Shown: positions 1 to 64,000 of the stretch, in pieces
Position numbering within the stretch: position 1 is the first letter of the stretch
Layout of the letters: the number at the start of each line of letters is the position of its first letter
Origin: an uncultured Pseudokineococcus sp.
Lineage (GTDB): Bacteria; Actinomycetota; Actinomycetes; Actinomycetales; Quadrisphaeraceae
Direction of reading: 5' to 3'
Length of the DNA: 64,000 nt
Assembly: GCF_947499845.1 (NCBI RefSeq)
Contig: NZ_CANMPM010000005.1
Coordinates: 62,001 to 126,000 of the forward strand
The notes under the pieces: model-generated
Databases searched by the model: none
What the model was told of the DNA's origin: nothing
What the model saw: the letters and a program-made list of their open reading frames with translations, nothing else
Program-made: the position numbers and the translations under genes

Positions 1-538
1 CCTCGCGGAGCAGGAGGACGGCGCGCTGGCGCGGCGGCAGGTGCTGCAGGACCGCGACGAAGGCCAGGCGCACCTGCTCGCGGGCGACCGCCACGTCGGC
101 GGGGTCGCCCTCCGGCAGCACGCGGGCCGACGGCGCCGGCGTCAGCCAGACCGACTCCTCCAGCGGCGCGCCGAGGGACGAGGCGACGGGCTCGGACGGC
201 GCCGCGGAGACGTCCACCGGCATCGCCCGCCGCTTCGCGCCGGCGAGCTCGTCGAGGCAGACGTTGGTGGCGATGCGGTACAGCCACGTGCGCAGGCTGG
301 CCCGCCCGTCGAAGCGGTCGAGGCCGCGCCAGGCCCGCACCAGCGTCTGCTGGACGGCGTCCTCGGCGTCGACCGCGGAGCCGAGCATCCGGTAGCAGTG
401 GGCCGTGAGCTCGCGGCGGTGGGCCTCGAGGTCGGCGTGGTCGTGCCGGGGCCGCTCCTGGACGGTCGGGGGCGCGGTCGGCGCCGCCGCCGTGCTCGTG
501 CCGGTCGGCGGTGCGGTCGTCGCCTGCGCGTCCCCCAC
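1..538 (-). CDS. ECF-type RNA polymerase sigma factor, 3' end cut by window
   Basis: Sigma-70 family factor of the extracytoplasmic type, directing RNA polymerase to alternative promoters. Reading leftward from GTG at 538, the protein has an Ala/Thr/Pro-rich leader of about 30 residues, then a clear region 2 ([19 protein letters not shown], then [19 protein letters not shown] and [14 protein letters not shown]), a variable linker, and the beginning of region 4 ([13 protein letters not shown]) at the window edge. The HCYRMLGS start of region 2 is typical of the SigG/SigJ-like ECF groups that often carry a C-terminal SnoaL-like domain; whether one follows here lies outside the window. No good ribosome binding site precedes the GTG, so the start is tentative. 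No anti-sigma gene is visible in the window. Confidence 0.85.
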
Positions 539-811
539 GGCGCCGGACGGTAGTCCCGCGCGCGCCCGCGCGGTAGGTCCCCGCCGGGACGGCGCCCCCG
601 GCCGTCCTCGCGGGCGAGGCACGCCTCACCCGACGGCGCGAGCGCGACGCGCCGGTCGTGCCGCGCACTGCTCCGTCCGGGGGAACGGGTGCCCCGGGCC
701 CCTTCCAGGGCTGGAGCTGGTGCGGTAGCGGGTGCCACCCTCTTCCCCGTCGGAGGAACCGCCCAGACCGAGGTGGTCCGCTCCGCGCGTGCTCCGGGGG
801 GAGGTGTCGTC

Positions 812-2113
812 GTGGTCCGTCCCGTCGTGCTCCCCGCCGCGCCGGCCGTGCCCGTGCCGCGGGCGCCGGTCGCCGGCGACGAGCTGCCCGCCACGGGGCC
901 GCTGCCCGCGCGGCCCGACCCGGCCTTCGACCGCTTCGCCCGCCTCGTGCGCTCGGGGCTCGAGGTGCCGATCTCGCTCGTGTCCCTCGTCTCCCGCGAG
1001 GGCCAGGCCGTGCCGGGCGCCTCGGGGCTGCCGGCCGGCCAGGAGGACGACCGTCGCCACGACCTCCGCCACTCGATCTGCCGCTCGGTCGTCCGCGCCG
1101 GCCGGACGGTCGTGCACCCCGACGTCCGGCTCGTGCCCGAGCTCGACGGCGTGCCCGCGCCGGGCCTCGGGATCGTCGCCTACCTCGGCACCCCGCTGCG
1201 CGACGTGACCGGCCGGGTCGTCGGGGCCCTGTGCGCCCTGGACACCCGCCCGCGCGACTGGGCGGACGACGAGGTCGCCGTCCTCGAGGAGCTGGCCGCC
1301 GCCGCGGCGTCCGAGCTGGCGCTGCGCCAGCTGCTGCAGGAGCGCCGCACGGTCGTCCGCACCCTGCAGGAGGGCCTGACCGACCGCGTCGTCAGCCCTC
1401 CGGGGCTCGAGGTGCGCGTGCGGTCGCTCCCGGGCCTGGACGGCGAGCGCGCGGGCGGGGACTGGTGCGACGTCGTCGTCCGCGGCGACCGCGGCGACGC
1501 CGGAGCGGGCGCCGCGGGCCCGGTGCTCGTGCTCGGCGACGTCATGGGGCACGACGCTCGGGCGTCCGCCGTCATGGGGCAGCTGCGGGTCATGGCGCGC
1601 ACCACGGCCTGGTCCTTCCCCGAGGACGGGCCGGCGCAGGTGCTCGGTCGCGTCGACCGCGCCATGGCGGGGCTCGGCGTCGCGAGCATGGCGACGTGCG
1701 TCGTCGCCCGCGTCGAGACGGTGCCCGGCACCTGTCCGGGGGCACCGGTCCGGCACCGCCTGCGCTGGACGAGCGCCGGCCACCCGCCCCCGCTCCTCGT
1801 GCGCGCCGACGGGTCGGCGGAGCTGCTCGGGCAGCAGCCCGGCGTCCCGCTGGGCGTCGCGCCGGACGTCGAGCGCACCGAGGCGGTCGTCGACCTGCCG
1901 CCGGGCGCCACGGTGCTGCTCTACTCCGACGGGCTCGTCGAGCGCCGCGACGCGTGCCTCGGGGCACGGCTGCGGCACCTCGCCCGGGCGGCGGGGCGCC
2001 GCGCGGGCGCCCCGCTGGCCGAGCTCGTCGACGCGGTCGTCGCCGAGATGCTCGACGACGACGCCGGGTGCGCCCGCGACGACGTCGCGCTCCTCGCCGT
2101 CCGCGCGCGCTGA
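812..2113 (+). CDS. GAF domain / PP2C-type serine phosphatase (RsbU-like)
   Basis: A cytosolic protein of 433 residues: an N-terminal GAF sensor domain (about residues 30-160, with the HDLRHSICRSVV and YLGTPLRD stretches typical of GAF) followed by a SpoIIE/RsbU-type PP2C phosphatase. The phosphatase metal motifs are all visible: GDWCDVV, GDVMGHDARAS, YSDGLVE and DDVALLAVR. Such proteins dephosphorylate anti-sigma-factor antagonists in partner-switching stress cascades. The GTG at 812 was chosen because GGGGGGAGG lies 7 nt upstream; an upstream in-frame extension from 689 lacks such a site. A cut ECF sigma gene lies divergently upstream, but no rsbW/rsbV-like partner is present, so the target is unknown. 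Confidence 0.88.
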   Translation: MVRPVVLPAAPAVPVPRAPVAGDELPATGPLPARPDPAFDRFARLVRSGLEVPISLVSLVSREGQAVPGASGLPAGQEDDRRHDLRHSICRSVVRAGRTVVHPDVRLVPELDGVPAPGLGIVAYLGTPLRDVTGRVVGALCALDTRPRDWADDEVAVLEELAAAAASELALRQLLQERRTVVRTLQEGLTDRVVSPPGLEVRVRSLPGLDGERAGGDWCDVVVRGDRGDAGAGAAGPVLVLGDVMGHDARASAVMGQLRVMARTTAWSFPEDGPAQVLGRVDRAMAGLGVASMATCVVARVETVPGTCPGAPVRHRLRWTSAGHPPPLLVRADGSAELLGQQPGVPLGVAPDVERTEAVVDLPPGATVLLYSDGLVERRDACLGARLRHLARAAGRRAGAPLAELVDAVVAEMLDDDAGCARDDVALLAVRAR

Positions 2114-2223
2114 CCGACCGCGAGCACCCCGGCGCCGGTCCGGTCCCGCTCCTCCGCGACCGCTCCTCCGCGACCGCTCTGCCGCGACCGCTCTGCCGTC
2201 GCGGGCCGTGGCAGGGTGCGGCC

Positions 2224-3222
2224 GTGCGAGCCCTCTGCGTGGTGGCGGCCGTGGTGCTCGCGACCGCCGCCGTCGTCACCTGCGCGCCGCTCCCGCTGGG
2301 GCTCTCGACGACGCCGGGCGTCACGCAGGCGGTGGCCCTGCGCGGGGCGGGTGCCCTGGCGCTGCTCGTCCTCGGGCTCGTCATCGGGCTGGCCGCCGTG
2401 GCGCTCCGACGGCGCCGGCGGCCGCTGGTGGCCGGGGCGCTCGCGGTCGTCCTCCTGGCCTGCGCGGCCGGCCACGTCGGCGTCCTCGCCGCGCGCGGGT
2501 GGGGCGGAGGGGGAGAGGCGCCGGCGCCCGACCTCGTCGTCGTCGCGCTCAACACCGAGGTCGACGGGGTGGCGCCCGAGGAGCTCGCCGCGCTCGTGGA
2601 GGAGACCAGGGCCGACGTCGTCGCCCTGCCCGAGACGTCGGAGGTCGCCGCGGAGGCCATGGCCGCGGCGGTGGAGCGGCGCACGGGCTCGGGCTTCGCC
2701 GTGCTCGCCGAGCAGGTCGACGACCGGCCGATCGCGGCCACGAGCCTGCTCGTGCACGAGCGCCTGGGCCCGCACGAGCGCGCCGACGCTCCGGCCCTCG
2801 ACCTCTCCGCCGTCGCCGCGGCGCCGGTCGACGGCGACGGCCCGGTCCTCGTCGCGGTGCACCCGCCGCCGCCGATCCCCGGGGCCTTCCCGCGGGAGCG
2901 GTGGGTGGAGCAGGTGGCCACCGCGGCCGCGGCGTGCACCGCCGCGCCGGGCGCCGTCGTCGCGGGGGACCTCAACGCGACGCTCGACCACGCCCCGCTC
3001 GCCGACGCCCTCGACGCCGGCCCCTGCGTGGACGCGGCGGCCGCCGCGGGTGCTGCGGCCTGGGGGACCTGGCCCGCGGCGGTGCCCGCCGTGCTCGGCG
3101 CGCCCATCGACCACGTGCTCGTCGACGGGCGCGCCTGGCAGCCGCTCTCGGCGCGGGTCGAGCGCGTGGGCGCGACCGACCACCGCGCGCTCGTCGTCGC
3201 GCTCGCCCGTCGGGACGGCTAG
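2224..3222 (+). CDS. membrane endonuclease/exonuclease/phosphatase-family protein
   Basis: 332 residues. Three hydrophobic segments fill the first ~90 residues, followed by an extracytoplasmic EEP-fold domain: ALNTEV (metal/substrate Asn region), ALPETS (catalytic Glu), GDLNAT, PIDHVLV and GATDHRALV (the terminal Asp-His pair). The family comprises metal-dependent phosphodiesterases/nucleases; the substrate cannot be predicted. The GTG start at 2224 lies 6 nt after CAGGGT, a -10-like hexamer, and has no convincing Shine-Dalgarno, which fits the leaderless pattern seen repeatedly in this window. It ends facing the AAA ATPase gene. Confidence 0.82.
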   Translation: MRALCVVAAVVLATAAVVTCAPLPLGLSTTPGVTQAVALRGAGALALLVLGLVIGLAAVALRRRRRPLVAGALAVVLLACAAGHVGVLAARGWGGGGEAPAPDLVVVALNTEVDGVAPEELAALVEETRADVVALPETSEVAAEAMAAAVERRTGSGFAVLAEQVDDRPIAATSLLVHERLGPHERADAPALDLSAVAAAPVDGDGPVLVAVHPPPPIPGAFPRERWVEQVATAAAACTAAPGAVVAGDLNATLDHAPLADALDAGPCVDAAAAAGAAAWGTWPAAVPAVLGAPIDHVLVDGRAWQPLSARVERVGATDHRALVVALARRDG

Positions 3223-3226
3223 GTGG

Positions 3227-3264
3227 CCGGAGCGCCCCTCGATCTCTCGGCGTCGCCGCTCCGG
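3227..3264. terminator. weak hairpin between convergent genes
   Basis: CCGGAGCG at 3227-3234 pairs perfectly with CGCTCCGG at 3257-3264 around a 22-nt loop. It fills the short space between the stops of the EEP gene and the leftward AAA ATPase gene, so a bidirectional terminator is a reasonable reading. There is no T-run. Confidence 0.4.
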
Positions 3265-3288
3265 AGTGCACCGCGACGAGAGCTGCGT

Positions 3289-4521
3289 CTAGCCGACAGC
3301 CGGCCAGTCGCTCGTGAGGAACGCCTCGACCGCCCGGTGGCGGAACGAGTAGGGCTTCCCCCGGTCGATGATGCCGCGCACGGTGTCCAACCGCTGGGAG
3401 GTGGGACCGGCGGCGGAAGCCGAGGGGAAACCAGCCCGCTCGGCGATGCGCGTCAGCGTCCGATCCGCCGGAGGCAGCTGCGCCATGGCTTCGACGAGCT
3501 CGCGCTCGCGCGGCGGCAGCCGCCCGATGATGCGTTCGACGTGAGCGGCCGCCTCGCGCTGCGCGGTCCTCCAACCCGCCCTCACCTGGTCCGCGGTGAT
3601 GACGGCCTCCTCGCCGGCGTACCAGGCCTGCTGCCCGGCGAGCTGGAACAGGAAGGGTTCGCCGCGACACAGGTCGACGAGCACGGCGACCGCGTCCTGT
3701 GTCATGCGGACTGCTGTCATACCTCCCTGCTCGTCGGGTACTTCCCATCCTGGGATGACGAAGTCCTGCAGCGCGAGCACGAGGTCGTCGTCGTCGATCG
3801 CCTGGAGCACCGTCGTCGCGAACCGGCGGGCGAAGGTCGCTCCCTTCTGCGCTCCGGCTCGGTCCTCGAACTCCGGCAACCCGGTGAGGTAGACCGCGAT
3901 CGGGAGCGACTGCTCGATGTGCAGGCCCCCGGGGGCTCGGAAGCTCGTGCGGTGCGTCATGGCGTCGCCGAGCGCGATGAGGAGCTGCGAGAGCGCCCGC
4001 TCGTCGGTGATGTTCTGCACCTCGTCGACATGGACCAGGCATGCGACCTTCCTCGCCATGGCCGCCTGACCGATCTCCACGAGCAGCTCGCTGAGCACCA
4101 CGTGCGGCTCCGGTCCGGTGCGCTCCCGCAGGCTCAGTGAGACGCCGCTGGCGGCGACCGACTCGACGCGGCCGAGCAGGTCCGCGAGGCGCTTCTCCCG
4201 CTGGGAGGCCAGTCCTGCGTCCTGTGCGAGGACGAGCAGCGCGCGGGCGACGAGCTTGAGCGGGTCGGACCCGGAGGGCACCCGGATCTGGGGCGTCACC
4301 CAGTCGCCTGCCTCCGCAGCTTCTGCCGCGATCCTGCGAACGAGGGCGGACTTGCCCAGGCCGGGTTCGCCGAGGATGGTCCGGCCGCGCTCCGGCAACC
4401 CGTGCACCAGCCGAGGCCGCAGGACCGCTCGCCAGTCGACCAGTTGAGCGGTGCGCCCCGCCCACACCCGCGGCACGACGTCGGAACCGGGGTTGAAGGG
4501 GTTGTTCACGGGCGATCGCAT
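3289..4521 (-). CDS. AAA-family ATP-binding protein, standalone
   Basis: 410 residues, beginning MRSPVNNPFNPGSDVV. Walker A is GEPGLGKSAL (about residue 50) and Walker B is CLVHVDEVQN, followed by sensor-like and arginine-rich segments and a C-terminal part that could be a winged helix (ERAGFPSASAAGPTSQRL, ending YSFRHRAVEAFL). The layout resembles AAA_16/Orc1-Cdc6-like or STAND-type ATPases; its client is unknown. It has no operon partner. Codon use and GC are somewhat lower than in flanking genes, suggesting acquisition. ATG 4521 is preceded by an AT-rich stretch without a Shine-Dalgarno, so a leaderless or short-leader transcript is likely. Related single genes occur in other actinobacteria, from memory. 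Confidence 0.8.
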   Translation of the reverse strand: MRSPVNNPFNPGSDVVPRVWAGRTAQLVDWRAVLRPRLVHGLPERGRTILGEPGLGKSALVRRIAAEAAEAGDWVTPQIRVPSGSDPLKLVARALLVLAQDAGLASQREKRLADLLGRVESVAASGVSLSLRERTGPEPHVVLSELLVEIGQAAMARKVACLVHVDEVQNITDERALSQLLIALGDAMTHRTSFRAPGGLHIEQSLPIAVYLTGLPEFEDRAGAQKGATFARRFATTVLQAIDDDDLVLALQDFVIPGWEVPDEQGGMTAVRMTQDAVAVLVDLCRGEPFLFQLAGQQAWYAGEEAVITADQVRAGWRTAQREAAAHVERIIGRLPPRERELVEAMAQLPPADRTLTRIAERAGFPSASAAGPTSQRLDTVRGIIDRGKPYSFRHRAVEAFLTSDWPAVG

Positions 4522-4566
4522 GAAGATAAAGTTACCGCACGTCGGCTGGCGAGATAAGCTTATGCC
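4522..4566 (-). promoter_or_regulatory. AT-rich putative promoter/operator of the AAA ATPase gene
   Basis: Directly upstream of the ATPase start, in otherwise GC-rich DNA, the minus strand carries AAGCTTATCT and AACTTTATCT as near-direct repeats about 28 bp apart; the first overlaps the perfect palindrome ATAAGCTTAT (around 4553-4562). A repressor or autoregulatory site is inferred. The remaining DNA up to 4733 shows no gene. Confidence 0.4.
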
Positions 4567-4733
4567 CGGGCCGCCTCGGTCCCGCGCCCTGGGCATGCTC
4601 GATCTGGCCGGAGGGGGGCGTCGCGGGCGAGAAGTCGTCCGACGCACTGGCGGGCTGGGGGGTGACGGCATGGCGCGTCCGGGACGCCGACACGGTCGAC
4701 GCTCCGGACAGTGGGACGGCGCCCGCGTCCGAC

Positions 4734-6569
4734 TCAGCCCAGCTCGGCCAGGGCCGCGGCGCGCGCCGCGGCGGGGTCCGGCGCCGCGAGGGCCGCGGAC
4801 GCCGCCGCCCGGCACCGCTCGGGGGTGGCCGTCTGCAGGCGCGCGCCCACGGCGGGCAGCGCGGCGGCCGCCGCCGACAGCGAGGTGACGCCGAGCCCCA
4901 CGAGCACGCAGGCGAGCAGCGGGTCGGCGGCGGCCTCGCCGCAGACGCCCACGGGCTTGCCCGCCCGCTGCCCGGCGAGCGCCGTCATGGCCACGAGCGC
5001 GAGGACGGCGGGCTGCCAGGGGTCGTTGAGGTCGGCCAGGTCGCTCGAGAGGCGGTCGGCCGCCATGGCGTACTGCGTGAGGTCGTTGGTGCCGATCGAC
5101 AGGAAGTCGACGTGGTGGAGGAACCGCGCGGCCAGCAGCGCGACCGACGGCACCTCGACCATGACGCCGGGCACGAGCCCGCGGGCGCGCACCGCGGCGG
5201 CGAAGCCCTTGGCCTCGGCCTCCGTGGCGACCATCGGCGCCATCACCCAGGGCCGCAGGCCCGTGCGCTCGGCGGCCAGGGCGACGGCGTCGAGCTGGCG
5301 CTCGAGCAGCCCCGGGTCGCGGCGCACGACCCGCAGCCCGCGGACGCCGAGCGACGGGTTCTCCTCGTGCTCCGGCGTCGCGTAGGCGATGGGCTTGTCG
5401 GACCCGGCGTCGAGGGTGCGCAGGACGAGCTTGACGTCGACCAGCCCGTCGTCGCCCGAGCCGGCCGCCGCTCGGGCCCGCTCGGCGAACGGCGCGAGCA
5501 CCTCGGCGTAGACGGCGGCCTGCGCCTCGACGTCCGGCTCGACCGCGGTGCCGAGGAAGCACAGCTCGGTGCGGAAGAGGCCGACGCCCTCGGCGGGGCC
5601 GGCGGCGGCGGCGCGGGCGGCGGGGCCGTCGGCCACGTTGGCCAGCAGCGGGAACGGCGTGCCGTCGCCGAGGCGGCCCGGGCCCCGCCAGGCGGCCGCG
5701 GCGGCGCGGGCCGCGCGGTCGGCCTCGACGCGGCCCGCGGCGTGCTCTAGGTCGGGGTCGACCTGCACGGTGCCGGTGGTGCCGTCCACGAGCACCATGT
5801 CGCCCTCGGCGAGGGCCTGCGCGCCCTCGACGGCGACGACGCAGGGGATGCCCAGCTGCCGGGCGATGATCGCCGTGTGGCCCGTCGGGCCGCCGCCGCG
5901 CGTCACGAGCGCGCGCACGCGCAGCGGGTCGAGGCCGGCCGTGTCGGCGGGGGCGAGGTCCTCGGCCACGAGGACGCTGGCCACGTCGGGCCGGGGGACG
6001 CCGGGCTGCGGCTGGCCCGTGAGGTCGGCGACGACGCGGTCGCGCACGTCGTGCAGGTCGGTGACGCGGTCGGCCATGAGGCCGCCCATGGCCGCGAACA
6101 TCCGCGCGAACTTCTCGGCCGCGCCGGTGACGGCGACGTCGGCGGCAGCACCGGCCCGCGTGCGCTTGCGCACCTCGCCGAGGAAGCCGCGGTCGGCGGC
6201 CAGCTGGGCCGTCGCCTGGAGCACGGCGGCGGCGTCCCCCTCCGTGGCCTCCGCGCGGACCCGCAGGCGCTCGGCGACGGCGGCCGCCGACGCCCGGGCG
6301 CGCTCGAGCTCGGCGTCGCGCGCGTCCTCGGGGACGACGCCGGCGCCGCCGTCGGCCGGCACCTCCGGCAGCGCCGGGCGCGGCGCGGGGCGCACGACCG
6401 GGCCGACGGCGACGCCCGGGACCACGGGCGTGCCCCGCAGCGGTGCGCTCGTCCCGGCCGCGCCGGCCCCCGGCTCGGCGGACCGGTCGGCGGCGGGGTC
6501 GGCGAGGGCGCCGGCGCGCCCGGCCGGCGAGCCGTGGCCGGAGGGCTGCGGGGTGGTGGTCGAGGTCAC
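4734..6569 (-). CDS. ptsI: PTS enzyme I (phosphoenolpyruvate-protein phosphotransferase)
   Basis: Cytosolic first component of the phosphotransferase system; it takes phosphate from PEP and passes it to HPr. 611 residues, somewhat longer than the usual ~570 because of a Ser/Pro/Ala-rich N-terminal extension of about 45 residues. The phosphohistidine loop is GGGPTGHTAIIAR (His about 231), the PEP-binding part contains GLFRTELCFLG and FLSIGTNDLTQYAMAADR, and the C-terminal active-site Cys is in GVCGEAAADP. GTG 6569 has GGGAG 7-8 nt upstream. It is divergent from the fructose operon and shares its promoter region, so this enzyme I is probably induced with fructose uptake. Confidence 0.95.
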   Translation of the reverse strand: MTSTTTPQPSGHGSPAGRAGALADPAADRSAEPGAGAAGTSAPLRGTPVVPGVAVGPVVRPAPRPALPEVPADGGAGVVPEDARDAELERARASAAAVAERLRVRAEATEGDAAAVLQATAQLAADRGFLGEVRKRTRAGAAADVAVTGAAEKFARMFAAMGGLMADRVTDLHDVRDRVVADLTGQPQPGVPRPDVASVLVAEDLAPADTAGLDPLRVRALVTRGGGPTGHTAIIARQLGIPCVVAVEGAQALAEGDMVLVDGTTGTVQVDPDLEHAAGRVEADRAARAAAAAWRGPGRLGDGTPFPLLANVADGPAARAAAAGPAEGVGLFRTELCFLGTAVEPDVEAQAAVYAEVLAPFAERARAAAGSGDDGLVDVKLVLRTLDAGSDKPIAYATPEHEENPSLGVRGLRVVRRDPGLLERQLDAVALAAERTGLRPWVMAPMVATEAEAKGFAAAVRARGLVPGVMVEVPSVALLAARFLHHVDFLSIGTNDLTQYAMAADRLSSDLADLNDPWQPAVLALVAMTALAGQRAGKPVGVCGEAAADPLLACVLVGLGVTSLSAAAAALPAVGARLQTATPERCRAAASAALAAPDPAAARAAALAELG

Positions 6570-6685
6570 GTGGGGCTCCCGTCGTCGTCGACGGAGCGGG
6601 TGGGGACCCGCGCCGGTGGGGATCGTGGCGCGGTGCCCGGCGGAGCGCCCGACCGGGCGTCCGCCGGTCCGGCCGGCTCCTCGGG

Positions 6686-6732
6686 ACGCTAGGCACGACC
6701 CCTTGACATGTCAAGGCAACCGGGCGTAGAAC
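6686..6732. promoter_or_regulatory. overlapping divergent promoters on a 16-bp palindrome (ptsI / fru operon)
   Basis: CCTTGACATGTCAAGG (6701-6716) is a perfect palindrome holding two abutting TTGACA -35 boxes in opposite directions. Rightward: TTGACA 6703-6708, 18 nt, TAGAAC 6727-6732. Leftward: TTGACA (plus-strand 6714-6709), 17 nt, TAGCGT (plus-strand 6691-6686). A dimeric repressor bound to the palindrome would block both promoters; the adjacent DeoR-family regulator FruR is the natural candidate, by inference. Confidence 0.75.
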
Positions 6733-6823
6733 CAACCAACGCAACATCGGAACCACACGAAGCCACATCCGCCCGGTCGCGCCTCCCGCGGGCCGCCCGG
6801 GCCGACTCACGAGGGAGTGAGCC

Positions 6824-7618
6824 GTGTACCCACCTGAGCGCCAGGCGGCCATCGCCGCCCGCGTGGCCCGCGAGTCCCGCGTCTCCGTCACCGACCTCGC
6901 CCTCGAGCACGCCGTCACCACCGAGACCGTGCGTCGCGACCTCGCCGTCCTCGAGCGCGGCGGCGCCCTCCGGCGCGTGCACGGCGGCGCCGTCGCGCCC
7001 TCGGCGCTCGCGGCGCCGGAGACCCGCGTCGAGGAGCGCGATCGCGTGGCCCCCGAGGCGAAGGACCGCATCGCGGCCGCCGCGCTCGCGCAGCTGCCGC
7101 CCGGCACGTCGAGCGTCGCCCTCGACGCCGGCTCGACGACGGGCCGCCTCGCCGGCCTGCTCGCCACGTCGACGGGCGCGCTCGTCGAGGGCAGCTCGCT
7201 CGTCGTCGTCACCCACGCCGTGCACCTGGCCGCCCGCCTCGTCGGCGTCCCCGGGGTGGAGCTGCACCTCGTCGGGGGCCGGGTCCGGCCGATGACCGAG
7301 GCGGCCGTGGGCGCCGACACGGTGCGGGCCCTGGAGGACCTGCGCGTCGACGTCACCGTCCTCGGCGCCAACGGCTTCTCGGCCGAGGCGGGCTTCACGA
7401 CGCCGGACGCCGAGGAGGCCGCCGTCAAGCGCGCGCTCGTGCGGGCCGCGCGCCGGGTCGTCGTCCTCGCGGACGCCACCAAGGCCGGCCGCCAGGACCT
7501 GCACCGCTTCGCCCGCCTCGAGGAGGTCGACGTGCTCGTGACGGACGCGGCCCCCGCCGCGTCCGGCGGGGAGATCGCCGCCCTCGGGGCCGCCGGCGTC
7601 GACGTGGTGACGGCGTGA
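6824..7618 (+). CDS. fruR: DeoR/GlpR-family regulator of fructose uptake
   Basis: 264 residues. The N-terminal DeoR helix-turn-helix is clear (VSVTDLALEHAVTTETVRRD, then ERGGALRRVHGG), followed by a sugar-phosphate isomerase-like sensor domain with DAGSTTGRL and ADATKAG. The family senses phosphorylated sugars; next to fruK and fruA the expected ligand is fructose-1-phosphate. GTG 6824 follows an AGGGAG ribosome site. Its stop overlaps the fruK start by 4 bp (GTGA). It probably represses the operon from the palindrome at 6701-6716. Confidence 0.9.
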   Translation: MYPPERQAAIAARVARESRVSVTDLALEHAVTTETVRRDLAVLERGGALRRVHGGAVAPSALAAPETRVEERDRVAPEAKDRIAAAALAQLPPGTSSVALDAGSTTGRLAGLLATSTGALVEGSSLVVVTHAVHLAARLVGVPGVELHLVGGRVRPMTEAAVGADTVRALEDLRVDVTVLGANGFSAEAGFTTPDAEEAAVKRALVRAARRVVVLADATKAGRQDLHRFARLEEVDVLVTDAAPAASGGEIAALGAAGVDVVTA

Positions 7619-8646
7619 GCGCCCCCACGCCCGCGACCGCCGCGGGCGCGGTCGAGGTCGTCACCCTCACCGCCGCACCCAGCCTCGACCGCACGGTCGA
7701 GGTCGGCGGGCCGCTGCGCCGCGGCGCCGTGCAGCGCGCCACCGGCTCCGTCGTGGAGCCGGGCGGCAAGGGCGTCAACGTGGCGCGCGTGCTCGCGGCG
7801 GCCGGCCGCGGCGTCGTCGCGGTGCTCCCCGCGGACGCCGGCGACCCGCTGCTCGCGGCGCTCGCCGACGCCGGCCTGCCCGCCCGCCCGACGCCCGCCG
7901 GCGGGCCCGTGCGCACGAACACCGCCGTCACTGAGCCGGACGGGACGACGACGAAGGTCAACGAGGCCGGCCCCGAGCTCACCGCCGCCCGTGGCGCGGC
8001 GCTGCGCGAGGCCGTCCTCGACGCCGCCGAGGGGTCCCGCTGGGCCGTCCTGTCCGGCTCGCTGCCCCCGGGCGCCCCGGCCTCGCTCTACGCCGACCTC
8101 GTGGCGCCGCTGCGGGCGCGGGGCTGCGCCGTCGCCGTCGACACCTCCGGGCCCGCGCTGGCGGCGCTGCTGGGGCCGGGGGCCGACCCGGCGACCGCGC
8201 CCGACGTCGTCAAGCCCAACGGCGAGGAGCTCGGCGAGCTCGTCGGTGAGGACGGCGACGCCCTCGAGGCCGACCCCCGCTCCGCCGCGCGCGCGGCCCG
8301 CGCCCTTGTCGCCCGCGGGGTCGGCGCCGTCCTCGTGACCCTCGGCGCCCGCGGCGCCGTCCTCGTCACGGCCGAGGGCGCGTGGAGCGCGCTGCCGCCG
8401 CCGGTCGCGCCGCGCAGCACCGTCGGCGCGGGCGACTCCGCGCTCGCGGGCTACGTCCTCGCCGACCTGCGCGGCCTCGGGGCGGCTGAGCGCCTGCGCC
8501 TCGCCGTCGCCCACGGCTCCGCCGCCGCGGCGCTGCCCGGCTCGGCGCTGCCGCGGCCCGAGCAGGTGCGCGCCGACCTCGTCGAGGTCGCGCCGCTGGA
8601 CCTCGAGCCCCTCCACCTCGACCCGGTGCCCGCCGGGCCGTCCTGA
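7615..8646 (+). CDS. fruK: 1-phosphofructokinase
   Basis: 343 residues, PfkB-family sugar kinase converting fructose-1-phosphate to fructose-1,6-bisphosphate. Family marks: TAAPSLDRTVEV at the N-terminus, EPGGKGVNVARVLAAAG (substrate side), DVVKPNGEEL, and the C-terminal ATP/base motif TVGAGDSALAGYV. It starts at a GTG overlapping the fruR stop by 4 bp, implying translational coupling, and is followed after about 110 bp by fruA, the enzyme that makes its substrate. Confidence 0.93.
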   Translation: MSAPTPATAAGAVEVVTLTAAPSLDRTVEVGGPLRRGAVQRATGSVVEPGGKGVNVARVLAAAGRGVVAVLPADAGDPLLAALADAGLPARPTPAGGPVRTNTAVTEPDGTTTKVNEAGPELTAARGAALREAVLDAAEGSRWAVLSGSLPPGAPASLYADLVAPLRARGCAVAVDTSGPALAALLGPGADPATAPDVVKPNGEELGELVGEDGDALEADPRSAARAARALVARGVGAVLVTLGARGAVLVTAEGAWSALPPPVAPRSTVGAGDSALAGYVLADLRGLGAAERLRLAVAHGSAAAALPGSALPRPEQVRADLVEVAPLDLEPLHLDPVPAGPS

Positions 8647-8758
8647 CCCGCCCCTGCCTCACCACCCCGACCAGCACCTCACCGAGCACCAGCCCCGCAC
8701 CACGTCGCGCACCGCCCGTCCCCCCGCACCGTCACCGACGACGACCCGAGAGGCACCG

Positions 8759-10918
8759 ATGAGCCACAGCACCGCAGAGACCAGCGCAGCGAGCGCGTCC
8801 AGGGGCGAGGACCTCCTCGTCCCCGCCCTCGTCGCGCTCGACGCCGACCTCGGCGCCACGAGCGAGGACGTCGTCCGCCGCCTCGCGGCCATGGTCGGCG
8901 ACGCCGGCCGCACCGCCGACGCCGACGGCACCGAGGACCTCGCCCGGGCGGCCCTCGCCCGCGAGGCCTCGTCGCCGACGGGCCTGCCCAACGGCATCGC
9001 CATCCCGCACGCCCGCACGGCCGGGGTGGTCCGGGCGTCGCTGGCCTTCGCCCGCCTCGAGCGGGAGGTCGACTTCGGCGCCCCCGACGGGCCCGCCGAC
9101 CTCGTCTTCCTCATCGCCGCGCCCGAGGGCGCCGGCAGCCAGCACCTCAAGCTGCTGAGCAAGCTCGCCCGCGCGCTCGTGCGGCCGGCCTTCACGGCGT
9201 CGCTGCGCGAGGCGTCGTCCGCGGAGGACGTCGTGCGCCTCGTCGACGAGGTGCTGGCCCCGGCCCAGCCGAAGGCCCCGGCCGCCCCGGCGGCGGGCGC
9301 GGGCACCGCCGACGGCGTCGCGGCCCCCGCAGGCGCGTCCGGTGCCGTGGCCGCCGACGCCCCCGCGACCGTCGACCAGGAGGCGCCCGTCGCGTCCGCC
9401 ACCGGCGCCCGCCGCATCGTCGCCGTCACGGCCTGCCCCACGGGCATCGCCCACACCTACATGGCCGCCGACTCCCTCGTCGCCGCCGGCGAGCGCGCGG
9501 GCGTGGAGGTCGTCGTCGAGACGCAAGGCTCCTCGGGCGCGACGCCGCTGCCCGCCGACGTCATCGCCGGGGCAAGTGCCGTCATCTTCGCCGTCGACGT
9601 CGGCGTGCGGGAGCGCGGCCGCTTCGCCGGCAAGCCGCTCGTCTCCTCCGGCGTCAAGCGCGCCATCAACGAGCCCGACGCGATGGTGGCCGAGGCGCTG
9701 CGCGCCGTCGACGACCCCCGCGCCGAGCGGGTCGCCGGGGACGGCGGGGCGGGCGCGGCCGCGGCCGGCGCCGGGGCGCGCTCGGGCGGTGCGGGCTTCG
9801 GCGGCGAGCTGCGCCGCTGGCTGCTCACCGGCGTCAGCTACATGATCCCCTTCGTCGCGGCGGGCGGCCTGCTCATCGCGCTGGGCTTCCTGCTGGGCGG
9901 CTACGAGATCGTCAACGCGGCACCCGGCGACCCGGACGGCCGCGCGCTCAACACGCTCATCGTCCAGGACTTCAGCCTCACCGACCTGCCCGACGGCGGT
10001 CTGCTGCAGTACCTCGGTGCGGTCCTGTCCTCCCTCGGCCAGCTGGCCTTCGGCCTCCTCGTGCCGGCGCTCGCGGGGTACATCGCCTACGCGATGGCGG
10101 ACCGGCCGGGCATCGCGCCCGGCTTCGTCGCCGGCCTCGTCGCCGGCGCCACGGGCGCCGGCTTCATCGGCGGCCTCGTCGGCGGTCTGCTCGCCGGTGC
10201 CGTCGCCCTCGCGATCAGCAAGATCTCCGTCCCGCAGTGGGCGCGCGGCCTCATGCCGGTCGTCATCATCCCGCTCTTCGCGACGCTCATCACGGGCTTC
10301 CTCATGTTCGCCCTGCTCGCGCGTCCGCTGGCCGCGGTGACGACGGGTCTGGCCGACTTCCTCAACGGCCTCTCGGGCGGCTCCGCCGTCCTGCTCGGGA
10401 TCGTCCTCGGCCTGATGATGGCCTTCGACATGGGCGGGCCCCTCAACAAGACCGCCTACGCCTTCGCCGCCGCGGGCCTGGGGGCGGCCACGGCCACCGA
10501 CACCGCGCCGCTGACGATCATGGCGGCCGTCATGGCGGCGGGCATGGTGCCGCCGCTGGCGCTCGCGCTGGCCACCGTCGTCCGCCGGAAGCTCTTCACG
10601 GCGCCCGAGCGGGAGAACGGCAAGGCCGCGTGGCTCCTCGGCGCCGCCTTCATCACCGAGGGGGCCATCCCCTTCGCGGCGGCCGACCCGCTGCGCGTCA
10701 TCCCCTCGATCATGCTCGGCTCGGCCACGACCGGGGCCATCGTCATGGCGACGGGCGTCCAGCTGCGCGCCCCCCACGGCGGGATCTTCGTCTTCTTCGC
10801 CATCGACGGGGTCGTCGCCTTCGTCCTCGCGATCCTCGCGGGCATGGTCGTCAGCGCCGTCGCCGTCATCGTGGCCAAGAGCCTCGGCCGCTCGAAGGCC
10901 GACCTCGTCGCCGCCTGA
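8759..10918 (+). CDS. fruA: PTS fructose transporter, fused IIA-IIB-IIC
   Basis: 719 residues, membrane permease that imports fructose as fructose-1-phosphate. Domain order: IIA about 15-165 with phospho-His84 in NGIAIPHARTAG; an Ala/Pro linker; IIB about 218-315 with phospho-Cys226 in VTACPTGIAHTYMAAD; IIC from about 350 with eight or more hydrophobic segments, and GGPLNKTAYAFA and ITEGAIPFAAADPLRVIPS typical of fructose IIC. ATG 8759 was chosen from the family N-terminus; GAGAGGCA lies just upstream. It receives phosphate through HPr, encoded next. Confidence 0.95.
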   Translation: MSHSTAETSAASASRGEDLLVPALVALDADLGATSEDVVRRLAAMVGDAGRTADADGTEDLARAALAREASSPTGLPNGIAIPHARTAGVVRASLAFARLEREVDFGAPDGPADLVFLIAAPEGAGSQHLKLLSKLARALVRPAFTASLREASSAEDVVRLVDEVLAPAQPKAPAAPAAGAGTADGVAAPAGASGAVAADAPATVDQEAPVASATGARRIVAVTACPTGIAHTYMAADSLVAAGERAGVEVVVETQGSSGATPLPADVIAGASAVIFAVDVGVRERGRFAGKPLVSSGVKRAINEPDAMVAEALRAVDDPRAERVAGDGGAGAAAAGAGARSGGAGFGGELRRWLLTGVSYMIPFVAAGGLLIALGFLLGGYEIVNAAPGDPDGRALNTLIVQDFSLTDLPDGGLLQYLGAVLSSLGQLAFGLLVPALAGYIAYAMADRPGIAPGFVAGLVAGATGAGFIGGLVGGLLAGAVALAISKISVPQWARGLMPVVIIPLFATLITGFLMFALLARPLAAVTTGLADFLNGLSGGSAVLLGIVLGLMMAFDMGGPLNKTAYAFAAAGLGAATATDTAPLTIMAAVMAAGMVPPLALALATVVRRKLFTAPERENGKAAWLLGAAFITEGAIPFAAADPLRVIPSIMLGSATTGAIVMATGVQLRAPHGGIFVFFAIDGVVAFVLAILAGMVVSAVAVIVAKSLGRSKADLVAA

Positions 10919-11047
10919 GGAAGCACCACCAGACCCCTCCCGGCCCGGCCGCGCGGCACGCCGTCCGGGCCGGGAGGATCACGCCCCACCGCACCAGCCA
11001 CCGCTCCGTCAGGGCCTCGTCCCGCCCCGTCCCCCCAGGAGGCAACC

Positions 11048-11305
11048 GTGCCCAGCACCACCGTCGCCGTCGGCTCGTCCGTCGGCCTCCACGCCCGCCC
11101 CGCCGCCGTCATCGCCGCCCGCGCTGCCGAGCTCGGCAGCGACATCACCCTCGCCGTCGAGGGCGAGGAGCCCGTCGACGCCGGCTCCGCGCTCATGATC
11201 ATGACGCTCGGCGCCGAGCAGGGCACCGAGGTCACCGTCGAGGGCGACGACGAGGCGCACGTCGCCGAGATCGCGGGCCTCGTCGCCCAGGACCTCGACG
11301 CCTGA
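11048..11305 (+). CDS. ptsH: phosphocarrier protein HPr
   Basis: 85 residues, usual HPr length. His15 in GLHARPAA is the enzyme I phosphorylation site; the regulatory-serine region reads SALMIMTLGA. GTG 11048 sits behind a strong AGGAGG (11037-11042). It is the last gene of the fructose operon and supplies phosphate to FruA; no other HPr or EI appears in the window. Confidence 0.95.
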   Translation: MPSTTVAVGSSVGLHARPAAVIAARAAELGSDITLAVEGEEPVDAGSALMIMTLGAEQGTEVTVEGDDEAHVAEIAGLVAQDLDA

Positions 11306-11317
11306 GGTCCGACCACC

Positions 11318-11360
11318 GCGCCGACGGCCCCCGCCCGCTCCGGGCGGGGGCCGTCGGCGT
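11318..11360. terminator. strong hairpin after ptsH, shared with convergent fur-like gene
   Basis: A 17-bp perfect GC stem (11321-11337 with 11341-11357, loop CTC), extendable by two more pairs at the base. It lies between the convergent stops of ptsH and the Fur-family gene and can serve both. Confidence 0.85.
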
Positions 11361-11393
11361 CCCGGGCCCGCACGGCGGGTGGTGGGGCGGCTC

Positions 11394-11867
11394 TCAGGCA
11401 GCGGCGCAGGCCCGGCAGGTGCCGGACAGGGCGACGTGCCCCGGGTCGAGCGCGAAGCCCACCTCGCGCGCCAGCCGCGCGCCGGCGTCGTCGAGCAGGT
11501 CGGCGGGGACGTCCTCCACCCGGCCGCAGCGCTGGCACCGCGCGTGCAGGTGGGCGCGCCCGGGCCCCGCCGCGAGGTGGTGGACGACGGGGCCGCGGTC
11601 GAGGTGCACGTGCTCGACGACGCCGAGGCCGGCGAGCGACTCGAGCGTCCGGTAGACGGTGGCGCGGTGGACACCGGGCGCCGAGGCCTCGACGCGGGCG
11701 GCGACGTCGTCGGCCGACAGGTGCGCGTCGGTCCCCGCGAGCACGGCGACGACGGCGCGCCGGGCCGTCGTCACGCGACCGCCGCGGTGGCGGAGCAGCT
11801 CCAGCGCCGAGGCGCTGCGCTCCCGCGCCACCTCCTCGACGGGGACGCCGCCGTCCTGCTCGTCCAC
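11394..11867 (-). CDS. Fur-family metalloregulator, Nur-like
   Basis: 157 residues. Winged helix with TTARRAVVAVL and the recognition segment HRATVYRTLESLAGLG, then a dimerisation/metal domain with AHLHARCQRCGR and GTCRACAAA (two CxxC pairs for structural zinc). The stretch VVEHVHLDRGPVVHHLA and the FALDPGHVALSG ending look closer to the nickel regulator Nur than to Zur as I remember them; this is similarity by eye, not proof. A Nur-like box occurs 4.3 kb away before the Co/Ni transporter. It stands alone, ending at the shared terminator, and lies downstream of the ferredoxin operon on the same strand. Confidence 0.8.
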   Translation of the reverse strand: MDEQDGGVPVEEVARERSASALELLRHRGGRVTTARRAVVAVLAGTDAHLSADDVAARVEASAPGVHRATVYRTLESLAGLGVVEHVHLDRGPVVHHLAAGPGRAHLHARCQRCGRVEDVPADLLDDAGARLAREVGFALDPGHVALSGTCRACAAA

Positions 11868-11932
11868 GGCGCCGACGGTAGCGAGCGGGCACGACGGGCG
11901 GACGCCTCACGCCCGGCCATCACGCCCGGCCG

Positions 11933-12214
11933 TCACGCCCGCCGCCGGGCGTCCTCCTCGAGCCGCAGCGCCAGGCGGGGGCACATCCTCACGGCGCGGC
12001 GGGCGTCGGCGACGGACGCCGGGGCGACGGGCAGGCCGTCGCGACGGGGCCAGGGGCGGGGGGTGCCGTCCGGGCCGGGGCCGGCGGGCAGCGGGTAGCC
12101 CCACGGGTCGGTGGTGAGGACCTCGGGCAGCAGTTCGGCGCACACGCCGCGCCCCTCGCACGCCGTCCAGTCCACGGTCAGGCGCGCGTCGGCGGCGGGC
12201 CGCCGGCCGCTCAC
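11933..12214 (-). CDS. ferredoxin, single cluster
   Basis: 93 residues. The cluster ligands are C-x5-C (ACEGRGVC) and a later CP (AVRMCPRLAL), the pattern of single [3Fe-4S]/[4Fe-4S] ferredoxins of actinobacteria. An insert rich in Pro/Gly lies between them. It begins at a GTG overlapping the stop of the NuoF-like gene by 4 bp and is the last gene of the electron-transfer operon, so it is the likely soluble electron carrier for that system. Three 13-bp near-repeats (TCACGCCCGGCC-type, 11907-11944) span its stop codon. Confidence 0.85.
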   Translation of the reverse strand: MSGRRPAADARLTVDWTACEGRGVCAELLPEVLTTDPWGYPLPAGPGPDGTPRPWPRRDGLPVAPASVADARRAVRMCPRLALRLEEDARRRA

Positions 12215-13428
12215 GGCCGCACCTCCGCGCACCGGCCGGCGAGGTGGGCGGCGACGTCGTCGGGGACGGCGGCCAGTGCGCTGGCGACGGTGCTGGCGGC
12301 GCCGTCGGGGTGGGCGCAGGCCCCGCGGCCCACGACGAGACCCACCGCCTCCCGCAGCCGGGCCAGGCCTTCCGGCCCGCCGCGGCCGGCGGCGAGCTCC
12401 TCGACCAGCCCCGCGAGGTGCGGCAGGCCCCGCCAGCAGGGGCCGCACTGGCGGGCCGAGGAGTCGGCGAGGTAGCGGACGACGGCGGCCGTCGTCGCCA
12501 GCACGCACGTGCCGGTGGTCGCCGCGAGGAGGACGCCCGCGCCGGGGGAGGCGCCGACCGGCGCGAGGCCCTCGGGCGAGAGCTCCCGGTCGAGGGCGGC
12601 GTCGGCGGTGAGCCACGTGCCGGCGTAGCCGCCGACGAGGACGGCGCGGGTGCGGCCCGGCAGGTCGGCGTCCGCGGCGGCGAGGGCGTCGCGCACCCGG
12701 GCGCCGGGCCGCAGCTCGAGCGCCCGCGGAGGCAGGTCGGGGGCGCTGACGGTGACGAGCGGGCCCGGCGCGGGCAGCCCGCGGACGGTGAGGGCCAGGC
12801 GGGCGAGGGTCTCGACGTTGAGGACGAGCGCCGGCGCCCCGGCGACCTCGGCGGGGGCGCCGTCGCGCGGGCGCGGGCGGGGCAGGGCGGGTCCGCCCTC
12901 GGCGGCGCGGGCCACGGCGGTCTCCTGCCCGGCGACGTAGGCCCGGGGGACGGCGACCAGCCGCACCGGCACGGGGTCGTGCGGCGCGCGCTCGGCGGCC
13001 GCGGCGGCGAGGGCGTCGAGCGCCGGGCCGGGGTGGCCGTGGACGACGGCGTGCTCGGCGCCGACCGCCCGGGCGGCCAACTGCAGGCCGTCGAGGACGA
13101 GGTGCGGGCTCGCGGTCGCCAGGGCCGCGTCCTTGCCGCTGGCGGGCTCGCCCTCGGCGGCGTTCGCGGCGACGAGCGGGGCTCGCCCTGGGCGGGCGGC
13201 GCGGGCGCGGGCGGCCCGGGCGCGCACGGCGTCCATCTTCGCGGCGGTGGAGCGCCAGGCCCCGCCGCGCCCGCGCAGACCGCCGGCGCGGACGACGTCG
13301 AGGACGGCGTCGGCGGCCGGCAGCGGCACGGGGCCGAGGCGGGCGACGTGGTCGGCGAGCCGCGGGGCGGGCGTCGGCAGGAGCAGGAGCGCCCCCGTGG
13401 GGGCGGGCGCGGGGGGCAGGAGGGTCAT
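12211..13428 (-). CDS. NuoF-like (complex I 51-kDa-type) flavoprotein/iron-sulfur subunit
   Basis: 405 residues, resembling the FMN/NADH-binding subunit of complex I: GLRGRGGAWRSTAAKMDAV corresponds to the NuoF GLRGRGGAGFPT motif, ANAAEGEPASGKD to its NExExxxxKD region, and the C-terminal SARQCGPCWRGL...CAHP region carries the [4Fe-4S] ligands. It is not part of a nuo operon. It overlaps both the ferric-reductase-like gene (ATGA, 13425-13428) and the ferredoxin. An NAD(P)H- or ferredoxin-linked dehydrogenase role passing electrons to or from the membrane protein is inferred. The canonical GGAGFP is altered to GGAWRS, so nucleotide use may differ. Confidence 0.8.
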   Translation of the reverse strand: MTLLPPAPAPTGALLLLPTPAPRLADHVARLGPVPLPAADAVLDVVRAGGLRGRGGAWRSTAAKMDAVRARAARARAARPGRAPLVAANAAEGEPASGKDAALATASPHLVLDGLQLAARAVGAEHAVVHGHPGPALDALAAAAAERAPHDPVPVRLVAVPRAYVAGQETAVARAAEGGPALPRPRPRDGAPAEVAGAPALVLNVETLARLALTVRGLPAPGPLVTVSAPDLPPRALELRPGARVRDALAAADADLPGRTRAVLVGGYAGTWLTADAALDRELSPEGLAPVGASPGAGVLLAATTGTCVLATTAAVVRYLADSSARQCGPCWRGLPHLAGLVEELAAGRGGPEGLARLREAVGLVVGRGACAHPDGAASTVASALAAVPDDVAAHLAGRCAEVRP

Positions 13429-14024
13429 CGGGGGGCTCCGGCGGGGGTGAGCGGTCGGCGGGGGGCGGTGGCGTCGGCCTCGGCGCGGCGCGCGGCCCGG
13501 GTGGCCGTGCGCACGCCGAGCGCGGCGAGGAGCAGTGCGGCGCAGGCGGCGTCCAAGCCGAGGAGCCAGGGCGAGGTGCCGTCGGTGCCGGCGCCGAGGC
13601 CGTGGACGACGGCCAGGGGCCAGGTGGCGTAGGCGAGCAGGTGGACGGCGCGCCAGGCCCGCTGGCCGAGCCGGGCCCGCAGGAGGGAGGTGACGACGAG
13701 CGCGAGGAGCAGGTCGAGCGCCAGGGCGCCCAGCCCCACCCACACCGGCGCGTAGCCCGAGGTGAAGGGGACGAGCGCGGCGAGCGGGCCGACGTCGACG
13801 TAGCCGTCGGCGACGACCGTGCCCACGTGGACGACGAGCAGGGCGAGCGCCAGCAGGGCGGCGTCGCGGTGCAGCAGCTGGACGGCGAAGCGCGGCACCC
13901 GGGCGAGGCGCAGCCCCGCGGACGTGGCGACGCCCAGGGACAGCACGAGCGTGAGGAGCACGAGCAGGACGACGCCGGTCGCGCGGGCCAGCACCCACAG
14001 CGGCGAGGCGGCGATCAGGTCCAC
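13425..14024 (-). CDS. ferric-reductase-like transmembrane protein
   Basis: 199 residues with about five or six transmembrane helices. Paired histidines typical of b-heme four-helix domains are seen (LLHRDAALLALALLVVHVGT and RAVHLLAYATWPLAVVHGLG), so it is probably a heme-b membrane electron conduit. It lacks the cytoplasmic FAD/NAD domain of full ferric reductases; the NuoF-like partner may provide that function. GTG 14024 has GGGAGG upstream and overlaps the apbE end by 10 bp. Confidence 0.82.
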   Translation of the reverse strand: MDLIAASPLWVLARATGVVLLVLLTLVLSLGVATSAGLRLARVPRFAVQLLHRDAALLALALLVVHVGTVVADGYVDVGPLAALVPFTSGYAPVWVGLGALALDLLLALVVTSLLRARLGQRAWRAVHLLAYATWPLAVVHGLGAGTDGTSPWLLGLDAACAALLLAALGVRTATRAARRAEADATAPRRPLTPAGAPR

Positions 14025-15064
14025 GGCGCACCTCCCTCGTCGGTCTCGCCCTCGTCGCCTGCCTCGCGGACGGCCCTCCGGTGCACGGGCTCGTCGTGCT
14101 CGTCCGGCCAGCCGCCGAGCAGCTCGACGCGGCCGCCGTCGTCGACCAGGCGTGCGGGCACGCGCAGCGCGGCGAGCCAGGCGGCGCCGGCGCGGCCGCG
14201 GACGAGGGCCGCCGTCGTCGCCGTGCCGGCCTCGACGCAGCTGGCCGCGGCGACGGACGCGGTGGCCCAGACGGTCTCGACCGGCAGGCCGCTGCGGGGG
14301 TCGAGCAGGTGGTGGGCGTGCCGGGTGCCGGTGGTCCAGGTGCGCGACCGGGTCGAGGAGGTGGCGAGCGCGCCGCCCGCGCCGAGGCGGACGGTCGTCG
14401 CCGGACCCGGTCCGCGCGGGCCGTCGTCCTGCACGCGCACCCGCCAGCCGCCCTCGGGCGCGGGTCCGGCGGTGGCGACGTCGCCGCCGAGGGCGACGAG
14501 GACGCCGACGCCGAGCGCCGCGGCGACGTCGGCCGCGGCCAGGTCGGCGGCGCGCTCCTTGGCGGTGGCGCCGAGGTCGAGCCGCACGCCGGACGGGACG
14601 CGGAGGACGCGGCCGTCGAGCTCGACGTCGCGCCACCCGCGCGTCGGGCGCGCGCCCGAGGTCTGCGTCGGGACGCGGACCGGCACGCCGGCGCTCGTGC
14701 CCACCAGGGACCAGTCCCGGTCGTAGCCCAGCGCGTCGAGCGCCGCGGCGAGCGTCGGGTCGACGTCGCCGTCGGTGCGGCGGGCCGCCTCGAGGGCGGT
14801 GGCGACGAGGTCGGCCAGCAGCGGGCTCACCTCGACCGGGCCGCCGGTGGCCTCGGCCCGTGCGAGCTCGCTGTCGGCGCGGAAGCGGCTGCACGCGGCG
14901 TCCACGGCCGCGAGCCGCGCGGCCACGAGCGCCGCCGCTCGGTCCGGCGCGCCGGGGTCGGCGTCGGCGTCCTCCCCGCGCAGGACGACGCGGGCGGTCG
15001 TCGACCACACCGACCACTGGCGGACGGCGGCCGTGACGGGCAGCCGCTCCACGAGCGGAGACAT
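14015..15064 (-). CDS. apbE: FAD:protein FMN transferase
   Basis: 349 residues. ApbE-family enzyme that covalently attaches FMN, taken from FAD, to Thr/Ser of target proteins. Recognisable motifs: SRFRADSELARA, DLGATAKERAAD (family DLGxxAKG), ALGGDVATAG (LGGN-like) and HHLLDPRSGLPV. No signal peptide is obvious. It overlaps the preceding small membrane-protein gene by the ATGA at its start and is the second gene of the operon. Its usual substrate, an FMN-binding-domain protein, is not encoded in the operon. Confidence 0.88.
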   Translation of the reverse strand: MSPLVERLPVTAAVRQWSVWSTTARVVLRGEDADADPGAPDRAAALVAARLAAVDAACSRFRADSELARAEATGGPVEVSPLLADLVATALEAARRTDGDVDPTLAAALDALGYDRDWSLVGTSAGVPVRVPTQTSGARPTRGWRDVELDGRVLRVPSGVRLDLGATAKERAADLAAADVAAALGVGVLVALGGDVATAGPAPEGGWRVRVQDDGPRGPGPATTVRLGAGGALATSSTRSRTWTTGTRHAHHLLDPRSGLPVETVWATASVAAASCVEAGTATTAALVRGRAGAAWLAALRVPARLVDDGGRVELLGGWPDEHDEPVHRRAVREAGDEGETDEGGAPWT

Positions 15065-15417
15065 CAGGAGCCGCCCGACGTCGCGCCGGCGCCGCCGCCG
15101 GACCCGCCGCCCGAGCCGAGCGACGTCCCGCCGGGCGCCCAGGTCGACCCCGAGCCGCCGCGCACGGAGCTGCTCCCCTGGTCGCTGGTGGACCCGCCCG
15201 AGGAGGTGGTGCCCGTCCCGGTGGACGACGAGGTCGCCGTCGCGCCGCCGGCGTCCGAGGACGCCGTCCCCCCGCCGGTCGTGGCGACCGCAGCGGCGCC
15301 GACGGCGCTGCCGACGACGACGGCGGCCGCCAGCCCGGCCGTGGCCCGGCGCGCCCACCGCAGGCCCTCGGCCCGCTCCCGGACCGGGCCCGTCCGGTCC
15401 CCTCGTCCTCCGCCCAC
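15064..15417 (-). CDS. small membrane-anchored Ser/Gly/Thr-rich protein, first gene of apbE operon
   Basis: 117 residues: a short basic N-terminus, one transmembrane helix (about residues 23-42), then an extracytoplasmic tail almost entirely Ser, Gly, Thr and Ala. GTG 15417 is well supported by GGGAGGAGGG 6-8 nt upstream. Homologous operons, as I recall them, start with an FMN-binding protein having the same anchor and linker plus a ~90-residue flavinylated domain; that domain is missing here. Two ApbE-like fragments remain in the tail (SDAGGATAT and GGAGATS), but neither fits D-x-x-[ST]-G-A-T exactly. It may be a remnant, a spacer or a divergent flavin acceptor. Confidence 0.7.
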   Translation of the reverse strand: MGGGRGDRTGPVRERAEGLRWARRATAGLAAAVVVGSAVGAAAVATTGGGTASSDAGGATATSSSTGTGTTSSGGSTSDQGSSSVRGGSGSTWAPGGTSLGSGGGSGGGAGATSGGS

Positions 15418-15548
15418 CGCGCTGCCCTCCTCCCGGGCGGGATCCGGTCCCGCCGACGCGAGGAGCCTCCGCCGGTCCTCGTGGAGGAGGCCGTGGTCGA
15501 CCTGTGCGCCGGCTATGGATCTCCGGGCGACACGGAAGGGCTGCGGAC

Positions 15549-15839
15549 CTAGCGGTGGTAGGCGTCGCGGCGGTGGACCACCGAGACGACCTCGACGACG
15601 AGAAGGCGGTCGACGATCCGGTAGAGGATCCGGTACTCCCCGCGACGTGCAGACCACAAGGGGGCGAGCGGTTCGCGCAGCGGCTTTCCGACGCGGTGGG
15701 GCTCGGCGACCAACGGGCCGGCGATGAACTCGAAGGCCGCCGCGGCGACGGCTTCGGGCAGCTCCTCCTCCAGCGCTCGCCGCGCGCTGCGGGTGAGGAC
15801 GACCTCGTACCGGGGCTCCTCGTCGTGCGGCTGGGTCAC
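15549..15839 (-). CDS. RelE/ParE-superfamily toxin
   Basis: 96 residues, typical size. The family pattern is clear: YEVVLTRSARRALEE, VGKPLREPLAPLWSARRGEYRILYRI and VVSVVHRRDAYHR. RelE-type toxins cleave mRNA in the ribosome. The gene overlaps the antitoxin by 4 bp (ATGA), the normal antitoxin-toxin order. Confidence 0.92.
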   Translation of the reverse strand: MTQPHDEEPRYEVVLTRSARRALEEELPEAVAAAAFEFIAGPLVAEPHRVGKPLREPLAPLWSARRGEYRILYRIVDRLLVVEVVSVVHRRDAYHR

Positions 15840-16120
15840 GACCGGAGGCGTCCACGCCGCTGCATCGCGGCGCGCACGTCGTCCAAGGACGAGGTGAGGC
15901 CTGCGTCGAGGTCGTCGAGGCCGGCCCGCAGCGCCTGCACCTCATCGGCGCGACTGAGGACGTCGACGGTCTCCAGCAGGGCGTCGTAGTCCTCGGCACT
16001 GAGCAGGACGGCGGCGCGGTCGCCGTTCCGGGTGACCTCGAAGCGCTCGTGGGTGGTCACCGCGGACTCCACGAGCCTCGACAGGTTGGCCCGCGCCTCG
16101 GCCAGCGGGAGCGTCGTCAT
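15836..16120 (-). CDS. Phd/YefM-family antitoxin
   Basis: 94 residues from ATG 16120: MTTLPLAEARANLSRLVESA, then TRNGDRAAVLLSAEDYDALLETVDVLS, the standard Phd/YefM DNA-binding N-terminus, followed by an acidic toxin-wrapping tail. TAGGAT lies 7 nt upstream of ATG 16120, so a leaderless transcript beginning at this ATG is likely; a longer start at 16147 has no ribosome site. Antitoxin and complex normally repress their own promoter. Confidence 0.9.
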   Translation of the reverse strand: MTTLPLAEARANLSRLVESAVTTHERFEVTRNGDRAAVLLSAEDYDALLETVDVLSRADEVQALRAGLDDLDAGLTSSLDDVRAAMQRRGRLRS

Positions 16121-16205
16121 GTACAGGATCCTAGCGTCCGTGGACATCGCCGGTTCGAGGCCCGGGTCGACACCGATCGGTCACCCGACGTCCACCCCCC
16201 GCTTC

Positions 16206-16222
16206 TTGCGACGTCGTCGCAC
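16206..16222. promoter_or_regulatory. Nur-like box upstream of Co/Ni transporter
   Basis: TTGCGA-CGTCG-TCGCAC matches the Streptomyces Nur arrangement tTGCaa-N5-ttGCAA in both TTGC and GCA cores. It ends 20 nt before the cbiM start and is immediately followed by CTAGGAC, a -10-like element. Nickel-responsive repression is inferred. Confidence 0.5.
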
Positions 16223-16241
16223 CTAGGACGACCATGCGCGG

Positions 16242-17273
16242 GTGCACGTCCCCGACGGCTTCCTCGACCTCACCACCTCCGTGGCGACCGCGGGCGTCAG
16301 CGCCGGCGCCGTCGGCGTCGCGCTGCGGCGGGCGCGCCACGACGTCGAGGAGTCCCCGGCGCTGCCCGGCCTCGTCTCGGCCTTCGTCTTCGCCGTCCAG
16401 ATGGTCAACTTCCCGGTCGGCGCGGGCACCAGCGGCCACCTCATGGGCGGCGCGCTGGCCGCGGCCCTCGTCGGCCCCGCGACGGCGGTGGTGTGCCTCA
16501 CGGTCGTCCTGCTGGTCCAGGCCCTGCTCTTCGCCGACGGCGGGCTGACGGCGCTCGGGACCAACGTGCTGCTCATCGCCGTGGTCACCGTCGTCGTCGG
16601 CCACCTCGTGACGCGCGGCGCGCTGGCCGTGCTGCCCCGGCGCCCGTCGTCCGTCGTCCCGGCGGCGGCTCTCGGCGGCCTCGTCTCCGTCCCGGCGGCG
16701 GCGCTCGTCTTCGTCGGGCTCTACGCCCTCGGCGGGGCCGTGCCCGTGGACCTCGGCTCGCTCGCCGCGGCGATGCTCGGCTGGCACGCCCTCATCGGCG
16801 TCGGCGAGGCGCTCATCACCGGCGCCGTCCTCGCCGCCGTCGTGGCCGCGCGCCCCGACCTCGTGCGCGCGGCGGCGCCCGCGCGGCGCGAGCTCGTCCT
16901 CGTCGGCGCGGACGGGCGGCGCACCAGCGTGCCCGCCGCCCCGCGCGAGCCCGACGCCCCGTCCGCCGGCGGCGCCCGGCGCCGTCCCCTCGTCGTCGCG
17001 CTGCTGGCCTGCCTCGTCGTCGCGGGCGGCGTGAGCCTCCTCGCCAGCGGCAGCCCCGACGGGCTCGAGCACGTCGCCGGCCTCGTCGGCTTCGACGGCG
17101 CGGCGAGCGACTCGGCCGTCGCCGCCGGCCCCTTCGCCGACTACGCCGCGGCCGGTGTGCCGGGGGCGCTCGCCGTCACGCTGGCGGGGCTCGCCGGCGT
17201 CGTCGTGACGGCCCTCCTCGCGGCGGGCGCGCTGGGGCTCGTGGCGCGCCGCCGGCGCCGCGCGACGGCGTGA
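16242..17273 (+). CDS. cbiM: cobalt/nickel ECF transporter S-component, fused CbiM-CbiN
   Basis: 343 residues, membrane-embedded metal-binding component. The N-terminus MHVPDGFLDL is the hallmark in which the N-terminal Met-His coordinates Co/Ni, and it fixes the GTG start at 16242. Seven or so hydrophobic segments follow (including FPVGAGTSGHLMGG and GWHALIGVGEALITG). After a Pro/Ala/Arg-rich linker a CbiN-like module (LLASGSPDGLEHVAGLVGF plus a second membrane helix) is fused at the C-terminus, making a NikMN-type protein. No cobalamin-riboswitch-like leader was seen, and the 93-bp leader is too short for one. Confidence 0.92.
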   Translation: MHVPDGFLDLTTSVATAGVSAGAVGVALRRARHDVEESPALPGLVSAFVFAVQMVNFPVGAGTSGHLMGGALAAALVGPATAVVCLTVVLLVQALLFADGGLTALGTNVLLIAVVTVVVGHLVTRGALAVLPRRPSSVVPAAALGGLVSVPAAALVFVGLYALGGAVPVDLGSLAAAMLGWHALIGVGEALITGAVLAAVVAARPDLVRAAAPARRELVLVGADGRRTSVPAAPREPDAPSAGGARRRPLVVALLACLVVAGGVSLLASGSPDGLEHVAGLVGFDGAASDSAVAAGPFADYAAAGVPGALAVTLAGLAGVVVTALLAAGALGLVARRRRRATA

Positions 17274-18121
17274 CGACGACGGCGGAGCGTCCCGCCGCCC
17301 TCGGCCCGGCGGAGCGCGGCGGCGCGTCGGGACGGGTCGTGCTGGACCTCCCACGGAGCGGCGACGGGGCCGGTGCTGGGTCCGGCGGGCGTGCGACGCC
17401 CTCGCCCGTGCACCGCCTCCCCGCCCAGACGAAGGTCGTGGCGCTCACCGCGCTGGCGGCCGCGGTCGTGGCCGTGCCGGTGGGCGCCTGGTGGGCGCTG
17501 GCCGTGTGCGCGGTGCTCGTGCTCGGGGTCGTGGTGGCCGCGCGCCTGCCCGCGGGTCTCGTGGCGCGACGGATGCTCGTCGAGCTGCCCGTCGTCGTCT
17601 TCTGCCTGCTGCTGCCGGTGGTCGCCACGGGCCCGCGGGTGGAGGTCCTCGGCCTCTCCCTGTCGCGGGCGGGGCTCGAGGGCGGCGCCACCCTCCTCGC
17701 GAAGGCGACGCTGGGCGTCCTCGCCGCCGTCGTGCTGGCCTCGACGACGCCGGCCCGCGACCTCCTCGGCGGCCTCGAGCGCCTGCGGCTGCCGCGCTCG
17801 ATGGTGCTCGTGCTCGCCTTCGCCGTCCGCTACTCCGTGGTCCTCGTCGGCGAGGCGCGCCGCCTGCAGACGGCCGTGGCCCTGCGCGGCGGCGGACGGC
17901 GACTGCGCCACCTGCCCGCGGTCGCGGGCGCGGCGGGGGCGCTCTTCGTCCGCGGCTACGAGCGCGGCGAGCGCGTGCAGCGCGCCATGCTCCTGCGCGG
18001 CTGGTCCGGCGCCGTGCCGGGCCTCGGGGGCGGGGCCGCGAGCGCGGCCCAGTGGGCGGTGGCCTGCGCGGTGCCAGCAGCGGCCGCCGTCGTCGCCGTG
18101 ACCGCGCGGGTCGTGGGGTGA
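17270..18121 (+). CDS. cbiQ: cobalt/nickel ECF transporter transmembrane T-component
   Basis: 283 residues; a disordered ~45-residue start, then about five transmembrane helices and the CbiQ signature stretches LASTTPARDLLGGLERLRL, VLAFAVRYSVVL and RAMLLRGW, which couple to the ATPase. GTG 17270 overlaps the cbiM stop by 4 bp. Its stop TGA (18119-18121) lies in the first copy of an 18-bp tandem repeat that also contains the cbiO start. Confidence 0.9.
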   Translation: MTTTAERPAALGPAERGGASGRVVLDLPRSGDGAGAGSGGRATPSPVHRLPAQTKVVALTALAAAVVAVPVGAWWALAVCAVLVLGVVVAARLPAGLVARRMLVELPVVVFCLLLPVVATGPRVEVLGLSLSRAGLEGGATLLAKATLGVLAAVVLASTTPARDLLGGLERLRLPRSMVLVLAFAVRYSVVLVGEARRLQTAVALRGGGRRLRHLPAVAGAAGALFVRGYERGERVQRAMLLRGWSGAVPGLGGGAASAAQWAVACAVPAAAAVVAVTARVVG

Positions 18122-18160
18122 GCCCGGGTCGTGGGGTGAGCCCGGGTCGTGGGGTGAGCG
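18107..18160 (+). repeat. three tandem 18-bp units at the cbiQ/cbiO junction
   Basis: CGGGTCGTGGGGTGAGCC at 18107-18124 and 18125-18142, and the same with a final G at 18143-18160. Every unit contains the coupling tetranucleotide GTGA; because 18 is a multiple of three, all three GTG codons are in the cbiO frame. Confidence 0.95.
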
Positions 18161-18933
18161 CTGACGTCGAGCGCGCGCCGTCGCTGCTCGTCGAGGGCCT
18201 CGCCTTCGCCTACCCCGACGGGCGCCAGGTGCTCTTCGGCGTCGACCTCGCGGTCGCCCCCGGCGAGCGGGTCGCGCTGCTCGGCCCCAACGGCGCGGGG
18301 AAGACGACGCTCGTCCTGCACCTCGTCGGCGTCCTCGGCGCGGTGGCGGGCGGCACGGGCGCCGGGCGGGTCGTCGTCGGCGGTCTCGAGCTGGCCCGCC
18401 GCACGCTGCCCGAGGTGCGCCGACGGGTCGGCGTCGTGCTGCAGGACCCGGACGACCAGCTCTTCCTGCCGACCGTCGGGGACGACGTCGCCTTCGGCCC
18501 CGCCAACGCGGGCCTGCGGGGCGAGGACCTGCGCGCCCGCGTCGACCGCGCGCTCGCCGCCGTGGCGCTCGGCGACGTCGCCGACCGAGCGCCGCACCAC
18601 CTGTCCCAGGGCCAGCGGCGCCGGGCGGCGCTCGCGACCGTGCTGGCCACCGACCCCGAGGTGCTCGTGCTCGACGAGCCGACGGCCAACCTCGACCCGG
18701 CGGGCCGACGTGAGCTCGCCGACGTCCTCGCCGGCCTGGCGACGACGCAGCTCGTCGTCACCCACGACCTCTCCTTCGCCCTGCAGATGTGCCCGCGCGC
18801 GGTGCTCCTCGACGAGGGCCGCGTCGTCGCCGACGGCCGGACGCGCGACCTGCTCGCCGACGAGGCGCTCCTGCGCGACCACCGCCTCGAGCTGCCGTTC
18901 GGGCTGGACCCGCGCGCGCTGCCGCCGGGCTGA
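18118..18933 (+). CDS. cbiO: cobalt/nickel ECF transporter ATP-binding protein
   Basis: 271 residues if started at 18118 (alternatives 18136 and 18154 in the repeated units). ABC ATPase with Walker A GPNGAGKTT, Q-loop VVLQDPDDQLF (the DPDDQLF form is typical of CbiO/EcfA), signature LSQGQRRRAALA, Walker B VLVLDEPTANLD and H-loop VTHD. It energises CbiMNQ. The first GTG overlaps the cbiQ stop as GTGA, matching the cbiM/cbiQ junction, so I prefer it. Confidence 0.92.
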   Translation: MSPGRGVSPGRGVSADVERAPSLLVEGLAFAYPDGRQVLFGVDLAVAPGERVALLGPNGAGKTTLVLHLVGVLGAVAGGTGAGRVVVGGLELARRTLPEVRRRVGVVLQDPDDQLFLPTVGDDVAFGPANAGLRGEDLRARVDRALAAVALGDVADRAPHHLSQGQRRRAALATVLATDPEVLVLDEPTANLDPAGRRELADVLAGLATTQLVVTHDLSFALQMCPRAVLLDEGRVVADGRTRDLLADEALLRDHRLELPFGLDPRALPPG

Positions 18934-18954
18934 GGCTCCGCGCCCTCAGGTGGC

Positions 18955-19057
18955 GCGCCGAGTCCGACGTCCGAGCTCGGGTCCGACGACGCGCAGGTCC
19001 GTGGGCGGCATGGACGCGCACGACGTCGGACTGGACGCGCGACGTCGGAGTCGGCGC
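18955..19057. repeat. intergenic long inverted repeat
   Basis: 18955-18971 (GCGCCGAGTCCGACGTC) pairs with 19041-19057 with one mismatch; further copies of GTCCGACG/CGACGTCGGA lie inside the loop. It sits between the convergent cbiO and YafY genes and could act as a terminator. Confidence 0.65.
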
Positions 19058-19086
19058 GAGGAGGCGGCTTCCGCGAGGCGTCGGGC

Positions 19087-19872
19087 TCACCGGCGGGGCG
19101 CGTCGGACCGCGGCGACGCCCGTCGCGCCCGTGGGCTCGCGGCCGGCGGGCGGACGTCGTCGAGGCACCGGACCGGCCACCGGGCGAGGTCCGCCTCGAG
19201 GAGAGCGGGGTCGCGGCGCGGCGGCACCTCGTCGAGGACGTCCAGCCGCGTGATCCGCTCGAGGCGGAAGCCGCGGATCGCGGAGCGCAGGCGGCACCAG
19301 CCCGCCAAGAGCCAGGCGTCGCCGGCGCGCAGGAGGCCCATGGTCTCGACGTCACGGGTGGTCGTGGCGGTCGGGTCCGGGCCCCCGTCCGGGGCCTCGC
19401 CGACGTAGGTGAGCCGCACGACGCGACGCGCGGCCACGACGTCGGAGAGCAGGTCCACCGGGACGACGTCGTCGGTCGCGGCCACGGCGTCGATGACCCG
19501 GAGCCTGCCGAGCACCTCGTGGACGGGCGCGTGGTGCCGCTCGTCCATGACGGGGGTGACCTTGTCGTGCGCGCGGCGGGCGGCCCGTCGGTACGGCGAG
19601 GAGTCCAGGAGCGCGAGCCCGGCGAGGACGGCCAGGGACTCCTCGGCCGTGAGGGCGAGCGGCGGCAGGGAGTGCTCGCGCAGGACCGAGTAGCCGCCTG
19701 AGGCGCCGTGGTCGGCGTAGATCGGGATCCCGGCGACCTGCAGCGACTCGACGTCCCTCTCGATCGTGCGCGAGGAGACGCCGAACTCGGCCGCGAGCCG
19801 AGCGGCCGACCACGGCCGACGCGCTCCGCGGAGCAGGTCGACGAGGGCGTACTGCCGCTCGGCTCGCTTCAT
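19087..19872 (-). CDS. YafY/WYL-type transcriptional regulator
   Basis: 261 residues. N-terminal helix-turn-helix (SAARLAAEFGVSSRTIERD, then VAGIPIYADHGASGGY) and a WYL-like sensor domain with WLLAGWCRLRSAIRGFRLERI. This family senses nucleotides or small ligands. ATG 19872 starts MKRAERQYALVDLL, the usual beginning. The SnoaL-like gene lies 43 bp upstream on the same strand and may be co-transcribed and controlled by it. Confidence 0.88.
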   Translation of the reverse strand: MKRAERQYALVDLLRGARRPWSAARLAAEFGVSSRTIERDVESLQVAGIPIYADHGASGGYSVLREHSLPPLALTAEESLAVLAGLALLDSSPYRRAARRAHDKVTPVMDERHHAPVHEVLGRLRVIDAVAATDDVVPVDLLSDVVAARRVVRLTYVGEAPDGGPDPTATTTRDVETMGLLRAGDAWLLAGWCRLRSAIRGFRLERITRLDVLDEVPPRRDPALLEADLARWPVRCLDDVRPPAASPRARRASPRSDAPRR

Positions 19873-19915
19873 GCGCCAGGTGTACCGGGGGTGGGCCGAC
19901 GGGAACGGTGCCCGG

Positions 19916-20317
19916 TCAGCTGCGCATGCTCCGCCGGCCGCCGACGGACCACACCCGTCGGACCCGGCCGTCGGCGTCGAAGTCGAAGACGTCCACCCCA
20001 CCGACGACCGTGCCGGCCACCTCCATGTCCCACAGCAGGCGCCCGTGCCCGCCGTCGACCGCGTCGGCGACGCGGGAGAAGACGACGCCGGGGTGCTCGG
20101 CGTGCCACCAGCGCAGGTACCGGTGGAAGTCCTCGGCGGTGCGGATGTCGTCGGCGGGGGTCGACCCGTCGGCCTCGGTGACGGCGAGGTGGATGCGGTA
20201 GTCGTCGGCGCAGACCTGCAGGGCGATGTCGGCGTCACCGTTCCACATGGTCAGCCACCGGTCGAGCGAGTCCTGGGCGGAGGAAGCGGTCGTGGTGGTG
20301 CTCGAGCTCTCGGTCAT
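19916..20317 (-). CDS. SnoaL/NTF2-fold protein
   Basis: 133 residues. After a Ser/Thr-rich start it reads DSLDRWLTMWNGDADIAL, YRIHLAVTEADGSTPADD and FDFDADGRVRRVWSVGG, the pattern of SnoaL-like NTF2-fold proteins (polyketide cyclase or dehydratase relatives, often unassigned). No catalytic assignment is possible. It precedes a YafY-type regulator. Confidence 0.78.
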   Translation of the reverse strand: MTESSSTTTTASSAQDSLDRWLTMWNGDADIALQVCADDYRIHLAVTEADGSTPADDIRTAEDFHRYLRWWHAEHPGVVFSRVADAVDGGHGRLLWDMEVAGTVVGGVDVFDFDADGRVRRVWSVGGRRSMRS

Positions 20318-20382
20318 GGGCCCACCCTCGGACCTCCTCGCGACAGCGGTGTGTCGGTGTTCGCGCGCGCTCCCGCGCCCGG

Positions 20383-21162
20383 TCAGCGGGCGGCCGCGAG
20401 GAGGACGGCCGTCTCGGGGTAGGCGCCGGGCGGGCCGAACCCGTGCTCGGCCAGCCACGGGACCGCCGTGAGGCAGCGGTACGCCCACCACGCCCGGACG
20501 ACGTCGAGGTCGACGCCCCCGCCGTACCCGGAGACCACGTCGTCCAGGTGCTCGGGGTGCCCGAGCGTGAGGACGGCGAGGTCGAGCAGCGGGTCCCCGA
20601 CCCCGGCGCCGGACCAGTCGATGACCCCGGTGACGACGTCGTCCTCGACGAAGACGTGGTCGGGCTGCAGGTCGCCGTGCGTGAAGCACGCGGGGCGCGG
20701 GCGCAGCGCCAGGAGCGCCAGCTCGCGGTTCCGCCGGACGACGTCGGCGGGGACGACGTCGTGGGCGAGGAACCACGCGCAGGCCTCCTCGAGGCGCCGC
20801 GCGAGCCCGTCGGCCGGCGAGGCGGCGGCTCCGGCCGGCAGCGGGGTCCGGTGCACGGACCGGACGGCGGCCCCGGCCGCGACCCATGAGGCGGGGCCGA
20901 CGGGCGAGGGCCGGCCGAAGGTGCCCAGCGCCGCGCCGGGGACGCGCTCGATCGCCAGCACCGGGTGCCGCCGCCACAGGACTCGCGGGGTGGGGACGGC
21001 GACCGCGGCCATCGCGGCGACCTCGGCGTCGATGCCCGCGCGATCGGGGTCGACCTTGAGGAAGACGTCGCCGACCCGCAGCGTCGCGCGCGCCCGGTGC
21101 GCGACGACGACCTGCACGTCCGGCAGGGCGTCGCCGTCGTCGAAGGCTCGCGCCCCGTCCAT
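20383..21162 (-). CDS. aminoglycoside phosphotransferase-family kinase
   Basis: 259 residues. The kinase-like fold is shown by the catalytic loop CFTHGDLQPDHVFVEDD (HGDxxxxH) and the metal motif GVIDWSGAGVGDPLLDLA. The family phosphorylates antibiotics, choline, hydroxylysine or other small alcohols; no specific substrate is evident. It lies 10 bp downstream of a small membrane-protein gene on the same strand. Confidence 0.85.
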   Translation of the reverse strand: MDGARAFDDGDALPDVQVVVAHRARATLRVGDVFLKVDPDRAGIDAEVAAMAAVAVPTPRVLWRRHPVLAIERVPGAALGTFGRPSPVGPASWVAAGAAVRSVHRTPLPAGAAASPADGLARRLEEACAWFLAHDVVPADVVRRNRELALLALRPRPACFTHGDLQPDHVFVEDDVVTGVIDWSGAGVGDPLLDLAVLTLGHPEHLDDVVSGYGGGVDLDVVRAWWAYRCLTAVPWLAEHGFGPPGAYPETAVLLAAAR

Positions 21163-21172
21163 CGGCGGGCCG

Positions 21173-21526
21173 TCAGCGCCGCAGCGCGGCCGTGCCCGCG
21201 GTCTCGCGGTGCGCCCGGCGCAGCCGGCGCTCGGAGAGGAAGGCGGTCACGCACCGGGACCAGTAGCCCTCTCCGGCGAGGAGCGGGCTGTCCCGCCACA
21301 CATGGCCCCCGGCGAGGAACGTGCCGAGGCCCAGGCAGAGGGCCGCCCCGGCGAGGACGCCTCCGCCGGTGAGCGAGCCGGAGAGCGTCAGGAGGACGAC
21401 CGCCCCCGCCTGCACCGCGGCCGCGGCCCACAGCAGCCACCCGCCGCCCGGCCCCCGGGCGTGGGCGAGGACGACGCCGACGGTCAGCCCCCAGAGCAGG
21501 ACCCAGGCCTCCGGTGCGACGTCCAC
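21173..21526 (-). CDS. small integral membrane protein, unknown function
   Basis: 117 residues with three or four hydrophobic segments (VLLWGLTVGVVLA, LLWAAAAVQAGAVVLLTL, GGGVLAGAALCLGLGTFLAGG) and a basic C-terminal tail ending ETAGTAALRR. It begins at GTG/ATG-like codon 21526 and runs into the phosphotransferase gene with a 10-bp gap. I do not recognise the family. Confidence 0.65.
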   Translation of the reverse strand: MDVAPEAWVLLWGLTVGVVLAHARGPGGGWLLWAAAAVQAGAVVLLTLSGSLTGGGVLAGAALCLGLGTFLAGGHVWRDSPLLAGEGYWSRCVTAFLSERRLRRAHRETAGTAALRR

Positions 21527-21613
21527 GCGGCCATGGTGCCCCGGGCGTGCGCGCCCGCGTCGGCCTTCGCCGGATCCACGACCGCCTGCGGCGGCGGTCC
21601 CTAGGCTCCGGCG

Positions 21614-21790
21614 ATGACGGACATCACCGGCTACGTGGACCTGGCGCTGCTCGTCGGCGCCATCGGCGTCGTCATCAGCCTGCTCGGCAAGGTCGAGCGC
21701 ATCGCGACCGTCCTCGAGGAGCTGGCCGAGGACCGGCGCCGCGCGCCGGACGACGGGACGTCACACCGGTCCGATCCCCACGCGGGCTGA
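21614..21790 (+). CDS. 58-residue single-helix membrane protein
   Basis: ATG 21614: MTDITGYVDLALLVGAIG, a hydrophobic helix to about residue 26, then KVERIATVLEELAEDRR, a charged coiled-coil-like tail. TAGGCT lies 6 nt before the ATG, so the transcript is probably leaderless. Function unknown. Confidence 0.6.
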   Translation: MTDITGYVDLALLVGAIGVVISLLGKVERIATVLEELAEDRRRAPDDGTSHRSDPHAG

Positions 21791-21960
21791 GAGCCGCCCG
21801 GGCGGGTCGCCCTCCGACCAGGCGGGGACGGGCGTCCACCCGGTGTCTGGCGTCCGAGGCCCGGGAGGACCGGACCCGAGCACGACGACGCGGCCCACCG
21901 TCGAGGCGGAGTCTTGCAGGACGTCGCCGGACCACCGGCGGCCCGTCCCGAGGAGCTGTC

Positions 21961-22194
21961 GTGATCGCCACCGTGTGCGTCGTCGTCGCCGTCCTGCTCG
22001 TGGCCCTGCTCGCCCTCACGCCCGTTCTCGCGCGCGGCGTGCCCGCCGACGTCGTCGCCCCGCCCCGCGCGGGCCGCGGCGGTGCGCCGCTGGTGCACCT
22101 GTTCGAGATGGCCGCGCGCCGCGCGGCCGAGGACCCCGCCGCTGCCCCCGTCCCGGCCGCCGACCACGCCGACGCCCACGACCTCGCGGCGTGA
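21961..22194 (+). CDS. 77-residue single-pass membrane protein
   Basis: GTG 21961 with GAGGAG 5-9 nt upstream. An N-terminal transmembrane helix (ATVCVVVAVLLVALLALTPV) is followed by an Ala/Pro-rich cytoplasmic or periplasmic tail ending HADAHDLAA. Unknown function; no recognisable domain. Confidence 0.6.
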   Translation: MIATVCVVVAVLLVALLALTPVLARGVPADVVAPPRAGRGGAPLVHLFEMAARRAAEDPAAAPVPAADHADAHDLAA

Positions 22195-22237
22195 GCCCCG
22201 GGCCGTCGACGCCGACGGCAGGACCAGGTCGGCGAGG

Positions 22238-22798
22238 TCAGCGCCGGACCCGGTAGCGGAGGAAGACCAGGCCCCCCGGCAGGCGGCGCTCCTCCTCGAG
22301 CGCCAGGTCCAGGCGCAGGCCGGGTGCGAGGGCCGGCGTCCCGCCGCCCACGACGACCGGGTGCACGACGAGGCCGACCTCGTCGACGAGCCCGGCGCGC
22401 AGGGCGACGGCGGCGAGCTCGGCGCCGCCGATGCTCATGTCCCGGTCAGCCCGCTCCTTGCGCCGCGCGACGTCGCCCGCGTCGAGGTCGCGCACGAGCT
22501 CGGTCCGCGCCGTGCCCACCTCGGTGAGGGTGCGGGAGAAGACGACCTTGTCGGCGGCCCGCCAGATGCGCCCGTACTCCTCCTCGACCGGCGACTGGTC
22601 GGCCTGCTCGTGGGCCGTCTCCCAGAAGCTCATCGTCTCGTAGAGCCGGCGCCCGTACAGGTGGGTGCCGATCGCCCGCTCCTGCTCGTTGTAGAAGGCG
22701 TGGACCTCGGCGTCCGGCTCGCTCCAGTCGAAGCGTCCCTCGGTGTCCGCGATGAAGCCGTCGAGCGAGGCGTTGATCCAGTAGCGCAGCAGCGTCAT
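22238..22798 (-). CDS. dihydrofolate reductase-family (RibD C-terminal type) oxidoreductase
   Basis: 186 residues; YyaP/RibD-C fold: LRYWINASLDGFIADTEGRF, GTHLYGRRLYETMSFW, DKVVFSRTL, MSIGGAELAAVAL and DEVGLVVHPVVVGGGTP. Members bind NADPH; substrates are mostly unknown. Its ATG overlaps the SRPBCC gene stop by 4 bp, so the two are co-expressed. Confidence 0.88.
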   Translation of the reverse strand: MTLLRYWINASLDGFIADTEGRFDWSEPDAEVHAFYNEQERAIGTHLYGRRLYETMSFWETAHEQADQSPVEEEYGRIWRAADKVVFSRTLTEVGTARTELVRDLDAGDVARRKERADRDMSIGGAELAAVALRAGLVDEVGLVVHPVVVGGGTPALAPGLRLDLALEEERRLPGGLVFLRYRVRR

Positions 22799-23250
22799 GC
22801 CGGAGGAGACCGCCGGCGACGGGGCCAGTCATCGGCGGGGGCGCGTCTGGCTAAGCCCTCCTCGAGGAGGTCCCGCAGCCTCTCGAGGTCCGCGAGGACG
22901 GCTCGGCAGTCGCTCTCGAGCTCCTCGTCGCCCATGCCCTCGCGGTGCCGGACGGTGAAGACGACCTCGCAGCCGTCGCCGTCGGGGAGCACGCGCATCG
23001 GGTTGAGCACCTCCTCGCCGTCGGGGAGCGTGACGACGTGGTCGAGCACCCCGAGGTCGTTGGGCCGGGCGAAGGCGATGCGCACGCGCCCCATGGGTGA
23101 CTCGGCGACCCAGTGGCCGTCCACCCGCTCGACCGTGCTGCGGGCCAGGCCGGCCGCCCACGCGGGGAGGTGCGTCGGATCGACGGCGTAGGCGTAGACC
23201 CGCTCCGCGGGTGCGGCGATCCCGACGCTGACGTGGCGCGAGGGCGTCAT
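22795..23250 (-). CDS. SRPBCC (START-like) family protein
   Basis: 151 residues. HVSVGIAAPAERVYAYAVDP is the typical start of polyketide-cyclase/SRPBCC lipid-binding folds, followed by DHVVTLPDGEEV and EVVFTVRHREGMGDEEL. Probably a small hydrophobic-ligand-binding protein. First gene of a two-gene operon with the RibD-like reductase (ATGA overlap). Confidence 0.8.
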   Translation of the reverse strand: MTPSRHVSVGIAAPAERVYAYAVDPTHLPAWAAGLARSTVERVDGHWVAESPMGRVRIAFARPNDLGVLDHVVTLPDGEEVLNPMRVLPDGDGCEVVFTVRHREGMGDEELESDCRAVLADLERLRDLLEEGLARRAPADDWPRRRRSPPA

Positions 23251-23304
23251 GCCGGGTGACCGTAGGGCCGGCCACCGACAGCGGGCCCGGCTCTCGTCCG
23301 AGAG

Positions 23305-23356
23305 GAGGGCTGTGCGCCGAGGACGCGGCGCACCGCGTCCTCGGCGCACAGCTCTC
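23305..23356 (-). terminator. strong 20-bp hairpin after the PHP operon
   Basis: Perfect stem 23309-23328 with 23333-23352, loop CGCA, extendable outward with one G-U pair. It stands directly after the stop of the leftward hypothetical gene (23375). Confidence 0.85.
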
Positions 23357-23374
23357 GGCCCGTGCCCCCGCCCG

Positions 23375-23989
23375 TCAGTGCGCGCTGCAGCAGGAGTGCT
23401 GGACGGGCGGCTCGAACGGCACCCACCGGCCGCCGCGGGAGGGCTGGACGTCGAGGACGAGCCGGCCGTCCGCCAGCCGGGGGCGGACGTGGGCGCGGGT
23501 GTCCACGACGGCGTCCGCCGGGAGGGCGAGGCCGCCGAGCCCGACGAGCGCCTCCACCGCGCTCGCGGCCAGGAGGTCACGCGCCGCGAGCACCCCGACG
23601 AGGTGCTCCCGCCCGGGGAAGACGGCGACGCGGTCGACCACCCCCGAGGTCGCCCGCTCGGCCACGTGCGTCCCGGCCCCGTCGGCGCCCGCGGCCGTCG
23701 CCACGGCGAGCGCCACCTCCTCGGGCAGGGGCGAGGGCGTGAGGACGACGAGACCGAGGTGCTGCGGGGCGCCCGGCACCAGCGTGCTCCCCACCAGGGC
23801 GCCGGTCGGCAGCCCGGGCACCGCGGCGACGAGCGCGGCGGCGTGGTCCACCTCGGCCGGTCGGCGCAGGTGCGGCGTCAGCAGGCCGAGGACGTGGCGC
23901 GCCGGCCCCTCGTCCCCGGCGTCGTCGGACGGCCGAGCGCCCGGCGCCCCCGCAGGAGGGGACGCCGGGCGCGTGCTGGTCGTCGTCAC
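23375..23989 (-). CDS. unknown protein with Cys-rich C-terminal tail, coupled to PHP phosphoesterase
   Basis: 204 residues. Not recognised. A low-complexity start is followed by an Ala/Val/Leu-rich alpha-beta domain, a segment DRVAVFPGREHLVGVLAARD, and the ending VQHSCCSAH, which looks like a metal- or cluster-binding tail. GTG 23989 overlaps the stop of the PHP gene by 4 bp (GTGA), so the two proteins are probably made together. No signal peptide is seen, whereas the partner carries a Tat signal. Confidence 0.65.
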   Translation of the reverse strand: MTTTSTRPASPPAGAPGARPSDDAGDEGPARHVLGLLTPHLRRPAEVDHAAALVAAVPGLPTGALVGSTLVPGAPQHLGLVVLTPSPLPEEVALAVATAAGADGAGTHVAERATSGVVDRVAVFPGREHLVGVLAARDLLAASAVEALVGLGGLALPADAVVDTRAHVRPRLADGRLVLDVQPSRGGRWVPFEPPVQHSCCSAH

Positions 23990-25800
23990 CGGCGCCCGCG
24001 CGGCCGGCCCTCGGGCACGACGAAGACCGGGTTCGTGTAGAACCACAGGTCCTCCCACGGGTCCGCGTCGCCCTCGACGTCGAGAGCCGGACCCTGCGGG
24101 TCCACGGCCGCGCCGTAGATGCCGACCTGCGAGCGCTTGCCGTCGGTGCCGCGGAAGCGGACGTAGAAGGGGCCGCCGACGTCGCGCACCGTGTAGGTGA
24201 ACGACGCCGTGCCGCCCTGGGCCCGCACGCCGGTGGTGTCGAAGGACTGGACGACGCGCGTGGTCGGCGTCGTGAAGACGTCGCGGTCCGTGACCGCCCC
24301 GGTGACCTGGCCGACGATGAGGTCGACCCGTGCCAGCTCGGGCCGGAAGGTCGCCCAGTTCGGGCCGGAGGCCAGGGCCACGGTGATGGTCACCTCGACG
24401 TCGTCGCCCTGCCGGACGCGCAGCGAGCCGCCGAGCGTCGACTCCCGCGACGTCGCCGTCACCGCGCGCACGCGCACGTCGACGGCGTCGACGAGCCTGC
24501 CGTGGTCGACCCACACCCGGCCGTCACGCATGGCCGCCATCACCTGGCGGTAGCCGGCGCGGGGCACGCCGACGTGGGTGCGGCTGTAGAAGCCGGGCCA
24601 GAAGTCGCCCCTGCCCGTCTGGATCTGCCCGCCGTAGACCGGGTCGCTGTAGAGGCCGTCGACCTCGAAGACGCGCCCGTCGGGGCCCGTCGCGGTCCGG
24701 TCGTTGCCGGTGGGGTTGACCGACCAGTCGCCGTAGACGGAGTGGCTGTCGGAGTTCGCCGTGACCCACCACGGCAGGCCCTCGGCGAGCAGGCTGTCCC
24801 ACAGGCCGCCGACCGTCGACGTCATCCAGTCGAAGCCGCCCCACGTGCGGTAGCTCTCCAGCGGGTACCCCGCGAAGCTGTTCGCGCTGGGGGAGTTGCC
24901 GTAGTAGCCGCGCGCCGAGCCGGGGCCGAGCGCGTCGGCGGGGATGCCGGCGGCCTGGTGGCCGGGAGCGCCCTCCATGCCGATCGCGATGCGGCCCGGG
25001 GCGTCGCGCCAGCCGCGGATCTCGTGGGGGGAGTCGACGCCGTTGCGCGCCGGGTGGTTGGCGAGCATGAGCGCGTCCGGCGTCCGCCCGTCGCGCACCT
25101 GCTGGGCGAGGAAGGTGAGCCCGGCGACGGCGAGCGCCTCGTTGGCCGGCGAGCTGCTGCTCGCGCCGCGGACGCTGCCGTCGTAGCCCTGCTCGAACTG
25201 CTGGAGGACGGAGACCTCGTTCGGCCCCGGCGCGACGAAGACGGTGCCGTGCTCGGCCGAGGGGATGTTCCACTCCAGGCCCTGGAAGACGAGGACGTCG
25301 GGGTTGGCCTGCCGCGCCGCCCGGATGTCCGGGTTCGTCTTCTCGACCCCGATGCGGGCGTGCGTCTCGCCGCCGTGGTCGGTGATGACCATCCAGTCCA
25401 GGCCGTACTGGTTCGCGGCGCGCACCTGGTCGCTGACCCGGTACATCGCGTCGGGGCTGTACTGCGTGTGGATGTGGTGGTCGCCGGCGAGCCACTGGTA
25501 GCGCTCGCCGGGGCGGTCCCCGCCGGGACGGCCGACGGCGGCGGCCGGGCTCGCGGCACCGACCGCGCCGGCGGCGGACAGCCCCGCACCGAGCAGGCCG
25601 GCGCCGCGCAGGACGCCGCGGCGGCTCAGCGCGGCCGGGCTCAGCTCGGCGTCCGGGACGGTGAGGTCGACGGCCTCGCCGAGGACGCCGCCCTCGACCG
25701 GCGTCGCCTCGTGGGTGTGGGGGTGGCCGTGCTGGTGCGGGTGGTCGTGGGCGTGGTCGCCGTGCGAGTGGCTGTGGGCGCCGTGGTGCGATCCGGACAT
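23986..25800 (-). CDS. Tat-exported PHP-domain phosphoesterase with His-rich N-terminus
   Basis: 604 residues. The first 30 residues hold 13 histidines; a Tat signal follows (SRRGVLRGAGLLGAG, hydrophobic stretch and AxA at about residues 59-88). The mature part starts with the PHP metal motifs GDHHIHTQYSPD and VITDHGGETH, with further metal ligands at LEWN and HPARNG and TANSDSHS; the C-terminal ~170 residues form a beta-rich domain. PHP proteins hydrolyse phosphoesters with Mn/Zn/Fe. An unusual point is that the His-rich block precedes, rather than follows, the signal peptide, so it would be removed at export. Co-translated with the downstream unknown gene. Confidence 0.85.
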   Translation of the reverse strand: MSGSHHGAHSHSHGDHAHDHPHQHGHPHTHEATPVEGGVLGEAVDLTVPDAELSPAALSRRGVLRGAGLLGAGLSAAGAVGAASPAAAVGRPGGDRPGERYQWLAGDHHIHTQYSPDAMYRVSDQVRAANQYGLDWMVITDHGGETHARIGVEKTNPDIRAARQANPDVLVFQGLEWNIPSAEHGTVFVAPGPNEVSVLQQFEQGYDGSVRGASSSSPANEALAVAGLTFLAQQVRDGRTPDALMLANHPARNGVDSPHEIRGWRDAPGRIAIGMEGAPGHQAAGIPADALGPGSARGYYGNSPSANSFAGYPLESYRTWGGFDWMTSTVGGLWDSLLAEGLPWWVTANSDSHSVYGDWSVNPTGNDRTATGPDGRVFEVDGLYSDPVYGGQIQTGRGDFWPGFYSRTHVGVPRAGYRQVMAAMRDGRVWVDHGRLVDAVDVRVRAVTATSRESTLGGSLRVRQGDDVEVTITVALASGPNWATFRPELARVDLIVGQVTGAVTDRDVFTTPTTRVVQSFDTTGVRAQGGTASFTYTVRDVGGPFYVRFRGTDGKRSQVGIYGAAVDPQGPALDVEGDADPWEDLWFYTNPVFVVPEGRPRGRR

Positions 25801-26017
25801 GGGTCCTCCGCTGTGCGCTGGGTGCCCGGCCGTCGGCGTCGCAGGACCAGGGGGGCGCGCGGCGGCGGGGCGGATGCGACGGCAGCGTCGTCCTCGCGCG
25901 GTGGACGTCGGGCGGGCAGTGGGCGGGCGCCGGGCGACGACCTGGCGAACACGTGGCTCCGGGTACCGGACCCGCCGACGGACCGCTCGCGGGGACCCCG
26001 CCGCGACGACCGCGCGC

Positions 26018-26374
26018 TCAGCGACCGGGGTGCTGCAGGGCGCCGGCGACGGCGTCGAGGGCGCCCGGCACGAGCGCGTAGAAGGCCCACGAGCCGCGCC
26101 GCTCGCGCGTCAGGAGGCCGGCGTCGACGAGCGTCTTGAGGTGGTGGCTGACCGTCGGCTGGCTCAGCCCGACGGGCTCGGTGAGGTCGCACACGCAGGC
26201 CTCGGCGCCGTCGGCGGCGGCGACGAGCGAGAGCAGCCGCAGGCGCGCGGGGTCGGCCAGGGCCTTGAGGACGTGCGCCAGGCGGGCGGCCTCGTCGGCG
26301 TCCAGCGGCGCGGCCGTCAGCGGTGCGGCGCAGCAGGTCGCGGCGTCGCGGACCGGCGCGGCTGTCGTGCTCAC
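26018..26374 (-). CDS. arsR: ArsR-family arsenic-responsive repressor
   Basis: 118 residues. Winged helix with EPVGLSQPTVSHHLKTLVDAGLL (split: QPTVSHHLK recognition helix), the As(III) site ACVCDL before it, and an extra N-terminal CC pair (DAATCCAAPL) common in actinobacterial ArsR. Divergent from acr3-arsC, with two identical operators in between. Confidence 0.93.
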   Translation of the reverse strand: MSTTAAPVRDAATCCAAPLTAAPLDADEAARLAHVLKALADPARLRLLSLVAAADGAEACVCDLTEPVGLSQPTVSHHLKTLVDAGLLTRERRGSWAFYALVPGALDAVAGALQHPGR

Positions 26375-26394
26375 CGCCGGAGGCTAGCCCGCGG

Positions 26395-26457
26395 CATCGA
26401 CGGGTGTCGATGTTGACGCCGGTCGCCCTCGCCCGGCAGCATCGACGTCGGTCGATC
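26395..26457. promoter_or_regulatory. two ArsR-type operators and promoter of acr3
   Basis: ATCGAC-GGGT-GTCGAT (26396-26411) and ATCGAC-GTCG-GTCGAT (26441-26456): identical 6-bp arms with 4-bp spacers, centres 45 bp apart. TTGACG (26413-26418) lies between them as a candidate -35 for acr3 with CAGCAT 18 nt further on as a weak -10, so the second operator covers the probable start site. Confidence 0.7.
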
Positions 26458-26515
26458 CTGCTGGTCGACCGCGCCGACCCGCCGCCGGCCACCCGGCCCG
26501 ACCCCGGAGCTGCCC

Positions 26516-27655
26516 GTGAGCGACGCCGTCGCCGAGACCGTCCGACCCGCGCCGCCGGACGCCCCGGTCGTCGCGCGCCTGTCCGTCCTCGACCGCTTCC
26601 TGCCCGTGTGGATCGTGCTCGCCATGGCCCTCGGCCTGCTGCTGGGGCGGCTCGCGCCGGGCGTCGGCGACGCCCTCCAGGCGGTGACGGTCGGCGAGGT
26701 CAGCCTCCCGATCGCGGTCGGCCTGCTGCTCATGATGTACCCGGTGCTGGCGAAGGTCCGGTACTCCGAGACCGCCCGCGTCACCAGGGACCGGCGCCTG
26801 CTCGTGGCGTCGCTCGTCCTCAACTGGGTGGTCGGCCCCGCGCTGATGTTCGCCCTGGCCTGGCTCCTGCTGCCCGACCAGCCCGAGCTGCGCACGGGCC
26901 TCGTCGTCGTGGGCCTGGCGCGGTGCATCGCCATGGTCCTCATCTGGAACGACCTGTCGTGCGGGGACCGCGAGGCCGCCGCGGTGCTCGTCGCGATCAA
27001 CTCGGTCTTCCAGGTCCTCGCCTTCGCCGGCCTGGGCTGGTTCTACCTGCAGGTCCTGCCGGGCTGGCTCGGCCTGGGGACGGCGTCCGCGGAGTTCTCC
27101 GTGGGGGCGATCGTCGTCTCGGTGCTCGTCTTCCTCGGCGTCCCGCTCGTCGCGGGCTTCCTCACGCGGACGCTGGGCGAGCGCGCGAAGGGGCGCGACT
27201 GGTACGAGGGCCGCTTCCTCCCGCGCATCGGGCCGGTCGCCCTCTACGGGCTGCTCTTCACGATCGTCGTGCTCTTCGCCCTGCAGGGGGAGGCCGTGAC
27301 GTCGGCCCTGCTCGACGTCGCGCGGGTGGCCCTGCCGCTGCTCGCCTACTTCGTGCTGATGTTCGCCGGGGCGTTCCTGCTGGGGATGCGCCTGCGGTTG
27401 GGCTACGCGAAGACGTCGACGCTCGCCTTCACCGCGAGCGGCAACAACTTCGAGCTCGCCATCGCCGTGGCCATCGGCACCTTCGGCGCCACCTCGGGGC
27501 AGGCGCTCGCGGGCGTCGTCGGCCCCCTCATCGAGGTGCCCGTGCTCGTCGCCCTCGTCTACGTCGCCCTGTGGGCGGGGCGGCGCTTCTTCCCCGGCGA
27601 CCCGACCGCCCCCGCCGGAGCCACCAGCCGACCCCGAGCCGAGGAGACCCGATGA
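26516..27655 (+). CDS. arsB: ACR3-family arsenite efflux permease
   Basis: 379 residues with about ten transmembrane helices. ACR3 marks: MMYPVLAKVRY, VGLARCIAMVLIWNDLSCGD (essential Cys region), INSVFQVLAFAGLGWFYL and FTASGNNFELAIAVAI. It exports arsenite by proton antiport. GTG 26516; the stop overlaps the arsC start (ATGA). Confidence 0.95.
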   Translation: MSDAVAETVRPAPPDAPVVARLSVLDRFLPVWIVLAMALGLLLGRLAPGVGDALQAVTVGEVSLPIAVGLLLMMYPVLAKVRYSETARVTRDRRLLVASLVLNWVVGPALMFALAWLLLPDQPELRTGLVVVGLARCIAMVLIWNDLSCGDREAAAVLVAINSVFQVLAFAGLGWFYLQVLPGWLGLGTASAEFSVGAIVVSVLVFLGVPLVAGFLTRTLGERAKGRDWYEGRFLPRIGPVALYGLLFTIVVLFALQGEAVTSALLDVARVALPLLAYFVLMFAGAFLLGMRLRLGYAKTSTLAFTASGNNFELAIAVAIGTFGATSGQALAGVVGPLIEVPVLVALVYVALWAGRRFFPGDPTAPAGATSRPRAEETR

Positions 27656-28149
27656 GCGAGCGCCCCAGCGTCCTGTACGTCTGCGTCCACAACGCCGGCC
27701 GCAGCCAGATGGCGGCGGGCTTCACCACCGCCCTGTCCGGCGGCGCCGTCGAGGTCCGGTCCGCCGGCTCGATGCCCGCCGAGCAGATCAACCCGACCGC
27801 CGTGGAGGCCATGGCCGAGGTCGGCGTCGACATCACCGCCGAGCGGCCGAAGGTCCTCACCACCGAGGCGGTGCAGGCCTCCGACGCCGTCATCACCATG
27901 GGGTGCGGCGACGCGTGCCCGGTCTTCCCGGGCAAGCGCTACGAGGACTGGGCCCTCGATGACCCGGCGGGCCAGGGCATCGAGGCCGTCCGGCCCATCC
28001 GCGACGAGATCCGCCGCCGCGTCGAGGCGCTGCTCGCCGACCTGCTGCCGCCGTCGGCCGAGGCGGCAGCGGTGGACGGAGGGCGGGGCTGGCCGCGCCG
28101 CGGGTCCACCGCCGGCCTGCTCCGGGGCGGTGACGCCGGCGGCCTGTGA
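27652..28149 (+). CDS. arsC: arsenate reductase, low-molecular-weight phosphatase type
   Basis: 165 residues. Catalytic P-loop CVHNAGRSQM (Cys11) and a C-terminal pair in MGCGDACPVFPGKRYEDW; the thioredoxin-coupled mechanism of this family uses three cysteines. DPAGQGIEAVRPIRDEI is conserved. About 30 residues longer than usual at the C-terminus (AAAVDGGRGWPRRG... tail), origin unclear. It delivers arsenite to the permease encoded by the overlapping upstream gene. Confidence 0.93.
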   Translation: MSERPSVLYVCVHNAGRSQMAAGFTTALSGGAVEVRSAGSMPAEQINPTAVEAMAEVGVDITAERPKVLTTEAVQASDAVITMGCGDACPVFPGKRYEDWALDDPAGQGIEAVRPIRDEIRRRVEALLADLLPPSAEAAAVDGGRGWPRRGSTAGLLRGGDAGGL

Positions 28150-28260
28150 GCGAGGTCACCCCCGGTCGGCTCTTCCCTCCTCGGTGGACGGGGAGTAGAC
28201 AGGAGGTGTCGGGTCCGCCCCGCCGACGGCGTCGGAGCGGACCCGCGACGAGACCCGCAC

Positions 28261-28310
28261 CACGCGCGAGAGGCCGCCACCCGAGCTCGGGTGGCGGCCT
28301 CTCGCGCGTG
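28261..28310. terminator. 50-bp perfect palindrome between ars operon and bioY
   Basis: Left arm 28261-28285 and right arm 28286-28310 are exact inverted copies (centre GAGCTC). Convergent genes flank it, so it can terminate both. Confidence 0.85.
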
Positions 28311-28318
28311 CAGCGGCG

Positions 28319-28915
28319 TCAGCGACGGCCGACGAGCCTCCACAGGCCCGGCAGGACGGCGCCGGCGACGGCGGCCTTGACGGCGCCGCCGAGGAGGAAC
28401 GGGACGAAGCCGGCGGCGAGGGCCTCCGACGCGCTCATCCCCGTCGTCACCGCGAGCCACGGCACGCCGACGGCGAAGACGACGAGCTGGCCGGCGACGA
28501 AGAGCGGCAGCGCGCGCAGGAAGCGGCGGTCCGCGCCGTGGCGCGCCGCGAGCCCGACGAGGTAGGCCGCCGGCACGAAGCCGACGACGTAGCCGCCCGT
28601 CGCGCCGACGACGGCCTCGTAGCCGCCGCTCGCCTCGGAGTAGAAGGGCAGGCCGACGAGGGCGGCGAGGATGTAGACGCCCATGACGGACACGGCGCGC
28701 ACGGGGCCGAGGGCGGCCGCGACGAGCACGAGCCCGAGGGTCTGGCCGGTGATCGGCACGGGCGAGCCGGGCACGGGCACGGCCACCTGGGCCATGAGCG
28801 CCATGCCGAGCACGCCGCCGACGACGAGCGCGACGTCGCGGGTGCGGGCGCCGGGCAGCAGGTCGGCGAGGACGAGGCCGGGGCGGGCGCCGGCGGGGAG
28901 GGCGGCGGAGGACAC
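28319..28915 (-). CDS. bioY: biotin transporter S-component
   Basis: 198 residues, six hydrophobic helices. BioY motifs: PVPGSPVPITGQTLGL, YILAALVGLPFYSEASGG and GGYVVGFVPAAYLVG. Substrate-binding component of an ECF transporter; no dedicated ATPase is adjacent, so it either works alone or with shared ECF modules. GTG 28915 has GGAG 8 nt upstream. Confidence 0.92.
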   Translation of the reverse strand: MSSAALPAGARPGLVLADLLPGARTRDVALVVGGVLGMALMAQVAVPVPGSPVPITGQTLGLVLVAAALGPVRAVSVMGVYILAALVGLPFYSEASGGYEAVVGATGGYVVGFVPAAYLVGLAARHGADRRFLRALPLFVAGQLVVFAVGVPWLAVTTGMSASEALAAGFVPFLLGGAVKAAVAGAVLPGLWRLVGRR

Positions 28916-29056
28916 GGGCGGCTCCAGCGGTCGGCCGGCGGGTCGGGGCGCCGGCGGCGGGTCGGACAGGCGCCGATCCTGGCAGAGGCCGGGCCGCCCT
29001 CCGCCCCCGCGCAGCCCTCGACCCCGGACAGCCGCCACCTCCGAACAGCGGAAGAC

Positions 29057-29094
29057 GTCCACGAGCGTGACCGTGCACGGTCACGCTCGTGGAC
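29057..29094. terminator. 38-bp perfect palindrome after the choice-of-anchor gene
   Basis: Arms 29057-29075 and 29076-29094 are exact inverted copies. The flanking DNA also has a direct repeat of GGACGGCTCCGCCGTC (29091- and 29116-). It lies just downstream of the leftward gene ending at 29149. Confidence 0.8.
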
Positions 29095-29148
29095 GGCTCC
29101 GCCGTCGTCGTCCATGGACGGCTCCGCCGTCGGCGCCCGCCGCGCGCC

Positions 29149-30960
29149 TCAGCCCGTGACGTCGAGGCGCAGGAGCGTCGTCGTGCCCGAGACCTCGTTG
29201 CCGACGACGAGCAGCGGCACCCCGGGCAGCGGGCTGTCCTCGGCGGCGACGAAGGCCAGGCCCTCGGGGCCGAAGTCGCCGGCGGCCTCCCAGCCGGCGG
29301 GCGGCTGGTCGTCGTCGTCGAGCTCGGTGTCCACGGTGAGGTCGCGCGGGTTGAGGTACTGCACGAAGCGGACGTCGCGGGGGTCGGTCACGTCGCCGAC
29401 GACGACGCCGCCGACCCGCTCGAGGCCGACGAACGCGTAGACGCGCTCCTCGCCCGACGCCGTCGTCACCCGCCCGACCGTGACGCCCTCGGGCTCCGGC
29501 CCCTTGTTGTCGCTGCGACCGTCGAAGGTCGCCTCCTCGTGGTCCGCGTTGAAGTGGTCCGGCAGGGCCTGCGCGACGAGGCGCTCCAGCTGGTCGCCCG
29601 AGTCCCACACCCTGCGGCCGTCGGCGTCGAGCACCGACACCGAGCGCGAGCCGAAGGCGTGCAGGTCCTGGACGCAGGACCCGTCGGCGGACAGGCCGTC
29701 GGGCCAGGAGACCGTCAGGCGGCCGAGGTCGGCGTCGCCGAGGCGCCCCGCGGCGGGGGAGGTCGCGCACAGCGGCGGCAGGCCGTCCTCGCCGAGGTCC
29801 TTCGCGCGGGCCTCGTCGGAGAAGCCGCCGGTCTCGCGCCAGGTGTCCTCGTCACCCCAGCCGCGACCGTCCCCCTCGTTCGCCGTGACGACGTAGGTCT
29901 CGCCGTCGGCGGCCGTGTAGGAGGCGATGCCGTCGGGCATCTGCAGGCCCGTGACCGGCACGGGGCGGACGTCGGCGACGCCGTCCCGGTCGGAGGGGTC
30001 GATGCCGTGGCCGGGGCGGGAGTGGTCGACGCGCTCGAGGGGTAGGACGTCGGTGATCCGGCCGCGGACGACGTCGAGCCGCGCGAGGGCGTTGTTCTCC
30101 TGCAGCGCGACCCAGGCCGTCCGGCCGTCGTCGGCCACGGTGACGTACTCGGGCTCCAGGTTCCGTGCCAGCCGCAGCGACGCGGCGTCGGGGCCGGTGA
30201 GCCGCAGGCCGGCGGCCACGAGCTCGTCGCGGCGGGCCTCGAAGCGCTCGAAGCCGGCGGTGCGGGCGCGCACGCGGAGCCGGTCGAGGTCGCCGCCGCG
30301 GGCGACGACGTCGACGACGCTCACCGAGCCCACCGGGTCGGCGGCGTAGCCGGGCCGCTCCGGGGCGTCCTCCAACCCGTCGTCGCCCGGCGCCGCGGGC
30401 TCGCCCTCGTTCGCGACGAGCGCGGTCCGCCCGTCCGGCGTCCACGTGACCATGTCGGGCAGGGCGCCGACGCGCACCGACCCCACCTGGCGCGGCTGCT
30501 CGGCGCGGCCGTCGAGGAGCACCAGGCGGCCCCGGTCGGTCTTCCGCGGCGCCTCGACGGCGACGGCGACGAGGCCGTCGTCGCGCACGTCGACCGAGTT
30601 GGGCACCTCGCCGGCCGCGAAGGCGACGGTCGTTTCGAGCACGGGTGCCGCCGGGTCCGAGGCGTCGAGCACGTCGAGCCGACCGTTCAGCGCGTTGACG
30701 ACGAAGACGCGGTGCGTGCCCGGGTCGTGCGCCACGATCTCGGCGGCCGACTGCGCGAAGGCGCCGGAGGAGTACCGGCCCAGCACGGACAGGTGCACCT
30801 CGGCGCCGGGGGCCCGGACGTCGGCGGCGACGGGACCGAGGGGTGCGCCGGCGTCGGGCGCGGCGGCGGCGGCCGGCACCCCGAGGAGGAGCGGGCCGGC
30901 GGCGGCGCCGCAGGCGAGGGCGGCGAGGGTGCGGCGGCGGGAGGGGGAGCGGGTCGGCAT
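29149..30960 (-). CDS. secreted choice-of-anchor I / beta-propeller-like protein
   Basis: 603 residues. Basic start and hydrophobic stretch (RRRTLAALACGAAAGPLLLG) ending in AAAAA form a secretion signal. The mature part matches the choice-of-anchor I family: HDPGTHRVFVVNALNGRLDV, GEVPNSVDVRDDGLVAVAVE, MVTWTPDGRTALVANEGEP, DEDTWRETGGFSDEARAKD, FNADHEEATFDGRSDNKGPE and PEGVTVG. The repeats suggest a seven-blade propeller; related proteins have esterase-like or phytase-like folds. No lipobox, LPxTG or membrane anchor is seen at the C-terminus (ends LLRLDVTG), so it may be free. Function unknown. Confidence 0.82.
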   Translation of the reverse strand: MPTRSPSRRRTLAALACGAAAGPLLLGVPAAAAAPDAGAPLGPVAADVRAPGAEVHLSVLGRYSSGAFAQSAAEIVAHDPGTHRVFVVNALNGRLDVLDASDPAAPVLETTVAFAAGEVPNSVDVRDDGLVAVAVEAPRKTDRGRLVLLDGRAEQPRQVGSVRVGALPDMVTWTPDGRTALVANEGEPAAPGDDGLEDAPERPGYAADPVGSVSVVDVVARGGDLDRLRVRARTAGFERFEARRDELVAAGLRLTGPDAASLRLARNLEPEYVTVADDGRTAWVALQENNALARLDVVRGRITDVLPLERVDHSRPGHGIDPSDRDGVADVRPVPVTGLQMPDGIASYTAADGETYVVTANEGDGRGWGDEDTWRETGGFSDEARAKDLGEDGLPPLCATSPAAGRLGDADLGRLTVSWPDGLSADGSCVQDLHAFGSRSVSVLDADGRRVWDSGDQLERLVAQALPDHFNADHEEATFDGRSDNKGPEPEGVTVGRVTTASGEERVYAFVGLERVGGVVVGDVTDPRDVRFVQYLNPRDLTVDTELDDDDQPPAGWEAAGDFGPEGLAFVAAEDSPLPGVPLLVVGNEVSGTTTLLRLDVTG

Positions 30961-31104
30961 GCGCGCGACCCCACCGCCCGCAGGTGGCCGACCGGCGACG
31001 GGCGCGTGGCGCGGGGGTGGCCCCGCGGCGACGGCTCGGCGGGCCCCCGCGCCCCACCCGGACGGCCCCCGCGGGCGGCGAGGGCGCCGACGTACTGTCG
31101 AGAC

Positions 31105-31926
31105 ATGCGCTGGCTCGTGGCCCTGGACGTCGACGGCACCCTCATCGACCACGACGAGGTGCTGTCGCCGGCCGTCCGCGACGCCGTGCAGGACGTCGTC
31201 GCCGCCGGCCACCACGTCGTCGTCGCGACGGGGCGCTCGCTCGACAGCGCCTTCCCGGTGCTCGGCTGGCTGGGCCTCACCGGCTCGGGCGACGCCGCCG
31301 CGAAGCCCTACGTCTCGCCGATGGTGTGCAGCAACGGGGCCGTCATCGTGAAGGTCGACCCCGAGCTGCCGGGTGGCCACGAGCTCACCGACGTCGTCAC
31401 CTTCGACGTCGCCCCCGTGCTGCGGCTGCTCGTCGAGGACCTGCCCGAGGCGGCGTTCGCCGTCGAGGACGTCGGCGTCGGCTTCAAGGTGGCCGGGCGC
31501 TTCCCGGAGCACGAGCTCACCGGGCGCATCACGCAGGTGCCCTTCGAGGAGCTGCTGCACGCGCCGGCGTCCCGCGTCGTCGTCCGCAGCCCCGAGCACA
31601 CGCCCGAGGACTTCCTCGAGATCACCTCGCGCCTCGGCCTGAAGGGCGTCAACTACTCCGTCGGCTGGACGGCGTGGCTGGACCTCGCGCCCGAGGGCGT
31701 GAGCAAGGCCAGCGCCCTGGAGGTCGTGCGGGGGCGCCTCGGCGTCGACCGCGCCCACACCCTCGCCATGGGCGACGGGCGCAACGACCTCGAGATGCTC
31801 CGCTGGGCGGCCCGCGGCGTCGCCATGGGCCAGGCGCCCGCCGAGGTGCGCGAGGCGGCCGACGAGGTCACCGGCTCGGTGCTCGAGGACGGCGCCGCCG
31901 CCGTGCTCGCGACGCTGCCGCGCTGA
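31105..31926 (+). CDS. Cof-type HAD-family phosphatase
   Basis: 273 residues. HAD motif I ALDVDGTLI, motif II VVATGRS, motif III Lys in EGVSKASAL and motif IV AMGDGRNDLEML: a type IIB HAD phosphatase acting on sugar phosphates or cofactors. ATG 31105 follows TACTGT by 6 nt (leaderless pattern). It is a paralogue of the HAD gene at 36328. Confidence 0.9.
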   Translation: MRWLVALDVDGTLIDHDEVLSPAVRDAVQDVVAAGHHVVVATGRSLDSAFPVLGWLGLTGSGDAAAKPYVSPMVCSNGAVIVKVDPELPGGHELTDVVTFDVAPVLRLLVEDLPEAAFAVEDVGVGFKVAGRFPEHELTGRITQVPFEELLHAPASRVVVRSPEHTPEDFLEITSRLGLKGVNYSVGWTAWLDLAPEGVSKASALEVVRGRLGVDRAHTLAMGDGRNDLEMLRWAARGVAMGQAPAEVREAADEVTGSVLEDGAAAVLATLPR

Positions 31927-31932
31927 GCCGAG

Positions 31933-31970
31933 CGGGGCGCCCGCGTCCTCCGACCGGGGGACGCGCCCCG
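31933..31970 (+). terminator. hairpin after HAD phosphatase gene
   Basis: CGGGGCG..CGTCC (31933-31948) pairs with GGACGCGCCCCG (31959-31970) with a 4-nt bulge. Reasonable intrinsic-type stem, no T-run. Confidence 0.5.
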
Positions 31971-32085
31971 CGGAGGCTCCTGCCCCTCGCCCGGGGAGAC
32001 GACGAGCGGGTGTGGACCCCGCCCGTCGCGCTGCGCCCGCCGCCCCGCGCCGCCCGCCCTCCGACCCCTGAGGGCCGCCCTCGCC

Positions 32086-35000
32086 GTGGCCGCCCTCACG
32101 GCGCTCGTGGCGCTCCTGCCGGGCGGTGGCTCCTCCGAGCCGTCGGCCGGCTCCGTCGCCCCGGGCCCTCCCGGGGTCCCGGTGGCGCTCGGGCCCACCG
32201 AGCTCGTGCTCGGCGAGGTCCTCTTCCCCCCGGGCATGCCCCGCGGGGTGGCCCTCACCCCCACGGACAGGGCCCTCGTCGTCCGGTGGGACGCCGTCAC
32301 GACCGGCAGCACGCTGCGGGAGTACCGCGTCTACCTCGACGGGAACCTCGCCGCGACGGTGCCGGCGGGCACGACCACGACGCGCCTCAGCGGGCTCGTC
32401 AACGGCCGCTCGTACTCCGTGGCCGTCAGCGCGCGCGGCACGAACGGCCTGGAGTCCATGCGCTCGGGGGCGGTGACGGGCGTGCCGGTCGACGACGCGC
32501 CGCCGCCGGTGCCGACCGGGCTGGTCGCCGTCCGCGGCGACTCCCAGGTGTCCCTGGCCTGGCACGCGGCGTCCGACACGGACCGGACGGCCGTGGAGGT
32601 GCTGCGCGACGGCGTCCGCGTCACCGTGCTGCCCGCCGCGGTGACCAGCTGGACCGACACGGGGCTCGTCAACGACCGGACGTACCGCTACTCCCTCGTC
32701 GCCGTCGACGCGGCCGGCAACCGCTCCGCGGCGTCGTCGCCCGCGGTGGGCGCGACCCCGACCGACCTCACCGCGCCGGCGGTGCCCACCGGGCTGCGCG
32801 GCGTCGCGGGCGACGAGAGCGCCTCGCTCACGTGGGACCCGGGGACCGACGTCGACCTCGCGGCCGTGCGCGTGCTGCAGGACGGGGTCGTCGTCGCGGT
32901 GCTGCCGGCCGGCACGACGTCGTGGACGGCGACGGGGCTCGAGGTCGGGCGCACCTACCGCTACGCCCTCGTCGCGGTCGACGGGCACGGCAACGCCTCG
33001 GCCGCCTCCTCGCCGCCGGTCGAGGTCGTCCCGCTCGACCTCACCCCGCCCGGCGCCGTCGACGGCGTGGTCGCCCGCCCCGGCGACCGCTCCGCCGAGC
33101 TGTCGTGGGAGCCCGTGACCGACCGCGCGCTCGCCGGCTACGAGGTCGTCGACGCGGACGGCGTCGTCGTCGCCCGCGTCGACGCGCCCGCGACCACGGT
33201 GCGCCTGACCGACCTCGCCGACGACGTCGAGGTGACCTACCGCGTGGTCGCGGTGGACCGCGCGGGCGACCGCTCGACGCCCAGCGCGCCCGTCGCCGTC
33301 ACCCCGCACGACGACGTCCCGCCCGCGGTCGTCGAGGGCGTCGCCGTCGCCGAGCTCGACCGGGCCCTCGAGGTCACCTGGTCGCCCGTGGGCGACGCGG
33401 TGGTCTACCGCGTCGTGCTCGACGGCGTCCTCGCCGCGGAGGTGCCGGCCGGGTCGCCGCTGCGCGCCCGCCTCGAGGACCTCCAGCCCGGCGTGGAGCG
33501 CTCGGTGGTCGTCCTCGCCGTCGACGCGGCCGGCAACGTCTCCGCCGCGCACCAGCCGGTCACCGGCACGCCCCGGGACCTCGCGCCGTCCGCGCCGTCG
33601 GGGGTCGTGGCCGTCCCCGGCGAGCGGCCCGGTGAGGTCGCCGTCTCGTGGGCCGCGCCGCTCGAGGACGACGTCGTGGAGCACCGCGTCCTCGTCGACG
33701 GCGAGCTCGTGGCCCTCGTGCCGGGGGCGACCGAGGTCCTCCTCACCGGGCTCGCGGAGGGCGCGGAGGTCGAGGTCGTCGTCGTGGCCGTCGACGCGGC
33801 GGGCAGCGCCTCGCCGACCAGTGCGGTCGTGCGGGTGCGCGTCCCGTCCTCCGTGCCGCCCTACCTGCCCCTCGTCCCGCCGACCGAGGGCTCGGGCACC
33901 GCCACGGGCGCGGGGCTCGCGGCCACCCGCGACGGCCGCTGGGTCGTCGTCAGCACCGCCGCCCGGCTCGAGGCGGGCGACACCAACGCCGCCCCCGAGC
34001 TCCACCTGCTCGACCGGGCCCGCGGCACGAGCCGGCGCGTGGCGCCGCTGCCGGCCTCGTGGGGCTCGGCGTCGACGGACAGCACCAACGCGAGCGCCGT
34101 CGTGATCTCGGAGGACGGCCGCTACCTCGCGCTGTCGACGACGGCGCGCCTCGTGCCGGAGGACCGCAACAGCCTCCTGGACGCCTACTGCCTCGACCTG
34201 CGGACGGGCGAGTGGGTGCTGGTGCTCGTCAGCGCCCCGGCCGCCGGCGGTGCGTCGTCCTCGACGGCCGGCGTGCTGCTGCCGACCGGCTCGTCGGTCG
34301 ACGCGCGGAGCCCGGGCCTGGCCATGACGGCGGACGGCTCAACCGTGCTCTTCCTGTCCGCCCGCCCCGACCTCGTGCCCGACGACCGCAACGGCGTCGC
34401 CGACGTCTTCGCCAAGGACCTGACGACCGGGCAGGTGCGGCGCGTGTCGACGTCGTCGACCGGCGGGGAGACGCCGCTGCGCGCCACCGGCCCGGCGCTC
34501 GAGGTGACCCCCGACGGCCGGTACGCCGTCTTCCCCGCGCAGGCCTCGGGGCGCCCGCTCGTCCTCGTGCGCAAGGACCTCGTCACGGGGGAGCTGCTCG
34601 TGGCGTCCACCGCGCCGCGGGCCGGTTCGACGCCCGTCGAGGTGTCGGTCTTCCGCGACACGGGCGACGTGGCCGTGAGCGACGACGGTCGCTACGTCGC
34701 CTTCAGCACGGCGGCCGAGCCGGCGGCGCCGACGACGTCGTGGTCGACCGGGCTCGCCTACCGCAAGGACCTCGTGACCGGGGACCTCGACCCGCTCGGC
34801 ACCGGCCAGACGGCGGCCTGGGAGCACCAGCTCGGGCTCGACCCCACGGGGCGCTACGGCTTCGTCGCGACGGCGGCGCCCCTGCTGGCCGAGGACGGCA
34901 ACCGCCGCACCGACCACTACCGCCGCGACCTCACGACCGGCGAGCTGCGCCTCGTCACCTCGCGGGCCGACGGCTCGGTGGCGCCCTCGACGTCGGGCTC

Positions 35001-35157
35001 GGTCACACCGGCGGAGTACGGCCGCGTGCTCGTGCTCGGCGCCGACCGGGTGCTCGTCGGCACGGTGCTGCCGCTCGTCGACGGCGACGCCAACGGCCTG
35101 CTCGACGTCTACGGCCGCGACCTCGCGCGGCGCGAGGCCGGCGCCGTCGTCGGGTGA
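32086..35157 (+). CDS. secreted protein: six fibronectin type III repeats plus beta-propeller
   Basis: 1023 residues. Six consecutive ~90-residue Fn3 modules (about residues 45-585), each with the VxWxxxxD...YxVxxxG...TxxTxxxLxxGxxYxxxVxAxDxxGN pattern, then a PD40/TolB-like propeller (about 590-1015) recognisable by repeated DGRYLALSTTARLVPEDRN-type and KDLTTGQVRRVS-type blades. The role is probably extracellular binding. GTG 32086 gives a hydrophobic start with no Arg/Lys; a CTG at 32068 would add MRAALAV and make a proper signal peptide, so the true start may be non-standard or upstream. No wall anchor is seen. Confidence 0.8.
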   Translation: MAALTALVALLPGGGSSEPSAGSVAPGPPGVPVALGPTELVLGEVLFPPGMPRGVALTPTDRALVVRWDAVTTGSTLREYRVYLDGNLAATVPAGTTTTRLSGLVNGRSYSVAVSARGTNGLESMRSGAVTGVPVDDAPPPVPTGLVAVRGDSQVSLAWHAASDTDRTAVEVLRDGVRVTVLPAAVTSWTDTGLVNDRTYRYSLVAVDAAGNRSAASSPAVGATPTDLTAPAVPTGLRGVAGDESASLTWDPGTDVDLAAVRVLQDGVVVAVLPAGTTSWTATGLEVGRTYRYALVAVDGHGNASAASSPPVEVVPLDLTPPGAVDGVVARPGDRSAELSWEPVTDRALAGYEVVDADGVVVARVDAPATTVRLTDLADDVEVTYRVVAVDRAGDRSTPSAPVAVTPHDDVPPAVVEGVAVAELDRALEVTWSPVGDAVVYRVVLDGVLAAEVPAGSPLRARLEDLQPGVERSVVVLAVDAAGNVSAAHQPVTGTPRDLAPSAPSGVVAVPGERPGEVAVSWAAPLEDDVVEHRVLVDGELVALVPGATEVLLTGLAEGAEVEVVVVAVDAAGSASPTSAVVRVRVPSSVPPYLPLVPPTEGSGTATGAGLAATRDGRWVVVSTAARLEAGDTNAAPELHLLDRARGTSRRVAPLPASWGSASTDSTNASAVVISEDGRYLALSTTARLVPEDRNSLLDAYCLDLRTGEWVLVLVSAPAAGGASSSTAGVLLPTGSSVDARSPGLAMTADGSTVLFLSARPDLVPDDRNGVADVFAKDLTTGQVRRVSTSSTGGETPLRATGPALEVTPDGRYAVFPAQASGRPLVLVRKDLVTGELLVASTAPRAGSTPVEVSVFRDTGDVAVSDDGRYVAFSTAAEPAAPTTSWSTGLAYRKDLVTGDLDPLGTGQTAAWEHQLGLDPTGRYGFVATAAPLLAEDGNRRTDHYRRDLTTGELRLVTSRADGSVAPSTSGSVTPAEYGRVLVLGADRVLVGTVLPLVDGDANGLLDVYGRDLARREAGAVVG

Positions 35158-35201
35158 CCTGGCCTCGGGGAGGGCACGTCGTCGGCACATCGCCGCGAGA
35201 G

Positions 35202-35220
35202 AGCGCCCCTGAGGGGCGTT
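35202..35220 (+). terminator. short hairpin after the Fn3 gene
   Basis: CGCCCC-TGA-GGGGCG (35204-35218) followed by TTT. Its core CCCCTGAGGGG recurs in the hairpin at 35287-35319. Confidence 0.65.
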
Positions 35221-35286
35221 TCGTCGACGAAGTGCGGGGAGAGTGTGCGCCGGGCGTCGATCTGTCGACAGAATGCGGGAACGACA

Positions 35287-35319
35287 GCGCCGGTCGACCC
35301 CTGAGGGGCCGACCGGCGC
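35287..35319. terminator. hairpin between convergent Fn3 and SDR genes
   Basis: GCGCCGGTCG (35287-35296) pairs with CGACCGGCGC (35310-35319); inside, CCCC-TGA-GGGG closes the loop with one A-C mismatch between the stems. Confidence 0.75.
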
Positions 35320-35340
35320 GTCGTGGTGCGGGGTGGGAGG

Positions 35341-36249
35341 TCAGGGCGTGGGCATGCCGCCCGTGCTCGAGTACGTCGAGCCCGTGGTGTAGCTCGACTC
35401 GGGGCACGCGAGGTGCACGTAGGCCGCGGCGAGCTCGGCCGGCTGGCCGGCGCGCGCGAGCGGCGTCTGCGCGCCGAACTCCGGCCGCGCCTCCGGCGGC
35501 TGGCCGCCCGAGACCTGCAGCGGCGTCCAGAACGGCCCCGGCGCCACGGCGTTGACGCGGATGCCCTTGGGCGCCAGCTGCCCCGCGAGCGCCTTCGTGT
35601 AGGCGTTGATCGCGGCCTTCGTGGGCGCGTAGTCGAGGAGGTTCGGCGAGGGCTGGTAGGCCTGCACCGACGACGTCGTGATGATGCTGGAGCCCGGCTC
35701 CATGTGCGGCACAGCGGCCTTCGTCACCCAGAACAGGGCGTGCACGTTGGTGCGGAAGGTCTCGTCGAACTGCTCGGTCGTGAGGTCGGCGATGTCGTCG
35801 ACCGCCGTCTGCTTGCCCGCGACGACGGTGAGGACGTCGATGCGACCCAGCTCGGCGACGGCGCGCTCGACGAGCTCGGTGTTCGCCGCCTCCTGCGACA
35901 GGTCACCGGGGACGGCGACGGCGCGCCGGCCGGCGGCCTCGACGAGGCGGACGACCTCCTGCGCGTCCTCCTCCTCCGACGGCAGGTACGACAGGACGAC
36001 GTCGGCGCCCTCGCGGGCGTAGGCGATGGCGGCGGCGCGGCCGATGCCCGAGTCGGCGCCCGTGACGACGGCGACCCGGTCGGTGAGGCGGCCGTAGCCG
36101 ACGTAGGTGTCCTCGCCGTGGTCGGGCTTCGGGCCCATGTCGCGGGCGAGACCCGGCGCCGCCTGGTCCTGCTGGGGCTGCTCGGGCTGCGGGTAGGCGG
36201 TCGTCGGGTCGCGGAAGGTGTTCTGGGTGGTCTGGGGGGTCTCGGCCAT
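35341..36249 (-). CDS. short-chain dehydrogenase/reductase (YhdF/YghA-like stress SDR)
   Basis: 302 residues. Gln/Pro-rich N-terminal ~50 residues with [19 protein letters not shown], which is characteristic of general-stress SDRs of this type, then the Rossmann motif [13 protein letters not shown], catalytic Ser (TTSSVQAY) and YAPTK, and the C-terminal [15 protein letters not shown]. The usual NNAG motif reads VVAG (LTVVAGKQT), which removes the Asn pair normally stabilising the central sheet. Substrate unknown. Confidence 0.88.
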
Positions 36250-36327
36250 GTCTCCACCCTGGGGTCGCGGGCGCGGTGCGGCGACCCGGACGGTGGCCCG
36301 CGAGCCGGCCACGGCAGGATGCGGGCC

Positions 36328-37164
36328 GTGGCGACGGCGACGGGTGCGGGACCGGCGCCGACCGGGCGGGTGCGGCTCGTCGCCAGCGACCTCGACGGGA
36401 CCCTGCTGGGCCCGGGCGGCCTGGCCTCGCCGCGGACCCTCGCGATGATCTCGGCCTGCCGGGCCGCGGGCGTCCACGTCGTCTTCGTCACCGGGCGCCC
36501 CGTCGTCTGGCTGGACCCGGTGGCCGAGCAGACCGGGCACACCGGCACGGCCATCTGCGCGAACGGCGCGCTCGTCTACGACGCCGGGGCGCGCCGCGTC
36601 CTGTCGGCCACCGGGCTCGCCCCCGCGGACGCGCTCGAGGCGGTGGCCCGCCTCCGGCGCCGCCTCGACGGCCTCGCCGTGGCGGTCGAGACGCTCGCCG
36701 GCTTCCGGCGCGAGCCCGGCTACCTGGTGCGCTTCGACGGCGGCCGGGAGGTCGAGGTCGGCGAGCTGCCCGAGCTGCTCGACCCCGACCCCGTCGTCCT
36801 CAAGGTGCTCGTCCGCCGGGAGGCCGGCACCTCCGAGGAGCTGCTCGCGGTGGCGCGCGAGGAGCTCGGCGGCCTGGCCCACCCCACGCACTCGAGCCCG
36901 GACAGCCCGCTCATCGAGGTGAGCGCCGTCGGCGTCAGCAAGGCGGTCGCGCTCGCCGCCCACGCGGCGTCGCTCGGCGTCGCCCGCGAGGACGTCGTCG
37001 CGTTCGGCGACATGCCCAACGACGTCGAGATGCTCCGCTGGGCCGGCCGCGGCTACGCGATGGCGGGCGGTCACCCCGAGGCGGTCGCCGCCGCCGCGGC
37101 GACGGCGCCGCCGTGCGCGGAGGACGGCGTCGCCCGCGTCGTCGAGGAGCTCCTCGGGGTCTGA
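36328..37164 (+). CDS. Cof-type HAD-family phosphatase
   Basis: 278 residues. Motif [11 protein letters not shown], motif II FVTGRP, motif III Lys in VGVSKAVAL, motif [14 protein letters not shown]. Sugar-phosphate or flavin-phosphate phosphatase by family. CAGGAT ends 7 nt before GTG 36328, fitting leaderless transcription; ATG 36319 overlapping that hexamer is the alternative. Paralogue of 31105-31926. Confidence 0.88.
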
Positions 37165-37365
37165 CCGCGAGCGCGCCGCTGGACCCCGGCCGGCCACCAG
37201 GCCCGGCGCGACCCGGTCCGGGGGTGGGTGCCCCGGGCGACCGGTGGCAGCCCCCGGTGGGCGGTGCTCCACTGAGGGTCCGGCCCTGCTCCCGCCGGCC
37301 CGGCGTGCCGCACCGGCTCGACGCGCCGCGGCACGCAGCCTGCCGGACGCGCGATGGAGGCCACC

Positions 37366-37578
37366 ATGACCACGACGGGACCCGCGAGGCCCAGGCTCCG
37401 CGACCGGGCGCTCGGCGCCCTCACCTTCTTCTACGGGCCCGCGGACCACCGCGAGCTTCCCGACGACCCGCGCCGCACCACGGGGCGCGTCGGCGAGGAC
37501 GTCGGCGACGGGCTGCGCCGCCGCGGCGAGCCCGGCCGCTACTACGCGCAGCGCGACGACGACGGCGCCGCCCGCTGA
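37366..37578 (+). CDS. small basic/charged protein, unknown
   Basis: 70 residues from ATG 37366, with GGAGG 5 nt upstream. Sequence [19 protein letters not shown] then [17 protein letters not shown] and [19 protein letters not shown]. Hydrophilic apart from one short stretch; no known domain. The good ribosome site is the main support. Confidence 0.55.
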
Positions 37579-37617
37579 CGTCCCCGCCGGGCCCCGGCCC
37601 GCGCCGCGCGCCCGCAG

Positions 37618-37714
37618 GGCGACATGGCCACAGGTCGCCGTCTGGTCAGCGACGTGGGCGAGATGGCCACGCGCCCTCGCCACGCCGTAAGGGGCGACAT
37701 GGCCGCACGTCGCC
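37618..37714. repeat. three hairpin repeats with covarying stems
   Basis: 37618-37639: GGCGAC-ATGGCCACAG-GTCGCC. 37657-37681: GGCGAG-ATGGCCACGCGCC-CTCGCC. 37693-37714: GGCGAC-ATGGCCGCAC-GTCGCC. The middle copy swaps C-G for G-C in the stem while the loop start ATGGCC stays constant. Between convergent genes. Confidence 0.85.
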
Positions 37715-37742
37715 GTGGGGGCGGACAGCGTCGTGCGTGGCC

Positions 37743-38291
37743 TCAGGCCCCGCCGTCCCCGGACGGCGGGGCCTGCTCCACGCCGAGGTGACGGCGCGCC
37801 GTCACGGCCGCGCGCGCCGCGGCACCGGCGCGCTCCAGGGCGACGTCGGGCCGCGCGCCGCGGAGGCTGACCCGCGCCATCGTGGCGGCCTCCGCGGCGG
37901 TGGCCACGGCGGTGCCGACGCGCGAGAGCCTGCGGTGCAGCTCGTCCGGGAGTCCCGCCGACGCGGGCACGGCCGGGACGTCGAGGCCCTGGCTCGGGGC
38001 AGCCCGCTGCGCCGCCAGCGCGAGGTCGCGCACCTCGTCGAGGACGGCGACCAGCTCGGTGCCCGTGCCCGCCAGGGCCTGCGCCACCCGGGCACCGGGG
38101 TCGTCGGCGCCGTCGGCGGCCACGCCGTCGAGGACCTGGTGGTAGCGGTCGACGGAGCGGTGCACGCGGTCGTGGGCCCGGCGCCACACGCCCTCGCCGA
38201 GCGCGGCCTCGAGGGTTCGCTCCTCGCGGCGCCGCACGAGCCCGGGCGCCAGGCGCCCCCACCACGGCGACGAGCGCTCCCCGGCGCTCAC
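37743..38291 (-). CDS. unknown Ala-rich helical protein downstream of bpa
   Basis: 182 residues, almost all helical: [76 protein letters not shown]. No known domain; could be a coiled-coil scaffold. The third gene after the quinone reductase and bpa; its GTG 38291 lies in a 23-bp tandem repeat that provides a relay of start codons from the bpa stop. Confidence 0.65.
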
Positions 38292-38340
38292 GCGCGTCGC
38301 CTGTCGGCGCTCACGCGCGTCGCCTGTCGGCGCTCACGCG
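38283..38340 (-). repeat. 23-bp tandem repeat (2.5 copies) at a gene start
   Basis: Units 38283-38305 and 38306-38328 are identical; 38329-38340 is a partial third. Each contains a minus-strand GTGA (GTG at 38337, 38314 and 38291). Starting at 38337 or 38314 gives an 8-codon reading frame whose TGA overlaps the next GTG. Confidence 0.9.
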
Positions 38341-38356
38341 GCTCCGCCCGCCGCCG

Positions 38357-38950
38357 TCAGAGGTACTGACCGGTGCCCGGCTGGCCGGGCTGCGCGCCCG
38401 GCTGCCCCTGCGCCACCGGGGGGACGGGCCCACCGGGGCGGGCGCCCTGGCCGCCCTGGCCGCCGGGGAGCGCGCGCCGCATCTGCTCGAGCTGCGCCCG
38501 CGCCGCCATCTGCTGGGCGAAGACGGCGGTCTGGATGCCGTGGAAGAGGCCCTCCAGCCAGCCGACGAGCTGGGCCTGGGCGATGCGGAGCTCGGCGTCG
38601 CTGGGCGCCTCGTCGGGGGAGAAGGGCAGCGAGATGCGCCGCAGCTCCTCGACGAGGTCGGGGGCCAGGCCGTCCTCCAGCTCGGCGAGGGAGCGCTGGT
38701 GCACCTCCGCGAGGCGGGCGCGGCCCTTGTCGTCGAGCGGCGCGCTGCGCACCTCGTCGAGCAGCTGCTTGACCATGCTGCCGATGCGCATGACCTTGTC
38801 GGGCCGCTCGACCTGCTCGGCCGGGTTGGGCGCGTCGCCGCCGGCGACGCCCATGCCCTGCTGCGTCATGACGACGACGGGGTGCTGGTCCTGCCCCTGC
38901 TGGTCGGGGCCGGGGCGCTGCCCCTGGCCGTCCTGCGGTCCCTGGGTCAT
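38357..38950 (-). CDS. bpa: bacterial proteasome activator
   Basis: 197 residues. Matches Bpa (Rv3780-like): a Gln/Gly-rich start, VVMTQQGMGVAGG, then the helical core VERPDKVMRIGSMVKQLLDE, SLAELEDGLAPDLVEELRRI and LVGWLEGLFHGIQTAVFAQQ, a Gly/Pro/Gln tail, and the C-terminal GQYL that docks into the 20S proteasome. It forms an ATP-independent ring that feeds unfolded proteins to the proteasome. It lies 13 bp after the quinone oxidoreductase gene. Confidence 0.93.
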   Translation of the reverse strand: MTQGPQDGQGQRPGPDQQGQDQHPVVVMTQQGMGVAGGDAPNPAEQVERPDKVMRIGSMVKQLLDEVRSAPLDDKGRARLAEVHQRSLAELEDGLAPDLVEELRRISLPFSPDEAPSDAELRIAQAQLVGWLEGLFHGIQTAVFAQQMAARAQLEQMRRALPGGQGGQGARPGGPVPPVAQGQPGAQPGQPGTGQYL

Positions 38951-38963
38951 GCCCTGCCTCCGC

Positions 38964-40025
38964 TCATGAGGTGCTCCCGAGGTCGTGGTCGTCGAGGGCG
39001 CCGCCGCCCGTGCCGGAGCCGTCCGCGCCGTCCGGGGCGTCGTCCGGGCGCGCCAGCAGCAGCACCTTGCCGATGTGCGAGGACTCCTCGAGCACGGCGT
39101 GGGCGCGGGCGGCGTCGTCGAGCGGCATCCGCTCGTGGACGACGGGGCGCACCCGCCCCTCCTCGACGAGGGGCCACACGTGCTCGCGGACCGAGGCGAC
39201 GATCGCGGCCTTCTCCTCGCGGGGCCGCGCCCGCAGCGACGTCGCCATCACGGCGGCGCGCTTGGCCAGCAGCGCCCCGAGGTCGAGCTCGGCGCGCCGG
39301 CCGCCCTGCATGCCGATGACGACGAGGCGCCCGTTCGGCGCGAGCACCGCGACGTTGCGCTCGAGGTACGTCGCACCCACGACGTCGAGGACGACGTCGG
39401 CGCCGCGGCCGTCGGTGGCGGCGCGCACCTCCTCGACGAAGTCCTGCTGCGTGTAGTCGACGAGCACCTCGGCGCCGAGCTCGCGGCACGCGTCGAGCTT
39501 GCGGGCGCTGCCCGCCGTCACGGCCACGCGCGCCCCCCAGGCCCGAGCCAGCTGGACGGCGAAGGTGCCGATGCCGCTGCCGCCGCCGTGCACGAGGAGG
39601 AGCTCGCCCTCGCGCAGGCCGGCGGAGATGAAGACGTTGGACCAGACGGTGCAGGCGACCTCCGGCAGCGCGGCCGCGTCGACGAGGGAGACGCCCCGCG
39701 GGACGGGCAGCAGCTGGCCGGCGGGGACGACGACGCGCTCGGCGTAGCCGCCCCCCGCGAGCAGCGCGCACACCTCGTCGCCGACGGACCACCCCTCGAC
39801 GCCCTCGCCGAGCTCGGCGACGGTGCCGGAGCACTCCAGGCCCAGGGTCTCGGGCTCGCCGGGCGGCGGCGGGTAGTGGCCCTGGCGCTGCATGACGTCG
39901 GCCCGGTTGACGCCGGCGGCGGCCACCTCGACGACGACCTCGCCGGGGCCGGGCGAGGGGTCGGCGACCTCGGTGACCTCGATGGCGTCGGGCCCACCGG
40001 GCTCGCGGACGACGGCTGCTCGCAC
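38964..40025 (-). CDS. NAD(P)H:quinone oxidoreductase, MDR family
   Basis: 353 residues. Zinc-free medium-chain reductase of the QOR/PIG3 type: VNRADVMQRQGHYPPPPG, LGLECSGTVAELG, DEVCALLAGGGYAE, LVHGGGSGIGTFAVQLA (nucleotide fold) and SARKLDACRELGAE. GTG 40025 (VRAAVVREPGGP) matches the family start and has GGTGG 5 nt upstream; GTG 40034 is the alternative. First gene of the operon with bpa. Confidence 0.9.
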   Translation of the reverse strand: MRAAVVREPGGPDAIEVTEVADPSPGPGEVVVEVAAAGVNRADVMQRQGHYPPPPGEPETLGLECSGTVAELGEGVEGWSVGDEVCALLAGGGYAERVVVPAGQLLPVPRGVSLVDAAALPEVACTVWSNVFISAGLREGELLLVHGGGSGIGTFAVQLARAWGARVAVTAGSARKLDACRELGAEVLVDYTQQDFVEEVRAATDGRGADVVLDVVGATYLERNVAVLAPNGRLVVIGMQGGRRAELDLGALLAKRAAVMATSLRARPREEKAAIVASVREHVWPLVEEGRVRPVVHERMPLDDAARAHAVLEESSHIGKVLLLARPDDAPDGADGSGTGGGALDDHDLGSTS

Positions 40026-40071
40026 GTCCGCCACCCTCGCACGGGGGTCCGACGGCCACACCCGGGCGGGG

Positions 40072-40662
40072 CTACCGGGGGAGGCGCCGCCGGGCGCGCT
40101 CCAGCGCCGCCGGGTCGTCGACGTCCAGGGCGACCGCGTCGCCCACCCGGACCTCCACCACGTGGAGGCCGTGGACCAGGGCCCGCGCGGGCGCCCCGAC
40201 GAGCGCCGGCGCGTCGAGAGCGGTCAGGTGCGCGGCGCGGACGGCGAGGAGGAGGTGCTGGCGGCGGCCGTCGGGGGTGACGGCGACGGCGGCGCCCGCC
40301 GCCGGGTCGTCCAGGGCGGCGAGGAGGAGCGGCAGGGCCTCGCCCGCCCACGGGGCGTCGCCGGGGACGACGGCGACGACGTCCGGGGCCGCGGTCATCG
40401 CCAGGTGACGCGCGCCTGCGACGACGCCCGCCGCCGGGCCGGAGCCGGGCGGGTCCTCGAGGACGACGTCCGCTCCGCCCGCCCCGTCACGCCGCGACGG
40501 CGGTCCGACGACGACGACCGGCGCCCCCGGCAGCGCCGCGGCGACGCCGTCGAGGCACCGGGCCAGCACCGGTCGTCCGCCGAGGTCGGCGGCGAGCTTG
40601 TCGGCCCCGAAGCGCCGCGACGCGCCTCCCGCGAGGACGACGACGCCCACCCCTGCCTGCAC
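40072..40662 (-). CDS. MobA-like nucleotidyltransferase
   Basis: 196 residues. NTP-transferase fold: VVVLAGGASRRFGADKLAADLG (LAGGxSxRxGxDK), DVVAVVPGDAPW and the C-terminal DVDDPAALERA, as in MobA/MocA-type molybdenum cofactor or related nucleotidyltransferases. No other molybdenum-cofactor genes are in the window. GTG 40662 lies 6 nt after CAGGCT (leaderless pattern). Confidence 0.85.
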   Translation of the reverse strand: MQAGVGVVVLAGGASRRFGADKLAADLGGRPVLARCLDGVAAALPGAPVVVVGPPSRRDGAGGADVVLEDPPGSGPAAGVVAGARHLAMTAAPDVVAVVPGDAPWAGEALPLLLAALDDPAAGAAVAVTPDGRRQHLLLAVRAAHLTALDAPALVGAPARALVHGLHVVEVRVGDAVALDVDDPAALERARRRLPR

Positions 40663-40694
40663 CCGCCCAGCCTGCCCGAGGGGGCGCAGACGCG

Positions 40695-40732
40695 GACGAG
40701 GGCGGGACCGCGCGTGCGGTCCCGCCCTCGTC
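40695..40732 (-). terminator. 17-bp hairpin after the aldo/keto reductase
   Basis: 40695-40711 pairs exactly with 40716-40732, loop GCGT; it lies about 100 bp past the stop of the leftward reductase gene. Confidence 0.8.
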
Positions 40733-40833
40733 GTCGTGCTGCCGGACCTGTCCGCCGCTGGTGAGGCGTGCGCAGCCACCAGCGACGAGCAGGTCGTCCC
40801 GGGCGGCGCGCCGCCCGGGACCTCACCCGGTCG

Positions 40834-41679
40834 TCAGCTCGGGATCATGTCGAACGTGTCGGGGTTCGGGCCCGTGCGGCCGTCCTCGCCCTTGTCGAGC
40901 GCGGTGATGCGGCGGACGTCCTCCTCCGTGAGGCCGACGTCGAAGATGTCGAAGTTGGCGCGCACGCGCTCGGGCGTCACCGACTTCGGGAAGATGATGT
41001 CGCCGCGGGCGATGTGCCACGCGAGCGTCACCTGCGCGGTGCTCTTGCCCACGCGCTCGGCGATCTCGCTGATGACCGGGTCCTTCAGCACCCCGCCCTG
41101 CGCGATGGGCGACCAGGCCTCGGTCGCGATGCCGTGCTCGTTGCCGTAGGCGCGCACCGCCTCGTTGGTGAAGTACGGGTGCACCTCGATCTGGTTGACC
41201 GCGGGGACGACGTCGCACTCGCGGGCCAGGCGCTCGAGGTGGTCGACCTGGAAGTTCGACACGCCGATCGAGCGGGCGCGGCCGTCGGCCTTGAACTTCT
41301 CCAGGGCCTTCCACGTCGACACGTAGTCGCCGTCGTACTGCGTCGGCAGCGGCCAGTGGATGAGGAAGAGGTCCACGTGGTCGGTGCCGAGGTCGGCGAG
41401 GGTCCGGTCCATCGCCCGCTCCGCGTCGTCCGGGCGGTGGAAGCCGTTGTTGAGCTTGCTCGTGATCCACACGTCCGAGCGGTCGAGGTCGGAGGACGCG
41501 ACGGCCGCGCCGACCTCCTTCTCGTTGCCGTACATCTCCGCCGTGTCGATGTGGCGGTAGCCCGCCTCGAAGGCGGTGAGGACGGCCTGCTCGGTGTTCT
41601 CCGGCTCGATCTGGAAGACGCCGAAGCCCAGCTGGGGGATGGCGCGCCCGTCGTTCAGCGTGATGGTGGGGACAGCCAC
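40834..41679 (-). CDS. aldo/keto reductase
   Basis: 281 residues. AKR5-like: [35 protein letters not shown] (catalytic Asp, Tyr), WITSKLNN (Lys), LFLIHWPLP (His), SIGVSNF and the NADPH segment [19 protein letters not shown]. Resembles 2,5-diketo-gluconate reductases in sequence; physiological substrate unknown. GTG 41679 follows AAGGAG by 8 nt. Confidence 0.92.
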
Positions 41680-42020
41680 AGGGGTGCTCCTTCTCGCTCG
41701 TCGTGCTCGTCTCCCGCGCGCCGGCGCAGCGGGCCGGGCGCGGGCTGCCGGTCGAGCCTGGCGCAGCCGGGGCGGTGCGGCCCGTCGAGGGCCGGCCGCG
41801 CCGTGACCGCGCCGTGACCGGCGCACCCCCGCCCCAACAGCCCTCGCCCCGCGGTGTTCCCGCGCCCCCCGACCGGGCGAGAGGTGTCCCAGCCCGTGAG
41901 ACGAGCGGCGTCCCGGGGACGCCGTCCGCCCCCTCGTGCGTTTGCATCCACCGAGCAGCACCGTCCCGGTCGGGAAGCATCGGGACGGGACCTGACCCCG
42001 ACCTGCCGAGGAGCCCTCCG
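41680..42020 (+). other. intergenic region before cysK with possible leader hairpins
   Basis: No gene. A tandem CGCGCCGTGAC pair lies near 41800. Two stems precede cysK: CGGCGTCC/GGACGCCG around 41915 and CCGTCCCG (41961-41968) with CGGGACGG (41981-41988). They could be leader structures of the cysK-cysE mRNA; no known riboswitch motif was recognised. Confidence 0.35.
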
Positions 42021-42950
42021 GTGCCCATCTACGACGACGTCACGCAGCTCGTGGGCGGCACGCCCCTCGTGCGCCTCAACCGCATCACCGACGGCGCCCG
42101 CGCGACCGTGGCGGCCAAGCTCGAGTTCTACAACCCCTCGAGCAGCGTCAAGGACCGCATCGGCATCGCGATGGTCGACGCCGCCGAGCGCTCGGGCGAG
42201 CTCAAGCCGGGCGGCCGGATCGTCGAGGCGACGAGCGGCAACACGGGCATCGCGCTGGCCATGACGGGCGCCGCCCGCGGCTACCAGGTCGTGCTCGCCA
42301 TGCCCGAGACGATGTCGAAGGAGCGCCGCGCCCTGCTGCGCGCCTACGGCGCCGAGCTCGTGCTCACCCCGGGCAGCGAGGGCATGCGCGGCGCCGTCGC
42401 CAAGGCCGAGGAGCTGGCGGCCGAGGACGGCTCGGTGCTCGCGCGACAGTTCGAGAACGAGGCCAACCCGGAGATCCACCGGCAGACCACCGCCGAGGAG
42501 ATCTGGAAGGACACCGACGGCGAGGTCGACGTCGTCGTCGCGGGGATCGGCACGGGCGGCACCATCACCGGCATCGGCCAGGTCCTCAAGGCGCGCAAGC
42601 CGGGCCTGCGGGTCGTCGGCGTGGAGCCGGCGGAGTCGCCGATCCTCAACGGCGGCCAGCCCGGGCCGCACAAGATCCAGGGCATCGGCGCCAACTTCGT
42701 GCCGGGGATCCTCGACACCGACGTCTACGACGAGGTCGTCGACGTCGACGCGGAGACCTCGGTGCGCTGGGCCCGCCGCGCCGCCGCGGAGGAGGGCATC
42801 CTCGCCGGCATCTCCTCCGGCTCGGCGCTCTACGCCGCCGTCGAGGTGGCCAAGCGCCCCGAGATGGAGGGCAAGACGATCGTCGTGATCATCCCGTCCT
42901 TCGGCGAGCGCTACCTCTCGACCATCCTCTACTCCGACCTCATGGAGTGA
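42021..42950 (+). CDS. cysK: cysteine synthase A (O-acetylserine sulfhydrylase)
   Basis: 309 residues. PLP enzyme making cysteine from O-acetylserine and sulfide. PLP-lysine in [11 protein letters not shown], substrate loop TSGNTGIAL, phosphate-binding [10 protein letters not shown], and [12 protein letters not shown] 42021 has GAGGAG about 8 nt upstream. It overlaps cysE by 4 bp; the pair forms the cysteine-synthase complex. Confidence 0.96.
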
Positions 42951-43627
42951 GCCGCCCCGTGACGACGACCTCCGACCGCCGGGGCGCCCGCCGCGTCCCG
43001 GCGGTCGCCGGCGTCCAGGGCGCGCCCGCCCCGGCGCCGCACGTCCCCGACGACCGGCTCACCTGGCGCGAGCGGCTGCGCGAGGACCTGGACACGGCCG
43101 CCCGGCGCGACCCGGCCGCCCGTGGCCGGGCGGAGCTCTTCCTCGCCTACCCCGGGCTGCACGCCGTCTGGGTGCACCGGCTGTCGCACCGGCTCTGGCA
43201 GCACCCCGGCGGGCGGCTGCCCGCGCGCGTCCTCAGCCACGTCTCGCGCTCGGTGACGGGCGTGGAGATCCACCCCGGCGCGACGATCGGGCGCCGCTTC
43301 TTCGTCGACCACGGGATGGGCGTCGTCATCGGCGAGACCGCCGAGGTGGGCGACGACGTGATGATGTACCACGGCGTGACGCTGGGCGGCCGCAGCCTCC
43401 AGCGGGGCAAGCGCCACCCGACGGTCCACGACGGCGTGACGCTCGGCGCGGGGGCGCGCGTCCTCGGCGCCGTCGTCGTCGGCGCGGGCGCCCAGGTGGG
43501 CGCCAACGCCGTCGTCGTGCGCGACGTGCCGGCCGGTGCCGTGGTCGTCGGCGTCCCCGGGCGGGTCGTCGAGCGGGCGCCCGCGGCTGCGGCCCACGAC
43601 GACGTCGACCCGGCCATCTGGATCTGA
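42947..43627 (+). CDS. cysE: serine O-acetyltransferase
   Basis: 226 residues, short EpsC-type. Left-handed beta-helix hexapeptide repeats: [73 protein letters not shown]. Makes O-acetylserine for CysK; the C-terminal Ile (PAIWI) is the expected tail that inserts into the CysK active site. GTG 42947 overlaps the cysK stop. Confidence 0.95.
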
Positions 43628-43950
43628 CGGATCCAGCCGCTCGTCGCGCCCTCCGGCCTGCCGTCGCGGGTCCGGCCGGGACGGCTCGTCCCTTTTGGCG
43701 TCGATCCCGCCGCCCGTCGCGCCAGCGATACCGCCCGCGCCGCCATCGCCGACGATCGACCTCACCTGCAAGTTCCAAGGTCCTGCCTCAGTGGTCGCGG
43801 CAACAGCCCCTCACTCTGCGGCTTGTTCCATCGTTTGAGCGACAGCTGCGCCGGCCGGGCGACATGCCGGGGGAGTGGCGTCCAGAACTCGTGTCCGAAA
43901 CCTCTGTGTCGCGCAACCCATGTCGGGGGGTTTCCGTACGCTCCCGAGCC
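43628..43950 (+). other. transition region before the recombinase; possible res-like repeats
   Basis: No gene recognised. From about 43760 the base composition becomes less GC-rich. GAAACC (43906-) and GGTTTC (43929-) form separated inverted arms just before the recombinase, with TACGCT 8 nt before its ATG as a possible -10. Such arms resemble recombinase binding sites, by inference only. Confidence 0.4.
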
Positions 43951-44595
43951 ATGGGACACGCCCTCGGCTACGCCTGGGTCTCGACCACCGCGCAAGACCC
44001 CTCGATGCAGACCGACGCTCTGATCGCGGCCGGGTGCGCGCAGGTCTGGGCCGACGTCGCCTCCGGTGGCCGTGACGACCGGCCCGAGCTCGCCCGGCTC
44101 CTCGAGCGGCTGCTGCCGGGGGACACCCTCGTGGTCTGGCGCCTGGACCGCCTCGGCCGGTCGCTGCCGCACTTGCTCGCAACGATCACCGAGCTCGAGG
44201 GCAGGGGAGTGGGCTTCCGTTCTGTGACCGAGTCCATCGACACCACCACCGCCGGCGGGCGCCTGGTCTTCTCGATCTTCGGTGCCTTGGCTGACTTTGA
44301 GCGCCAGCTCATCCGCGACCGCACCCTCGCCGGCCTCGAGGCCGCCCGCGCCCGCGGCCGCGTCGGAGGCCGACCCACCGTCATGACCCCGGCGCGGGTC
44401 GAGGCCGCCCGGGCGCTGCTCGCCCGCCCCGGCGCCACGGTCACCTCGGTCGCCAAGGACCTCGGCGTCAGCAGGGCCACCCTCTACCGCACCGTCCTGG
44501 CCGACGGAGTCGAGCCACCGCCCCGGCCGACAGACGAGGTCGGCGATGCGGTCCCGGATCGAGGAGCGGGCGGCCGCGGCGACGCGAAGGTATGA
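43951..44595 (+). CDS. serine recombinase (resolvase/invertase family)
   Basis: 214 residues. Catalytic domain with GYAWVSTTAQ (nucleophile Ser), VWRLDRLGRSLPHLL (the DR..R active-site cluster) and AALADFERQLIRDRTLAGLE-type E-helix (FGALADFERQLIRDRT), then a C-terminal HTH (TSVAKDLGVSRATLYR). Length is that of small resolvases. The residue two before the catalytic Ser is Trp where the family has a conserved Arg (GYARVS), so activity may be changed or lost. It begins the AT-richer island. Confidence 0.9.
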   Translation: MGHALGYAWVSTTAQDPSMQTDALIAAGCAQVWADVASGGRDDRPELARLLERLLPGDTLVVWRLDRLGRSLPHLLATITELEGRGVGFRSVTESIDTTTAGGRLVFSIFGALADFERQLIRDRTLAGLEAARARGRVGGRPTVMTPARVEAARALLARPGATVTSVAKDLGVSRATLYRTVLADGVEPPPRPTDEVGDAVPDRGAGGRGDAKV

Positions 44596-44655
44596 ACCTC
44601 GCGGAGCGGCCGAGTCATGCACTCTGTGCTGAGGATGTCTCAAAAGGAGGTCAAC

Positions 44656-45501
44656 GTGGACCCTGCGCTCACAGGCGGCATGGTGGTGGCCAAGGCGGTA
44701 GGTAAGGAGGTCAGTGACACGAAGGTGCTGACCCGGCTGTTCGGCCCTCTGGCAGACGAGGTGGGCGCGAACTGGTCAGAGGCTTATCGACGTCACAATG
44801 CCGCCAAGGTGGCTAGAAAAGCAGCGAAGCGGCTCGGGAGCCAACTTGACCAGCCAGCTGTTGTGAACGCGCGGGTGGCCTACCGCCTGTTGCAAGACGG
44901 CTCCTTCATCAACGACGACGTGATGCAGGAGTACTTGGCAGGACTGTTGGCCGGATCGCGGACGCAAGCGGGCGACGACGACCGAGCCTCGTACTACGTC
45001 GATCTGGTAGCACGCCTGCCTTTTAGCCAGATACGATTGCACCACGCTGTTTATGCGGCGCTAGGAACTTCAGGCGCCAGCGACGACTACGGCGAGTCGA
45101 CGTACCTCCAGTTGCGCACGCTCTTCGCGCCGTTACCTTCGGCTGCCGAGGTGCTGCAGCACCCCACGGACATTGACCCGGTGAATGCTCTGGGTGAAGC
45201 ATTGACTGGATTGGCACGCGAGGGGCTGATCAGCGACTTCACTGTGGCGGAAAGGGCCCGCTTTGTGTATCAGCCTTATGGTCGGGCAGCCGACGACCCA
45301 GTTGTGGACAATCTAGTCATGATCGTGCCAAGTCAGGTGGGATGCATGCTCGCCTTGTGGTCTCACGGCATTCGTGATGCCGATGTCGGGCGCCTGCCTG
45401 AAACAGTCGAGTGCAACTTCGACACGCCCGGGCCGATCTTCGCGGAGTGGCGCTTTAAGCATGGGGGGGTTATCACCGGACTGGCAAAGCCATTGATCTA
45501 G
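44656..45501 (+). CDS. DUF4393/Abi-alpha-like protein (candidate abortive-infection component)
   Basis: 281 residues from GTG 44656, chosen for the full Shine-Dalgarno AAAAGGAGG 5 nt upstream. The N-terminal part (KVLTRLFGPLADEVG, then RKAAKRLG, VVNARVAYRLLQDGSFINDD and MQEYLAGLLAGS, LVARLPFSQIRLHHAVYAAL) follows the layout of DUF4393 (Abi-alpha) proteins as I remember it; the C-terminal half is unassigned. Codon use is clearly AT-richer than the flanks, indicating transfer. It lies between the recombinase and an OLD-type ATPase gene. Confidence 0.6.
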   Translation: MDPALTGGMVVAKAVGKEVSDTKVLTRLFGPLADEVGANWSEAYRRHNAAKVARKAAKRLGSQLDQPAVVNARVAYRLLQDGSFINDDVMQEYLAGLLAGSRTQAGDDDRASYYVDLVARLPFSQIRLHHAVYAALGTSGASDDYGESTYLQLRTLFAPLPSAAEVLQHPTDIDPVNALGEALTGLAREGLISDFTVAERARFVYQPYGRAADDPVVDNLVMIVPSQVGCMLALWSHGIRDADVGRLPETVECNFDTPGPIFAEWRFKHGGVITGLAKPLI

Positions 45502-45648
45502 GACCGCGCCGGTTCGGCGCACCTGCGCTCACAGCAGTCCTTCGATCATGTAGGGCTTGACTGTCGGGTCCATTGAGCGCCGCGGGGCATTAGCGCGGCC
45601 GATTGAGGATGACGTTCACGGCCACCCGTGCATGGAAAGAGGTTACCA

Positions 45649-47352
45649 ATGCTGACCAGCGTTCAGGTGCAGCGATTTAAGTCTCTTAGTGATATTACGT
45701 TGCCGCTGGGAAAACTGACTGTGCTCGTGGGACCGAATAACGCAGGTAAGAGTAGTGCGTTACAGGCGACCCAGTTCCTGACCTCCGTGTGTCAGAGCCT
45801 TTCTATCGATGGGGTCTCACCCTGGAAGGGGGACGACCGGAGCGGCACTCTCTCGTCGCAGCAGCTCATCTACACCCCACTAAGAGACGTGCACGCCCTT
45901 GCGGCCGGTGGAAGCCTGAGGCAGGAGACCGCTACTTCAATACAGATTAGTCTCATTGATGACGTCCTGGGCGATACGAAGTTGTCCGTTAGTCGCGGTA
46001 AAAATAAGAACATCTCCATTCGCCTCTCGGGTCGGCGGTTGGGTACAGAACTAGAACGACTCGACCGTCCCTTCAGCGTTGTGGCACCGGGGCTGGCGGG
46101 TATCCCCTCCGTCGAGGAGTACAGGGCGCCAGGGATCGTCCGGAGAGCGGCAGCAAGGGGGGACGCGAACAGTGTCTTTCGAAACGTGCTTTGGACCCTG
46201 AAGCAGGACGTCTCGGGCTGGGCCTCATTCCTCGAGTCGCTTGAGCGGGTCTTTCATGACCTGTCCCTAGACATCTCCTACGACCATTCGACTGACGAGT
46301 ACATTACGGTCCGAATGCACCGAGGAGAGCAGTACTGGCTGCCCATTGACTCTGCGGGTACGGGTGTACTCCAAGCTATGCAGGTACTTTCCTACGTGGG
46401 GGTCTACCGGCCGAAATTGCTCATCCTCGATGAACCGGACTCCCATCTGCATCCAGACAATCAACGGAGGCTCGCCCGACTGCTGGCGGATCTCACTGAT
46501 AGTGGTGACATGCAGGTGCTGCTGTCCACGCACTCGCGCCACCTCCTGGACGAATTCTCCAAGCTGGATGCCGTTATCCACTGGATCAGCGGGGGAATTT
46601 TGCAGGAGCAGCCCTACGACCGAGTCAGTGGGTTGCTAGACCTTGGTGCGCTCGATGCCGGCGATCGACTACGTGGTGGCGCTACGGCGCTAGTTGTTAT
46701 CACTGAGGACAAGAAGACGGAATTGCTACGGACGCTTTTGGCGTCCTCAGGGCTTAGGGAGGAGAACTTCCAAGTCTGGTCCTACGCCGGTTCCAGTAAA
46801 ACGGAAGCGGCTCTTCTGCTTGGACGTTTCATCATGGATGCTGCACCAGGCACAAAGGTTCTTGTGCATCGGGATAGGGACTACCTGTCAGACGGCGACG
46901 TTGCTGCTTTCGTCGGGGCGCTTCAACGAGAAGGCATGCATGCGTTTGTTACGGTCGGCACAGACGTCGAGAGCCACTTCCTGGATATCGACTACCTCGA
47001 GTCGGTGACAGGGTTGGCCCGTGACGAGGTTGAGCGGCTCGTTGAGCAGGCGACAAAGAATGCACGGGAAAAGTCCCTCGAGGTCATGATCAACGAACGC
47101 GTCGCGGCTGCCAACCGTGCCAGAACGCGAGGTGATGGTGGACAGCCAAACGTTGGTCGACTGAGCAGGGAGGCCGCTGCTGAACTAGATGACATGCCTG
47201 CCCGATTCCGTCACGGCAAGGCGACGCTAGGTCAACTTCGCGAGGCTCTGCAGGCGCGAGGTGGTCGCCAGGTCAAGATCGGAGAAGACGCGAACCCGAG
47301 ATTGTCGGTGCCGACTATCGCGTCCATTTTTGAGCGCATTAAACGTGATTAG
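45649..47352 (+). CDS. OLD-family ATPase with TOPRIM-like nuclease domain
   Basis: 567 residues. ABC-type ATPase: VQRFKSLSDITLPL, Walker A GPNNAGKSSAL, signature region DSAGTGVLQAMQVL, Walker B LLILDEPDSHLHPDN and switch STHSRHLLDE. From about residue 355 a TOPRIM-like segment: ALVVITEDKKTELLRTLL (Glu), VLVHRDRDYL (DxD) and DVESHFLDIDYLESV. Same architecture as OLD nucleases such as GajA of Gabija, but no UvrD-like partner is present. ATG 45649 follows AAAGAGG by 6 nt. Base composition is strongly atypical of the genome. Confidence 0.85.
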   Translation: MLTSVQVQRFKSLSDITLPLGKLTVLVGPNNAGKSSALQATQFLTSVCQSLSIDGVSPWKGDDRSGTLSSQQLIYTPLRDVHALAAGGSLRQETATSIQISLIDDVLGDTKLSVSRGKNKNISIRLSGRRLGTELERLDRPFSVVAPGLAGIPSVEEYRAPGIVRRAAARGDANSVFRNVLWTLKQDVSGWASFLESLERVFHDLSLDISYDHSTDEYITVRMHRGEQYWLPIDSAGTGVLQAMQVLSYVGVYRPKLLILDEPDSHLHPDNQRRLARLLADLTDSGDMQVLLSTHSRHLLDEFSKLDAVIHWISGGILQEQPYDRVSGLLDLGALDAGDRLRGGATALVVITEDKKTELLRTLLASSGLREENFQVWSYAGSSKTEAALLLGRFIMDAAPGTKVLVHRDRDYLSDGDVAAFVGALQREGMHAFVTVGTDVESHFLDIDYLESVTGLARDEVERLVEQATKNAREKSLEVMINERVAAANRARTRGDGGQPNVGRLSREAAAELDDMPARFRHGKATLGQLREALQARGGRQVKIGEDANPRLSVPTIASIFERIKRD

Positions 47353-47367
47353 GCGGATTCGCGCGAT

Positions 47368-47395
47368 GCCGCCGATAATCTGTGTTATGACGGAT
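47368..47395. other. dif: dif-like XerC/XerD recombination site
   Basis: XerC arm GCCGCCGATAA (47368-47378), 6-bp centre TCTGTG, XerD arm TTATGACGGAT (47385-47395). CGCCGATAAT and TTATG are the most conserved parts of the actinobacterial dif consensus as I recall it. It lies 16 bp after the OLD gene at the right edge of the foreign DNA. No second copy was found in the island. Confidence 0.6.
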
Positions 47396-47543
47396 GCTTG
47401 ATCCGGGCGGGTCTCGGTGCTCCCCGTGGCCGGCGGCGGCGTGTTCTGATCCCGCTCGACGCCGAGGTGGAGCGCCGGCGGGTCCATGTTCAGCCTCCTC
47501 GAGCGGCCGGCCGCCTCGCGCGGCTGGCGCGGAGGATGCGGCG

Positions 47544-47780
47544 GTGGACGTCTACTGGCAGGCGACGGTCGCCGGCGCCGCCGTCGTGACGCTGGGCGTC
47601 GTGGTCCTGCGCTTCTCCGGTCACATGGGTCGGGCGCTCGTCTCGGCGTGGCGGCGTCGGGGCGTGGAGGCTGACTCGGACCTCGCCCGGTCGAGCGCCA
47701 TGCTCGTCGGCTACGGGGCCTGCCTCATCGGCGTCGTCGCGGTCGTCGTCTCGATCGTGGCTCCCGAGTCCTTCGGGTGA
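47544..47780 (+). CDS. small two-helix membrane protein
   Basis: 78 residues: VYWQATVAGAAVVTLGVVVL (helix 1), RFSGHMGRALVSAWRRRGVEA (basic loop), AMLVGYGACLIGVVAVVVSI (helix 2). GTG 47544 follows GGAGG by 8 nt. GC-rich, so the host sequence resumes here. Unknown function. Confidence 0.6.
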   Translation: MDVYWQATVAGAAVVTLGVVVLRFSGHMGRALVSAWRRRGVEADSDLARSSAMLVGYGACLIGVVAVVVSIVAPESFG

Positions 47781-47998
47781 GGTCAACCCAGCTGGCTCCG
47801 GAGGGTGGCGTCGACCCCTCGGGCGGCCACTGCTCCGCCCCGTCCGCTGCCGAGGGGTGCCGCTCGACGCCGCCGGCGGCGCTGACATGCCCCGAGGTCG
47901 CGACAGGGTGACGACGGTTGCGCTCTCGGCGGTGGTGAGCGCACCTCCGCCAGTCGAGCGCGGGCGGTCGAGTGAGCCTCGTGCTCTCGGCGTGGTCG

Positions 47999-48448
47999 TC
48001 AGCGGTCGGTGGCGGCCTGCAGCGCCCCGGCGAGGTCGTGGAGGCGGACCACGAGGTCGTCCTGCTCGCCCTCGGTCAGCCCCGAGGCGGCGGTGACCCG
48101 GGCCGGCACGTCGGCCAGCTCCTCCGCGAGCCCGCGCCCCGCCGCCGTGAGCGCGACGAGCACCGTGCGCTCGTCCTGCGCACCCCGGTCCCGCGTGAGC
48201 AGGCCCTGGGCCTCGAGCCGCTTGAGCAGCGGCGAGACGGTGTTCGACGAGAGCCCCAGGCGCCGGGCCAGCGCCATCACCGGGGCCGGGCCGTCCTGCC
48301 GCAGCACCGACAGCACCGTGTACTGCGGGTAGGTGAGGCCGGAGCCTGCGAGGAGCGCCCGGTAGGTGGCGTCCATGGCGTGGGCCGCCCGGTACAGCGC
48401 GAGGCACAGGCGCTCGTCGACCGGGACCTCGCTCTCCGCTGCTGCCAC
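47999..48448 (-). CDS. ohrR: OhrR-type MarR regulator, organic peroxide sensor
   Basis: 149 residues. DERLCLALYRAAHAMDATYR then SGLTYPQYTVLSVL is the OhrR signature, with reactive Cys at position 15 exactly as in the Bacillus OhrR; the winged helix is RLGLSSNTVSPLLKRLEAQG. Oxidation of the Cys by organic hydroperoxide releases DNA. GTG 48448 lies 6 nt after TACCCT, so the mRNA is probably leaderless. Divergent from an alpha/beta hydrolase rather than from ohr. Confidence 0.88.
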   Translation of the reverse strand: MAAAESEVPVDERLCLALYRAAHAMDATYRALLAGSGLTYPQYTVLSVLRQDGPAPVMALARRLGLSSNTVSPLLKRLEAQGLLTRDRGAQDERTVLVALTAAGRGLAEELADVPARVTAASGLTEGEQDDLVVRLHDLAGALQAATDR

Positions 48449-48487
48449 CTGCGGAGGGTAGTGCGACCCCCGTCGCGTCCGGGTTCC

Positions 48488-48533
48488 TGTCGTGCGCGAC
48501 ACAGTCGCCCTCGTTAGCGTCGTGCGCGACACA
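48488..48533. promoter_or_regulatory. duplicated OhrR-type operators before the hydrolase
   Basis: GTCGTGCGCGACAC occurs at 48489-48502 and again at 48519-48532; each contains the palindrome GTCG-TGCG-CGAC (48488-48501 is a full TGTCG/CGACA version). TAGCGT (48515-48520), a candidate -10, lies between them and touches the second site. Confidence 0.65.
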
Positions 48534-48578
48534 CCACCCGCTCCCGCAGCGGGTCCGTCAAGCGAGGGGACGCGCACC

Positions 48579-49415
48579 ATGGCCGAGGTCACCGCCCACC
48601 ACGGGCTCTTCAAGGACACGCACCTCCACGTCGACGACACGGGCGGCACCGGTCGCCCGGTCGTCCTGATCCACGGCTGGCCGCTGTCGGGCGAGTCGTG
48701 GTCCGAGCAGGTCCCCGCGCTCGAGGCCGCCGGCTACCGCGTCGTCACCTACGACCGCCGCGGCTTCGGGCGCAGCGACAAGACCCGCAGCGGCTACGAC
48801 TACGACACGCTCGCTGACGACCTGCAGGCGCTGCTCACCGAGCTCGACCTCACCGACGTCACCCTCGTGGGGTTCTCCATGGGCGGCGGCGAGGTGGCGC
48901 GCTACGTGTCCCGCCACGGCCAGGACCGCCTGCGCAGCGTCGTCTTCGCGGCCGCCGTCCCGCCGTACATGGCGCAGTCGGACGACAACCCCGAGGGCCC
49001 GCTCGACGACGCCACGGCGCAGCAGTTCGAGGACGGCCTCAAGAGCGACCGCTCGGCCTTCTTCGACCAGTTCACGACCCAGTTCTTCTCCGTCGGTGAC
49101 GACCTCAAGGTCACGGAGGCGCAGCGCCAGCAGGCGATCGCGCTGTGCGAGCAGTCCGACGAGAAGGCGACGCTCGAGTGCATGGAGGCCTTCGCCACCA
49201 CCGACTTCCGCGGTGACCTGCCGTCGGTCACGGTGCCGACGCTCGTCCTCCACGGCGGCGGCGACGGCGTCGTGCCCTTCGAGGGCTCCGGGAAGCGCAC
49301 GCACGAGGCGATCGCCGGCAGCGAGGTGCACGTCGTCGACGACGCGCCGCACGGCTTCAACGTGAGTCACGCGCGGGAGTTCAACGCGGCCCTGCTGGAC
49401 TTCCTCGCCCGCTGA
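48579..49415 (+). CDS. alpha/beta hydrolase (non-heme haloperoxidase-like)
   Basis: 278 residues. VLIHGWPLSGESW (oxyanion), TYDRRGFGRSDK, nucleophile elbow GFSMGGGEVARY, and the catalytic His in DAPHGFNVSHA with Asp in HGGGDGVVP. Close in pattern to cofactor-free haloperoxidases/esterases. ATG 48579 with GAGGGGA upstream. Probably derepressed by OhrR on peroxide stress. Confidence 0.88.
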   Translation: MAEVTAHHGLFKDTHLHVDDTGGTGRPVVLIHGWPLSGESWSEQVPALEAAGYRVVTYDRRGFGRSDKTRSGYDYDTLADDLQALLTELDLTDVTLVGFSMGGGEVARYVSRHGQDRLRSVVFAAAVPPYMAQSDDNPEGPLDDATAQQFEDGLKSDRSAFFDQFTTQFFSVGDDLKVTEAQRQQAIALCEQSDEKATLECMEAFATTDFRGDLPSVTVPTLVLHGGGDGVVPFEGSGKRTHEAIAGSEVHVVDDAPHGFNVSHAREFNAALLDFLAR

Positions 49416-49455
49416 CGCCGGCCGGGGCGCTCGTCCGCGACGTCGCCGCCCGACC

Positions 49456-49498
49456 GCGCAGGGCCCGGATCCGCCACCGGCGGGGCCGGGCCCTGCGC
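49456..49498 (+). terminator. hairpin after the hydrolase gene
   Basis: GCGCAGGGCCCGG (49456-49468) pairs with CCGGGCCCTGCGC (49486-49498); an inner CCGCC/GGCGG stem closes the loop. Confidence 0.85.
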
Positions 49499-49573
49499 CG
49501 TCCCGGCCCCGACTGCTTCGGCCCGGCGACCACGCCCCGTGCCGCCCGCGGGCCCTCCGGGCAGGATGCGTGC

Positions 49574-50260
49574 GTGGACGGGGTGCGGGTGCTCGTGGTC
49601 GAGGACGACCGGGTCCTGCGCCCCTCCCTGGAGCGCCTCCTGCGGCAGGCCGGCGCGAAGGTCGTCACCGCCGCCACCGGCGCCGAGGCGCTGCGCGCCG
49701 TCGGCCCGGGCCCCGCGGCGCCCTTCGACGTCGTCGTCCTCGACATCGGGCTCCCCGACTCGGACGGGCGCGACGTGTGCCAGGCGGTGCGCGCCCGCGG
49801 CGTCGAGGTGCCGGTGCTCTTCCTCACCGCCCGCGAGGGCAAGCACGACCTGCTGTCCGGCTACGCCGCCGGGGGCGACGAGTACCTCGCCAAGCCCTTC
49901 CACGCCGGCGAGCTGCTGGCCCGCCTCGGCGCGCTCGTCCGCCGGTCGATGCCGCGCCGGCCCCCCGCCCCGACGAGTCTCGTGCTCGACCCGGCCGGCC
50001 ACGCCATCACCGGCCCCGGGGGCGAGCAGGCGCTGACGCCCACGGAGTACCGGCTCCTCGCGGCCCTCCTCGCGGCCGCCGGGCAGGTCGTGCGACGGCA
50101 CGAGCTCGTGCGGGCGGGGTGGCCCGACGGTGCGCACGTGGCCGAGAACACCCTCGACCAGTACGTCGCCCGCCTGCGCCGGCGCACGGCCGCGGTGGGC
50201 GGCGCCGCCATCACCACCGTCCACGGGGTGGGCTACCGCGTCGACGGCCACGCAGGATGA
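49574..50260 (+). CDS. OmpR/PhoB-family response regulator
   Basis: 228 residues. Receiver: VLVVEDDRVL (acidic pocket), phospho-Asp in VVVLDIGLPDSDG, LFLTARE, and Lys in DEYLAKPFHAGEL. C-terminal winged helix ALTPTEYRLLAALLAAAGQVV and ENTLDQYVARLRRR, GVGYRV. GTG 49574 lies 6 nt after CAGGAT (leaderless). Its stop overlaps a decoy ATG in front of the kinase. Confidence 0.93.
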   Translation: MDGVRVLVVEDDRVLRPSLERLLRQAGAKVVTAATGAEALRAVGPGPAAPFDVVVLDIGLPDSDGRDVCQAVRARGVEVPVLFLTAREGKHDLLSGYAAGGDEYLAKPFHAGELLARLGALVRRSMPRRPPAPTSLVLDPAGHAITGPGGEQALTPTEYRLLAALLAAAGQVVRRHELVRAGWPDGAHVAENTLDQYVARLRRRTAAVGGAAITTVHGVGYRVDGHAG

Positions 50261-50290
50261 GCGGCGGGGCGGGATGAGCGGCGGGGTGTC
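50257..50290 (+). repeat. 17-bp tandem duplication at the regulator/kinase junction
   Basis: ATGAGCGGCGGGGCGGG (50257-50273) is followed by ATGAGCGGCGGGGTG. The first ATG overlaps the regulator stop (ATGA) and opens a 6-codon frame whose TGA overlaps the second ATG, the kinase start. Confidence 0.9.
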
Positions 50291-51728
50291 GTGGGTCGGC
50301 TCCTGGTGGCGGCGCCGGGCCGGCGCGGCGAGCCTGCGCAGCCGCCTGTCCTGGGGCGCCACCCTCGTCGTGGCCGCCTGGGCGCTCCTCCTGGCGGTCG
50401 GCGCCTACCTCCTGCTCGGCGAGGCCCTGGAGGAGGAGGCCGTGGGGGTGCTGCGGGCCCGCGCCCAGGCCGTCGCGGCCACCGTGGCCGTCGACGCGGG
50501 AGGCGCCGTCGAGCTGCGCGAGGGCGGCGACGACTCGGCGCTCGACGTCGGCACCTGGGTGTACGACCCGGACGGCGCGGTCGTCGAGCGCCCCCCGGGC
50601 GCCAGCGAGCGGATCGACGAGATCGCGGGCCGCCTCGCGCGGCGAGCGGCCGACGAGGGCGCGGAGGTCGTCGTCGACGCCGGGCTCGTGACGCCCACGC
50701 GGCTGCTCGCCCTGCCCGTCGGGACCAGCGGCGGCGGGGCGCCGGCGGTCGTCGTCACGAGCGCCTCCTTCGCGCCGTACGAGGGGCTGCGCGAGCTGGC
50801 GGCGGCGGGCTCGGCCGTCGCCGGGCTCGCGCTCGTCGTCGTCGTGCACCTCGTCCTGCGGGCGACCGTGGCGCGGGCGCTGCAGCCGGTGCAGGACATG
50901 ACGGCGCAGGCGGCGCGGTGGAGCGCCGACGACGTCGACCGCCGCTTCGGCGCCGCCCCCCGGCCGGCGGAGCTCGCGGCGCTGGCCGCCGTCCTCGACG
51001 GGGTGCTCGACCGCGTGGGCGCCGCGCTCCGCCACGAGCGCACCTTCACCGCCGAGGTCTCCCACGAGCTGAGGACGCCCCTGGCCCGCGTGCGCGCCGA
51101 GGTGGACTGGCTCCGGCGCGCCGGCGGGGGCGGCGAGGACGTCGAGCGGGGGCTCGCGACGCTCGACGAGGCGGCCGCGACCCTCGAGGGCGTGGTCGTC
51201 ACCCTGCTCGACACGGCCCGGGCGTCCTCGAGCCGGGCGCCGGGGCGCGCCGCCGCACGCCCCGTCCTGGAGGGGCTGGCGGGCGCCGCCCGCGAGCGGC
51301 GGCCGGAGGTCGACGTGGAGGTGGCCGGGGACGTGGTCGGGGACGTGGTCGGGGACGCGGCCGGGGAGGTGACCGGCGACGTGGCCGGGGACGTCGTCGT
51401 CGGCGTCGACGCCGCGGTGCTCGAGCGGCTCCTGCAGCCGGTCGTCGACAACGCCGTCCGGCACGCGCGCTCGCGGGTGGGGCTGTCGGCGGCCTCCGCG
51501 CCCGACGACGGGGTCGTCGTCGCGGTCGACGACGACGGGCCCGGGATCCCGTCGCACCTCCTCGAGGAGGTGTTCGTGCCGGGCGTGCGCGGGGACCCCG
51601 GGGACGGCCACGACGGCGCAGGGCTGGGGCTGGCGCTCGTCCGCCGCCTGGCGCGGGCGGCGGGCGGGGACGCGCACGCGGAGGGGCGGCCGGGCGGGCG
51701 CGTCGTCGTGCGGCTGCCCCGCGGCTGA
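50274..51728 (+). CDS. sensor histidine kinase
   Basis: 484 residues. Two transmembrane helices (about 27-50 and 178-200) enclose an extracytoplasmic sensor; then a HAMP-like region, H-box FTAEVSHELRTPLARV, N-box QPVVDNAVRHA, G1 VDDDGPGIP and G2 GDGHDGAGLGLALVRR. Between DHp and N-box there is a run of six 12-bp repeats coding for V-x-G-D units (51321-51392). ATG 50274 is the only in-frame start near the regulator stop. It presumably controls the regulator upstream. Confidence 0.92.
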   Translation: MSGGVSWVGSWWRRRAGAASLRSRLSWGATLVVAAWALLLAVGAYLLLGEALEEEAVGVLRARAQAVAATVAVDAGGAVELREGGDDSALDVGTWVYDPDGAVVERPPGASERIDEIAGRLARRAADEGAEVVVDAGLVTPTRLLALPVGTSGGGAPAVVVTSASFAPYEGLRELAAAGSAVAGLALVVVVHLVLRATVARALQPVQDMTAQAARWSADDVDRRFGAAPRPAELAALAAVLDGVLDRVGAALRHERTFTAEVSHELRTPLARVRAEVDWLRRAGGGGEDVERGLATLDEAAATLEGVVVTLLDTARASSSRAPGRAAARPVLEGLAGAARERRPEVDVEVAGDVVGDVVGDAAGEVTGDVAGDVVVGVDAAVLERLLQPVVDNAVRHARSRVGLSAASAPDDGVVVAVDDDGPGIPSHLLEEVFVPGVRGDPGDGHDGAGLGLALVRRLARAAGGDAHAEGRPGGRVVVRLPRG

Positions 51729-51753
51729 GGGGCTCCCGCGTCGCAGCGGGCGT

Positions 51754-51769
51754 TCAGGCGGATGTCAGG
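51754..51769 (+). promoter_or_regulatory. putative response-regulator box
   Basis: TCAGG at 51754-51758 and 51765-51769, an 11-bp direct-repeat spacing (one helical turn), as used by OmpR/PhoB-family dimers. It lies 100 bp before the membrane-protein/DedA pair. A GGGGTCG/CGACCCC hairpin follows (about 51786-51804). Confidence 0.45.
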
Positions 51770-51867
51770 TGCTGGCGCCGACCCTGGGGTCGACAGCGAC
51801 CCCGGCGCCGCCCGCCCCTGCTCCCGCCCGTCGCGGCGCCCGCACCACGAGGCCCAGGAGATCCACC

Positions 51868-52296
51868 ATGACCACCACCCGCACGGCCACCGACCGCAGC
51901 GCCACCGGCTCCTCGCGCGGCGTCGCCCTCCTCGTCACGCTCGCGGCGCTGTCGGTGCTCGCGGAGCTGTGGCAGTTCGTCACCGCCGGCCAGCTCTTCC
52001 CGGGCGACGGCGCTCTCGAGTACCACGAGGCGGGCGCGATCGTCCTGCACGTCGCCTCGGGGCTCACCCTCGTCGCCGCCTTCCTGGCCTCCCGCCGCGG
52101 AGCCGCGCCGACGTGGCTGTGGGTGCTCGCCGGGGTCGTCTTCGCCCTCACCTTCGTCCAGGCCGCCACCGGCGGGCGCGACACGCTGTGGATCCACGTC
52201 CCGGGCGCGATGGTCGTGACCGTCGGCTCGGTGTGGGTGCTGGCGGCGTCCACCGGCCTCGCCCGCGGGACGTCGGCGGCGCGCGCCGGGGCGTGA
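51868..52296 (+). CDS. four-helix integral membrane protein, unknown
   Basis: 142 residues with four hydrophobic segments: LLVTLAALSVLAELWQFV, GAIVLHVASGLTLVAAFL, WVLAGVVFALTFVQA and VPGAMVVTVGSVWVLAAS. Histidines at helix starts (YHEAG, LHVASG, IHVPG) could bind heme or metal. ATG 51868 with CAGGAG upstream; overlaps the DedA-family gene by 4 bp. Confidence 0.75.
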   Translation: MTTTRTATDRSATGSSRGVALLVTLAALSVLAELWQFVTAGQLFPGDGALEYHEAGAIVLHVASGLTLVAAFLASRRGAAPTWLWVLAGVVFALTFVQAATGGRDTLWIHVPGAMVVTVGSVWVLAASTGLARGTSAARAGA

Positions 52297-52991
52297 GCGC
52301 CGTGAGCGGCCTCGTCGACCACCTGCTGCAGGCCCCGGCCTGGGTGGTCTACCTGGCCGCCTCCGGCGTCGTCTTCGTCGAGGCCGCTGTCTTCCTCGGC
52401 TTCGTCGTGCCGGGGGAGACGGCGGCCGTGCTCGCCGGCGCCGCCGCGGCGCTGGGCCACGTGTCGCTGCCGGTCGTGCTCGTGGTCGTCGCCCTCGGCG
52501 CGACGACGGGCGACGCCGTCGGCTACGCGGTCGGGCGCCGGCTCGGGCCCGCCGTCCTCGACCACCGGTGGCTGGCGCGCCGCCGCGCGGCCCTCGACCG
52601 CGCCGCCGACCTCCTCGCCCGCCGCGGCGGCCCCGCCGTCCTCCTCGGCCGGTGGACCGCCTTCCTGCGCGCCGTCACCCCGGCTCTCGCGGGCAGCGCC
52701 CGCATGCCGTTCCGCCGCTTCCTCCTGTGGGACGTGATCGGCGGGCTGCTGTGGACGGGCGTCGTCGTCACCGTCGGCTACCTCGCCGGCACCTCCTACG
52801 CCTCCGCGGCGTCGCGGCTCGGGGAGGGCACCGCCGCGGCCGCCGTCCTCGTCCTCGTCGCCGCGGTGGTCGCCTGGCGGGTCGTGCGGCACCGCCGGTC
52901 GCGCCACCACGGGTCGGGATCCGATCCGCAGGACGGCGCGGCGCGGGAGGACGGGGCCGGGCGGGAGGGCGCGGCGGCGCTGAGCCCCTAG
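52293..52991 (+). CDS. DedA-family membrane protein
   Basis: 232 residues. DedA/SNARE-associated pattern: VVFVEAAVFLGFVVPGETA, GATTGDAVGYAVGRRLG, LGRWTAFLRAVTPALAGSA, MPFRRFLLWDVIGGLLWTG. The family acts in phospholipid/undecaprenyl-phosphate flipping. The cytosolic C-terminus is charged and disordered. Its TAG shares the same CTAG as the convergent oxidoreductase stop. Confidence 0.9.
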   Translation: MSAVSGLVDHLLQAPAWVVYLAASGVVFVEAAVFLGFVVPGETAAVLAGAAAALGHVSLPVVLVVVALGATTGDAVGYAVGRRLGPAVLDHRWLARRRAALDRAADLLARRGGPAVLLGRWTAFLRAVTPALAGSARMPFRRFLLWDVIGGLLWTGVVVTVGYLAGTSYASAASRLGEGTAAAAVLVLVAAVVAWRVVRHRRSRHHGSGSDPQDGAAREDGAGREGAAALSP

Positions 52992-54136
52992 CGCGCCGCC
53001 AGCGCCGAGCGGGCGTCCGGCCAGGCGCGCAGGCGCTCGCGGACCCGCTCGTCGCGCTCGGCGGCCACGGCCTCGGCGCGGGCGCCCTCGAGCAGCGCGT
53101 CGAGGTCGACGACCCTTCCGCTGCCCGCCGAGGCCACGGCCGCCTCGACCACCGCGAGGCTCATGGCGTTCTCGTGCACCTCGCCGCTGGGCGCCTCGCC
53201 CGTGCGCAGGGCCGCGCAGAAGACGGCGAGGGCGCCGGCGATGCCGTCGAAGGGCGAGCGCGGCCCGGCGAGCAGCGCGTCGACGCCGGCCCGGCCCTCG
53301 GCGGGCGCGTCCTCGGCCACGACGACGACGGGCTCGTCGTCGCCGTCCCAGCGCACCGAGCCGTGGGCGCAGCTGGCGGTCCACCGCCCGTTCCACGAGG
53401 TCTCCTCGCCCGGCGCGCACCAGGAGCCGGTGTAGGAGTAGCGCGCCCCGCCGCCCGTGGTGACGACGGCCGCGGCGCTCGCGTCGCCGCGGTACCAGCT
53501 CCACGGCGGGTTGGACGTCGTGCACCACACCGCGGCGGGCTCGTCGCCGAGGACGTGCCGCGCGGTGTCGAAGGCGTGGATCGCCATGTCGACGAGCAGC
53601 GGGTGGTCCATCTCCTCGCGGAAGCCCCCGAAGCGGGGCGCGCGGAAGAACTCCGTCGTCAGGGTGCCCGCCCCGCCGAGGAGGGCCACGGCGTCCCGGA
53701 ACAGCGACACGTGCGGGTTCCACCGCCGCGACTGGCTGACCATGAAGAGCTCGCCGGTCACCTCGGCGGCCGCGACGAGCGAGAGCGCCTGCGCCAGCGT
53801 CGCCGCCGCCGGCTTCTCGCCGAGCACGGGCAGGCCGGCCGCCAGCGCCGCGGTCGTCACGGGGTGGTGGGCGGCCGGGACGGTGACGTCCACGACGGCC
53901 CGCGCACCGGTCGCGCGCGCCAGCTCGACGGCGTCGCGCCCCAGCGGCAGGTCGGGCCGGCCGAGGTCCGCGGCGGCGCGCCGCGCGGCGTCCAGGTCGA
54001 GGTCGACGAGGCCGACGAGCTCGGCGTCCGGGGACGCCTCGAGGACGTCGAGCCAGGCCCGGCCCATGCCGCCCGCCCCGACGGAGACGACCGGCAGCCG
54101 CTCGTCGGTGCCGAGGTCGAGCACGCGGTGGCTCAC
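52988..54136 (-). CDS. Gfo/Idh/MocA-family oxidoreductase
   Basis: 382 residues. NAD-binding N-terminus [20 protein letters not shown], the EKP motif in [17 protein letters not shown], and [15 protein letters not shown] in the catalytic C-domain. The family oxidises or reduces sugars, inositols and 3-keto-glycosides. GTG 54136 overlaps the ThuA stop by 4 bp. Last gene of the ABC importer operon, so probably processes the imported sugar. Confidence 0.88.
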
Positions 54137-55011
54137 GCCCCGTCCTGCCCGGCCACGCGCGCCGCGGGGTCGACCGCGCCCGTGTAGCCGTGCCCGCTCC
54201 AGAAGCGCTCGGTCTCGTAGCGCAGCAGCACCGGCGCCGAGCGCTCGCGGCGGTCGCTGGCGGCCCACTCGACGCCGTTGGAGATGACCCGGCGGACGCC
54301 CTCGTGGAAGTACACGGGGTAGTCCTGGTCGCCGGGGGAGAAGTAGAAGACGCGCCCGTGGCCGCGCCTGAAGGTGCAGCCCGAGCGCATGACCTCCCCG
54401 CCCGAGAACGTCGAGAGGAAAACGAGCTCGTCGGGGGCGGGGATGTCGAAGTGCTCCCCGTACATCTCGTCCTCGTCGATGACCATCGGGTGCGGGACGC
54501 CGCGGGCGATGGGGTGGGTCGGGTCCACGGTCCACACGAGCTCGCGGTCGTGCGCGCTGCGCCACCGCAGGGAGCACGAAGTCCCCATGAGGCGCGTGAA
54601 GATCTTCGACCAGTGGCCGGAGTGCAGGACGAGCAGCCCCATGCCCGCGAGGACGTGCCGGTGCACCCGCTCGACGACGGCGTCGTCCACCTCGTCGTGG
54701 GCCGCGTGGCCCCACCACGTGAGGACGTCGGTGCCGGCGAGCACCTCCTCGGTCAGGCCGTGCTCGGGGTCGTCGAGCGTCGCGGTGCGGACGACGGCGC
54801 GCTCGCCGAGGTTGGCCTCGACGCCCGCGGCGATGGCGCCGTGCATGCCGTCGGGGTAGCGGGCGGCGACCTCGGGCTCGGTCTGCTCGTGGCGGTTCTC
54901 GCCCCAGACGAGGACGCGCAGCGGCTCCTCGCGGCGCGCGCGCAGGGGCAGCGGCGCGGGGTCGGGGCCGGCCGCGCCGTCCTCCGAGGTGCGGTACGTC
55001 GTCTCGCTCAT
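54133..55011 (-). CDS. ThuA-like protein (trehalose-utilisation family)
   Basis: 292 residues. [14 protein letters not shown] at the N-terminus, [41 protein letters not shown] and [17 protein letters not shown] match ThuA. In related operons ThuA-like and Gfo/Idh proteins interconvert 3-keto-glycosides. ATG 55011 with GAGGAG upstream; fourth gene of the importer operon. Confidence 0.9.
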
Positions 55012-55051
55012 GCGCTCCTCCTGCGGGTGGGGTGGTGCTCGCGGCCGCTCG

Positions 55052-55912
55052 TCACTTGACCGCACCGCCCGTGACGCCCGCGGCGACGTACCGCTGGGCG
55101 AGGACGAGCAGCGCGATGGCGGGCAGCGAGGCCATGACGGCGGTCGCCATGACGGTGCTCCAGTCGCTCACGTAGGTCCCGATGTACTGGTAGAGGCCCA
55201 GCGTGATGGGTCGGACGTCGGCCGTCGTCGTCAGCGTCAGGGCGAAGAGGAAGTCGCCCCAGGCGAAGAGGAAGGTGAAGAGCCCCGCGGTGATGAGCGC
55301 GTTGCGGCTGATGGGCAGCACGACCGAGACGAACGCCCGGATCGGCCCCGCGCCGTCGACCCGGGCGGCCTCGACGAGCGAGGGCTCGAGGCTGCGCATG
55401 AACGCGAGCAGGATGAGGATCGCGAAGGGGATCCCCGCCGTCGCGTCCGCCAGCACGAGGCCGCCGACGGTGTTGAGCAGGCCGAGGTCGTTGTAGGCGC
55501 TGTAGAGCGCGTTGGCCACGATGATGCCGGGGATCATCTGGCTGATGAGGACGCCGAAGAGCACGACCCCGGCGTACCGGATGCGGAACTGCGCCAGGGC
55601 GTAGGCGGCCGGGGCCGCGATGACGAGGCTGAGGGCGACGGCGCCGAGCGAGACCACGAGGCTCGTCACGAGGTTGCCGCTCTGCTGCTCGAAGGCCGTG
55701 CGGTAGCCCTCGAAGCTCAGCTGGGCGGGGAACCACGACGTCCGCGACGCCGAGCCCGCCGGCTGCAGCGAGACGTTGAGCATCCAGTACAGCGGGAAGA
55801 GCAGAACCGCGAGGAGCGCGACGCCGGCCACGGTGGAGCCCCAGCTGCGGCGGCGCCGCTGCTGGGGGGCCGGGCCGGCGTCGGGCACGGGCACGGACGC
55901 GTTCAGCGACAT
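55052..55912 (-). CDS. carbohydrate ABC transporter permease (second)
   Basis: 286 residues, six transmembrane helices, MalG-like. The EAA loop reads [20 protein letters not shown]. After the first helix comes a long external loop (WMLNVSLQP..). ATG 55912. Pairs with the permease 55 bp upstream. Confidence 0.93.
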
Positions 55913-55967
55913 GGGTGCTCCAGGGTGGTCGTCGCCGGGACGGGGGCCGGGGAGGGCGTGGGCGGCC

Positions 55968-56963
55968 TCACTCGTCGACCGCCCGGCGGTTGGCGCGCAG
56001 GTACAGGACGGCGAAGACCAGCGAGACGACGATGAGGACGTTGCCGACCGCGGCGCCGAGCCCGAACTCGAACTGGGTGAAGGAGAGGCTGTACGACTGC
56101 ACGGCGAGGGTCTGCGTGGCCCCGGCCGGCCCGCCCTGCGTGAGGCCGAGGATGACGTCGAGGACCTTCAGCGTGTAGACGACGCCGAGCACCAGCACGA
56201 CCGTGACCACCGGTCGCAGCAGCGGCCAGGTGATGTGCCGGAAGGCCCGCCAGCCCGTGGCGCCGTCCAGCGAGCCCGCCTCGTAGAGCTCCTCGGGGAT
56301 GTCCTGCAACCCGGCGTAGAGGATCGTCGTGTTGAACGGGATGCCGATCCAGATGTTGACGACGATGACCGCGACGAGCGCCAGCGACGTGTCGGTGAGC
56401 CATCCCGGCGACCCGCTGACGATCCCCAGGGCGCCGAGCACCTGGTTGAGGACGCCGTTGTCGCGGTCGAGGATCCAGCCCCACACGGCGCTCGCGGCGA
56501 TGAGCGGGATGAGCCACGGCAGCAGGAGGAGCGAGCGCAGCAGGTTCCCCAGGGGGAAGCGGCGGCGGAAGAAGACGGCGATGGCGAGCCCGAGGACGAA
56601 CTGCCCCGCGATGGAGCCCACGGTGAAGATCGCCGTGTTGAGGGCGGTCCGGCCGAAGGAGGGGTCGCCGAGGACGGTCGCGTAGTTGTCGAGGCCGACC
56701 CACGGCGCCTCGCCGGTGACGAAGGTCCGCGTCGTGTAGTCCTGGAACCCCATGAGGAGGTTCTGGACGACCGGGTAGCCGAAGAAGGCCAGCAGGTAGA
56801 CCACGGCCGGCGCCAGGAACGCCAGCTCCAGCAGGCGCACCCGGGCGCGCGGCCCGCGCCACCGGGACCGGCGCGACGCGGCGCCGCCCGCCGTCGGACC
56901 GTCGCCCGAGCCGTCCTGCGGACGGGCGGCGGCGCCGCCCGTCCGCGTCGTCGTCGTGCTCAC
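55968..56963 (-). CDS. carbohydrate ABC transporter permease (first)
   Basis: 331 residues, MalF-like: a ~45-residue disordered basic start, then six helices; EAA loop EAGSLDGATGWRAFRHITWP. GTG 56963 lies 8 bp after the binding-protein stop. No ABC ATPase is in the operon, so a shared MsiK-type ATPase encoded elsewhere is expected. Confidence 0.93.
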   Translation of the reverse strand: MSTTTTRTGGAAARPQDGSGDGPTAGGAASRRSRWRGPRARVRLLELAFLAPAVVYLLAFFGYPVVQNLLMGFQDYTTRTFVTGEAPWVGLDNYATVLGDPSFGRTALNTAIFTVGSIAGQFVLGLAIAVFFRRRFPLGNLLRSLLLLPWLIPLIAASAVWGWILDRDNGVLNQVLGALGIVSGSPGWLTDTSLALVAVIVVNIWIGIPFNTTILYAGLQDIPEELYEAGSLDGATGWRAFRHITWPLLRPVVTVVLVLGVVYTLKVLDVILGLTQGGPAGATQTLAVQSYSLSFTQFEFGLGAAVGNVLIVVSLVFAVLYLRANRRAVDE

Positions 56964-56971
56964 GGGGCGGC

Positions 56972-58039
56972 TCAGCGCCCCTGGGCCTGCTCGAGCGCCT
57001 GCTCCGGCGTCGCCCCGCCGGTGAGCGCCGTCTGCACGGCCTCGTAGATCGACGTCGCGGCGTCGGTCCACTCGGCGCCGAGCTCCCCGGTGCGCGAGCG
57101 CAGATCGGGCACCTGGTCCACGAAGGCCTGGATGCGCGGGTCCTCGGCGACGACCTGCTCGCCCAGCTCGGGCTTGGAGGGGACGGTGCTGTTGGTGAGG
57201 GCGTCCTCGACGATGTTCTCGTCGGTGCCCATGCAGGCGATGACGTCGGCCGCGACCTGCTGGCGCGCCTCGTCGCCCGTGGCGGGCAGGGTCCACGTCG
57301 CGCCGCCCAGGGGCGCGGAGACGGTGCCGCCGGCCTCGGGCGCGGGGAGGGTCGTCACCTCGTACTCCACGTCCGGGTTCTGCGCGAGGACGGGGAACTG
57401 CCACGTGCCCTCGTAGCTCGGCGGGGCCGAGAAGGCGATGCCGTAGCGGTCGCCCTCGGTGAGCGTCTCGGCGGCGGAGCGCAGCTCGTCCCAGGTGGTC
57501 GGCGGCTCGACGCCCGCCTCCTCGAGGGCGGCGGGGTCGTAGAACAGGGCGAGGGTGTTCGTCGTGGGCTGGAGCCCGTAGAGCTCGCCCTCGTAGGTGT
57601 TCGCGTCGACGACGCCCTGGCTGTAGCCCTCGGCGGACACGCCGTACTGGTCGAGCGGGGCCAGCGCCCCGGCGTCGGCCAGCTGCTGGACGTCGGGGTT
57701 GTCGATGGACAGGACGTCCGGGAGCGTCTGCGAGGACGCCTGCTGCAGGACGCGGGAGATGATGTCGCCGCCGGGGATCGACTGCCGCTCGATGTCGACG
57801 CCGACCTCCTCGCCGCACGCGTCGAGCTGCTCGCCGTAGAAGGTGGCGCCCGGGTCGGTGACGAAGGTGTCCTGGACGGTGATGCTCGTGACGTCGGCCG
57901 GGTCGCCCGACCCGGCGTCGTCCCCGCCGCCGCAGGCGGCGAGACCCACGGCGCCGAGCAGGGCCGCGGCGGCCGCGGCGACGGAGCGCCCGGTCGCGCG
58001 GGTGGTGGGGTGGTGAGCGTGCGCTCCTCGTCGAGCCAT
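56972..58039 (-). CDS. extracellular sugar-binding lipoprotein, apparently internally deleted
   Basis: 355 residues. Signal peptide and lipobox LAAC (Cys36). Family features: GGDIISRVLQQASSQTLPDV, FYDPAALEEAGVEPPTTWDEL, PAPEAGGTVSAPLGGATWTLP. Family members are about 410-430 long. At residues 211-220 the text jumps from GTWQF (normally followed by a segment starting LPFMWSNGG) directly to PVLAQNPDVEYEV, which normally follows a second WQF/WQI about 65 residues later, so the protein looks shortened by recombination between the two WQF codings. Reading frame is intact. First gene of the importer operon. Confidence 0.85.
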   Translation of the reverse strand: MARRGAHAHHPTTRATGRSVAAAAAALLGAVGLAACGGGDDAGSGDPADVTSITVQDTFVTDPGATFYGEQLDACGEEVGVDIERQSIPGGDIISRVLQQASSQTLPDVLSIDNPDVQQLADAGALAPLDQYGVSAEGYSQGVVDANTYEGELYGLQPTTNTLALFYDPAALEEAGVEPPTTWDELRSAAETLTEGDRYGIAFSAPPSYEGTWQFPVLAQNPDVEYEVTTLPAPEAGGTVSAPLGGATWTLPATGDEARQQVAADVIACMGTDENIVEDALTNSTVPSKPELGEQVVAEDPRIQAFVDQVPDLRSRTGELGAEWTDAATSIYEAVQTALTGGATPEQALEQAQGR

Positions 58040-58162
58040 GGCGGGTCCTCCGTGCAGCAGCTGGGCCTCCGGCGTGTCACCGGTGGGGGCGGGTGCCCCG
58101 GGCGATGCGCATCGACGGAGACGAGACCCGTCCGCGGGGTGTCCGCGGAGCCCGTCTCTTCA

Positions 58163-58215
58163 TCGATACGGATCGACCGGCGGTGACGCTAGCAACCGGG
58201 TGGTCGCAGCGGCAA
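58163..58215 (-). promoter_or_regulatory. promoter and LacI-type operator of the sugar importer operon
   Basis: Leftward promoter: -35 TTGCCG (plus-strand 58215-58210), 18 nt, -10 TAGCGT (58191-58186). Operator TCGATACGGATCGA (58163-58176) lies 9 nt past the -10, over the start of transcription. The gap 58040-58162 has no gene. Confidence 0.65.
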
Positions 58216-58255
58216 GACCGTGCCCTCCGGCTCCCGCGGTGACCGATCGGCCTCC

Positions 58256-58316
58256 TTGCTGCCTGGCGTCGACCTGGCCTACGGTCCGCGGCATGCGCTG
58301 AGTCGAAGCGTATCGA
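58256..58316 (+). promoter_or_regulatory. promoter and LacI-type operator of the alpha-xylosidase gene
   Basis: -35 TTGCTG (58256-58261), 18 nt, -10 TACGGT (58280-58285); operator TCGAAGCGTATCGA (58303-58316) just downstream of the expected start. Same half-site (TCGAT/ATCGA) as the other two operators. Confidence 0.65.
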
Positions 58317-58360
58317 CGCGCTCGACGGAGAGGCGCGGACACCGGGGACGAGGAGACGGC

Positions 58361-60634
58361 GTGAAGTTCACCGACGGCTACTGGCAGGACCGACCGGGCG
58401 CGCACGTGCTCCGGGCCCGGCAGGTCCGCTCGATCACGGCGGGCGACGGGCGCATGACGGTCCTCGCGCCCACCGCCGTCGTCCGCGGTCGCGGCGACAC
58501 CCTCAACCGGCCGGCCCTGACCGTCACGTACAGCTCCCCGGCGCCGGGCGTCATCGGCGTGCGGGTGGAGCACCACGCCGGTCGCCGCTCCGCCGGTCCG
58601 TCCTTCGCGCTGGCGGCGGAGCCCGGCCACGTCCCCGACGTCGTCGTCGACGACGACGCGGGCGTCCTCACCGCGGGAGACCTGTCGGTGCGCGTGCCCC
58701 TCGGCGACGCCTGGGAGGCCGAGTTCCGCTCCGGCGGGCGGCTCCTCACCGCGAGCCGCGCGAAGGCGGTCGGTGCGGTGACGACCGACGACGGTGGCGA
58801 GTTCGTCCACGAGCAGCTGTCGCTCGCCGTCGACGAGCACGTCTACGGCCTGGGGGAGCGCTTCACGCCCTTCGTGCGCAACGGGCAGGTCGTCGACGTC
58901 TGGAACGCCGACGGCGGCACCTCCAGCGAGCAGGCCTACAAGAACGTGCCGTTCTACCTCTCGGACCTGGGCTACGGCGTCTTCGTCGACCACCCCGAGC
59001 ACGTCTCCTTCGAGGTCGCCTCCGAGGTCGTCTCGCGGGCGCAGATGTCCGTGCCCGGGCAGGTGCTGCAGTACTACGTCGTCGACGGCCCGACGCCGAA
59101 GGATGTGCTCGCCCGCTACACGGCCCTGACGGGGCGGGCGCCGCAGGTGCCCGCCTGGTCCTACGGCCTGTGGCTCTCGACGTCCTTCACGACGGACTAC
59201 GACGAGGCGACCGTCACGGCGTCCGTCGACGGGATGCTCGAGCGCGGCGTCCCCCTGTCCGTCGTGCACTTCGACTGCTTCTGGATGCGCGAGTTCCGCT
59301 GGTGCGACTTCGAGTGGGACCCGGACGTCTTCCCCGACCCGGCGGGGATGCTGGAGCGCCTGCACGACAAGGGGTTGCGCACCTGCGTGTGGATCAACCC
59401 CTACATCGCCCAGGCCTCGCCGCTCTTCGCCGAGGCCGCGGAGGCCGGCCACCTCGTGCGGCGCCCCGACGGCGGCGTCTGGCAGTGGGACATGTGGCAG
59501 GCGGGCATGGGCGTCGTCGACGTCACGAGCCCGGCGGCGCGGGAGTGGTACCAGGGCCACCTGCGGCGGCTGCTGGCGATGGGCGTCGACTCCTTCAAGA
59601 CCGACTTCGGCGAGCGCATCCCCACCGACGTCGTCTGGCACGACGGGTCCGACCCGCAGCGCATGCACAACTACTACGCGCAGGCCTACAACGAGATGGT
59701 GTTCGAGGTCCTGCGCGAGCACCACGGCGAGGGCGGCGCCGTCGTCTTCGCCCGGGCGGCCACGGCCGGCGGCCAGCAGATGCCCGTGCACTGGGGCGGC
59801 GACTGCTTCTCGACCTTCGAGGCCATGGCCGAGACCCTGCGCGGCGGGCTGTCCCTCGGGCTGTCCGGCTTCGGGTACTGGAGCCACGACATCGGCGGCT
59901 TCGAGGGCACGCCCGACCCGGAGGTCTTCAAGCGCTGGGTGGCCTTCGGGCTGCTGTCCTCGCACAGCCGGCTCCACGGGTCGAGCTCGGTGCGCGTGCC
60001 CTGGGCCTTCGACGACGAGGCCGTGGAGGTCACCCGCACCTTCGCGCGGCTGAAGATGGCGCTCATGCCGTACCTGGCCGGCGTCGCCCGGGAGGTCACC
60101 GACGCCGGGCTGCCGATGGCGCGGGCGATGGTGCTCGAGCACCCGGAGGACCCGACGGCCGCCTTCCTCGACCGCCAGTACATGCTCGGCGGCGCGCTGC
60201 TCGTCGCCCCCGTCATGTCGGGGGACGGCGTCGTCTCGTACTACGTGCCCGAGGGGGAGTGGACCTCAGTGCTGTCGGGCGAGGTCGTCACCGGGCCGCG
60301 GTGGGTGCGCGAGCGGCACGCCGCCACCTCGTTGCCGCTGCTCGTGCGCCCGGGGACGGTCCTGCCCGTCGGCGCGCGCGACGACCGCCCCGACTACGCG
60401 TGGGACGAGGGCGTCGTCCTGCGCCTGTTCGCGCTGGCCGACGGGCACCGCTCGACCGTCGTCGTCCCCCGGGAGGACGGGCCGGGCACGACCTTCACGG
60501 TCGCGCGGGACGGCGACGAGGTCGTCGTCGAGGCGGACTCCGGCCTCGGCGGGTGGGGCGTGCAGGTGGCGGGGGACGCGGCGACGCTCGTGCGCGCACC
60601 GGAGGGCGCCCGCGAGGTGCGCCTGCAGCTCTGA
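58361..60634 (+). CDS. yicI: alpha-xylosidase, GH31 family
   Basis: 757 residues. Cytosolic glycosidase releasing alpha-linked xylose (for example isoprimeverose). Nucleophile Asp in VDSFKTDFGERIPTDV, acid/base Asp in QQMPVHWGGDC, and DVWNADGGTSSEQAYKNVPF, FHFDCFWM-type loop (HFDCFWMREFRWCDFEWD), all YicI-like. GTG 58361 follows GAGGAG by 7 nt. Divergent from the importer operon; stops 7 bp from the LacI-type gene end. Xylose isomerase encoded nearby would use the product. Confidence 0.93.
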   Translation: MKFTDGYWQDRPGAHVLRARQVRSITAGDGRMTVLAPTAVVRGRGDTLNRPALTVTYSSPAPGVIGVRVEHHAGRRSAGPSFALAAEPGHVPDVVVDDDAGVLTAGDLSVRVPLGDAWEAEFRSGGRLLTASRAKAVGAVTTDDGGEFVHEQLSLAVDEHVYGLGERFTPFVRNGQVVDVWNADGGTSSEQAYKNVPFYLSDLGYGVFVDHPEHVSFEVASEVVSRAQMSVPGQVLQYYVVDGPTPKDVLARYTALTGRAPQVPAWSYGLWLSTSFTTDYDEATVTASVDGMLERGVPLSVVHFDCFWMREFRWCDFEWDPDVFPDPAGMLERLHDKGLRTCVWINPYIAQASPLFAEAAEAGHLVRRPDGGVWQWDMWQAGMGVVDVTSPAAREWYQGHLRRLLAMGVDSFKTDFGERIPTDVVWHDGSDPQRMHNYYAQAYNEMVFEVLREHHGEGGAVVFARAATAGGQQMPVHWGGDCFSTFEAMAETLRGGLSLGLSGFGYWSHDIGGFEGTPDPEVFKRWVAFGLLSSHSRLHGSSSVRVPWAFDDEAVEVTRTFARLKMALMPYLAGVAREVTDAGLPMARAMVLEHPEDPTAAFLDRQYMLGGALLVAPVMSGDGVVSYYVPEGEWTSVLSGEVVTGPRWVRERHAATSLPLLVRPGTVLPVGARDDRPDYAWDEGVVLRLFALADGHRSTVVVPREDGPGTTFTVARDGDEVVVEADSGLGGWGVQVAGDAATLVRAPEGAREVRLQL

Positions 60635-60641
60635 CGCCGTC

Positions 60642-61703
60642 TCAGGCGCCGGCGGGCCCGGCGACGGTCGTGCGGCGGTGCGTCAGCCGCGGCGGCACGA
60701 GGTGCACGCCGCCGCCGGTGGGCGGGTCGTCGCCGAGGAGGCGGAAGAGCTCCTGCACGGCGCGGCGCGAGACGTCGCGGCTCTCCGTCGAGACGTTGCT
60801 CACGGGCGGCGACGTCGCCGCGGCCGTGGCGTCCGGGAGCATCGCGACGACCGAGACGTCGCGCCCCGGGACGACGCCCCGCTCGGCGAGGGCCGTCAGC
60901 GCGAGCGGGACGGCACCCCCGCTGGCCACGACGAGGCCCAGCCCCGCGTCGTCGTCCAGGCCGTCGTCGTCCGCGCCGTCGCCGTCCCGCGCCGTCTCCA
61001 GCGCCCGGCCCACGGCGGCCCGGACGGCGGCCGCGGTGTGCGCGACGGGCGACAGGAGCGCGCACTCGACGCCCGCCGCCGACGCCGCGGCGAGGGCCGC
61101 GTCCCCGAAGCGGCGCACGTAGCCGATGTCGCGCTCGACGGCCTCCGGCGGGTAGCCCAGGACGGCGATGCGGCGGTGGCCCCGCTCGACGAGGCCCTCC
61201 ACGGCCAGGCGCCCGGCGGCGGCGAAGTCGAGGTCGACGCACACGAGGCCGTCGGGCTCCTCCGGGACGCCGACGAGGAGCACGGGCACCCGCAGGCCCG
61301 AGGCGACGGCGATCCGCTCGTCCCGCGCCTCCACCTCCATGAGGACGATGGCGTCGCAGAGGCGCCGGCCCTCGAGGCGGGTGAGCGCGCTCGTCCCCTC
61401 GTCGGCGGTGACGAGGAGGACGTCGTGGTCGTGCTCGCGCGCGCCGCTCGCGATGGTCTCGATGAAGGGCAGCAGGCCGCCCGGGTCGGCGGAGGCGCCG
61501 AAGGGGACGACGAGGCCGACGACGTGCGTGCGCCGCCCGGCGAGGGCCCGGGCGCCCGCGTTGGGGTGGTAGGTCAGCTCCTCGATGGCGGCCTGGACGC
61601 GCTGCCGCACCTCCTCGGAGATGGGCCGCTTGCCGCTCATGACGTACGAGACGGTGCTCTGGGAGACGCCGGCGAGCCGGGCGACGTCCTTGCTCGTCGG
61701 CAC
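60642..61703 (-). CDS. LacI-family transcriptional repressor
   Basis: 353 residues. HTH TSKDVARLAGVSQSTVSYVM and hinge RVQAAIEELTYHPNAGARAL, then a periplasmic-binding-type sensor (VGLVVPFG...ERGHRRIAVLGYP). Likely senses an alpha-xyloside or xylose derivative. GTG 61703. Three similar operators (own promoter, importer, xylosidase) define its probable regulon. Confidence 0.92.
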   Translation of the reverse strand: MPTSKDVARLAGVSQSTVSYVMSGKRPISEEVRQRVQAAIEELTYHPNAGARALAGRRTHVVGLVVPFGASADPGGLLPFIETIASGAREHDHDVLLVTADEGTSALTRLEGRRLCDAIVLMEVEARDERIAVASGLRVPVLLVGVPEEPDGLVCVDLDFAAAGRLAVEGLVERGHRRIAVLGYPPEAVERDIGYVRRFGDAALAAASAAGVECALLSPVAHTAAAVRAAVGRALETARDGDGADDDGLDDDAGLGLVVASGGAVPLALTALAERGVVPGRDVSVVAMLPDATAAATSPPVSNVSTESRDVSRRAVQELFRLLGDDPPTGGGVHLVPPRLTHRRTTVAGPAGA

Positions 61704-61758
61704 GTCGCCACCTCTCTGCTCGGTCGGGCCCGCCCCGCTCCCGACGTCGACCTGCGGG

Positions 61759-61808
61759 TCGATCCGGATCGACGATCGACGCTAGGGCACGGCCTCGGGC
61801 GCGGACAA
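61759..61808 (-). promoter_or_regulatory. promoter and operator of the LacI-family gene
   Basis: Leftward -35 TTGTCC (plus-strand 61808-61803), 18 nt, -10 TAGCGT (61784-61779), then the perfect palindrome TCGATCCGGATCGA (61759-61772). Autoregulation is inferred. Confidence 0.7.
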
Positions 61809-61857
61809 CCACCGGTCCGCGTGCGGCGGTGCTGGTGGGCGCCCTCCGGCCTGCGTC

Positions 61858-61952
61858 GGCGCGGACTTCGAGGGCCGGCGGCCGGCGCGTCGGCCCTCGA
61901 AGTCCGCGCCCGCACCCGGCGGCCCGGCGCGTCGGCCCTCGAAGTCCGCGCC
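61858..61952 (-). repeat. three copies of a 19-bp element forming a hairpin after xylA
   Basis: GGCGCGGACTTCGAGGGCC (61858-61876) and its exact inverse (61892-61910) form a stem with a 15-nt loop; a third, direct copy of the inverse is at 61934-61952 within a longer ~30-bp repeat. Downstream of xylA, so a terminator role is plausible. The rest of 61704-62058 shows no gene. Confidence 0.8.
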
Positions 61953-62058
61953 GGGACGGACGCGGGGCCGCCGCCCGGGAGGGCGACGACCCCGCGGTCG
62001 TGGACGGTCGCTGCTGCGACCGGTGGGGCCGCGGCCGAGGGCCGCGACCGGTGGTGCG

Positions 62059-63258
62059 TCAGCTCGCGGCGCCCATGAGGTGCTCGAGGGCGAGCTGGTC
62101 GAGGCGCACGTGGCCGCCGTGGCGGGCGCCCGAGGCCTCGGCGTCGAAGTCCTCGAAGGCGGTGCGGTCCGCGGCGAGGTCGGCGAGGGTCTCGCCCTCG
62201 GCGAGGGTCGGGGTCGCGAGCTCGGTGACCTGCGCCTGCTGCAGGGCCTCCTGGACGCGCGGGTCGGCGCGGAACGCGAGGGCGCGCTCCTTGAGCAGGA
62301 GGTAGGTCGCCATGTTCGCCTCGGCCGACGTCCAGACGCCCTCGGTCGACTCCACGCGCAGCGGCTTGTAGTCGAAGTGGCGCGGACCGTCGTACGTGGG
62401 ACCGCCGCCCGGGAAGCCGTTCTCGAGCAGGTCGACCGTGGTGAAGGCGTTGATGAGGTCGCCGTGGCCGAAGATGAGGTCCTGGTCGAACTTGGGCCCG
62501 TGCTGGCCGTTGAGGTCGATGTGGAAGAGCTTGCCCGCGGAGAGCGCCTGGGCGATGCCCTGCGTGAAGTTGAGGTTGGACATCTGCTCGTGCCCGACCT
62601 CGGGGTTCACGCCCACGAGGTGGGGGTGCTCGAGGGTGTGGGTGAAGGCGATGGCGTGCCCGACCGTCGGCAGGAGGATGTCGCCGCGGGGCTCGTTCGG
62701 CTTCGGCTCGATGGCGATCCGGATGTCCCAGCCCTGCTCGACGATGTGCGTCGTCAGCAGGTCGACGGCCTCCTTGTAGCGGGAGAGCGCGCCGTGGACG
62801 TCCTTGGCGACGTCGACCTCGCTGCCCTCGCGCCCGCCCCACATGACGAAGGTCTTGGCGCCCAGCTCGACGCCGAGCTCGATCTGCATCAGCGCCTTGC
62901 GGAGGGCGTAGCGCCGCACGCCGCGGTCGTTCGCGGTGAAGGCGCCCTCCTTGAACATCGGGTGGCTGAAGAGGTTGGTCGTGACCATCGGCACCTGCAT
63001 GCCGGTGTCCCGCAGCGCCCCGCGCAGGCGGTCGAGGATGCGCGTGCGCTCGGCGGCGTCGCGCTGCGTCGTCTCGAAGGGGACGACGTCGTCGTCGTGG
63101 AACGTGATGCCGTAGGCGCCCATGTCCGACAGGCGGTGCACGGCCTCGACGGTGTCGAGCACCGGGCGGGTGGCCGCGCCGAAGGGGTCGTTGGCCGTCC
63201 AGCCCACGGTCCAGAGGCCGAAGGAGAACTTGTCGTCACGGGTGGGCGTGGGTGCCAC
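62059..63258 (-). CDS. xylA: xylose isomerase
   Basis: 399 residues, actinobacterial class I length. Active-site and metal motifs: [27 protein letters not shown] (catalytic His), [24 protein letters not shown] (metal Glu), [25 protein letters not shown] and [14 protein letters not shown] 63258 ([13 protein letters not shown]) has GAGGAG upstream; a start at 63300 would lack one. Converts xylose to xylulose; no xylulokinase is in the window. Confidence 0.96.
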
Positions 63259-63291
63259 GGGGAGGCTCCTCGTCGTCGAGTCGGGCTTTCG

Positions 63292-63331
63292 TCCAGTCAC
63301 TGAACATAAGCGGTCGGCGGGGCGCCGTCAA
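63292..63331 (-). promoter_or_regulatory. xylA promoter with possible ROK/XylR operator
   Basis: Leftward -35 TTGACG (plus-strand 63331-63326), 17 nt, -10 TATGTT (63308-63303). TTCAGT-G-ACTGGA (63304-63292, one mismatch between arms) lies at the expected transcription start and may be the operator of the divergent ROK regulator. Confidence 0.65.
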
Positions 63332-63360
63332 CGGGGAGGGCCGCCCGTCCTCCTCCGGGT

Positions 63361-63512
63361 GAAGGGGCGTCACCGTCGCCCGGGGGAGGCGCTCGGGGCG
63401 TGAAGGAGGCGTCACCTTCGCGGTGGGAGGGGGCTGGGGCGTGAAGGAGGCGTCACCTTCGCGGTGGGAGGGGGCTGGGGCGTGAAGGGGGCGTCACCTT
63501 CGCCGGAGGAGG
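63361..63512. repeat. 41-bp tandem repeats between xylA and the ROK gene
   Basis: Unit starts at 63361, 63402, 63443 and 63484 (the last partial). Units two and three are identical; unit one is diverged. Each carries GAAGG..GGCGTCAC..CTTC with GAAGG/CCTTC as inverted arms. Confidence 0.9.
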
Positions 63513-63574
63513 CGGAGAGGGTGGGTCGTCGTTCCGGGAGCGGTGGGCACCGGGGGCTGTGGCACGGTGCGCGC

Positions 63575-64000
63575 GTGGACGTCACGCGGCAGGAGGACCT
63601 GCGCGAGCGCAACAGCGCCGCGCTCCTGTCGCGCGTCGTCGCCGCCGCCGAGCCGCCGTCGCGCGCGTCGCTGGCCGCGGCCACGGGGCTGACGCGCACC
63701 ACCGTCTCCGCGCTCGTCGACCAGATGCTGCTGGCCGGGCTGCTCGAGGAGGTCGACCCGCCCGGGCCGGCCCGGGGGCGACCGGCGCAGCGCCTGCGGC
63801 TGTCGGGACGGCGCGTGGCCGGCCTCGGCGTCGAGGTGGGGGTCCGGCACCTCGCCGCGGGCGTGCGCGACCTGGCGGGCGCGACCCGCGTCCTGCGCGT
63901 CGTCCCCGGCGACCAGCGCGGCGCGGAGCCCGAGCGGGTGCTCGACGCGGCGCTCGCGCTCGCCGACGAGGTGCTGGCCGCCGCGGCGGCGCAGAGGCTC
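63575..64000 (+). CDS. xylR: ROK-family transcriptional regulator, 3' end cut by window
   Basis: 142 codons visible. Winged-helix N-terminus: RERNSAALLSRVVAAAEPPS, RASLAAATGLTRTTVSALVD, LLEEVDPPGPARGRPAQRL, then the start of the ROK sugar-sensor domain VAGLGVEVGVRHLAAGV. GTG 63575 lies 6 nt after CACGGT (leaderless pattern). Divergent from xylA, so XylR is likely but the symbol is inferred from position. Confidence 0.82.
   Translation, partial: MDVTRQEDLRERNSAALLSRVVAAAEPPSRASLAAATGLTRTTVSALVDQMLLAGLLEEVDPPGPARGRPAQRLRLSGRRVAGLGVEVGVRHLAAGVRDLAGATRVLRVVPGDQRGAEPERVLDAALALADEVLAAAAAQRL

Follow-up and report, generated by a model that had tools for sequence, protein, structure and literature searches.

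A dif-like XerC/XerD site at positions 47368..47395 (+ strand) of the window, the 64-kb stretch of DNA from an uncultured Pseudokineococcus sp. that was analysed, is probably a secondary, plasmid-type (pdif-like) site, which would have come in together with an accessory gene block and marks the 3' end of this block. The adjoining DNA has the properties of accessory or mobile DNA: it is low in GC, is absent from the sister genome G001, and carries a recombinase gene and defence-type genes.

The site consists of the XerC arm GCCGCCGATAA, the centre TCTGTG and the XerD arm TTATGACGGAT. The sequence, the coordinates and the 11-6-11 layout given in a preliminary description of this DNA are all exact. 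A single occurrence of the core pattern is found in the window, against none in 100 shuffles. The draft genome of the host (3.72 Mb in 76 unordered contigs) contains two exact matches to CGATAATNNNNNTTATG, the window site and C12:72474, and none to the reversed control, and the chance expectation for CCGATAATNNNNNTTATGAC is about 2e-5 genome-wide. The uniqueness of the pattern in the window, the lack of control matches and this low expectation argue that the 28-base site is a real dif-type recognition sequence. A weight matrix was trained on 39 chromosomal dif sites of the same order, all of which score at least 38.1 bits when left out of the training in turn. The window site has kept its cores and scores 22.3 bits against this value; its 201-kb contig has no other match above 8 bits. 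The XerD arm is, as had been described, degenerate after TTATG: its four outer bases are GGAT, compared to ATTA in the host dif, and real dif sites likewise differ from one another at these outer positions (TATGTCGGATC at L037 is an example). Three positions of the centre differ from the host dif as well. The low score of the XerD arm and of the centre could be taken to mean that the site is an inert relic or a chance lookalike of dif, but this is very improbable for a pattern so rarely expected in a genome of this size, in which both arm cores and the 6-bp spacing have been retained.

The preliminary description allowed for two cases, the chromosomal dif, with the replication terminus in the window, and a second copy. 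The genome-wide search for dif decided for the second copy. A better dif is located on contig C12 (C12:72470-72491, minus strand, CCGCCGATAATGAGCGTTATGACATTAG), with 40.6 bits against the 22.3 bits of the window site, and these two are the only matches above 8 bits on their two contigs. In G001, the flanks of the C12 dif are matched at 92% identity and the collinearity runs across the site, and the dif of the sister genome G002 has flanks in common with it on one side. It is thus the C12 dif, and not the window site, that occupies a conserved position across the sister species. Contig C12 also bears xerD and parA. At the loci in G001, G002 and G003 that match the window (L097, L101-L104) no dif-like site above 14 bits was found, and the window site therefore most likely came in with the block. 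Over 10-60 kb to either side of this site the GC skew is positive and rises, so that the switch looked for at this coordinate is lacking; the skew is minor evidence, because it is weakly developed in this draft genome of unordered contigs. In spite of the good core motif, the probability that the window site is the chromosomal dif and the window the replication terminus is negligible in the face of the conserved C12 dif, the sister loci and the climbing skew. By the sequence comparisons, the window site is distinct from the chromosomal dif, and the window lacks the dif of the terminus. A dif motif by itself must not be used to place the replication terminus.

The block is a 3.5-kb insert of low GC content that is missing from G001 and contains genes for a res-type serine recombinase, a weakly Abi-alpha-like protein and an OLD/AAA-type ATPase, all on the + strand. 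Its left end (43827..43950) is res-like: TGTC/GACA half-sites recur in front of the recombinase gene, and several loci share a homology that sets in abruptly at about 43827-43830. The recombinase (43951..44595) is a small protein of about 214 amino acids of the resolvase family (Resolvase and HTH_7). It is followed by a 294-amino-acid protein (44617..45501) with a weak match to Abi_alpha (PF14337) that is below threshold, 17.8 bits against a cut-off of 29, and by a 574-amino-acid AAA_21/AAA_15 ATPase (45628..47352) with partial matches to the defence ATPases AriA, NsnB, MAD3, Old and GajA, and probably a defence gene itself. The OLD/GajA/AriA-like ATPase and the weakly Abi_alpha-like gene beside it (44617-47352) form a candidate two-gene phage-defence unit. 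The relatives of the ATPase (51-53% identity) have neither a dif-like site nor a homologue of the 294-amino-acid partner nearby. This partner was not found on any plasmid, and on that basis no plasmid with the same block was found.

The stop codon of the ATPase gene occupies 47350-47352, the dif-like site starts 16 bp further on, and the GC content jumps from about 0.58 to 0.75 across the site. The location at the edge of an island, proposed earlier, is thereby confirmed as the 3' edge of the low-GC insert. To the right of the site lies a high-GC stretch (47397..47842, + strand), which has no collinear match in G001 and includes a short open reading frame (about 47544-47780) resembling a decayed copy at G001:C301. 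Collinearity with G001 returns at about 47843-47859, with 447 bp between it and the dif-like site; the host chromosome at 47843..49503 is collinear with G001:C1, at 89.7% identity over 47859-49503. On the left, the chromosome is collinear with G001:C1 up to about 43796. The same position in G001:C1 (L097:6071-16786) is occupied by an unrelated insert of 10.7 kb, whose left end is res-like and which has another small serine recombinase. The comparison of the sister species suggests that the position is an insertion hot spot. A clean empty site, which the preliminary description proposed to compare in related strains, is not available, because G001 holds this different insert and the 447 bp on the right have no collinear match.

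The genome encodes only two proteins of the Phage_integrase type, XerC on C9 and XerD on C12. The gene of the former adjoins that of a WhiG-like sigma factor, and the XerC model is its best match. The latter adjoins parA and fits the XerD model better than the XerC model. Both score under the strict XerC/XerD equivalog cut-offs; the general tyrosine-recombinase cut-off is passed by the parA-adjacent protein, and the WhiG-adjacent one falls just short of it. As the insert has no tyrosine recombinase of its own, any action at the window site must be that of the host pair. The plasmid-type site would then work as follows. Host XerC and XerD would bind the two arms and resolve dimers or cointegrates of the plasmid carrying it. 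Such sites might occasionally let them exchange or integrate gene blocks, and the block in the window might have become stranded in the chromosome. Several observations speak against the pdif-like reading: the left border of the insert has no dif-like site, conservation is lost in the outer half of the XerD arm, the centre departs from the host dif, the score is low, and no plasmid was found to carry this block. A movement of this block by Xer is possible and no more than that, since the second dif-like site is missing.

Pseudokineococcus is rich in such sites. With up to 3 mismatches to CCGATAANNNNNNTTATGACAT, the four genomes of the genus contain 2, 2, 4 and 6 sites (n=14), and 0-1 with the reversed pattern. 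Subtraction of one chromosomal dif per genome, that of G003 not being singled out, leaves 10 extra sites, 1-5 in each of the four genomes. At comparable stringency, the nine other family members have 0-1 dif site each and no extras, and most genomes in the sample of the order have one dif site. The extra sites other than the window site score 16.8-42.5 bits. Relaxase (TrwC-type or MobA-type) or TraG genes are found near those on G001:C535 and G003:C19, and pairs in the same orientation are present in G002:C2 and G003:C11. In G002:C2, G003:C11 and G003:C12, a homologous gene block stops about 30-50 bp short of the site, and sequence identity breaks off within the dif core. The module in G003:C12 is 92% identical to that in G003:C11 up to the centre of dif; the XerD arm is full in G003:C11 (TATGACATAAG) and changed in G003:C12 (TACGACAACAG), where the conserved chromosome returns 207 bp past the site. 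With such ends, the extra sites resemble the boundaries of Xer modules.

The window site and the G003:C12 site are alike in their anatomy, with an intact XerC arm on the side of the cargo and an altered XerD arm on the side of the host. This is the outcome that would be expected if the island had circularised and been integrated by Xer through recombination of its own dif-like site with a weak one in the chromosome, giving a hybrid att site with a chromosomal XerD arm. The position of the window site at a composition border, and the joining of the changed XerD arm to host DNA in G003:C12, agree with such an event. It is nevertheless unlikely: integration by Xer should give two directly repeated dif-like junctions, of which one is present, the left end is res-like, and there is no empty site, the sister species having another insert there. 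The earlier proposal that the island was integrated by the host Xer recombinases met the same obstacles, a single dif-like site, a left end that appears to be a truncated res and the missing empty site.

The left end raises another alternative. The DNA in front of the shared sequence is unrelated in the window, where this sequence begins at an AT dinucleotide; the same probably holds for G003:C14, and both look as though they had lost the left portion of the res site. The block might accordingly be a cassette bounded by two recombination systems, with a crossover site for the resolvase at its left border, dif at its right and exchange at each end. Consistent with this, the left flanks differ between the window and G003:C14, and the same clade of resolvase is found upstream of a dif-like site in the same orientation in the window, G003:C19, G002:C1 and G002:C2. 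Such clustering is to be expected, since recombinase and dif are both normal plasmid parts. The recombinase end in G003:C14 has no dif, and the missing res half, which an insertion by a serine recombinase should leave behind, was sought to the right of the insert, where nothing rose above shuffled controls. Only few of 80 recombinase relatives have a dif nearby, two of them in Curtobacterium, where it is probably the chromosomal dif. A cassette bounded by two systems is thus quite improbable. For the same scarcity among the 80 relatives, a conserved recombinase-dif cassette in other genera was rejected. A related recombinase lies 6 kb from a dif-like site on the Cellulosimicrobium plasmid pTL2A, and the Kineococcus plasmid pKRAD02 bears a recombinase and no dif-like site.

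Cer and psi are Xer-type plasmid multimer-resolution sites, and are thus, like the pdif-like site proposed here, XerC/XerD sites on a non-chromosomal replicon. They differ from the window site, at which the search for accessory sequences identified none. A downstream CTGnTCAG is present at some sister sites. In a subset of the extra dif-like sites (L045:3285, L048:5551, L046:6140, L236:4002, L238:796) this motif lies about 3 bp past the XerD arm; it was not seen at the chromosomal dif sites inspected, and is possibly a site for an accessory factor.

The nearest described system is that of the chromosomal dif modules and pdif modules of Acinetobacter (PMC12907356, PMC13141974, PMC6449649), the former reported in 2026 (PMC12907356). 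Both there and here, extra dif-like sites occur on accessory DNA of plasmid and chromosome and bound small gene blocks, and host XerC and XerD serve the sites, as is predicted for Pseudokineococcus. In contrast to Acinetobacter, the host is an actinobacterium and the block in the window is not flanked by dif-like sites on both sides, since there is one in 64 kb and the other end is res-like. Integrative mobile elements exploiting Xer (IMEX), such as the CTX phage of Vibrio cholerae, are inserted at the chromosomal dif and flanked by a site on either side (PMC4246890, PMC5357621). Like them, the insert has a dif-like site and no tyrosine recombinase of its own, IMEX depending on host XerC and XerD; unlike them, it is located away from the C12 dif and has a single site.

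Spare dif sites allow mobile DNA to borrow recombinases that every cell must retain. Gene shuffling at dif-like sites is known mainly from Acinetobacter, and a limited literature search, with most subscription papers outside its reach, found no report of dif modules in actinobacteria. It is conceivable, if rather doubtful, that Xer drives an active module system in the Pseudokineococcus chromosome. Accessory and defence genes would then change places between dif-like sites, with resolvase/res ends as a further route for the exchange of blocks. Such a system would be comparable to the Acinetobacter dif modules, in high-GC actinobacteria. The data on the genus suggest, at a more general level, that dif-site gene shuffling occurs in actinobacteria too, several of whose plasmids bear dif-like sites. 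A CCGATAA-6-TTATG[AT]C site, mostly intergenic, is present on 14 circular actinobacterial plasmids (L236, L237, L243-L254) from Rhodococcus, Prescottella, Hoyosella, Dietzia, Arthrobacter, Corynebacterium, Mycolicibacterium, Mycobacterium and Mycobacteroides; no account of plasmid dif-like sites in actinobacterial genera was found in the literature searched. Viral contigs gave 5 matches only, and the one examined (L238) has nothing else in common with the Pseudokineococcus loci.

Inverted pairs of sites were also observed. In G002:C1 (179294-181500; L042:9294-11500), two high-scoring dif sites (41.1 and 42.5 bits) lie in inverted orientation 2.2 kb apart, and Xer action on them would flip the intervening segment. 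In another genus of the order, G316:C5 has dif-like sites with identical cores (L226:5716, L226:7700), inverted and 2 kb apart, and a third copy is found on the small contig G316:C22.
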